The notes under the pieces: model-generated | What the model saw: the letters and a program-made list of their open reading frames with translations, nothing else | What the model was told of the DNA's origin: nothing | Database searches by the model: none | Position numbers and translations under genes: made by a program | Virus record (IMG/VR): IMGVR_UViG_3300047508_000359 | Coordinates: 1-20,239 of that record | Reading direction: 5' to 3' (one strand) | From: a virus | Length of the DNA stretch: 20,239 nt | Shown: piece after piece, positions 1-20,239 of the stretch | How positions within the stretch are numbered: position 1 is the first letter of the stretch | How the letters are laid out: every line of letters begins with the position of its first letter

Positions 1-333
1 CCCCGAGGCCGACATCGAGAGAATCGCCTTTTTGTACTGCTCGACCTGCTTGGTGGTGGTGTCCGTGTGCGTCTGGATGAGCAGCATGGACTTCTGGTAG
101 TCCAGGCTCATCTTGGTCGCGGCTATACCTACTGCCGCGAGGGGAAGGGACACGTGCGTCGTCCACTTCTTGCCGACACTCGCCATCGTGGAGCCGACAG
201 AGGACATCTTGGCCCCGGCGGCTTCCATGCCCGTTGCGGCGGAGTTGGCCGCCGTCGCCGTTTTCGCGAACGCCCGCTGCGCCGAAGCGGAGTCACCGAT
301 GATGTTGACAACGAGGGTTCGCTGGGCAGCCAT
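1..333 (-). CDS. Tail tape measure protein, N-terminal part (cut by window edge)
   Basis: The first 111 residues are readable and the frame is still open at base 1. The tape measure protein sets tail length and is the scaffold on which tail tube subunits stack; it usually exceeds 700 residues, so most of the gene lies to the left. The visible part starts MAAQRTLVVNIIGDSASAQR and continues with Ala/Ser/Met-rich helical sequence (GMEAAGAKMSSVGSTMASVG), as is typical of tape measure N-termini. It lies directly downstream of the tail assembly chaperone, the canonical place. The ATG at 333-331 has only a weak upstream GTGGGG, and an intrinsic terminator ends about 15 bases before it, so expression may be limited. 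The family call rests on position and composition. Confidence 0.82.
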   Translation of the reverse strand, partial: MAAQRTLVVNIIGDSASAQRAFAKTATAANSAATGMEAAGAKMSSVGSTMASVGKKWTTHVSLPLAAVGIAATKMSLDYQKSMLLIQTHTDTTTKQVEQYKKAILSMSASG

Positions 334-348
334 CAACGAACCCCACGC

Positions 349-382
349 AAAAGAGGCCCAGCCGTCACCGTAGCTGGGCCTC
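349..382 (-). terminator. Intrinsic terminator between chaperone and tape measure genes
   Basis: Read on the minus strand, a perfect 10-bp GC-rich inverted repeat (GAGGCCCAGC / GCTGGGCCTC; arms 373-382 and 353-362) encloses a 10-base loop and is followed at once by TTTT. The stop codon of the frameshifted chaperone product (365-367) lies inside the loop. In the opposite direction the stem is not followed by T residues, so it should act on leftward transcripts. It would reduce, not abolish, transcription into the tape measure gene. Confidence 0.7.
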
Positions 383-499
383 GGTCATCTTCTCCCCGAC
401 ATAGGCAACCCCGTCCGTGATCTCCCTTTCCGAGAGATCCTCCATTTGCCATGGCTGCCACCCGAAAACGTCCGCTAGGACTGGGGACCAGAGGTCTCG
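365..499 (-). CDS. Tail assembly chaperone, -1 frameshift extension (gpT-like)
   Basis: In the -1 frame relative to the chaperone gene, an open stretch runs from base 568 to a TGA at 367-365 and has no good start codon of its own. From about base 499 it encodes 44 residues including FGWQPWQMEDLSEREI, a Trp-Pro-x-x-Met-x-x-Leu-Ser-x-Arg-Glu pattern like the second half of lambda G/GT-type chaperones. Joined to residues 1-106 of the upstream frame it gives a product of about 150 residues. Such frameshifts are nearly universal between the tail tube and tape measure genes of siphoviruses. The exact slip point is inferred, since no canonical XXXYYYZ heptamer is present. An independent 26-residue ORF from the internal ATG is less likely because it has no ribosome binding site. 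Confidence 0.65.
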   Translation of the reverse strand, partial: RDLWSPVLADVFGWQPWQMEDLSEREITDGVAYVGEKMTEAQLR

Positions 500-816
500 G
501 GGGTTTTCGTAGGGCGCTTGGGGTCGGGCTTTACCTCCTCCATCGTGAGCCGACCCGTGTTCAGAACGTCATCGAGTGTTGCCGTCTTACGGCGACGGCG
601 CATTGCAAGGTAGGCGAGGAACGCTTGCACCTTCTCGGAGAAGAACCACTCGCTCCCCATGGCGGCGGTCCAGGGCATCTCCATGTACTCCTCAAACGCG
701 ATGCGATCGCGCAGTGGGATTTTTTCGATGCTCAACTCCAGGTCATAGGAGTCCCCATCGATCGTGTAGCGGAAGACCCGAGGCCCCTCCTCTTTTTTCG
801 CTTTGCGTGCAGCCAT
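475..816 (-). CDS. Tail assembly chaperone (gpG-like)
   Basis: The gene encodes 113 residues and starts at an ATG with a strong AAGGAGAAG upstream. It begins with a basic MAARKAKKEEG and continues with FRYTIDGDSYDLELS, then a helical region with PLRDRIAFEEYMEMPW. This matches phage tail assembly chaperones that bind the tape measure protein during tail assembly and are absent from the virion. It lies between the tail tube block and the tape measure gene, as expected. The C-terminus is Lys/Pro-rich (KPDPKRPTKTP) and is the part replaced when ribosomes slip into the -1 frame. The normal stop is TAG at 477-475. The family is judged from context, size and the presence of the frameshift partner. 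Confidence 0.8.
   Translation of the reverse strand: MAARKAKKEEGPRVFRYTIDGDSYDLELSIEKIPLRDRIAFEEYMEMPWTAAMGSEWFFSEKVQAFLAYLAMRRRRKTATLDDVLNTGRLTMEEVKPDPKRPTKTPETSGPQS
497..508 (-). promoter_or_regulatory. Probable -1 ribosomal frameshift site
   Basis: On the minus strand the zero-frame codons here are AAA ACC CCC GAG, giving an AAAACCCCC run (507-499) near the end of the chaperone gene. The run falls in the only window (568-475) where both the zero frame and the -1 frame are open. A CCC codon can re-pair fully with CCC after a one-base backward slip. It is not a textbook heptamer, so this is the best candidate and not a proven site. Confidence 0.4.
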
Positions 817-878
817 GTCTCACTTCTCCTTTTGCGATGGGAGCGATGGCGGGGGCCGCACGTTTCAGGGATGCGCCG

Positions 879-1328
879 CTAGGTGAACTCGCCGTAGCGG
901 CGCGCAGTGGCTTCGAGGACCCCACCGAGGCGTGCCTCGATCATGGGGGCGTCCTTCTCCACCTGTTTGCTCACGAACTCGGTCCGCGGGATGCGGATCG
1001 GCGTCCCGCGGGGCTTGATCGAGCCGCCCCATTGCCAGACACCGGCGTCAGGCTCCAGCGAATAGAGGCTGACTCCTCCCCGCCTGACGCTCGTCTTGAT
1101 CGAGCGTCGCTTGCGCCCCTGTATCCCCTTGGAGTCCTGCCCCGGAGAGGATGCATAGGGCGGATCGGTAGAGGATCGAATGTGGTCCCGAACCTCATTG
1201 CCGATATCGCGCAGCTCCGCGCTGACCGCAACGCCCAACTGCCTGCTGAGCCTTCGCATCTGAGCAGCGAAGACCCGCAGGCCTCGAGCGTCAACCTGAA
1301 CCCCTCGGTAACCGCCGGGGCTGGGCAT
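879..1328 (-). CDS. HK97 gp10-like tail/neck completion protein
   Basis: The 149-residue product has an N-terminal helical part (RVFAAQMRRLSRQLG, then AVSAELRDIGNEVRDHI), a basic middle (GRKRRSIKTSVRRG), and the segment WQWGGSIKPRGTPIRIPRTEF followed by a C-terminal helix. A short helix pair, a basic loop and a Gly-Gly-x-Ile-x-Pro-Arg-Gly motif are seen in HK97-gp10-type proteins that finish the head-tail joint or tail end. The ATG abuts the TAG of the tail tube gene with no spacer, so translation is probably coupled. The position is odd: gp10-type genes usually precede the tail tube gene, while this one follows it. It could therefore be another minor tail protein. Confidence 0.6.
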   Translation of the reverse strand: MPSPGGYRGVQVDARGLRVFAAQMRRLSRQLGVAVSAELRDIGNEVRDHIRSSTDPPYASSPGQDSKGIQGRKRRSIKTSVRRGGVSLYSLEPDAGVWQWGGSIKPRGTPIRIPRTEFVSKQVEKDAPMIEARLGGVLEATARRYGEFT

Positions 1329-2315
1329 CTACAGCGTGGTGTCGATGCTCTGGTAGGTGCAGATGATCGGCGCGTTGGTGCCGTCGTCATACACCTCGAA
1401 CGGGAACTGCGCGGTCAGGATGTCGGGGCCGCCGACCTGAGGCGTGGCACCCGTGAAGTGGCACGCTTTCATGTCGAACTTCAGCTCCTCGTTGTAGCTC
1501 GTCTCAATGACGGCCCCTTTGAAGTCGAGGACGACTTCGACGGTGTCACAGTTGACGAAGTGGTTGTACTGCGTCAACGTGTTGAACTCCATCGTGAGGG
1601 AGCCTGTGGGGCGGATGTAATCGTTCGGGATCGGCTCCGCCGCCAGCGCGCCCGTGCCCAGGCCATAGCGATCCAACTTCTGGGGGAGCGGGACCGTCAG
1701 GCTCGCGTCAGTGATGATTGCGAGAGTGTCGGAGCCGATGCTGACCGAGCCGCCCGTGAAGTCCAGCGAGGCTAGGCCGGAGGGGTAGCTCGCTGTAGCG
1801 AGGGATTTGCTCGTCACCTCATCCTGGGCGTTGAGCGAGAGTTGAGCCATCAACTCCGCCCCCGTGGCGCAGGAGAACTGGGCGGAGGTGATCTTGGCTC
1901 CCAGGTAGCTGAACGGCTGGACTGTTCCCGCCGTGTCCGGCTTGCCCACCTGGACCGTCAGCGACTTGCCGATCGGGGCAGTCGTGCCGATGTTGTGGGT
2001 CTGCAGGTAGGCGAGCGAGGGACCGACTTTGGTCGGGGTGACCACATTCCCATGTAGGAGGTTCAGGAAGCGGCCGAATCCCTTGTTCGGCACCTTCATA
2101 TTGATGTCGCCGGAGGCGGAGCGGGTCGTGTTCTTGTGACGCCCGACCGGAGCCGCCATGCGCCCGGCCCGCAGACCCGTCGAGGTCAGGTACTGGTTCT
2201 GACGCTGAAGGGTCTCGCTGTCGAACTCATAGAACGCATCCGGGGCAACATAGGTCCCGAAGGTAGTCTCGGCCTTTGCGCCGAGCTGGGCCGAAAGGCC
2301 GCTTGGGGTAGCCAT
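1329..2315 (-). CDS. Major tail tube protein
   Basis: This 328-residue protein begins MATPSGLSAQLGAKAETTFGTY. The pattern of a Gly-x-x-x-Glu-Thr-x-x-Gly-Thr start followed by beta-strand-rich sequence is characteristic of siphovirus tail tube subunits, which polymerise into the hollow tube that carries DNA out of the head. Later features include GRHKNTTRSASGDINMKVP and repeated beta-type segments (ASLDFTGGSVSIGSD, GSLTMEFNTL), ending with FPFEVYDDGTNAPI. The length fits the larger tail tube class. A ribosome binding site AAGGAGGACC lies immediately before the ATG. The gene sits between the tail terminator block and the tail chaperone, as expected. No separate Ig-like C-terminal domain is evident. 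Confidence 0.85.
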   Translation of the reverse strand: MATPSGLSAQLGAKAETTFGTYVAPDAFYEFDSETLQRQNQYLTSTGLRAGRMAAPVGRHKNTTRSASGDINMKVPNKGFGRFLNLLHGNVVTPTKVGPSLAYLQTHNIGTTAPIGKSLTVQVGKPDTAGTVQPFSYLGAKITSAQFSCATGAELMAQLSLNAQDEVTSKSLATASYPSGLASLDFTGGSVSIGSDTLAIITDASLTVPLPQKLDRYGLGTGALAAEPIPNDYIRPTGSLTMEFNTLTQYNHFVNCDTVEVVLDFKGAVIETSYNEELKFDMKACHFTGATPQVGGPDILTAQFPFEVYDDGTNAPIICTYQSIDTTL

Positions 2316-2516
2316 TTACTGGTCCTCCTTGGTGCCGGCGGCGCCGGACTTCTTAGGCTCGATCCAGATGCCCTGTTCGAGCAGGTTGTCTGCGATTTCG
2401 GCGGGCACCTTGACGCCCTTGCCCTTCTCGACATTGCGGGTCTCGCCGTCTGGCAAGACCAAATCCACGTCGTTATATGGGCCGTCATAGATGACGGTCT
2501 TCAGTGCTTCCGACAC
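2316..2516 (-). CDS. Small hypothetical protein between tail terminator and tail tube
   Basis: A GTG at 2516 preceded by AAAGGAG is the likely start, giving 66 residues; a longer in-frame ORF from 2558 would overlap the upstream gene by 31 bases and is less likely. The protein opens with SEALKTVIYDGPYNDVDLVL and carries a Lys/Val-rich segment (VEKGKGVKVPAEIADNLL) then GIWIEPKK and a flexible tail (SGAAGTKEDQ). Small beta-strand proteins of this kind occur beside tail tube genes in actinophages, but no function is recognised. The organisation (Val-Pro-x-x-x-Ala-x-x-Leu followed by Trp-Ile-Glu-Pro) recalls the other small head gene at 4410-4607. Both could be structural or assembly accessory factors. 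Confidence 0.7.
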   Translation of the reverse strand: MSEALKTVIYDGPYNDVDLVLPDGETRNVEKGKGVKVPAEIADNLLEQGIWIEPKKSGAAGTKEDQ

Positions 2517-2527
2517 GGCGTTCTCCT

Positions 2528-2956
2528 TTAGATGCGTGCTTTTCCGGTGAGGGTGCAAAACACCCGACAGCCCCGCCGTTTGTCTTGGCGGAAGTACTCC
2601 TGCTTGACCTTTGAGATGCGGTCAAAGCGCCAGGACCCGGAGAGGGTGAGATCAGAGCGAATGGCGTCTTCGACCGCTCCGAAGATTTCCCATGCCCTCG
2701 TTTCGGAGGGCTCGAAGTCTGTACCGCTGGCCTGCCCCACATCGACTACCAGCGTTAGATCGATTACTTCATCGAGTGGCGCTTTGGGTCCGAGCCCGGC
2801 ATAGTCGCGCTCGGACGCTGCATCCCAAACCGAGACAAACTCATCGGGCAGGGGATCAGGCTTGCCGCGCAGGATCGCGACGCCCTCCAGCCCCGATGCA
2901 GAACCGAGAAGGGTGAGGAGCGCTGCCTTAACGGCGGGGATAGCTGAGGAGGTCAC
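2528..2956 (-). CDS. Tail terminator protein (gpU-like)
   Basis: The 142-residue product has the alpha/beta pattern of tail terminators, which cap the growing tail and form the interface to the head. An N-terminal helix (AVKAALLTLLGSA) precedes a strand with VSVWDAASERDY. Next comes the strand DEVIDLTLVVDVGQA, then a long helix (ETRAWEIFGAVEDAIRSD), LSGSWRFDRIS, and a final strand (RRGCRVFCTLTGKAR). Spacing and gene order, downstream of the head-tail adaptor and upstream of the tail tube, fit. The start ATG overlaps the adaptor stop by 4 bases (ATGA). A small stopper/neck protein is an alternative, but the Leu-Ser/Gly turn after the long helix favours the terminator. Confidence 0.7.
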   Translation of the reverse strand: MTSSAIPAVKAALLTLLGSASGLEGVAILRGKPDPLPDEFVSVWDAASERDYAGLGPKAPLDEVIDLTLVVDVGQASGTDFEPSETRAWEIFGAVEDAIRSDLTLSGSWRFDRISKVKQEYFRQDKRRGCRVFCTLTGKARI

Positions 2957-3792
2957 GACCCCGGCCCGAGCCCATAGCGCTCCACCACGGCATTCACTTC
3001 CGGCAGGGCAAAGATTGCGCCCCCCACTCCCGGCGTTATCAGCGAGTAGTGGGCCTCGTCGGTGCTGATCGAAGTGGCGCGCTGGTCGTAGTCGCTGGGG
3101 TTCGGGGTGAGGAAGAAGCGGGCCAAGCTCTCCACGGCACGGGAGACGAGCGGCGGTGGCTCATCCCAGCCATGCTCATAGGCGACCTCGACAATCTGCG
3201 GAGTGAGATTGGAGGGCAGCGACTGAACGGAACCGCCATAGAAGTCGGTGAAGAATTGGCGCATGGGGATCGAGCGTTGATCGACAACCCGCACGTTCGC
3301 CGTTGTGGTGAGCGCAGAGCCGTTCACCTTCACCTCGCGAAGGTTCCGCATCCTCCCGCGCTCAAGGGCCGGGCAATCGAGAACCTGCCTGCGGAAGCGA
3401 GGGACGAATGAGACGTAGCAGGCATCCTCGAGCGCCTCCTCGGCCAGGGTGCGCTTGGCTACAAGCTCATCGTCACTCGGATTGACGCTGGTCGGAAGAG
3501 ACGCCGAGATGTCATCGAGGCTCGCGAGGAACCCGCCCGCCACATCGCAGTAGGTGGTCTGAGTTTCGCTCCCCGCCGTCCAGACTGCGGTGAGGCGGTC
3601 CAGGCTCTCTGTCTGGGTCGGCGTCAGGGCATAGGTGAAGCCACCTTTGTCATCGCTGGTGGCGGCTTGGGCGTCGACCAGTTTGGTCCCCGCGTCATTG
3701 GTGACGGTCACCGTCGCCGTTTTGGGGATCGGATCTGAATCGGCGAAGCTCGTCGAAATCGTCCCGTTGCGTCCCTGGATGACTCGCTGCAT
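2953..3792 (-). CDS. Head-tail adaptor with N-terminal Ig-like region
   Basis: This 279-residue protein has two parts. Residues about 1-90 look like an all-beta Ig-type domain (DPIPKTATVTVTNDAGTKL, GGFTYALTPTQTESLDRL, TAVWTAGSETQTTY). Residues about 100-279 form a head-tail connector of the gp6/gp15 adaptor type. Features there are a helix (SDDELVAKRTLAEEALEDA), CPALERGRMRNLREVKVNG, VEVAYEHGWDEPP, and AVESLARFFLTPN. The adaptor ring binds under the portal and receives the tail. The segment GGAIFALPEVNAVVERYG at the C-terminus is typical of actinophage members. The gene begins in a TGATG overlap with the preceding gene and ends in an ATGA overlap with the terminator gene. The N-terminal addition is larger than in the minimal adaptor of about 100-170 residues. 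Confidence 0.78.
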   Translation of the reverse strand: MQRVIQGRNGTISTSFADSDPIPKTATVTVTNDAGTKLVDAQAATSDDKGGFTYALTPTQTESLDRLTAVWTAGSETQTTYCDVAGGFLASLDDISASLPTSVNPSDDELVAKRTLAEEALEDACYVSFVPRFRRQVLDCPALERGRMRNLREVKVNGSALTTTANVRVVDQRSIPMRQFFTDFYGGSVQSLPSNLTPQIVEVAYEHGWDEPPPLVSRAVESLARFFLTPNPSDYDQRATSISTDEAHYSLITPGVGGAIFALPEVNAVVERYGLGPGS

Positions 3793-3995
3793 CAGGCCAA
3801 CTGCTCCGATTCGCGCAGGCAGTCATCATCTGGTGCCTGCGTTTCGAGACTGGCGAGGAGGACGGGCTGCCAAGCCGCATCTAGGTCCATGCGCGCACCG
3901 ACATCGCCGGCAAGCCCACGTTCCCTAGCTGCAATGGCTTGGCATCGCGCCTGCTGGCTTGAACGCCAGAGCGCGGCCCGTTCCTCCTCAGTCAT
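3792..3995 (-). CDS. Small hypothetical head-region protein
   Basis: The gene codes for 67 mostly helical residues, MTEEERAALWRSSQQARCQA and then ARERGLAGDVGARMDLDAAW, ending with an acidic, Cys-containing tail (DDDCLRESEQLA). It is packed between the decoration-type gene (3 bases between its stop and this ATG) and the head-tail adaptor (TGATG overlap), so it is co-transcribed with structural genes. The upstream Shine-Dalgarno is poor, which suggests coupling to the gene before it. No family is recognised. A role in head completion is only suggested by location. Confidence 0.6.
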   Translation of the reverse strand: MTEEERAALWRSSQQARCQAIAARERGLAGDVGARMDLDAAWQPVLLASLETQAPDDDCLRESEQLA

Positions 3996-3998
3996 CAG

Positions 3999-4406
3999 CT
4001 AGCTACGGCTGAGGGTGATCTGTACCTCGCCACCCGGATCGGCCAGGCCGTTGGTCCCGCCATAGGTGGAGGCGAAGGCGAGGACATCGCCCGCCGCGAC
4101 GGCGAGGTTGCCCGCAGTGCCCGAGAGGGTCAGGGCCTTCTCATCGAAGGCGGCGAGGTTGACGCCATTTTTCAACGCCAGAGTGGCGACCGTGGTCGAC
4201 CCTGAGCCGTCCTGGCCCTTGTTGACGAGGGTCAGGGTCCGGGTATCGGTATCAGCCCCAGTGACGGCCGCTGCGGCCGTGTAGGTGACACTGGAGACCG
4301 TCCCTGCGAAGGGCGCATCCCCAACCGGAATCGTGGTGGTCACTTTGGCCCCGGAAGCATCCAGGGCGGCAGCGAGGGTCAGCGTGAAGGGTGCGGCATC
4401 AGACAT
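3999..4406 (-). CDS. Probable capsid decoration protein
   Basis: The 135-residue protein is Ala/Thr/Gly-rich and almost entirely predicted beta: PFAGTVSSVTYTAAAAVTG, TRTLTLVNKGQDGSGSTTVA, LALKNGVNLAAFDEKALTLS, LAVAAGDVLAFAST, and DPGGEVQITLSRS at the end. The order of Gly-Asp-Val-Leu followed by a final strand of the Gly-x-Val-x-Ile-Thr-Leu-Ser-Arg type recurs in small jelly-roll-like virion surface proteins of actinophages encoded just after the capsid gene. Decoration proteins stabilise the expanded head. A good ribosome binding site (GAAGGAGTAACCG) precedes the ATG at 4406. No transmembrane segment or catalytic motif is present. The exact role is inferred from fold impression and position. 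Confidence 0.55.
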   Translation of the reverse strand: MSDAAPFTLTLAAALDASGAKVTTTIPVGDAPFAGTVSSVTYTAAAAVTGADTDTRTLTLVNKGQDGSGSTTVATLALKNGVNLAAFDEKALTLSGTAGNLAVAAGDVLAFASTYGGTNGLADPGGEVQITLSRS

Positions 4407-4409
4407 CGG

Positions 4410-4607
4410 TTACTCCTTCTCCGTTACGCCTGCAACGGAATGGGCGTGGTTGGGGTCGGGATCGACCTTCGTGCCGATGAACCCCTGGGCGGTGATTTGG
4501 TCGGCTGCCTCTTGAAGCTCGGCGAGGCCGTCCGTACCGAGGAGAGGCGCCGACTTGGCCTCCTCGGCCTTTGGCTCAGGCTTCGCAGCGGCCTTTTTCG
4601 CGGTCAT
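4410..4607 (-). CDS. Small hypothetical protein downstream of the capsid gene
   Basis: The best start is the ATG at 4607, with AAAGGAG ten bases upstream, giving 65 residues. A longer frame could use a TTG at 4649, but that codon lies inside the strong hairpin after the capsid gene and has no ribosome binding site. The N-terminus is Lys/Ala/Glu-rich and disordered (MTAKKAAAKPEPKAEEAK), followed by a short helix (GLAELQEAADQITAQGF) and IGTKVDPDPNHAHSVAG. It may bind the capsid or DNA through the basic tail, but no family is recognised. It is followed 3 bases later by the decoration-type gene. Confidence 0.65.
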   Translation of the reverse strand: MTAKKAAAKPEPKAEEAKSAPLLGTDGLAELQEAADQITAQGFIGTKVDPDPNHAHSVAGVTEKE

Positions 4608-4633
4608 GCGGAGATGACTCCTTTCCAAGACGC

Positions 4634-4666
4634 GAAGGGGGCGGCCCAAGGCGAGCCGCCCCCTTC
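4634..4666 (-). other. Very stable 12-bp hairpin after the major capsid gene
   Basis: Arms 4634-4645 and 4655-4666 are perfectly complementary over 12 bp (GAAGGGGGCGGC / GCCGCCCCCTTC) with a 9-base loop. It starts 10 bases beyond the capsid stop codon. No T-run follows on either strand, so it is not a classic intrinsic terminator. It could protect the 3' end of a capsid mRNA, mark a processing point, or pause RNA polymerase so that the capsid gene is expressed above its downstream neighbours. Confidence 0.6.
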
Positions 4667-4676
4667 AATCACACGA

Positions 4677-5630
4677 TCAGGTCTTGAGGACGACGGCCGC
4701 CGGGTAGCGCTCGGCGTTGTCCTGGTTGTCCCAGTTGATCGTGTTCGCGGTCTGCCAACCGGCCCGGAACACGACGCGCATCGCGACCATGTCCTGCTGG
4801 GCGAGGTTGTAGACGATTTTGCCCGTGTTGTCCTGAATCACGGCCTGATCGAGGAGCTTGTAGGTGATGTCCTGGCGGACGCCCACAACCTGCTCTGCCG
4901 GATCACCGACGATCGCCTCGACCGGATGGGAACCGCCGGTCGGCCAGAGGCCACGCATCGGGTAGTCCACCGAGATGCCGTGGACGCTCTGCGCGTTGAC
5001 CTGGCCGTCATCGGGCTCGATCAGAGATTCACCCGTGGTGGCACGAGCCTGACGCAGGAACCCGCGGTAGACGCGGCTGGCGACCACCCAGTCGACGTCG
5101 TAACCATCAGCCTCCACCGTGCCAAAGGCATCGGAGAAGTCACCGACGATCCCGCCGTGAGCCGCATCGTTCGCGCCCCGCGTCACCGTGTTACCGGCAG
5201 CCGCAGCAGCGGTGGCGATGTCATCGGGCCATGAGGACGGCTTGTTGGTGCCGAAGAACACGGCAGCATCAAGCGTCCGCCCGATCGCCTGCTCCATCAG
5301 GGGCTGAACCTGTCCCCAGATGTCATAGGAGGCGTCGTCCAGGACCGCCTCGGGGATCGGGCAGATGCAGGCGATCTCCTCGACGTTGAGGTACTTGTTG
5401 TCCCAGTTGGCCTCAGTGGTTGCCTTCAGGCCGGTGTCGCCATTGACGAACCCGGCGATCGGCAGTGCCGAGAGGACGGGGAAGCGCTCCTGGTTGCGGG
5501 AGATCGGAACGCGGGTGAAACGGGAAAGCACCGCCGAAGAGGCGGACAGTTTCTTGAGCATCGCATTTGAGACTTCCTCCGGCACAAGTGCCTGAGCGTC
5601 CGAACGCGAAATAACGCTGTCGTAAGCCAT
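4677..5630 (-). CDS. Major capsid protein, HK97 fold
   Basis: The 317-residue protein begins MAYDSVISRSDAQALVPEEV, a start typical of actinophage HK97-fold capsid subunits without a long N-terminal delta domain. Recognisable parts include SRFTRVPISRNQERFPVLS (N-arm and E-loop region), NVEEIACICPIPEAVLDD (spine-helix approach), LMEQAIGRTLDAAVFFGTN (long spine helix and following turn), VDWVVASRVYRGFLRQAR (A-domain strand and helix), and QQDMVAMRVVFRAGWQ near the end. It assembles the icosahedral head on the separately encoded scaffold. An ATG with AAGGAGTGACCC upstream gives strong expression. Scaffold and portal genes precede it, and a stable hairpin follows it. Confidence 0.9.
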   Translation of the reverse strand: MAYDSVISRSDAQALVPEEVSNAMLKKLSASSAVLSRFTRVPISRNQERFPVLSALPIAGFVNGDTGLKATTEANWDNKYLNVEEIACICPIPEAVLDDASYDIWGQVQPLMEQAIGRTLDAAVFFGTNKPSSWPDDIATAAAAAGNTVTRGANDAAHGGIVGDFSDAFGTVEADGYDVDWVVASRVYRGFLRQARATTGESLIEPDDGQVNAQSVHGISVDYPMRGLWPTGGSHPVEAIVGDPAEQVVGVRQDITYKLLDQAVIQDNTGKIVYNLAQQDMVAMRVVFRAGWQTANTINWDNQDNAERYPAAVVLKT

Positions 5631-5633
5631 TTA

Positions 5634-5689
5634 GGGTCACTCCTTGAATCGGGATGGATGTGTGGACCTCCATCGCGGAGGGGTGACCC
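5634..5689 (-). promoter_or_regulatory. Nested inverted repeats in the capsid gene leader
   Basis: In the 122-base gap before the capsid ATG, a 7-bp outer pair (GGGTCAC 5634-5640 / GTGACCC 5683-5689) encloses a 6-bp inner hairpin (5653-5658 / 5669-5674). One outer arm lies between the Shine-Dalgarno (tcctt at 5641-5645 on the plus strand) and the start codon, so folding would alter ribosome access to the capsid gene. No convincing -35/-10 pair was seen in the gap. Confidence 0.4.
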
Positions 5690-5752
5690 GTTGGCCGTCG
5701 CGGCTTACGGGAAAGGTGCTGCGAGCCCGGCGAAGCGGGCAAAGGGGGGCGC

Positions 5753-6238
5753 TTAGCGGCCGGCCGCGCGCCGGATGCGGGCGTTCATGTCATCGCCCGA
5801 AGTAGCGGTGGTGCGAGCACCACCGTCGAAGTCGGTGGCGGCATCTGACTTGACGAGCTTCAGCAATTCATCGGCGTCAGCCTCCAACTCCTCCTTCGTT
5901 GAACCGGTGAGGCGAGAAGCGAGCTTGGCGGGAAGCTTCTTTTCTCCGGCGACCTCAAGCCTCAGCAGCTTCAGTTCGGCCGCCTGAGCCTTCTGCTCGG
6001 CCTCGGCGGCGCGCTGCTCGGCTTTCTCCTGCGCCGACTTGTCGCGGTCCTCGTACTCTTTGGCTTTCGCCTCAGCGGCCTCGGCCCGCTTGCGCGCTTC
6101 CCTCGCGGATGCACGCTCGCTGCGCAGTGCTTTCTCTACGGCCTCGGGATCTTTGGCCTGTTGGGCGACCTCGGTGAGTTTCGTCTCGTCGGTCTCGGTC
6201 GTCTCATCGGTCTCAGTGGTGGTCGTGTCTTCCGCCAT
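5753..6238 (-). CDS. Capsid scaffolding protein
   Basis: This 161-residue, highly charged protein is located between portal and capsid genes, the standard place for a scaffold that guides procapsid assembly and then leaves or is degraded. The N-terminus is a low-complexity Thr/Glu/Asp stretch (TTTTETDETTETDE). Residues about 30-95 form a long Ala/Glu/Lys/Arg coiled coil (SERASAREARKRAEAAEAKA, then EKAEQRAAEAEQKAQAAELK). The C-terminal part contains LPAKLASRLTGSTKEELEA and a basic end (MNARIRRAAGR), which probably contacts the capsid. A ribosome binding site AAAGGAG lies upstream, at slightly long spacing. Confidence 0.85.
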   Translation of the reverse strand: MAEDTTTTETDETTETDETKLTEVAQQAKDPEAVEKALRSERASAREARKRAEAAEAKAKEYEDRDKSAQEKAEQRAAEAEQKAQAAELKLLRLEVAGEKKLPAKLASRLTGSTKEELEADADELLKLVKSDAATDFDGGARTTATSGDDMNARIRRAAGR

Positions 6239-6295
6239 CGCGGCTAGTTGCTCCTTTGGTTGCGCCCCCTCCTCGCGAGGGAGCTAGAAAGTCCG

Positions 6296-7657
6296 TTACT
6301 GGAGGGTGCGTTCCTGAACCGCTGCCGTCACCGGCACATCGGGTTCGGGTGGCAGGGCCTCCCACTCCTTGATCTGCTCCTGGGTGGCGCCGATCCGCTC
6401 CCAGAGCGCCTTGCGGGGCACGCCGAGTGCCCGAAGCTTCACGGCGGCATCCACTTGCTCACCTTCGGAGCGATATTCAGGATCGCGCCAGATCGTCTCG
6501 GCGCTGGTCGCGTTGCCCTGGTCGGTCTTGCCGATCGTCAGAAAGGCGAGGCGCATTGCCTCCTCCCAGCCCTCGGCGAAGTCCACCTGCTTGCGCTTCA
6601 CCTTGGCGACGAGGCCAGTCTCAGCGGCCTTCAAGGCATCTCCTGAGGCGTTGACGATCATGCCGAGCAAGTAGTGGGGCGGCGTGCGGGTCTGGGCTGC
6701 AAGGTGTTGCAGCAGAACCGTTACCGCCTCAACGTAGTTCTTGAGGTCCGATGCGGCGAAGGAACCGAATTTGGCGTCTTTGTTCTCCGTAAACCACGTG
6801 CGGGAGATAGCCGCCTTCATCTCGACCACCGACAGCGGAGAAGCGCTGTCATCGGTCGGGATCTCGATCCCCACCGCCCACCGTTGCTGGAAGGCCGCGA
6901 ACTCCGACGCGACCAGCATGTCCGCGATTTCCTTGTTGATCGCGTCGTTGAGCGGGATGGCCGGGATCAGGTCTGAGCGACCCCCATCGAGCATCGTCGG
7001 GTTGTTGTACAGGGGGACCACCGGGACGACGCCGAGCGGATTGGAGCCGCCCGGATCGTCGGGGCGAGGGACCCAGTTGCGCCCCACGCTGCCGCTGATC
7101 GCATACTTGGTCGGCTCCTTCGTGCGCCACTTGACGATCTGCTCGGGGAGGTAGAGCGTGGCGTACTCGTAGCCGTCCTCATCGCGCCATTTCTTCAGCG
7201 CAGCGACGCGAGTGCGGCGGTCTCCGGCGGCGTGCTCAACGATGACCTGGGAGGGATGCTCGACTGTGATCCGCGGCTGGTCACCGGACTTTGCAGGGGG
7301 GGCGACGAGAATGTAGGAGCGCCCGTTCTTGACCGCCTCGGTGTGAGCCATGACCGACTCTGCGTCGAGGTTGTTGGCCTGCCAGATCGCCCAGGCATTC
7401 GTGTCTGACTCTTCCCCCGGCCCGAACCGAAAGCCCTCCACATAGAGCCGCTCGACCGGCGTGTCGACCACGATCTCGCACCAGTTGTCGGCGAAGGCCT
7501 TGAAAAGGGCTCCGAACGCCTGGCGAAACTTGGTCGTGGCGAAGGCGAGCCGGTGATTGCCGTTGTAATAGTCCTCATAGAGTTGGATGGCTCGCTGCTG
7601 GTCGGCCAGCTTCTGCTCTAGGTAGGACAGCCAAGCGGCAGGGGTTTTCGGGGGCAA
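6296..7657 (-). CDS. Portal protein (SPP1 gp6 type)
   Basis: The portal forms the dodecameric ring at one capsid vertex through which DNA is packaged and to which terminase and adaptor bind. The 453-residue product matches the SPP1-gp6-like class in length and features. It has an N-terminal helix (LEQKLADQQRAIQLYEDYYN) with the characteristic YYNGNH, then CEIVVDTPVERLYVEGF, a long wing region (VAALKKWRDEDGYEYATLYL), PLYNNPTMLDGGRSDLIPAI, and NKEIADMLVASEFAAFQQRW. The C-terminal segment (QTRTPPHYLLGMIVNASGDA followed by LKAAETGLVAKVKRKQ) is the stem/crown-helix motif of the family. The start is a TTG, with AAGGAG six bases upstream. That Shine-Dalgarno lies in a small hairpin, which suggests restrained expression. 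Confidence 0.9.
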   Translation of the reverse strand: MPPKTPAAWLSYLEQKLADQQRAIQLYEDYYNGNHRLAFATTKFRQAFGALFKAFADNWCEIVVDTPVERLYVEGFRFGPGEESDTNAWAIWQANNLDAESVMAHTEAVKNGRSYILVAPPAKSGDQPRITVEHPSQVIVEHAAGDRRTRVAALKKWRDEDGYEYATLYLPEQIVKWRTKEPTKYAISGSVGRNWVPRPDDPGGSNPLGVVPVVPLYNNPTMLDGGRSDLIPAIPLNDAINKEIADMLVASEFAAFQQRWAVGIEIPTDDSASPLSVVEMKAAISRTWFTENKDAKFGSFAASDLKNYVEAVTVLLQHLAAQTRTPPHYLLGMIVNASGDALKAAETGLVAKVKRKQVDFAEGWEEAMRLAFLTIGKTDQGNATSAETIWRDPEYRSEGEQVDAAVKLRALGVPRKALWERIGATQEQIKEWEALPPEPDVPVTAAVQERTLQ

Positions 7658-7663
7658 GCGAAG

Positions 7664-7675
7664 CTCCTTGAGGAG
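7664..7675 (-). promoter_or_regulatory. Hairpin sequestering the portal Shine-Dalgarno
   Basis: The minus-strand leader reads CTCCTCAAGGAGCTTCGC before the TTG start. CTCCT can pair with the AGGAG Shine-Dalgarno itself (4-5 bp, tiny loop). Together with the TTG start codon this would limit portal synthesis relative to the capsid protein. The stem is short, so the effect is inferred. Confidence 0.35.
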
Positions 7676-7708
7676 AAGTCGATAGAGCCGCGCTCGGCGG
7701 CGAAGGGA

Positions 7709-9238
7709 TCAGGCGAACTGCAACTTCTTGGAGGCCAACGCCCCGCCGGCCACGGCGTCACAGCGAGCTTCATAGGCGAGGACTGCGGCGATTGCGCCGT
7801 CGATCTTCTCCTCGCTTTTGCGACCCGGCTTCTCCAGTTTGTAGCCGGAGCGCGTAGGAGCGGTGCGGGCGTTGACTACATGGCGGTGCAGCATTGAGTC
7901 GCCGTCGTGGGAGAACTCGCCCCGCAGGGCATCGGTGCGGAAGCGCTCCAGCGCCGGGCCGATCCGCGCCATACTCGCGGTCGGGAACTCCATGATCACC
8001 GAGCCGTACTCCTGTGCCCAGCGGGCAATGTCGGTCTGCCAATAGGGCGGGTCGAAGTAGGCCTGAACGACTTGGTAGGTGTCCATCGCCTCGGCAAGAG
8101 CGGAGTCGACCTCGGCTCGCGGCACCTCCCATTCGTCCCCCGCATGACCCGGTGGGCACTCCCAGGATTCGAGGCGGGTGAGATGGCCATCCTCCAGCCG
8201 ACAGGCCATGAGAACCGTGGAGTCATGGAACATCGAGCCGTCGAAGCCCAGGGCGATCTTCTCTCCGGCCTTCAGGGGCTTCTTCTTGTCCCCCAGCCCC
8301 TTCCAGACTTCCGGTGGCATCCACTGGACATCGGACTGAGCCCAGACGCAGGCGTGAAGCTGGAGGAACTCGGCCTTGGTCAGCTCGGGATTGGCGGCTT
8401 GGCGAGCTAGGAACTCCTCGGTGATCCAGGTGGCCGGGTTGGCGGCCTTGATCACCTTGGTGTCCTTCGGGTCCTCGGTCTGCGCGGAGTAGTTGAAGAC
8501 GAGGAGTTGCGCTGCGGTGTTTCGGGAAATCGTCAGCGCTCCATCGCGCTCCACTTCGCCCTCAGCCTCATTCCCATCGAGCAGGCGACCCAGGATCGAC
8601 TCCGTCCGCTGGTGGGCCTCGCCGGCAGTCGAGATCGCGAAGGTCTGTGCTGCCTGCCGCGCTCCGCCACCCGTGGTCAGCGCCGCCCAAGCTCTCCGCA
8701 GCGTGGGAGTGGTCCACTGGGCGAGCTCATCGCAGACGACCAGCGAAGGGTTGTAGCCGTGCAGCCGCTCGGGGCTGGACGACATCCGCAGGATTTTCCC
8801 CTCGCCATCGTTGCGAGCGATCTCTCCGACATAGGCCCGGATGGTCAGCACCTCGGCTAGCTCCGGCGCCCGACGCACGAAGGCGCATACCGCATCGAAG
8901 AGCCGCCCCGCCTGCTTGTCGGAAGCGGCGGCGAGGAGGATCTCCGGCATTCCGCCGTCCTCCATCAACCGATACAGCGAGTAGGCGGCCAGGAGGGCCG
9001 TCTTGCCGTTCTTGCGAGGCAAGACGATCGCCACTGAGCGCCAGCGATGACCGGCATCGACTACCGAGAGGGCTTCATCGACGATCGCCTGCTGCCAGTC
9101 CTCCAAGATGAAGGGCTCGCCATCGAAGATGTCGACCGAGTGTTGAAGTTTCTCGGCACACCACCACGCGAAGTGGGGGCCTCTTGTGCCATCCAATCTA
9201 GCCCGCTTTGCGGAGGGGCACGACTTTTGGGGGCTCAC
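7709..9238 (-). CDS. Terminase large subunit
   Basis: This is the DNA-packaging motor and headful/cos nuclease. The 509-residue protein has an N-terminal ATPase with Walker A PRKNGKT (about 74-80) and Walker B SLVVCDE (about 165-171, catalytic Glu 171). A coupling segment with FAISTAGEA follows (about 200-207). The C-terminal RNase H-like nuclease carries acidic residues in GFDGS (Asp 333), AYFDPPYW (Asp 396) and KIDGAIAAVLA (Asp 480). The chosen start is a GTG at 9238, overlapping the small terminase gene by 41 bases. A TTG at 9196 overlapping the small-terminase TAG is an alternative and would drop 14 residues. All key motifs are intact, so the enzyme should be active. Confidence 0.93.
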   Translation of the reverse strand: MSPQKSCPSAKRARLDGTRGPHFAWWCAEKLQHSVDIFDGEPFILEDWQQAIVDEALSVVDAGHRWRSVAIVLPRKNGKTALLAAYSLYRLMEDGGMPEILLAAASDKQAGRLFDAVCAFVRRAPELAEVLTIRAYVGEIARNDGEGKILRMSSSPERLHGYNPSLVVCDELAQWTTPTLRRAWAALTTGGGARQAAQTFAISTAGEAHQRTESILGRLLDGNEAEGEVERDGALTISRNTAAQLLVFNYSAQTEDPKDTKVIKAANPATWITEEFLARQAANPELTKAEFLQLHACVWAQSDVQWMPPEVWKGLGDKKKPLKAGEKIALGFDGSMFHDSTVLMACRLEDGHLTRLESWECPPGHAGDEWEVPRAEVDSALAEAMDTYQVVQAYFDPPYWQTDIARWAQEYGSVIMEFPTASMARIGPALERFRTDALRGEFSHDGDSMLHRHVVNARTAPTRSGYKLEKPGRKSEEKIDGAIAAVLAYEARCDAVAGGALASKKLQFA

Positions 9239-9602
9239 TGTCCTTGCGCTTGGTCGGGACGCGCTCTTGCGGTCGGCCCCGAATCGCTCCCAGTTTTTTG
9301 CGGGCCTGCGGAGTCAGGCCCAGGTCGGCGGCGAAGCGCGCGGCGTCACGGTTAGCATCTGACATTGCCTTGATGAGCGGGTGGGCGACTTTGACCTTGC
9401 CGGTGGCTCCGCCCCATTCCAACTTCGGGCTTCCGATCTCCTCCCATTCGCCTCGGATTGCATGGGCAATATCGACGGCGATCGCATATCGTGTTGCGGC
9501 CTCCTCGAAGCGACCATCCGGAGCGTTCTGCTCCTCAATCGCTTGGATGGCTTCGCGCCACGCGCGCTCCCCAGCCCCTCCTAGGCCGTCTGGGGATTTC
9601 AC
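9198..9602 (-). CDS. Terminase small subunit (P27 family)
   Basis: The small terminase recognises the packaging start on phage DNA and loads the large subunit. The 134-residue product has the P27-type arrangement: an N-terminal helix with GERAWREAIQAIEEQNA, a central helix (EEAATRYAIAVDIAHAIRGE), and the family's typical C-terminal sequence HPLIKAMSDANRDAARFAAD followed by LGLTPQARKKLG. The basic tail (GRPQERVPTKRK) may bind DNA. It is directly upstream of the large subunit and overlaps it by 41 bases. The start is a GTG at 9602 with a G-rich but imperfect Shine-Dalgarno, so the exact start is less certain than the gene. Confidence 0.88.
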   Translation of the reverse strand: MKSPDGLGGAGERAWREAIQAIEEQNAPDGRFEEAATRYAIAVDIAHAIRGEWEEIGSPKLEWGGATGKVKVAHPLIKAMSDANRDAARFAADLGLTPQARKKLGAIRGRPQERVPTKRKDSEPPKVVPLRKAG

Positions 9603-9693
9603 CGGACCCCCCCAGAACGAAGTCGATATCTGTCAAAAGTGTGCTCGGCGGGTGTCCAGGCGTGGAGCTGCTTGAGGTCCCCCCCCTCCCGGC

Positions 9694-9936
9694 TCACAAG
9701 CTATCCCCCAACTCCTCAAGGGATTCGCGCGCCATGCTCCGAGCCATGGCCTCGACATCGCCGGCTGCATCGGTCAGCAGTTCAGCGCTGACCGGACACC
9801 ATGCCTCCCGACCATCATCGGTTGTGAAGCGATAGGCGGCTACCGGAATGGGTCCTTCCATCAAATCGCATATCGACGGGGGCATTCCCTCAACGGGTTC
9901 ATGGTGTAAGGAGGTTGAGGTGATCATGTCAGGCAT
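9694..9936 (-). CDS. Small acidic hypothetical protein before the terminase genes
   Basis: The 80-residue protein begins MPDMITSTSLHHEPVEGMPP and ends with a helical acidic tail (EAMARSMARESLEELGDSL). The middle, AAYRFTTDDGREAWCPVSAE, looks like a short beta hairpin. The ATG at 9936 has AAAGGA at normal spacing; a second ATG four codons later is possible. It lies between the HNH gene and the small terminase gene in the same direction, with about 90 bases of non-coding DNA after its stop. No family is recognised. Confidence 0.7.
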   Translation of the reverse strand: MPDMITSTSLHHEPVEGMPPSICDLMEGPIPVAAYRFTTDDGREAWCPVSAELLTDAAGDVEAMARSMARESLEELGDSL

Positions 9937-9980
9937 CGCGCCGTCCTTTCTCGCTGAGCCTCGCGCTCAGCTTGTCGTTG

Positions 9981-10286
9981 CTATCCGCGCTTCAGGTTGT
10001 GCTGAGCGCAGAGCGTTCGGAGGTTTGAGTCGTCGTCGGTTCCTCCATCGCGCTTGCGCTTGATGTGGTCGACGTGCAAGTCGGTGATGGCTGGGCAGCG
10101 CTGTCCGTTCTCGATGGCAGTGCAGCGGTAGCCGTCTCGTTGGAGGATGCGCTCGCGTTGAGTGCGGGACTGGCGAGTGGAGCCGCGCTGTCCTGTAGCT
10201 AAGTGCTGGTGAGAGCGGCAGCGGCCTTGCTTGATTGCGATCTCGGGACAGCCTCGCTCAATGCAGACAGTCTTAGCTCGTGGCAT
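9981..10286 (-). CDS. HNH endonuclease near the terminase genes
   Basis: The 101-residue protein carries an N-terminal Cys/His knuckle (Cys8, Cys13, Cys23, His26) and a complete HNH motif: CTAIENGQRC (Cys55, Cys64), DLHVDHIKRKRDGGTDDDSN (His71, His74, Asn88), and TLCAQHN (Cys93, His96). HNH proteins next to terminase genes assist terminase in cleaving cos sites in HK97-like phages; similar proteins are also homing endonucleases. Position favours the packaging role. The start is the ATG at 10286. A longer frame to 10388 would run into the opposite plus-strand gene and is rejected. The Shine-Dalgarno is weak. The gene is divergent from 10332-10526, with about 45 bases between them. Confidence 0.85.
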   Translation of the reverse strand: MPRAKTVCIERGCPEIAIKQGRCRSHQHLATGQRGSTRQSRTQRERILQRDGYRCTAIENGQRCPAITDLHVDHIKRKRDGGTDDDSNLRTLCAQHNLKRG

Positions 10287-10331
10287 GGGATAGGGTCGAA
10301 ACTGACCAGCGATCAGCGAAAGGCAGGCAGG

Positions 10332-10526
10332 ATGGCAACCCGGATCACCTTCAACGGCACGACTGGCAATGAACAGCGCAGCGTTCAAGAGACTGCGCAG
10401 GAGGTGGCCGATCAGATCAATGCCGGCTCGGACAATCCGCGCTATACGGCGATCTTCACCGATGCCGCATCCGAGAAAGGCTTCAGTATCCGCGTCGGCT
10501 CGATCATTGAAGTCGAGGAGGAGTAG
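10332..10526 (+). CDS. Solitary plus-strand small protein
   Basis: This is the only convincing gene on the plus strand. It encodes 64 residues from an ATG preceded by AAAGGCAGGCAGG. The sequence runs MATRITFNGTTGNEQRSVQE, a helix (TAQEVADQINAGSDNP), the strand YTAIFTDAASEKGFSIRVGS, and an acidic end (IIEVEEE). The beta-alpha-beta pattern, ending with Gly-x-x-x-x-Val-x-x-Ile-x-x-Val-Glu-Glu, resembles tiny phage proteins of unknown function. Its stop is 2 bases from the stop of the convergent gene at 10529. Because it faces both neighbours it needs its own promoter in 10287-10331 or in the HNH gene. No clear -35/-10 pair was seen. Codon choice looks coding. Confidence 0.68.
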   Translation: MATRITFNGTTGNEQRSVQETAQEVADQINAGSDNPRYTAIFTDAASEKGFSIRVGSIIEVEEE

Positions 10527-10528
10527 CC

Positions 10529-10792
10529 CTACTCATCATCGTCATCGGGGTCGGATGCGCTATCGCGCAATTGGTCCGCCGCGACATCAGCACTCGCTTG
10601 CAGCATCCCTAGCGCGGTCCAAGCCATAGGCGCATCCGTTCCATCGATACCGCCTCCGGCTCGGTGAGCGAGATAGCGGCTCTCATTAGGGCCTGCGATG
10701 TCAATCGTGAGGCACCACTGAACTGCGATCTCGCCTTCACCTAGGTATTCGTTCAGGGCTTCATGGACCCGGCGAGCCGCTTCATCGCTCAT
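10529..10792 (-). CDS. Small hypothetical protein with very acidic tail
   Basis: The 87-residue protein begins MSDEAARRVHEALNEYLGEG, a helix, then the strand EIAVQWCLTIDIAGPNESRY, a Gly-rich loop (AGGGIDGTDAPMA), a helix (WTALGMLQASADVAADQL), and ends in SDPDDDDE. It starts 4 bases after the stop of the 48-residue gene upstream, with GAGGGG as a ribosome binding site, so it is probably translated in coupling. Its stop faces the stop of the plus-strand gene. The sequence looks like a small alpha/beta phage protein; no function is recognised. Confidence 0.72.
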   Translation of the reverse strand: MSDEAARRVHEALNEYLGEGEIAVQWCLTIDIAGPNESRYLAHRAGGGIDGTDAPMAWTALGMLQASADVAADQLRDSASDPDDDDE

Positions 10793-10796
10793 CCCC

Positions 10797-10943
10797 TCAA
10801 CCCCTCAACGTCCACGCCAGCGCCCCAAGAGCCGCCACGGTGGGAAGGGCTAGGGCTATGTCTGGCTTTCTGGAGCTAGGTTTGCGGGGTGGGGTGAAGG
10901 TCTCGAAGGTGCCGGAGACTGGAAAGGGGGATTGGGGCTTCAT
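10797..10943 (-). CDS. 48-residue putative single-pass membrane protein
   Basis: A short ORF runs from the ATG at 10943 to TGA at 10799-10797, with a good GAGGTGAGG ribosome binding site. The N-terminal 28 residues are hydrophilic, basic and Pro-rich (FETFTPPRKPSSRKPD). They are followed by the hydrophobic stretch IALALPTVAALGALAWTL (18 residues), long enough to span a membrane, and a short Arg-Gly end. The stop is 4 bases from the next ATG. It might be a small membrane effector or a holin-like peptide, but a short single segment is no proof. It was recognised from frame, ribosome binding site and fit between neighbours. Confidence 0.55.
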   Translation of the reverse strand: MKPQSPFPVSGTFETFTPPRKPSSRKPDIALALPTVAALGALAWTLRG

Positions 10944-11035
10944 GGCCTCACCTCTCGCTTGCGGCCCAGCTTGAGCGTCTTGCCTGCGATTGCTTCATAT
11001 GGGAGGTCCACTTCGCGGCTGACCTCGCGGTGATC
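10940..11035 (-). other. Probable true C-terminal frame of the zinc-knuckle gene
   Basis: One base back from the frame of the zinc-knuckle gene, codons from about 11035 encode 31 residues, DHREVSREVDLPYEAIAGKT followed by LKLGRKREVRP. These have a helix-like charged pattern and more GC at third positions. This frame stops at TGA 10942-10940, giving an ATGA overlap with the next gene, the linkage used by many neighbouring genes. A fusion at the CTGCTGCTG run would give an 88-residue protein. Programmed slippage, a real mutation and a sequencing error are all possible. Confidence 0.4.
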
Positions 11036-11205
11036 AGCAGCAGGCCGAGCTCGTCGTCGTTGACGCTCCACTCTCCCCTATTGCAGGGAGCGCAGACTGT
11101 TGCTGGGTTGTAGCGACTCAAGATCGCTCCACATGCGCAGCGCCTTTGGGCCGGGTAGGGACCCGGCTGGCGAGTGGTGAGGGGCTTGGTGGCGATTGTG
11201 GACAT
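10948..11205 (-). CDS. Zinc-knuckle protein, probably with disrupted frame
   Basis: From the ATG at 11205 the product has 85 residues. Its N-terminal half carries a four-Cys knuckle, RRCACGAILSRYNPATVCAPC, which resembles the N-terminal zinc ribbon of actinobacterial DNA-binding proteins. The following EWSVNDDELGLLL still looks like protein. After that the reading becomes atypical (SAAKWTSHMKQSQARRSS) while the -1 frame becomes protein-like. The gene may therefore be frameshifted near 11035-11043. The ATG lacks a good ribosome binding site, so an upstream start is possible, but the sequence upstream does not look coding. As written, it stops 4 bases before the 48-residue gene. Confidence 0.55.
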   Translation of the reverse strand: MSTIATKPLTTRQPGPYPAQRRCACGAILSRYNPATVCAPCNRGEWSVNDDELGLLLITARSAAKWTSHMKQSQARRSSWAASER

Positions 11206-11453
11206 GGTGAAGTCGCAGCCGCATATCCGAGGCTTCCGTGGGCGGCGCAGGGGCGTCCAAACACGAAGGGAATCAGTCCTTCGCAGTCTCGGACCCCAGA
11301 CCTCGTGAAATGAGGTCGATGGCATCTGAGCAGGGGGCTGACGGCAAGCCGGTGAGCGACCCCGCTCCGTTCCCGATCTTGGTCGAAGGGCACGCCCTTC
11401 GTGGGAACTTGACTACGTGGCCGTAATTCTGCCACCTACGTTCGGACGCCAAA
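11206..11453 (-). other. Non-coding gap with several hairpins
   Basis: No frame in these roughly 250 bases looks coding: third-position GC is low and no ORF has a ribosome binding site. It holds at least three short inverted repeats. One is CGAAGGG/CCCTTCG with a 4-base loop (11384-11401). The others are GACCTC/GAGGTC near 11300 and CGAAGG/CCTTCG near 11265. None is followed by a T-run. The gap separates two groups of leftward genes and is a good place for a promoter, operator or small RNA, but no clear -10/-35 pair was found. Confidence 0.45.
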
Positions 11454-12251
11454 TCAGGTAGCGTTGCGCTCCTCGCTGAGAGAGGCGTGGACGCCTGCGA
11501 TTGCCTGCGCTACCGGGGCCATCACCAGCGCCGGATCTAGGCCCAGCCGCGCTACGCGCTTAGCCAGCTCCCGCTGCTCGGCATGGAAGCTCTTGACGAG
11601 TTCCAGTGCCTCGTCTTCTGGCTGTTCGCGGAGTCGTCTTTCCGCTGCTTTTGAGCGTGATTTCACGGCCAGCACATTGTGGTAGTCGACCCCGACGCCT
11701 TCACCGCCCGTAGAGACTGCCTGCGAGGGGTCCTGCGTGTAGCCGCCGTCGATGCGGGCCGCCTCGATCGCTTCCTTCGTGTGCTTGATCGGGTGGCCGA
11801 ACTCGTCTAGCTCGGGAGGCTCGAACACCTTCGGGGTGCGGCGCATGAGGGTTGGGCGGTCATCGCGGACCAGGAACGTGGTCCGGTAGCCCCGCTTCGT
11901 CCACTTCACCGTCTCTACCGTCGCCCAGACGCGGCTGGCGGCCTCCAGAGTGTCTCCCTTGCTCCAGGCGGGCTTGATCGGGCGGATGACCGCAGCGGAG
12001 CCGTGAGCGATGGCTGAGCGCTCTTGGCGCGTCAGGCAGTTTGCATGCGCCTCCCAGTAGACGATCTCTTGCTCCAGGTGGTCGTGCATGTAGAGAACTG
12101 AGCGGCCGGTGCGCGGCGTCGACAAGCGGCCCTTATCGAGCTTTGGAAGCTTGGGCGTCTTCGGCTTGAAGTGGCTCGCTGGCACGATGCGTTCGACCAC
12201 TTCCCCCGTCTGCAGATCGGGGCGCGTGACCTTGATCTTGCCCCCCTTCAC
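11454..12251 (-). CDS. Uncharacterised protein with possible ASCH/PUA-like core
   Basis: The start is the GTG at 12251, in a GTGA overlap with the preceding gene and preceded by GGGGTGAAGAG, giving 265 residues. A longer ORF to 12347 overlaps that gene heavily and is rejected. The N-terminus is Lys/Pro-rich (HFKPKTPKLPKLDKGR). A middle region with GSAAVIRPIKPAWSKGDTLE followed by strands (VWATVETVKWTKRGYRTTFL) recalls ASCH/PUA-type RNA- or modified-base-binding folds, in which a Trp-x-x-Gly-Asp turn precedes a beta barrel. The C-terminal third is a charged helical region (SRSKAAERRLREQPEDEALE, then LVKSFHAEQRELAKRVARLG). No catalytic motif is visible, and the fold assignment is tentative. Confidence 0.72.
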   Translation of the reverse strand: MKGGKIKVTRPDLQTGEVVERIVPASHFKPKTPKLPKLDKGRLSTPRTGRSVLYMHDHLEQEIVYWEAHANCLTRQERSAIAHGSAAVIRPIKPAWSKGDTLEAASRVWATVETVKWTKRGYRTTFLVRDDRPTLMRRTPKVFEPPELDEFGHPIKHTKEAIEAARIDGGYTQDPSQAVSTGGEGVGVDYHNVLAVKSRSKAAERRLREQPEDEALELVKSFHAEQRELAKRVARLGLDPALVMAPVAQAIAGVHASLSEERNAT

Positions 12252-12532
12252 CTCTTCACCCCTGAGGAGCCGCCGACGACCTGACCCTTCTCGTATATCT
12301 CGTATAGAGACAGCGCATGAGCCAGGGCATCGTGTGCGCCATCGCAATCGCAGGCACCTGGGCGGCAGTCAGCATCTACACGCGGGCAAGAAGAGGCTCC
12401 GAGGTGGGGGAGCAGTGCTGCTGCTGCGGCGGCCACTCCCGCGCCATCCGCCCACTTGAGGCCGGTCTTGAGCATGTACCGCAGGTGCTCTTCCGGCGTA
12501 CCTCGTTGCTTTGGCTTCACGCGCCCCTTCAC
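12248..12532 (-). CDS. Hypothetical protein with Ala tract and Cys cluster
   Basis: This 94-residue protein starts at a GTG in a 4-base overlap (GTGA) with the gene before it. The basic N-terminus (KGRVKPKQRGTPEEHLRYML) leads into a helix with an alanine tract (WADGAGVAAAAAALLPHL). Next comes a Cys-rich stretch, CPRVDADCRPGACDCDGAH, that could bind a metal, and a C-terminal helix (DALAHALSLYEIYEKGQV). The DNA for YEIYEK carries a 9-base tandem repeat (TATACGAGA twice). The gene is downstream-coupled to 11454-12251 by another GTGA overlap. No family is recognised. Confidence 0.65.
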   Translation of the reverse strand: MKGRVKPKQRGTPEEHLRYMLKTGLKWADGAGVAAAAAALLPHLGASSCPRVDADCRPGACDCDGAHDALAHALSLYEIYEKGQVVGGSSGVKR

Positions 12533-12780
12533 CTCTTTGTCTCCTTAGTAGGGGGCGGCAATGCTCCAATTTGCTCCATGTTCTTCCAGCGTTCATCGAG
12601 CGGGAGCCACACCAGTTCTCCAGCGATCCAGCACTCGACGTAGGGACTGCGGATGCTGGCGGGGAAGGGATGCACGATCCGTTGAACGGTCAGCGTCTTG
12701 CCACCGCCGTTTACGTGGTCCGCAATGCGGTATCGAGCGCCTGGGATGGGCGACGCCTCCCTATGGCTCTTAGGGGTCAT
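12529..12780 (-). CDS. Small hypothetical protein
   Basis: The 83-residue product begins MTPKSHREASPIPGARYRIA, continues with strands (DHVNGGGKTLTVQRIVHPFP and YVECWIAGELVWLPLDERW), and ends with a Pro/Lys/Glu tail. A short beta-barrel-like pattern in which position 20-70 alternates hydrophobic residues is seen; many phage proteins of this size have an SH3-like shape. The ATG at 12780 overlaps the previous stop by 4 bases, and its own stop overlaps the next GTG by 4. No function can be assigned. Confidence 0.7.
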   Translation of the reverse strand: MTPKSHREASPIPGARYRIADHVNGGGKTLTVQRIVHPFPASIRSPYVECWIAGELVWLPLDERWKNMEQIGALPPPTKETKR

Positions 12781-13220
12781 GAGTGGGCCTCGGCTTTAAG
12801 GGCGCGCTGCAACCGGCCTTCTCGGTCTCCGTGGAAGCTGTCAGGGCAACGATCGATGATCGCCAGCGCATTCGAGTGCGCCTGCTCCAGCCAGTAACGG
12901 GCGATCCCACAAGTGGGGCAGGTGGGTAAGCGAAGCATCTGCGCCGGGTCGATGCGCTCTGTCTCAGCCACCCTCCACGCGGCCTCTGCGTCCCAGCCAT
13001 GGGGCAAGACTTCCCGGTGCGCCTCAATCCCCTCCAACAGTTCATCCCTCTGGCGCTTGTAGAGGTCGCGCTCGCCGGCTAGTCGGTTGAGTTCGCAGAG
13101 CGCACAATCGTTGCCGATCCTGTAGCCCGCGCCGTGACCGCAGGGGAGGCGGGAGCCATCGTCCTGCCAAATCGTTGACTCTGGGCCAGTGCCCGTTCCA
13201 ACGCCGCGTCTCTCGCTCAC
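12777..13220 (-). CDS. Hypothetical protein with two Cys-pair knuckles
   Basis: The 147-residue protein carries LPCGHGAGYRIGNDCALCEL in the N-terminal part (Cys/His-Cys-Cys, a zinc-knuckle pattern). It then has a charged coiled-coil region (AGERDLYKRQRDELLEGIEA) and a second pair, LRLPTCPTCGIARYWLEQA, that begins a C-terminal helical segment. Two separate Cys pairs plus a coiled coil are usual in small phage proteins that bind DNA or partner proteins. The start is a GTG with GGAGAGAAGCA upstream, in a GTGA overlap with the gene before it. The leader AGACAGGAGAG is shared with the gene at 16371. No family is recognised. Confidence 0.72.
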   Translation of the reverse strand: MSERRGVGTGTGPESTIWQDDGSRLPCGHGAGYRIGNDCALCELNRLAGERDLYKRQRDELLEGIEAHREVLPHGWDAEAAWRVAETERIDPAQMLRLPTCPTCGIARYWLEQAHSNALAIIDRCPDSFHGDREGRLQRALKAEAHS

Positions 13221-13585
13221 TGCTTCTCTCCTGTCTCGAACTGGGCTAGGGCTTCTTTGGCTCGCTCTGTGATCTGCGTCAGCGTCACTGTGCGGCGCTC
13301 CGATTCGTCTAAGTCAGCGAGCCATCGGGCGAGAGACTCCAGGGGCTCTACGTCGCGGCCGTCTGGGTCTGCTCCGGTGAGGCGGTAGCACTGGGCTAGT
13401 TGGGCTTCGGCTCGCTGTCGCCGCTCCCGTTCTTCACGGACGGCGGCTTCGTGGTCCTCGACGGGCATGACTTCGACGTGTTGTCCTTCGCAGCCCAGAG
13501 CGGTGAGACTTCGGCTGTCCTCGGCCATGCGAGCGCAGCTTGGGCAGATCGTCCACCGCCTCTGCACTCCCTTTGTCTCAGGCAT
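13217..13585 (-). CDS. Hypothetical protein with N-terminal Cys pair and coiled coil
   Basis: This 122-residue product begins MPETKGVQRRWTICPSCARM (one CxxC knuckle), followed by EDSRSLTALGCEGQHVEVMP, where a further Cys and His could complete a zinc site. A coiled coil (EERERRQRAEAQLAQCYRL) follows, then a helical C-terminal region (PLESLARWLADLDESER). The ATG at 13585 lies in an 8-base overlap with the previous stop (ATGCCTGA) and has GGGAGAGG upstream. No enzyme motif is present. It may be a DNA-interacting accessory factor, but that is inference. Confidence 0.7.
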   Translation of the reverse strand: MPETKGVQRRWTICPSCARMAEDSRSLTALGCEGQHVEVMPVEDHEAAVREERERRQRAEAQLAQCYRLTGADPDGRDVEPLESLARWLADLDESERRTVTLTQITERAKEALAQFETGEKQ

Positions 13586-14189
13586 CTGCCTCTCCCTCGG
13601 TAGGCACTATTCGTTGGGGCGGGCACCATTCACCTGGCTCCCAAGGATGTGCGGGGCCGTAGGGTTTGCAGGCGCACATGTCGACCGGGTCGTCCCGTTG
13701 ATCCTCCTCGGTAGGTAGGGCGGCGGCGAGATCAAGGACGTTCTGGAGGTTGAGTTGGGCCGCCATTGACTCGGCGGTCCTCTTGGTCGTGCCGATCACT
13801 CCTCCATCTACCCGGTCTTCGACCTCCCACAGGTCATCGTTCCCAGGACGGGCTTCATAGCGGGTCGCGACCTCCCGCAACTCCGTCTCCCATCTCTTGC
13901 GCTCGGCGGCGATGAGCTTTTCGACGGGTAGCTGTGACTCCGTGCCGTCGAGAACGCCTTCGCTGCCCTTCCGACCGAAGACGTTGACGCCGACGAGCAA
14001 CCCTGCAAGCTCCCACCGCGACAGGCCGCCGCGCTGCGCAAGCCGTTCGAGGGATTGATCGTGAACATCGCGAGCAACCGCACGCAGCGGCTCGACCAGT
14101 TCCCACGGGATCGAAGTGACCTCACCCTTGTCGCGCAGAATCGGAAAGCGCCGTCCCTCCACCGCCTCTTTACTCACCCGCTCAGTCAT
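13578..14189 (-). CDS. Hypothetical protein, 203 residues
   Basis: The N-terminus (RFPILRDKGEVTSIPWELVE) looks like a compact strand-turn-strand, followed by a helical stretch (DQSLERLAQRGGLSRWELAG), then LIAAERKRWETELREVATRY as a coiled coil. A C-terminal part has MAAQLNLQNVLDLAAALPTE. The final segment CACKPYGPAHPWEPGEWCPP holds three Cys and one His that could bind zinc. The ATG at 14189 overlaps the 58-residue gene by 8 bases, and its stop overlaps the next start by 8. Family and function are unknown; the helix pattern suggests a protein- or DNA-binding accessory. Confidence 0.7.
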   Translation of the reverse strand: MTERVSKEAVEGRRFPILRDKGEVTSIPWELVEPLRAVARDVHDQSLERLAQRGGLSRWELAGLLVGVNVFGRKGSEGVLDGTESQLPVEKLIAAERKRWETELREVATRYEARPGNDDLWEVEDRVDGGVIGTTKRTAESMAAQLNLQNVLDLAAALPTEEDQRDDPVDMCACKPYGPAHPWEPGEWCPPQRIVPTEGEADA

Positions 14190-14358
14190 GGCATAGCTCT
14201 TTCACGAGGTCCGCTACCGCTTGAAGCGCGTAATCTGCGGAGAGCCTGGCTTGGTCGAGATTGCGATCTAGCTCAGTACCGACATCGGCCAGAGCGGCCT
14301 CGGCGTCGTCGATTAGACGAAGTACTTTCGCTCTTGGCCACCTAGTAGTGCTGCTCAC
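14182..14358 (-). CDS. 58-residue helical protein
   Basis: This short ORF runs from the GTG at 14358 (GTGA overlap with the preceding gene; GAGGAGGGATC upstream) to TGA at 14184-14182, which overlaps the next ATG by 8 bases. The product is a single amphipathic, mainly acidic helix (KVLRLIDDAEAALADVGTEL, then DRNLDQARLSADYALQAVAD) ending KELCHD. It sits in an unbroken chain of overlapping genes, which is good support for it being real. The function is unknown; it may oligomerise or bind a partner protein. Confidence 0.65.
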   Translation of the reverse strand: MSSTTRWPRAKVLRLIDDAEAALADVGTELDRNLDQARLSADYALQAVADLVKELCHD

Positions 14359-14732
14359 GATCCCTCCTCATGGTCGGGGTCCTTGAAGGCGGCGCGGATG
14401 CGCTTTTCAACTTCGCGGCCAAGCCAGCCGCAGGACGGGTGGTCTGCATAAAGAGACTCGCCCTCCTCGTCCTGGAAACCACCGGCCTCCAGTTCCTCGG
14501 CGATTGCCTCTCGGAGCGTCAGGAATAGGGGGCCATCCGTATCCAGCAACCGCTCCCGCTCACGTTCTAGCTCTATGGGGACTGCTGCGGTGAGGGCTTT
14601 TCTGCTCAGGTCGCGATAGAACGCTTTGGACTCGGGACCGGCTGTCTCCCAGAAACCGAACCCCGGCATCCCATCGAAGATCGCCTGAGCGTGCCGCTCC
14701 ACTGCCTCCTCACTTGGCTGGTAGTCAGGCAT
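14355..14732 (-). CDS. Hypothetical protein with PDYQPSEEA start tag
   Basis: The start is the ATG at 14732, with GGAGAGGACCGCA upstream, in an 8-base overlap with the preceding stop. The 125-residue product opens MPDYQPSEEAVERHAQAIFD, a tag shared with two neighbouring genes, and continues with MPGFGFWETAGPESKAFYRD and LSRKALTAAVPIELERERER. The acidic C-terminal part contains ADHPSCGWLGREVEKRIRAA. The Glu-Ala-Val-Glu-x-x-Ala-x-Ala-Ile pattern is widespread in small actinophage and actinobacterial proteins of unknown function. A longer ORF to 14864 overlaps the upstream gene and is rejected. Confidence 0.75.
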   Translation of the reverse strand: MPDYQPSEEAVERHAQAIFDGMPGFGFWETAGPESKAFYRDLSRKALTAAVPIELERERERLLDTDGPLFLTLREAIAEELEAGGFQDEEGESLYADHPSCGWLGREVEKRIRAAFKDPDHEEGS

Positions 14733-14925
14733 TGCGGTCCTCTCCGGGAGCACGACGAACAGACCGGATTCCGGCGAACTCAATCCTAGGCTCGAATGCT
14801 TCACATTCGACCTGACCGTACCTAGCCACGTGCTCCGCTTCGGCAGCACTGTTTGCGAAGACAATCACCCTCTGCGATCCGCGCAGAGCCTCATCGACGT
14901 AATACGCCTTAGTCGGCTCAGCCAT
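14725..14925 (-). CDS. Small conserved-type hypothetical protein
   Basis: From the ATG at 14925, 66 residues are encoded: MAEPTKAYYVDEALRGSQRV, then the strand-helix-strand IVFANSAAEAEHVARYGQVE and EAFEPRIEFAGIRSVRRAPG. The sequence pattern of an aromatic-Val-Asp-Glu start, a strand, a helix with Ala/Glu, and a C-terminal strand ending in Arg-Arg is common among small phage proteins that have no known role. It overlaps the preceding gene by 8 bases and the next by 8. GGGAG, about 9 bases upstream of the ATG, serves as ribosome binding site. A longer ORF beginning at 15069 runs in the overlapping frame of another gene and is rejected. Confidence 0.7.
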   Translation of the reverse strand: MAEPTKAYYVDEALRGSQRVIVFANSAAEAEHVARYGQVECEAFEPRIEFAGIRSVRRAPGEDRNA

Positions 14926-15091
14926 CGGACAGGCTCCCTTCGCCATTGCAGAGAAAACAGGGGACCTGGATCGAGCAGTCTCCATAGCACTCGCCATCGG
15001 ACGAGGTGCGCCCGCAACAGTCCTGGTCGTAACCGCTCCCTTCGCACCTCGGGCAGGGCTTCGCCTCATCGCTCGGTTGGTAGCTAGGCAT
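14918..15091 (-). CDS. 57-residue DnaJ-type zinc-finger microprotein
   Basis: The ORF has the ATG at 15091 with CGGGAGAAC upstream and TGA at 14920-14918. After the shared tag MPSYQPSDEA it has two CxxCxGxG motifs, CPRCEGSG (13-20) and CFLCNGEG (45-52), separated by a Cys-rich loop with Cys25, 26, 35 and 39. The paired CxxCxGxG arrangement is that of the DnaJ cysteine-rich domain, but with two motifs in place of four, so the protein may be a minimal zinc-dependent disulphide-handling or protein-binding factor. It overlaps the next gene by 8 bases. The frame is confirmed by the Cys pattern and by the tag shared with two neighbours. Confidence 0.72.
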   Translation of the reverse strand: MPSYQPSDEAKPCPRCEGSGYDQDCCGRTSSDGECYGDCSIQVPCFLCNGEGSLSDG

Positions 15092-15132
15092 CGTTGTTCT
15101 CCCGGCGGTCCGGGAGCTGCCCGACTGTCTCG

Positions 15133-15369
15133 TTAGGGTCCATAGCTCCCTTTGGTCGGAGGTTTATTCGGTTCAAATAGCTCGGGCCTACAGTCGGGGC
15201 AGCCGTGACACCTACACGTCAGGTCTGGGACCGAGCCGAAACATCCCGGCCTGAGCTTGAAGTGAGTTCCCCTGCAACCCGACGCAAGACCTAGGTCGTA
15301 TGCCATTCGCGACTGCTTGCATACCCCGGTCCTCGCTTCGTCACTCGGGATGTAGTCAGGGGCGGTCAT
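15133..15369 (-). CDS. Cys-rich protein with PDYIPSDEA start tag
   Basis: The start ATG at 15369 is chosen for its GAGGAGACCCA ribosome binding site and because it places the tag APDYIPSDEA at the N-terminus; the frame stays open upstream to an ATG at 15450. The 78-residue product has scattered Cys (CKQSRMAYDLGLASGC), and TCRCHGCPDCRPEL near the end, four Cys in CxCx2Cx2C spacing that could bind zinc. The C-terminus is Pro/Lys-rich and probably disordered. The whole resembles the small metal-binding proteins around it. No family is recognised. Confidence 0.62.
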   Translation of the reverse strand: MTAPDYIPSDEARTGVCKQSRMAYDLGLASGCRGTHFKLRPGCFGSVPDLTCRCHGCPDCRPELFEPNKPPTKGSYGP

Positions 15370-15457
15370 TGGGTCTCCTCGGGTAACGCTCCCATGGTGT
15401 GGCGCTTGAAAATCTCCCAGCGCTGCTGTCTTCAAATGCTCAGCTTCCATCCCTCTC

Positions 15458-15808
15458 TCATTCGGTAGCGGTCTTGAAGTGGTGTAGGGCGGCTCGGACT
15501 TGATCTGCGTCCTCTCCGCGAATCGTCAAGGCCGCCTCAAGCTGGTAGTTGCGGTCAGGTTGGGAGGTGTCCACGGGCAGGAACCGCTCTACGATCTTCA
15601 GCGCGTCCGCCAGCTCCCCAGCTATAGAGGCGGGGAGGACGGGGACGGGGAGCCAGCCATCGCAATCCGCGTCCTCTGGCGTGTCCCAGCCGCAGCTTGG
15701 ACACTGGGTGTCGTCAGAGCCTTCCGCTTCGACCCACCCGCAACTTGGGCAGAACCAAATTGGCCGGGCTCCGCTACTCCCATCCGGCCATACTCCTGAT
15801 GCGTTCAC
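15458..15808 (-). CDS. Protein with tandem CPSCGW zinc ribbon
   Basis: The GTG at 15808, with AAAGGAGAG upstream, overlaps the preceding stop by 4 bases and gives 116 residues. Two identical knuckles, WFCPSCGWVEAEGSDDTQCP and then SCGWDTPEDADCDGW, are about 17 residues apart, forming a rubredoxin-like four-Cys zinc ribbon. The C-terminal half is helical (IAGELADALKIVERFLPVD; then DQVRAALHHFKTATE). A longer ORF reaching 15904 is rejected because the 37-residue gene uses that DNA. Tandem CPSCGW ribbons are common in small DNA- or RNA-associated proteins. The exact role is unknown. Confidence 0.7.
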   Translation of the reverse strand: MNASGVWPDGSSGARPIWFCPSCGWVEAEGSDDTQCPSCGWDTPEDADCDGWLPVPVLPASIAGELADALKIVERFLPVDTSQPDRNYQLEAALTIRGEDADQVRAALHHFKTATE

Positions 15809-15918
15809 GGGTTCTCTCCTTTGGCTGGGGGGTCGGGCTGTTCGGGCCACTGGCAGCGATGTAGTTCGTCCCAGAAGCGGAGTTCCTCGCCGCAGTTGGG
15901 GCAAGTCAGGAGGCTCAT
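15805..15918 (-). CDS. 37-residue zinc-ribbon microprotein
   Basis: A complete ORF runs from the ATG at 15918 (ATGA overlap with the preceding gene) to TGA at 15807-15805 (GTGA overlap with the next). The sequence MSLLTCPNCGEELRFWDELH followed by RCQWPEQPDPPAKGENP contains CPNCGEEL and a third Cys, with a His just before it, which could complete a Cys3His site. It is a tiny zinc-binding peptide. Overlap signals at both ends strongly support that it is translated. Its function is not known. Confidence 0.62.
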   Translation of the reverse strand: MSLLTCPNCGEELRFWDELHRCQWPEQPDPPAKGENP

Positions 15919-16157
15919 CGCCCCACCGCCTTTGAGGAATTGGGGAAGCGCTTTCCTTCGATACGGCGATCAGAGCCGCCGCCGACGTAATCGGGGAACA
16001 GCATCCGGTAGCCCTCCGAGGTCAGCCAGCCGTGCTCGTCATCGACGCGGCGGTGCATTGCCTTGTGCTGGAATCTCGCCCCGTTGCCGTGGACGATCTT
16101 GCCGCATGAGCAGTAGTGAGGGTGCTTGGCGTGGGCCTTCGCACGAGTGCTAGCCAC
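15915..16157 (-). CDS. Small basic protein with Cys/His finger
   Basis: The 80-residue product from the GTG at 16157 has MASTRAKAHAKHPHYCSCGK and IVHGNGARFQHKAMHRRVDD. The spacing Cys-x-Cys followed by His-containing helix (FQHKAMHRR) resembles a small zinc finger. The remainder (HGWLTSEGYRMLFPDYVGGG) is aromatic and polar, ending in a basic tail with GKRF. The composition suggests nucleic-acid binding. The start overlaps the preceding gene by 8 bases, and the stop overlaps the 37-residue gene by 4. No catalytic residues are evident. Confidence 0.66.
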   Translation of the reverse strand: MASTRAKAHAKHPHYCSCGKIVHGNGARFQHKAMHRRVDDEHGWLTSEGYRMLFPDYVGGGSDRRIEGKRFPNSSKAVGR

Positions 16158-16371
16158 GCCCCACCACCCCCTCTACTTCATCGGCTGCTGCTGTTAGCTG
16201 GGAGGCGAGTTCTCGGGCATCTGCTGGAGAGAGCTTGGAGCCGGGGTAGAGAAACCGAGGTGAACCGCCGAAGGCGTCGCCTGCGTCTTCGGTCCAAGCG
16301 AGCTGCACGAGCGAGTCCAATGCGTCTACCTGTAGCTCTTGGCCGTATTCGTCCTCTATGGGCTTAGGCAC
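16150..16371 (-). CDS. Small acidic hypothetical protein
   Basis: This 73-residue gene starts at a GTG with AGACAGGAGAGGGCC just upstream, the same leader motif as in the gene at 13220. The protein begins MPKPIEDEYGQELQVDALDS and has a middle aromatic stretch (FGGSPRFLYPGSKLSPADAR) then a helix (ELASQLTAAADEVEGVVGRG). The C-terminal helical pattern is common in small phage proteins. Its stop overlaps the next start by 8 bases. A gap of about 30 bases before it separates it from the gene at 16402. The function is unknown. Confidence 0.66.
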   Translation of the reverse strand: MPKPIEDEYGQELQVDALDSLVQLAWTEDAGDAFGGSPRFLYPGSKLSPADARELASQLTAAADEVEGVVGRG

Positions 16372-16401
16372 GGCCCTCTCCTGTCTTGGTCTGGGGTGGC
16401 A

Positions 16402-16638
16402 TTAGGCGGCCTGCTCCTTCGTAAATCCGGCCACCAAATCGGCCACAGGGATCACCCACGGCCTACCGCCAGTTAGGGGATGACAGCGAGCAGTCAGGAC
16501 TACTTCACCTGCCGGCCCGTAGCCGAGCGCTTCGTCAAGCCTGTTCCGAGTGACTTCCCATACCCGCTCGACGCGCATACGCGCTTTAAAGGGGGGCTTG
16601 CGTCTCCAGACCGAGCCGACTTCAACGCTCTCATCCAT
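16402..16638 (-). CDS. Small basic beta-type hypothetical protein
   Basis: The 78-residue product begins MDESVEVGSVWRRKPPFKAR and continues with strands (MRVERVWEVTRNRLDEALGY, then GEVVLTARCHPLTGGRPWVI) and a short helix at the end (DLVAGFTKEQAA). Alternating hydrophobic residues over 70 positions suggest a small beta-barrel such as an SH3- or PUA-like fold. The ATG at 16638 overlaps the preceding stop by 8 bases. No motif allows a functional call. Confidence 0.65.
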   Translation of the reverse strand: MDESVEVGSVWRRKPPFKARMRVERVWEVTRNRLDEALGYGPAGEVVLTARCHPLTGGRPWVIPVADLVAGFTKEQAA

Positions 16639-16849
16639 CGCTCAGCTCGGCTTCCTCTAGTCGTCGAATCTCCCAGTGATCCTCAGCATCAGCGGGGAGG
16701 GATGCATCGTGGGTCAGAAGCTCCCCGACGTGCGCCTCGCAGGAGTGCAGGACGCACGTGTAGGGGTTGGAATCGGCCTTATCGATGATTTCGTAGTCGG
16801 CACCTAGCGCACAGGCAACCTGGCAGCAGTGCAGATCAAGCGGCGACAT
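16631..16849 (-). CDS. Small Cys/His protein
   Basis: The 72-residue product begins MSPLDLHCCQVACALGADYE and holds PYTCVLHSCEAHVGELLTHD. Two pairs (Cys8-Cys9 with Cys13; Cys-x2-His-x-Cys-x2-His) make a compact Cys/His zinc cluster likely. A helical acidic end (EDHWEIRRLEEAELSDG) follows. Proteins with a Cys-x-x-His-x-Cys-x-x-His-Val-Gly pattern recur in actinophage genomes without known function. The ATG lies 14 bases inside the end of the methyltransferase gene, so it is translated in overlap with that gene, and its stop overlaps the next gene. Confidence 0.67.
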   Translation of the reverse strand: MSPLDLHCCQVACALGADYEIIDKADSNPYTCVLHSCEAHVGELLTHDASLPADAEDHWEIRRLEEAELSDG

Positions 16850-17534
16850 TGATCTCTCCCTTCTCGGTCGCTTTCAGGTGAGTGAGGAGGTAGGAGCCGA
16901 TGTGTTCGGTGTAGGCGGGTGGGATGGCCTGCGTGAGCGCCTTCCACGGCATCCAGTCGATGCCCATTGCGGCTTGCCCTTCTTCAAGGGAGCGGGCGCG
17001 GCGGACTCGGTATGTGCCGCGCTCTTTGCTCGTCTGCGGGTGGTCGCCGTAGACGGCGATCGGCTTCGGGGCGAGATGGTGGGCGCAGGGAGCGGCGAGC
17101 ATCGGAAAGCTCGTCTCGAACAGGCGGTGCCGCCAGACGTTGAGCCCGAAGGCTGAGCCGCAGAGCCGTGTCGGGTTGACGAGCGGAGCGCCCGGCACGT
17201 TCTCGATGACGTAGGGCAGACCCGTGGCTTGAAGTAGCTCGCGGGTCTCGGGGATCAGATTGACCGCGCCTTTGCCGGCCCCCTTGCCGAAGTGCCGCAT
17301 CGACGTGAACGCCTGACACGGTGGCGAAGCGTGGATGGCGTCGAAGCGGCCGTCCCACAAGTCGTTCTCCAGGAGGTCTTCGAGCACTTCGAGCGCATCG
17401 CGTTCCGTGAAGTCATCACCGCAGTAGTTCGGCTGCGGGTTGATATCCACCCCGACCACGTAGAACCCGGCCTGCTGGTAGCCGCGAGCACTCCCACCGG
17501 CACCGGAGAATAGGTCTAACAGGCGCGGCTTCAC
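16836..17534 (-). CDS. DNA (cytosine-5) methyltransferase
   Basis: The 232-residue enzyme transfers a methyl group from S-adenosylmethionine to cytosine C5 in DNA, most likely protecting phage DNA from host restriction. Motif I is LLDLFSGAGGSARGYQQAGF (5-24), motif IV with the catalytic Cys is SPPCQ (70-74), motif VI is ENV (111-113), motif VIII is RHRLFE (135-140), and motifs IX-X appear as AIPPAYTEHIG (203-213). It is shorter than typical enzymes of 320 residues or more, with only about 50 residues left for the target recognition domain. The start is a GTG overlapping the previous gene by 4 bases, within a 17-bp direct repeat. All catalytic motifs are present, so activity is likely. The sequence target cannot be read. 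Confidence 0.92.
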   Translation of the reverse strand: MKPRLLDLFSGAGGSARGYQQAGFYVVGVDINPQPNYCGDDFTERDALEVLEDLLENDLWDGRFDAIHASPPCQAFTSMRHFGKGAGKGAVNLIPETRELLQATGLPYVIENVPGAPLVNPTRLCGSAFGLNVWRHRLFETSFPMLAAPCAHHLAPKPIAVYGDHPQTSKERGTYRVRRARSLEEGQAAMGIDWMPWKALTQAIPPAYTEHIGSYLLTHLKATEKGEINVAA

Positions 17535-17547
17535 GCCACCGCTCCCT
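17531..17547. repeat. 17-bp direct repeat, left copy
   Basis: The plus-strand sequence tcacgccaccgctccct is identical to that at 17821-17837. It spans the end of the 97-residue gene and the GTG start plus Shine-Dalgarno of the cytosine methyltransferase gene. Both copies sit at stop/start junctions on either side of the same small gene, 290 bases apart. Confidence 0.85.
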
Positions 17548-17824
17548 CTCGTATGGCCGCGTCGATTGCCTCGGCACGTGAGTCAAAGAGGCCGTCCCAG
17601 AACTCCCAGCGCGACCAGTCTTCGATGTCAATGACCGGGTTGGTCTCGATAGACCCCTCCCATTGCCAGATGCCCCAAACCTCGCGGTCCTTCGGCCAGT
17701 CGAGTCCGCTGGACGGCCCCTCGGTGTAGCGGCAGATGCGCCAGAGAATCCGGCGGTCGTTGGAGGGCAGCAGGTAGTCGCCGGCGGCGATCCTCTGGAG
17801 CGAATATTTGCGTTCTTCGCTCAC
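17531..17824 (-). CDS. 97-residue hypothetical protein flanked by direct repeats
   Basis: This small protein starts at a GTG with AAGGGAGCGGTGGC upstream. The sequence MSEERKYSLQRIAAGDYLLP is followed by SNDRRILWRICRYTEGPSSG, the Trp-rich strand segment VWGIWQWEGSIETNPVIDIE, and a C-terminal helix (FDSRAEAIDAAIREGAVA). A related pattern of Tyr-Leu-Leu-Pro-Ser-Asn-Asp...Leu-Trp-Arg-Ile...Gly-Pro-Ser is conserved among small actinophage proteins of unknown role. It lies between two DNA methyltransferases of different chemistry. Its boundaries coincide with a 17-bp direct repeat, so the gene looks like a cassette. Overlaps are 4 bases on both sides. Confidence 0.78.
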   Translation of the reverse strand: MSEERKYSLQRIAAGDYLLPSNDRRILWRICRYTEGPSSGLDWPKDREVWGIWQWEGSIETNPVIDIEDWSRWEFWDGLFDSRAEAIDAAIREGAVA

Positions 17825-17837
17825 GCCACCGCTCCCT
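17821..17837. repeat. 17-bp direct repeat, right copy
   Basis: This is the second copy of tcacgccaccgctccct. Here it covers the last codons and stop of the adenine methyltransferase gene (SKGAVA) and the ribosome binding site and GTG start of the 97-residue gene. The encoded ends agree: SKGAVA here and REGAVA at the other copy. Confidence 0.85.
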
Positions 17838-18432
17838 TAGAGGAGGGGTGGGGCATTTCTGCGGTTCCGAGGGACTGGTCGCCCCAGTAATCCCAGCCGA
17901 ACCTTGCGCGGCGGGCGAATAGCTCTAGGTAGGGGCCGGGGCTGACTTGCTCTACTGTGTCGAGGAAAGCGTCGGGCTTGACGCTATGGGCAGTCCGGGT
18001 CCAGTTGAACCAAACGGTGTCGATGCGTTTGAGGTGTTTGAGCGAACCTCGGCGGCCAAAAAGGATGAACTCTGCGCTCTGGGAGAAGGTCCCGCCGGGG
18101 CCAATGCCGCGTGGGGTCTTAGCCCATACGAGAAGCTGCGAGAAGCGGAAGCCCCACGCCTCCGCCACTGCGAAACTATCTCGCAGGTAGCGATTCGTCG
18201 TCCAGAGGAAGAGGTGGGCGTCGGCCTCTGCCATCTTGGATACTGGAAGGGCAGCGATCTCTTTGACCGTCATTGACCCGTAGGGCAAACTCCGGCGAGC
18301 ACGGGGATCGAGGCCGCGAGGGTCGGCCGTCGATGCAAACGCCGCTTTCGGAGATGTACTCACGGCAGGCCACCCTTCGTCATAGCTCCATGGCGGGTCC
18401 GCCACAATCGTTCGGTAGCGCTTCTCAGACAC
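17821..18432 (-). CDS. MT-A70 family N6-adenine DNA methyltransferase
   Basis: The start is the GTG at 18432 (8-base overlap with the preceding gene), giving 203 residues; a longer frame to 18636 runs over that gene and is not used. The catalytic DPPW sits at 12-15. The fold is supported by HLFLWTTN (73-80), QLLVWAKTPRG (99-109), AEFILFGRRG (120-129), HSVKPD (149-154) and YLELFARR (168-175), the typical MT-A70 order. The enzyme methylates adenine N6, most likely in DNA, and would protect phage DNA from restriction or mark it for regulation. It is followed by the 97-residue gene and the cytosine methyltransferase. No cognate restriction enzyme is obvious apart from the nearby HNH protein. Confidence 0.92.
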   Translation of the reverse strand: MSEKRYRTIVADPPWSYDEGWPAVSTSPKAAFASTADPRGLDPRARRSLPYGSMTVKEIAALPVSKMAEADAHLFLWTTNRYLRDSFAVAEAWGFRFSQLLVWAKTPRGIGPGGTFSQSAEFILFGRRGSLKHLKRIDTVWFNWTRTAHSVKPDAFLDTVEQVSPGPYLELFARRARFGWDYWGDQSLGTAEMPHPSSKGAVA

Positions 18433-18688
18433 CCGCCACCTCCTGCTCTGGGGGGTCCGAAACGAAGCGCTGGAAGATCGTCTGTGCGGGGGAGGCGGCT
18501 TCGTGTCGCGCCGCATCCCGTTCAGCGGTTGAGCGGCGTTTACGATCCGGGCCGCACCAGCCGCAGAGGCAGGTAGCGACGATGATCCCGCTGTAGTCGG
18601 AAGTGGAGGTCCGGTGGAAGTTCGCCGGACGGGCAATCAGGGTCCCGTTGGGGGACGCCGCGACCAAAGTGTCGATCGCGCCCCTCAC
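18425..18688 (-). CDS. Small Cys-cluster protein between HNH and MT-A70 genes
   Basis: The start is the GTG at 18688, in a GTGA overlap with the HNH gene, giving 87 residues. The N-terminal part is beta-like (GAIDTLVAASPNGTLIARPA). A CLCGWCGP cluster is followed by a basic helix with a terminal His (DRKRRSTAERDAARHEAAS), a Cys-x-Cys-x2-Cys...His spacing compatible with zinc binding. Similar Gly-Trp-containing knuckles followed by Arg-x-x-Ala-x-x-x-Ala-x-x-His helices are frequent in actinobacterial phage proteins. It overlaps the adenine methyltransferase gene by 8 bases. A longer ORF to 19330 covers the HNH gene and is a shadow. Confidence 0.66.
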   Translation of the reverse strand: MRGAIDTLVAASPNGTLIARPANFHRTSTSDYSGIIVATCLCGWCGPDRKRRSTAERDAARHEAASPAQTIFQRFVSDPPEQEVAGV

Positions 18689-19242
18689 ACCACCACCGCC
18701 GACCGTTTCGGAGACTCCTCTACCGGCGCCCATTTCTGCCCGGTTACCTGATCCATCAACTCCCGCAACGGAACCCCGTGGACCGCTACCGCGTGAACGC
18801 TCTCTGCGTGATAGTGGCGGGTGACGAGGTAGGGCAGGAGGTCGAAGGAACCGCAGGGGTCGTCGTAGAGCCGGTGGCAGTTCGCGCAGAGCGGCACGAC
18901 TCCCTCGGGGCACTCGCAGGGCTGGAGGCGACGGGGGTAGACGTGGGCGGCGTGGATCTGCGCCTCGAAGCGGTCCTTGCCGCAGACGACGCAGACCAGA
19001 TGCTCGACCCGCTTGCGCTGGTCTGGATGGACCGCAAAGCCTCGGCCCTGTTTCAGCGTCGAGCCCTGCTTGCGTACCTGCCCCTCTCGCTTCTCGCTCA
19101 CCCGGCGCATTGGTTTGCGGCCATTGGCTCCCGGGGATTTCGTGTACTTGAAGACCTCCCCGTGCTTGCAGACCTGGGGGATGTGGGCCTTGGAGGAACC
19201 GATGTCCTTCTGGCAACAGCCGCTTGTGGTGCGGTGGATCAC
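18685..19242 (-). CDS. HNH endonuclease-type protein
   Basis: The 185-residue protein has an HNH core: CVVCG (84-88), IHAAHVYPR (96-104), and PLCANCHRLYDD (117-128), with two Cys pairs that hold zinc around the beta-beta-alpha fold. An N-terminal extension with GCCQKDIG and CKHGEVFKYTKSPGANG (25-41) includes a likely second metal or DNA-binding element. The C-terminal region (SFDLLPYLVTRHYHAESVHA) may position DNA. Start GTG at 19242 overlaps the preceding TAG. Such proteins act as homing endonucleases, restriction-type nucleases or DNA repair factors. The position just upstream of the adenine methyltransferase raises a restriction-modification possibility, but no specific pairing can be shown. 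Confidence 0.85.
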   Translation of the reverse strand: MIHRTTSGCCQKDIGSSKAHIPQVCKHGEVFKYTKSPGANGRKPMRRVSEKREGQVRKQGSTLKQGRGFAVHPDQRKRVEHLVCVVCGKDRFEAQIHAAHVYPRRLQPCECPEGVVPLCANCHRLYDDPCGSFDLLPYLVTRHYHAESVHAVAVHGVPLRELMDQVTGQKWAPVEESPKRSAVVV

Positions 19243-19459
19243 TACCGACCCGCCTCCACAAGCTCGAACCCCTCAAGCACCGGCTGGGCCAGGTAGGACT
19301 CCAGCCGCTTAATCGCATCGGATGCGTCACAGGACCAGTAGACGCGGGGTGGCTCCATCCCAGCCTGTCGGGCCAGGGTGTTGAGCCGGTGACGCTGATT
19401 GGGCGTTGCGGGCCGGCGGCGTTGCCGAGCCCGCTCTGCCTTCCTGAACGCTTCTGATC

Positions 19460-19463
<4 letters not shown>
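19242..19463 (-). CDS. Small basic protein, DUF3072-like
   Basis: The 73-residue product is strongly basic at the N-terminus (SEAFRKAERARQRRRPATPN), then QRHRLNTLARQAGMEPPRVY and a helix (DASDAIKRLESYLAQPVLE). The sequence after the basic tail, Thr-Pro-x-Gln-x-x-x-Leu-x-x-Leu-Ala-x-x-Ala-Gly, followed by an Ala-x-x-x-Ile-x-x-Leu helix, resembles the DUF3072 domain found in many actinobacterial and phage proteins. Its function is unknown. The start GTG overlaps the previous stop by 4 bases. The assignment is by sequence impression only. Confidence 0.62.

Positions 19464-20239
<776 letters not shown>

Follow-up and report, generated by a model that had tools for sequence, protein, structure and literature searches.

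The slip heptamer of the phage lambda tail assembly chaperone gene is GGGAAAG, and in Escherichia coli dnaX two tRNAs re-pair on an A_AAA_AAG heptamer with a Shine-Dalgarno (SD) spacing of 10 nt. Lambda produces a short chaperone (gpG) and a frameshift-extended one (gpGT), which act with the tape measure protein, and the dnaX signal combines an upstream SD-like element with a 3′ stem-loop (PMC5009743). Spacings of 9-14 nt have been given for SD elements that stimulate -1 frameshifting (PMC5009743). Sharma et al. (2014, PMC4066793) described signals built on a Z_ZZN tetramer, both in E. coli reporters and in IS elements. In the reporters, C_CC.C and C_CC.U were shift-prone, the C_CC.Y tetramers being the fourth and fifth of six that responded (range 0.26-5.6%), with an SD stimulator window of 6-17 nt and a hairpin start within 4-10 nt (PMC4066793). 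Among IS elements A_AA.G and U_UU.[U,C] predominate, and the available part of that article mentions a fifth IS-element tetramer without naming it. No natural programmed use of C_CCY tetramers was found reported in the literature searched; the Xu et al. (2004) survey of phages, which lies outside that search, may contain the phiC31 site.

The phiC31-like phages (Lomovskayavirus / Vashvirus; gp41/gp42 in phiC31) have a K(P/A)DP motif near the zero-frame stop of their chaperone and a -1 extension ahead of the tape measure gene. Most of them have no in-frame heptamer; GAC C_CCY lies in their overlap, with an upstream purine tract capable of SD-like pairing. In the available text of the genome note on Sycamore, a Lomovskayavirus-like phage, the slip sequence put forward is another one, Mu-like and with one change (PMC8407750).

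Here we describe a tail chaperone locus in a viral contig of 20,239 bases, the single virus record IMGVR_UViG_3300047508_000359, referred to throughout as the window. It shares the listed features with the phiC31-like loci, from which it differs in the codons at the slip site (CCC AAG, against CCT ACC), in the distance from tetramer to stop (42 nt, against 15 nt in phiC31) and in a stronger SD-like element. Unlike lambda and dnaX it has no heptamer. Its SD-like element is spaced at 9 nt, and its predicted stem-loop is a possible stimulator at most.

The chaperone locus and its two reading frames

The structural genes of the window lie on the minus strand, and the tail genes follow the order tail tube, gp10-like gene, chaperone, extension, tape measure:

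9238-7709, minus strand: terminase
7657-6296, minus strand: portal
5630-4677, minus strand: capsid
2315-1329, minus strand: tail tube (PF18906, E 2.4e-28)
1328-879, minus strand: gp10-like gene (weak phrog_5 match)
816-475, minus strand: zero frame of the tail assembly chaperone (G-type), 113 aa (chaperone profile of relatives)
568-365, minus strand: -1 open frame, its post-slip part a putative T-type extension, P0002 (extension profile, codon usage, weak PF06528 and phrog_6416 matches)
1-333, minus strand: start of the tape measure protein gene, truncated by the contig end (phrog_1533, tail length tape measure protein, E 5.1e-17)

The window appears mosaic between 4677 and 2315, its head genes and tail tube being nearest to different loci. 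The capsid and portal are 74-81% and 66-74% identical, respectively, to those of loci L005, L014-L017 and L019, and no tail-tube match was present in the examined stretches of those contigs; the tail tube is nearest to L089-L101 (33-39% identity). Within the contig stretches examined, the sole tail-tube match among the head-gene relatives (portal up to 74% identical) is in L066, at 28% identity. A further locus, L008, has a portal 50% identical to that of the window and an ORF at 9638-11008 that reads as a putative contractile-tail sheath protein. Elsewhere on the minus strand of the window, a gene at 19460-20239 carries tandem ESAESAAWSAK-type repeats and is cut by the contig end; long open stretches are also present there in other frames. 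From their translations, the ORFs at 16836-17534 and 17821-18636 encode a putative C5 cytosine methyltransferase and a putative MT-A70-like methyltransferase.

The zero frame runs from an ATG at 816 to a TAG at 477-475. Against a pooled chaperone profile of relatives it ranks first of 549 six-frame segments (E 2.5e-7, next 0.37). A profile of phiC31 and L103 chaperones finds it at E 6.8e-5 and one of phiC31 chaperones alone ranks it first at E 0.023; L103-only and L089-only profiles miss it, and PHROGs and Pfam searches gave no chaperone match. Judged by these profile comparisons, the zero-frame product is a tail-chaperone homologue. No close relatives of it, in which conservation could be followed directly, were found in phages or viral contigs, and a degenerate EEVKPDPK-type pattern also found no match.

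Reading in the -1 frame stays open between 568 and a stop at 367-365 (67 aa). A first-pass annotation of the locus had placed the end of the zero frame and the span of the -1 frame at these positions and had proposed a GT-type extension lacking a start of its own, reached by the -1 frameshift expected of siphoviruses (lambda G/GT family); on recomputation the positions hold, and comparison supports the frameshifted extension. Openness is weak as proof at 64% GC, where 252 of 560 off-frame 35-codon test segments were also open. Two features do go beyond chance, namely codon usage past the zero-frame stop and similarity to extensions of related phages. In a codon usage model learnt from six structural genes, the -1 frame past that stop scores +0.395, the remaining frames giving -0.446 and -0.467; among segments of ten held-out ORFs, +0.395 is reached by none of the 560 off-frame and by 41% of the 280 in-frame ones. 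A profile built on nine related-phage extensions ranks the -1 segment first of the 549 segments (E 0.0038, next 2.1), and one of eight longer extensions finds it at E 0.0014 (next 0.018). In hhalign, the extension matches those of the relatives at E 8.7e-5 with a probability of 60%. It also matches phrog_6416 (tail) at E 0.047 and, weakly and below the curated cut-off, PF06528 Phage_P2_GpE (E 0.006), which we take to be the P2 E′ extension. Profiles of phiC31-type, L103-type and pooled extensions did not find it. These matches, weak but top-ranked, point to homology with T/E′-type extensions.

The sole start codon in the -1 frame is an internal ATG at 445. A product begun there would have 26 aa and lack the FGWQPW part and most of the conserved region, which argues against the extension being a separate small gene or a re-initiation product, a reading to which we assign a very small probability. 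In three records out of ten compared, those of P318, Samy and Endor2, two chaperone genes are indeed annotated without a join, and the SD-like sequence near the gene end could be read in the same way, as such SDs precede the ends of many phage genes (PMC5009743). However, no start codon lies at initiation distance after that sequence (AGGAGGT, 539-533), and the frame layout is that of the annotated joined chaperones of Lilbooboo, phiC31 and Samora.

Homopolymer runs are prone to sequencing error, and the overlap contains one, a C run. The window being one single virus record (20,239 bases), the loss of a base there could have split one continuous gene. We consider this only marginally more probable than a separate gene, and still very unlikely, as zero-frame codon usage remains of the coding type right up to the stop, and two overlapping frames are also the layout in related loci with a resolved chaperone region. 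A lambda G/GT-type chaperone with a -1 frameshift is well supported by homology, gene order and codon usage.

Candidate slip sites in the overlap

No in-frame X_XXY_YYZ heptamer is present anywhere in the zero frame, as the first-pass annotation had noted for the overlap. The following elements bear on where slippage may occur:

539-533, minus strand: SD-like element AGGAGGT, perfect, 9 nt upstream of the slip tetramer
523-517, minus strand: most likely slip site gaC_CCC_AAG, with tetramer C_CC.C and codons GAC (525-523), CCC (522-520) and AAG (519-517)
505-499, minus strand: rival slip site A_ACC_CCC, part of the AAAACCCCC run, without an SD-like element upstream
457-515, minus strand: possible downstream hairpin, beginning 4 nt past the tetramer (-20.3 kcal/mol)

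The earlier annotation had located a AAAACCCCC run at 507-499 correctly, and had regarded it as the only slip-capable sequence of the overlap. In fact the overlap contains three in-frame C_CCY tetramers (523-520, 514-511 and 502-499) together with G_GGT and A_AAG (532-529). What sets the first of these apart is the AGGAGGT upstream of it. Its predicted duplex with the 16S tail has an energy of -13.1; of 5373 internal codon positions (37 chosen ORFs with predicted starts, first 20 codons skipped), six show pairing at least this strong, and two of the six are this same element. Among 66 in-frame C_CCY tetramers only that at 523-520 has an SD-like element of this strength. The heptanucleotide itself has nine copies in the window, two of them in minus-strand orientation; 2.5 would be expected for the two strands together. 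The tetramer, of the C_CC.C type reported as shift-prone, is 42 nt ahead of the stop and 21 nt upstream of the tetramer in the AAAACCCCC run, and its 9-nt spacing from the SD-like element falls within the published -1 range.

The start of the predicted hairpin also lies within the published distances. The stability of the hairpin is not unusual: among windows of equal length, 24% are just as stable, and the 97-nt region has a z of -0.45. Downstream structure, being within background, was dropped as positive evidence.

The same frameshift might instead take place at A_ACC_CCC (505-499), where a proline tRNA in the A site would re-pair fully and a threonine tRNA in the P site would do so with one mid-codon mismatch. 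This site includes an in-frame C_CC.C 21 nt before the stop, a distance near the 15 nt of the phiC31 site and near the 26-nt training-set mean given by the PRFect authors (PMC10885494). By the reading of the name alone, AACCCCC would fit ‘twofive’, one of the eight backward motif names of that paper. However, it has no SD-like element at the right distance (duplex energy +0.3), and it lies within the 5′ arm of the predicted hairpin, itself not significant. We regard slippage here as unlikely, though well short of negligible, and the segment AAA ACC CCC GAG proposed in the first-pass annotation is probably not the slip site. The predicted junction peptide would be KPDPQAPYENPR for a slip at 523-520 and TPRDLW for one at 505-499; with either site the fusion would have 150 aa, in agreement with the product of about 150 residues first suggested.

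Slippage elsewhere in the overlap, at A_AAG, C_CCT (514-511) or G_GGT, would have the support of weak SD-like pairing at most (-1.7, -2.9 and -0.2, respectively). Transcriptional slippage would have to act on runs of four A and five C, whereas the A or T runs cited for it in bacteria span 9 bases (PMC5009743). Such other routes are the least probable of the readings considered.

Signals at related loci

Single-protein tail-tube scans returned no relative from viral or genome contigs, and an alignment was needed; a viral-contig scan with the tail-tube alignment returned 61 loci. The chaperone tables leave out L100, L141 and L148, L102 is the same contig as L066, and L111, L129 and L130 were dropped as having no tape measure gene. 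A wide automatic scan over 145 loci yielded 83 candidate overlaps, and 73 of these lacked a heptamer; many are evidently false or of other tail types, which makes the count unusable, and L101 alone is taken from the scan.

In the HMM alignment, the window KPDP falls on the K(P/A)DP of phiC31-like chaperones, which sets GAC CCC AAG on GAC CCT ACC and places the phiC31 slip codons on 525-520 and not on A_ACC_CCC; the matching stretch is short and could be convergent. A peptide filter yielded 36 phiC31-like overlaps, of which 23 are distinct. GAC CCT ACC is kept in 21 of these, five codons ahead of the stop. Three further loci outside the filter have GAC CCT ACC (L116, L117) or GAC CCT TCC (L124), and L138 and L142, whose overlaps measure 28 and 43 nt, retain C_CCT as their sole tetramer. 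Upstream SD-like energies range from -8.1 to -1.4, with a median of -6.4 over 19 distinct contexts; of the codon positions in phiC31 (n=1184), 6.8% reach this median and 1.3% reach -8.1.

The two remaining distinct phiC31-like overlaps, in L109 and L139, have a canonical A_AAC_CCT where the others have G_GAC_CCT, which suggests that tetramer and heptamer signals interconvert. The A_AAC_CC of these loci is also one base away from the A_ACC_CCC of the window, a point in favour of that site. A G_GGG_AAG in the phiC31 chaperone (L003, 2149-2155) resembles a slip site, and an annotator could misplace the join there. We rejected GGGGAAG as the phiC31 slip site, since among relatives its GGG codon varies (GGC, GAA, CAG) and GAC CCT is constant.

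Outside the phiC31-like set, L103 and L122 have 22-nt overlaps ending ACC CCG GAC CCT CAG stop, with SD energies of -9.8 at CCT and -10.0 at CCG; C_CCG is therefore an alternative slip tetramer in this pair. The overlap of L066 contains only C_CCT, 63-66 nt before the stop. The AT-rich relatives L140 and L145-L147 have in-frame A_AAA_AAA runs in theirs.

L089-L099 (IMG/VR; tail tube 36-39% identical) resemble the window in gene order and in a homologous extension, and differ from it in carrying a C_CCA_AAA heptamer. This heptamer is in frame in 11 of 12 loci examined in the L089-L101 group (L100 left out), 84-165 nt ahead of the stop; L098 and L099 are identical in the chaperone region. The exception, L101, has no heptamer and a GAC_CCC with an SD energy of -5.3. 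Ten other actinophages have a heptamer in nine overlaps (in seven of them G_GGA_AAC, at the stop or 3 nt before it) and none in Endor2. The window signal is therefore a minority type in a small sample, and not unique. A C_CCY tetramer signal is probably common to the window, the phiC31-like phages and the L103/L122 pair.

Proposed mechanism and significance

On this evidence, the window very probably encodes a frameshifted chaperone that is of ordinary type except that its signal is not a heptamer; the exact slip base is an inference. We consider it likely that the programmed -1 frameshift of this lambda G/GT-type chaperone takes place at the SD-like element and C_CCC tetramer (523-520), with slipping, base position and efficiency being the predicted parts of this proposal. 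Most ribosomes would produce the 113-aa protein. On others, AGGAGGT (539-533) would pair with the 16S anti-SD and pause or strain the ribosome as it decodes GAC CCC AAG (525-517). A proline tRNA would then slip from CCC (522-520) to the overlapping CCC (523-521), either in the A site, as for the tested tetramers, or in the P site, and the -1 frame would continue as ...EEVKPDP-QAPYENPRDLWSPVLADVFGWQPWQMEDLSEREI... to give the 150-aa fusion. Both products would act in tape measure and tail tube assembly, as described for lambda (PMC5009743).

Several points count against the tetramer. With CCC in the P site, AAG would re-pair poorly as CAA, and with CCC in the A site, GAC would re-pair poorly as CGA, so that full re-pairing is available to only one tRNA. 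The heptamers of the nearest tail-tube relatives (11/12) and other actinophages (9/10), the low rank of C_CC.Y among the responding E. coli tetramers, the non-significant hairpin, the variable SD strength in the phiC31-like set, the extra C_CCG in L103/L122 and the Mu-like proposal for Sycamore (PMC8407750) were also weighed against it.

The first-pass annotation had suspected an unusual slip signal. The departure from the heptamer rule is real; however, C_CCY was already known as shift-prone in E. coli (PMC4066793), and the absence of a heptamer is not in itself novel, because the PRFect paper, in its available text, reports XXXYYY missing from most annotated SEA-PHAGES frameshift overlaps (PMC10885494).

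More tentatively, and with somewhat less than even confidence, we propose a recurrent -1 class in the tail chaperones of GC-rich phages, in which an SD-like tract, located some 9 nt upstream of GAC C_CCY (read as xDP in the protein), would promote slippage of a single proline tRNA. It would comprise the phiC31-like loci, L103/L122, possibly L101, and the window, and would be convertible to A_AAC_CCT (L109, L139). If this is true, SD plus GAC C_CCY would be a further natural -1 class and the first natural programmed use of C_CCY in the literature searched. Tail-chaperone frameshifts are often sought via XXXYYYZ. Should an SD element with C_CCY take its place in some GC-rich phages, annotators may overlook the slip or put it at the wrong site, as probably happened in the first-pass annotation; misplacement could also occur in phiC31-like phages at the non-conserved GGGGAAG. 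The locus would also offer a compact natural system in which to test, on actinobacterial ribosomes, how a single tRNA slips under SD pausing.

Follow-up and report, generated by a model that had tools for sequence, protein, structure and literature searches.

Three neighbouring genes of an uncultured virus of bacteria begin with almost the same short peptide and continue into bodies that bear no detectable resemblance to one another. Common descent of the three 5' ends is in our view probable: a single small helical phage gene would have had its beginning copied, through duplication and mosaicism among small phage genes, and in two of the genes this beginning would now stand before Cys-rich bodies. 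The peptide itself most likely represents a start signature found in a loosely defined set of small phage proteins, several phages encoding such proteins side by side. If the duplication is real, it would provide a readable case of small phage genes built from a working start and a new body, in a part of the phage genome where most genes are without relatives.

The gene block and its start sites

The window comprises an entire viral contig of IMG/VR (20,239 bases), whose genes, as read from the list of open reading frames, lie on the minus strand. Its low end carries head genes, an SPP1-type portal and a large terminase; small genes arranged as a block come next, along with two DNA methyltransferases. 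Genes A, B and C belong to this small-gene block and are separated from the terminase by 5 to 6 kb, preceding it; along the reading direction the order is C, a 19-aa frame, B, X and A:

15369-15133, minus strand: gene C, 78 aa, Cys-rich
15334..15369, minus strand: tag of gene C, ATG ACC GCC followed by PDYIPSDEA
15084..15143, minus strand: 19-aa frame MDPNETVGQLPDRRENNDA, located between C and B; AAGGGAG precedes its ATG, and its TAG overlaps with the B start (ATGCCTAG)
15091-14918, minus strand: gene B, 57 aa, Cys-rich; CxxCxGxG motif present twice, read directly
15062..15091, minus strand: tag of gene B, ATG followed by PSYQPSDEA
14725..14925, minus strand: gene X, 66 aa, MAEPTKAYYVDEA..., untagged, between B and A; its TGA overlaps the start of A (ATGCCTGA)
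14732-14355, minus strand: gene A, 125 aa, ATG at 14732
14703..14732, minus strand: tag of gene A, ATG followed by PDYQPSEEA

An earlier note had reported three open reading frames with a common N-terminal tag, and all three were found on the minus strand at the starts it gave, reading MPDYQPSEEA in A, MPSYQPSDEA in B and MTAPDYIPSDEA in C. That two of these starts might be wrong, which the same note had named as a possible refutation, is unlikely. Shine-Dalgarno-like sites lie 5-8 nt before each ATG (GAGAGG in A, GGGAG in B, GAGGAG in C), and the starts of A and B overlap the stops of X and of the 19-aa frame, respectively; on both grounds the starts are credible. At 25 of the 33 contig gene starts examined, a stop codon stands at base +1 (the ATGA/GTGA type) or at base +5 (the ATGCCTGA type), the arrangement of an overlap with the previous gene, and translational coupling seems widespread in the contig. 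The eight-base overlap of genes with the previous stop makes RTG-NCT-stop a recurrent form of start here, and part of the CCT signal at the tag is explained by this overlap and not by descent. Directly upstream of C, positions 15458-15904 encode a protein with two CPSCGW-type zinc-ribbon motifs, for which Pfam zinc-ribbon matches were sub-threshold only.

A match of starts beyond chance, with unlike bodies behind it

The triple of matching starts is not reproduced by chance. When the N-termini of 41 genes were compared by local BLOSUM62 alignment, the pairs A-B, B-C and A-C scored 41, 39 and 39, and the next best pair 24; in 300 column shuffles that kept the residues of each column, the top-scoring pair reached at most 37 and the third-best pair at most 29. 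At the DNA level, 26 nt of the tag constitute the top direct repeat of the 3-kb region, with three copies, all in frame, of which those in B and C are each 77% identical to that in A. Base agreement between A and B from the ATG is high, as had been pointed out earlier, although the count is 23 of 30 rather than about 24. No other gene of the contig carries the tag, and a scan of 21 other phage genomes or contigs (~630 kb) yielded no set of three unrelated genes with a common start. The starts of 13585 and 14189 also resemble each other (AGAGGCGGTGGA, out of frame), but a similarity of that size could arise among 528 pairs and was discarded.

Behind the tag the proteins diverge completely, in agreement with the earlier description: scores among the bodies of A, B and C do not rise above those of shuffled sequence, alignment rejects the bodies of B and C as paralogues, and no family model matches any of the three. 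In A, AlphaFold2 run without an alignment predicts a helical hairpin for residues 1-50 (pLDDT 71-84), the only part of this protein modelled with fair confidence, in which the tag leads straight into a predicted helix at residues 8-21 and caps it. Assignment of A to the proteins with a PSDAQ...MRAAL domain was rejected, the model of that domain failing to find it. After the tag, B continues with KPCPRC and C with RTGVCK, neither obviously helical, and the alignment-free structure model of C (pLDDT 45) is too poor for use. The description of B as a DnaJ-type zinc protein holds for its two CxxCxGxG motifs (CPRCEGSG and CFLCNGEG) but finds no backing in Pfam or PHROG matches.

The codons of the tag carry information on its history. 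CCT, which accounts for 10% of Pro codons, heads the tag in A, B and C, and AGT, which accounts for 3% of Ser codons, is common to the tags of A and C; these shared rare codons suggest common descent of the tag DNA. Together with the lack of any match among the bodies, they support that part of the earlier proposal in which one start precedes different bodies. Of the third codon positions, 6 of 9 vary, against 4 of 18 among first and second positions (Fisher p 0.034); as a small test, biased by discovery of the case through its peptide, this is a hint only. The peptide may thus have changed less than its codons, a weak hint of selection keeping it, and the tag copies appear from their sequences to be old, none of them recent. 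In C, CCTGAC, which in A makes up the stop/start overlap ATGCCTGA, stands two codons inside the frame, as would be expected if the copy in C had once begun there.

The ancestor in a copied-start history would have been a small helical phage protein beginning [D/E]Y-x-P-[S/T]-x-[D/E]-[D/E]. We take A to be closest to it because its tag runs straight into the predicted helix, where the peptide may still cap helix 1 and supply its first turn. The duplication, placed within the small-gene block and inferred to run from A to B and C, would have been followed either by replacement of the downstream part or by its divergence beyond recognition, with B and C keeping a start of about nine residues before their Cys-rich bodies; the peptide would have been kept either as a working helix cap or by still binding a partner. 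Counted against this reading are that duplication of a whole gene is not visible and that the bodies here show no common ancestry, unlike those of the comparable pairs in other phages described below. The missing match of A, B and C to PHROG 33945, the rejection of A by the PSDAQ...MRAAL domain model, the weak fit of B to the outside signature and the lack of relatives in the collections searched also count against it.

Similar starts on small proteins of other phages

Relatives of the three proteins themselves were not found. The searches covered phages (A, B and C, by tblastn), plasmids (A), IMG/VR (all three together with the neighbour 13578-14189) and 15 records related by terminase (A and B); two weak phage matches were rejected, as they lay inside other genes and not at gene starts. 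No intermediates between A, B and C were seen, there being no relative of any of them in the collections searched. Strict tag patterns gave eight matches in IMG/VR, with no common context, and one in GTDB genomes, and a pattern fixing Pro and a pyrimidine-ended third codon while leaving Ser open gave none in IMG/VR.

The tag is nevertheless, to judge by the starts of neighbouring genes in other phages, apparently not private to this one. Small phage proteins elsewhere, comprising PHROG 33945 and lookalikes, start [S/T/A][D/E]YTP[S/T]x[E/D][E/D]V. In a contig related by its terminase (G014), adjacent genes start (M/V)IDYTPTTEQVR and MAEYTPTTDEMR (L046 19004 and 18697, from a within-genome scan of terminase relatives). 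A tblastn search with the latter of the two led to Microbacterium phage Min1, Pontimonas phage phiPsal1 and Pseudanabaena phage Pan2, and a similar start recovered in an IMG/VR pattern scan pointed to Microbacterium phage Cassita (gp94). The annotated Min1 neighbours orf29 and orf30 (L150 5001-5734), about 3 kb before the terminase, start MSDYTPSTEDVR and MSDYTPSDDEIR and then differ, sharing the initial SDYTPS and part of the C-terminus (AGPWxPV) around a different middle. Contig L113 likewise has neighbours with a common start, at 751 and 1203. In all three pairs, those of G014, Min1 and L113, the bodies still show common ancestry.

The IMG/VR scan with M-x-[D/E]-Y-x-P-T-x-[D/E]-E returned 94 stretches, 80 of which were fetched, and a ribosome-binding site preceded an open frame of at least 40 codons in 25 of these 80. 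Among those 25, several carried [S/T][D/E]YTPTxEEV with an (F)DRWLA motif further on, and others were unrelated proteins; in L092, the start and FDRWLA are separated by a stretch containing Cys. A profile built on eight of the outside starts ranked A 1st, C 2nd and B, more weakly, 9th among 4,060 candidate starts from the window and 26 other loci, ranks that are not fully blind, as the resemblance had been noticed beforehand. The N-terminal signature [D/E]Y.P[S/T].[D/E][D/E] is present in A and C, and B fits it weakly.

PHROG 33945 and its lookalikes thus resemble the window genes in having a similar start on small proteins encoded as neighbouring pairs (Min1, G014, L113), and the Min1 pair lies in a small-gene block before the terminase, as in the window. 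They differ in having Thr where the window proteins have Gln or Ile, and Ser or Thr before Asp-Tyr, which the window proteins are missing; furthermore, the window bodies are mutually unrelated, show no (F)DRWLA motif by reading, and give no match to the PHROG 33945 profile up to E = 10, which rules out membership of A, B and C in that family (Min1 orf29 matches it at 7e-80). The earlier note had named as a refutation that the tag be a normal part of one family including all three genes. This applies in part: the peptide does match a signature with which small phage proteins begin, but the three proteins together make up no single recognisable family and match no model. As a separate observation, the neighbouring tail-region genes at 19986 and 20548 of Streptomyces phage Endor2 (L035) start MGAGLYPPP and MGASIYPPP, and their bodies score low against each other.

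Other explanations for the shared start

A functional peptide tag, that is, a short linear motif taking three different proteins to one partner or place, is unlikely, although it deserves consideration; the targeting or degradation tag suggested in the earlier note would be of this kind. The T4 capsid targeting sequence, one N-terminal peptide that serves different internal proteins, themselves found in the head, and is followed shortly by I/L-x-E cleavage, offers a model, and by analogy the partner might be a protease adaptor, the prohead core or a replication site. As in T4, one short N-terminal peptide stands on several different phage proteins, and its position before three unlike bodies and the excess of changes at third codon positions, as if the peptide were kept, are what such a role would lead one to expect. 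Against it are the small size and bias of the codon test, the restriction of the tag to three genes of the contig, and the occurrence of similar starts elsewhere on small proteins without known address function. Moreover, in contrast to T4, residues 1-30 of A, B and C contain no I/L-x-E site. More doubtful still is the extended form of this idea, in which a transferable N-terminal address tag would have been duplicated onto one helical and two Cys-rich proteins with a common partner in infection, and SDYTPTTEEV starts would be further versions of it. Should the tag reading hold, addresses of this sort may be common among phages, on proteins without an assigned function, and would offer a way into what these proteins do.

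Recent recombination at a short common sequence, swapping bodies behind a common start, would account for the combination of a small-gene block, a common start and unrelated bodies. It is improbable: synonymous sites between the A and B tags have largely diverged, which speaks against a recent copy, and no swapped relative, with the same start and an exchanged body, was found in the collections searched.

Equally in need of discussion is a DNA or RNA element of translation initiation that runs into the coding sequence, on the pattern of the Start-Associated Sequences. Those of cluster K mycobacteriophages (PMC3203893) are repeats that precede the start codon, as are those of cluster EF Microbacterium phages (PMC7302621). 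The likeness consists of short repeats tied to the starts of otherwise unrelated small genes in the non-structural half of a phage, and the frequency with which starts in this contig sit on the stop codon of another frame, ATG/GTG-CCT openings recurring through that overlap, could be read in the same direction. The window repeat, by contrast, lies behind the start codon, and the sequences upstream of the three genes resemble one another no more than do those of other gene pairs, with similarity ranks of 26, 352 and 381 of 528. No conserved element of ~13 bp, as Start-Associated Sequences have at the ribosome-binding sites of several genes, is shared by A, B and C, and the tag was rejected as a Start-Associated Sequence, these upstream parts having no common element. 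In addition, the likeness resides in the coding part, where the copies differ mostly at third positions, and in C it is displaced by two codons. An initiation element is therefore very improbable and, as an explanation, largely refuted.

Chance, or convergence on a good helix cap, is the least credible explanation of all. P-S-D-E is indeed a favourable helix start, but the shuffle null, the scan of 21 other genomes or contigs, the rare codons common to the copies and the not obviously helical continuations in B and C all argue against it.

Elsewhere in the contig, and unrelated to the tag, the adjacent genes at 17534 and 17824 have a common junction, GGGAGCGGTGGCGTGA, and the genes preceding them both end ...GAVA. 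At the contig end, 19460-20239 encodes a perhaps truncated protein with a long Ala-Glu-Ser-Trp-rich repeat (SAAESAAWSAES...).
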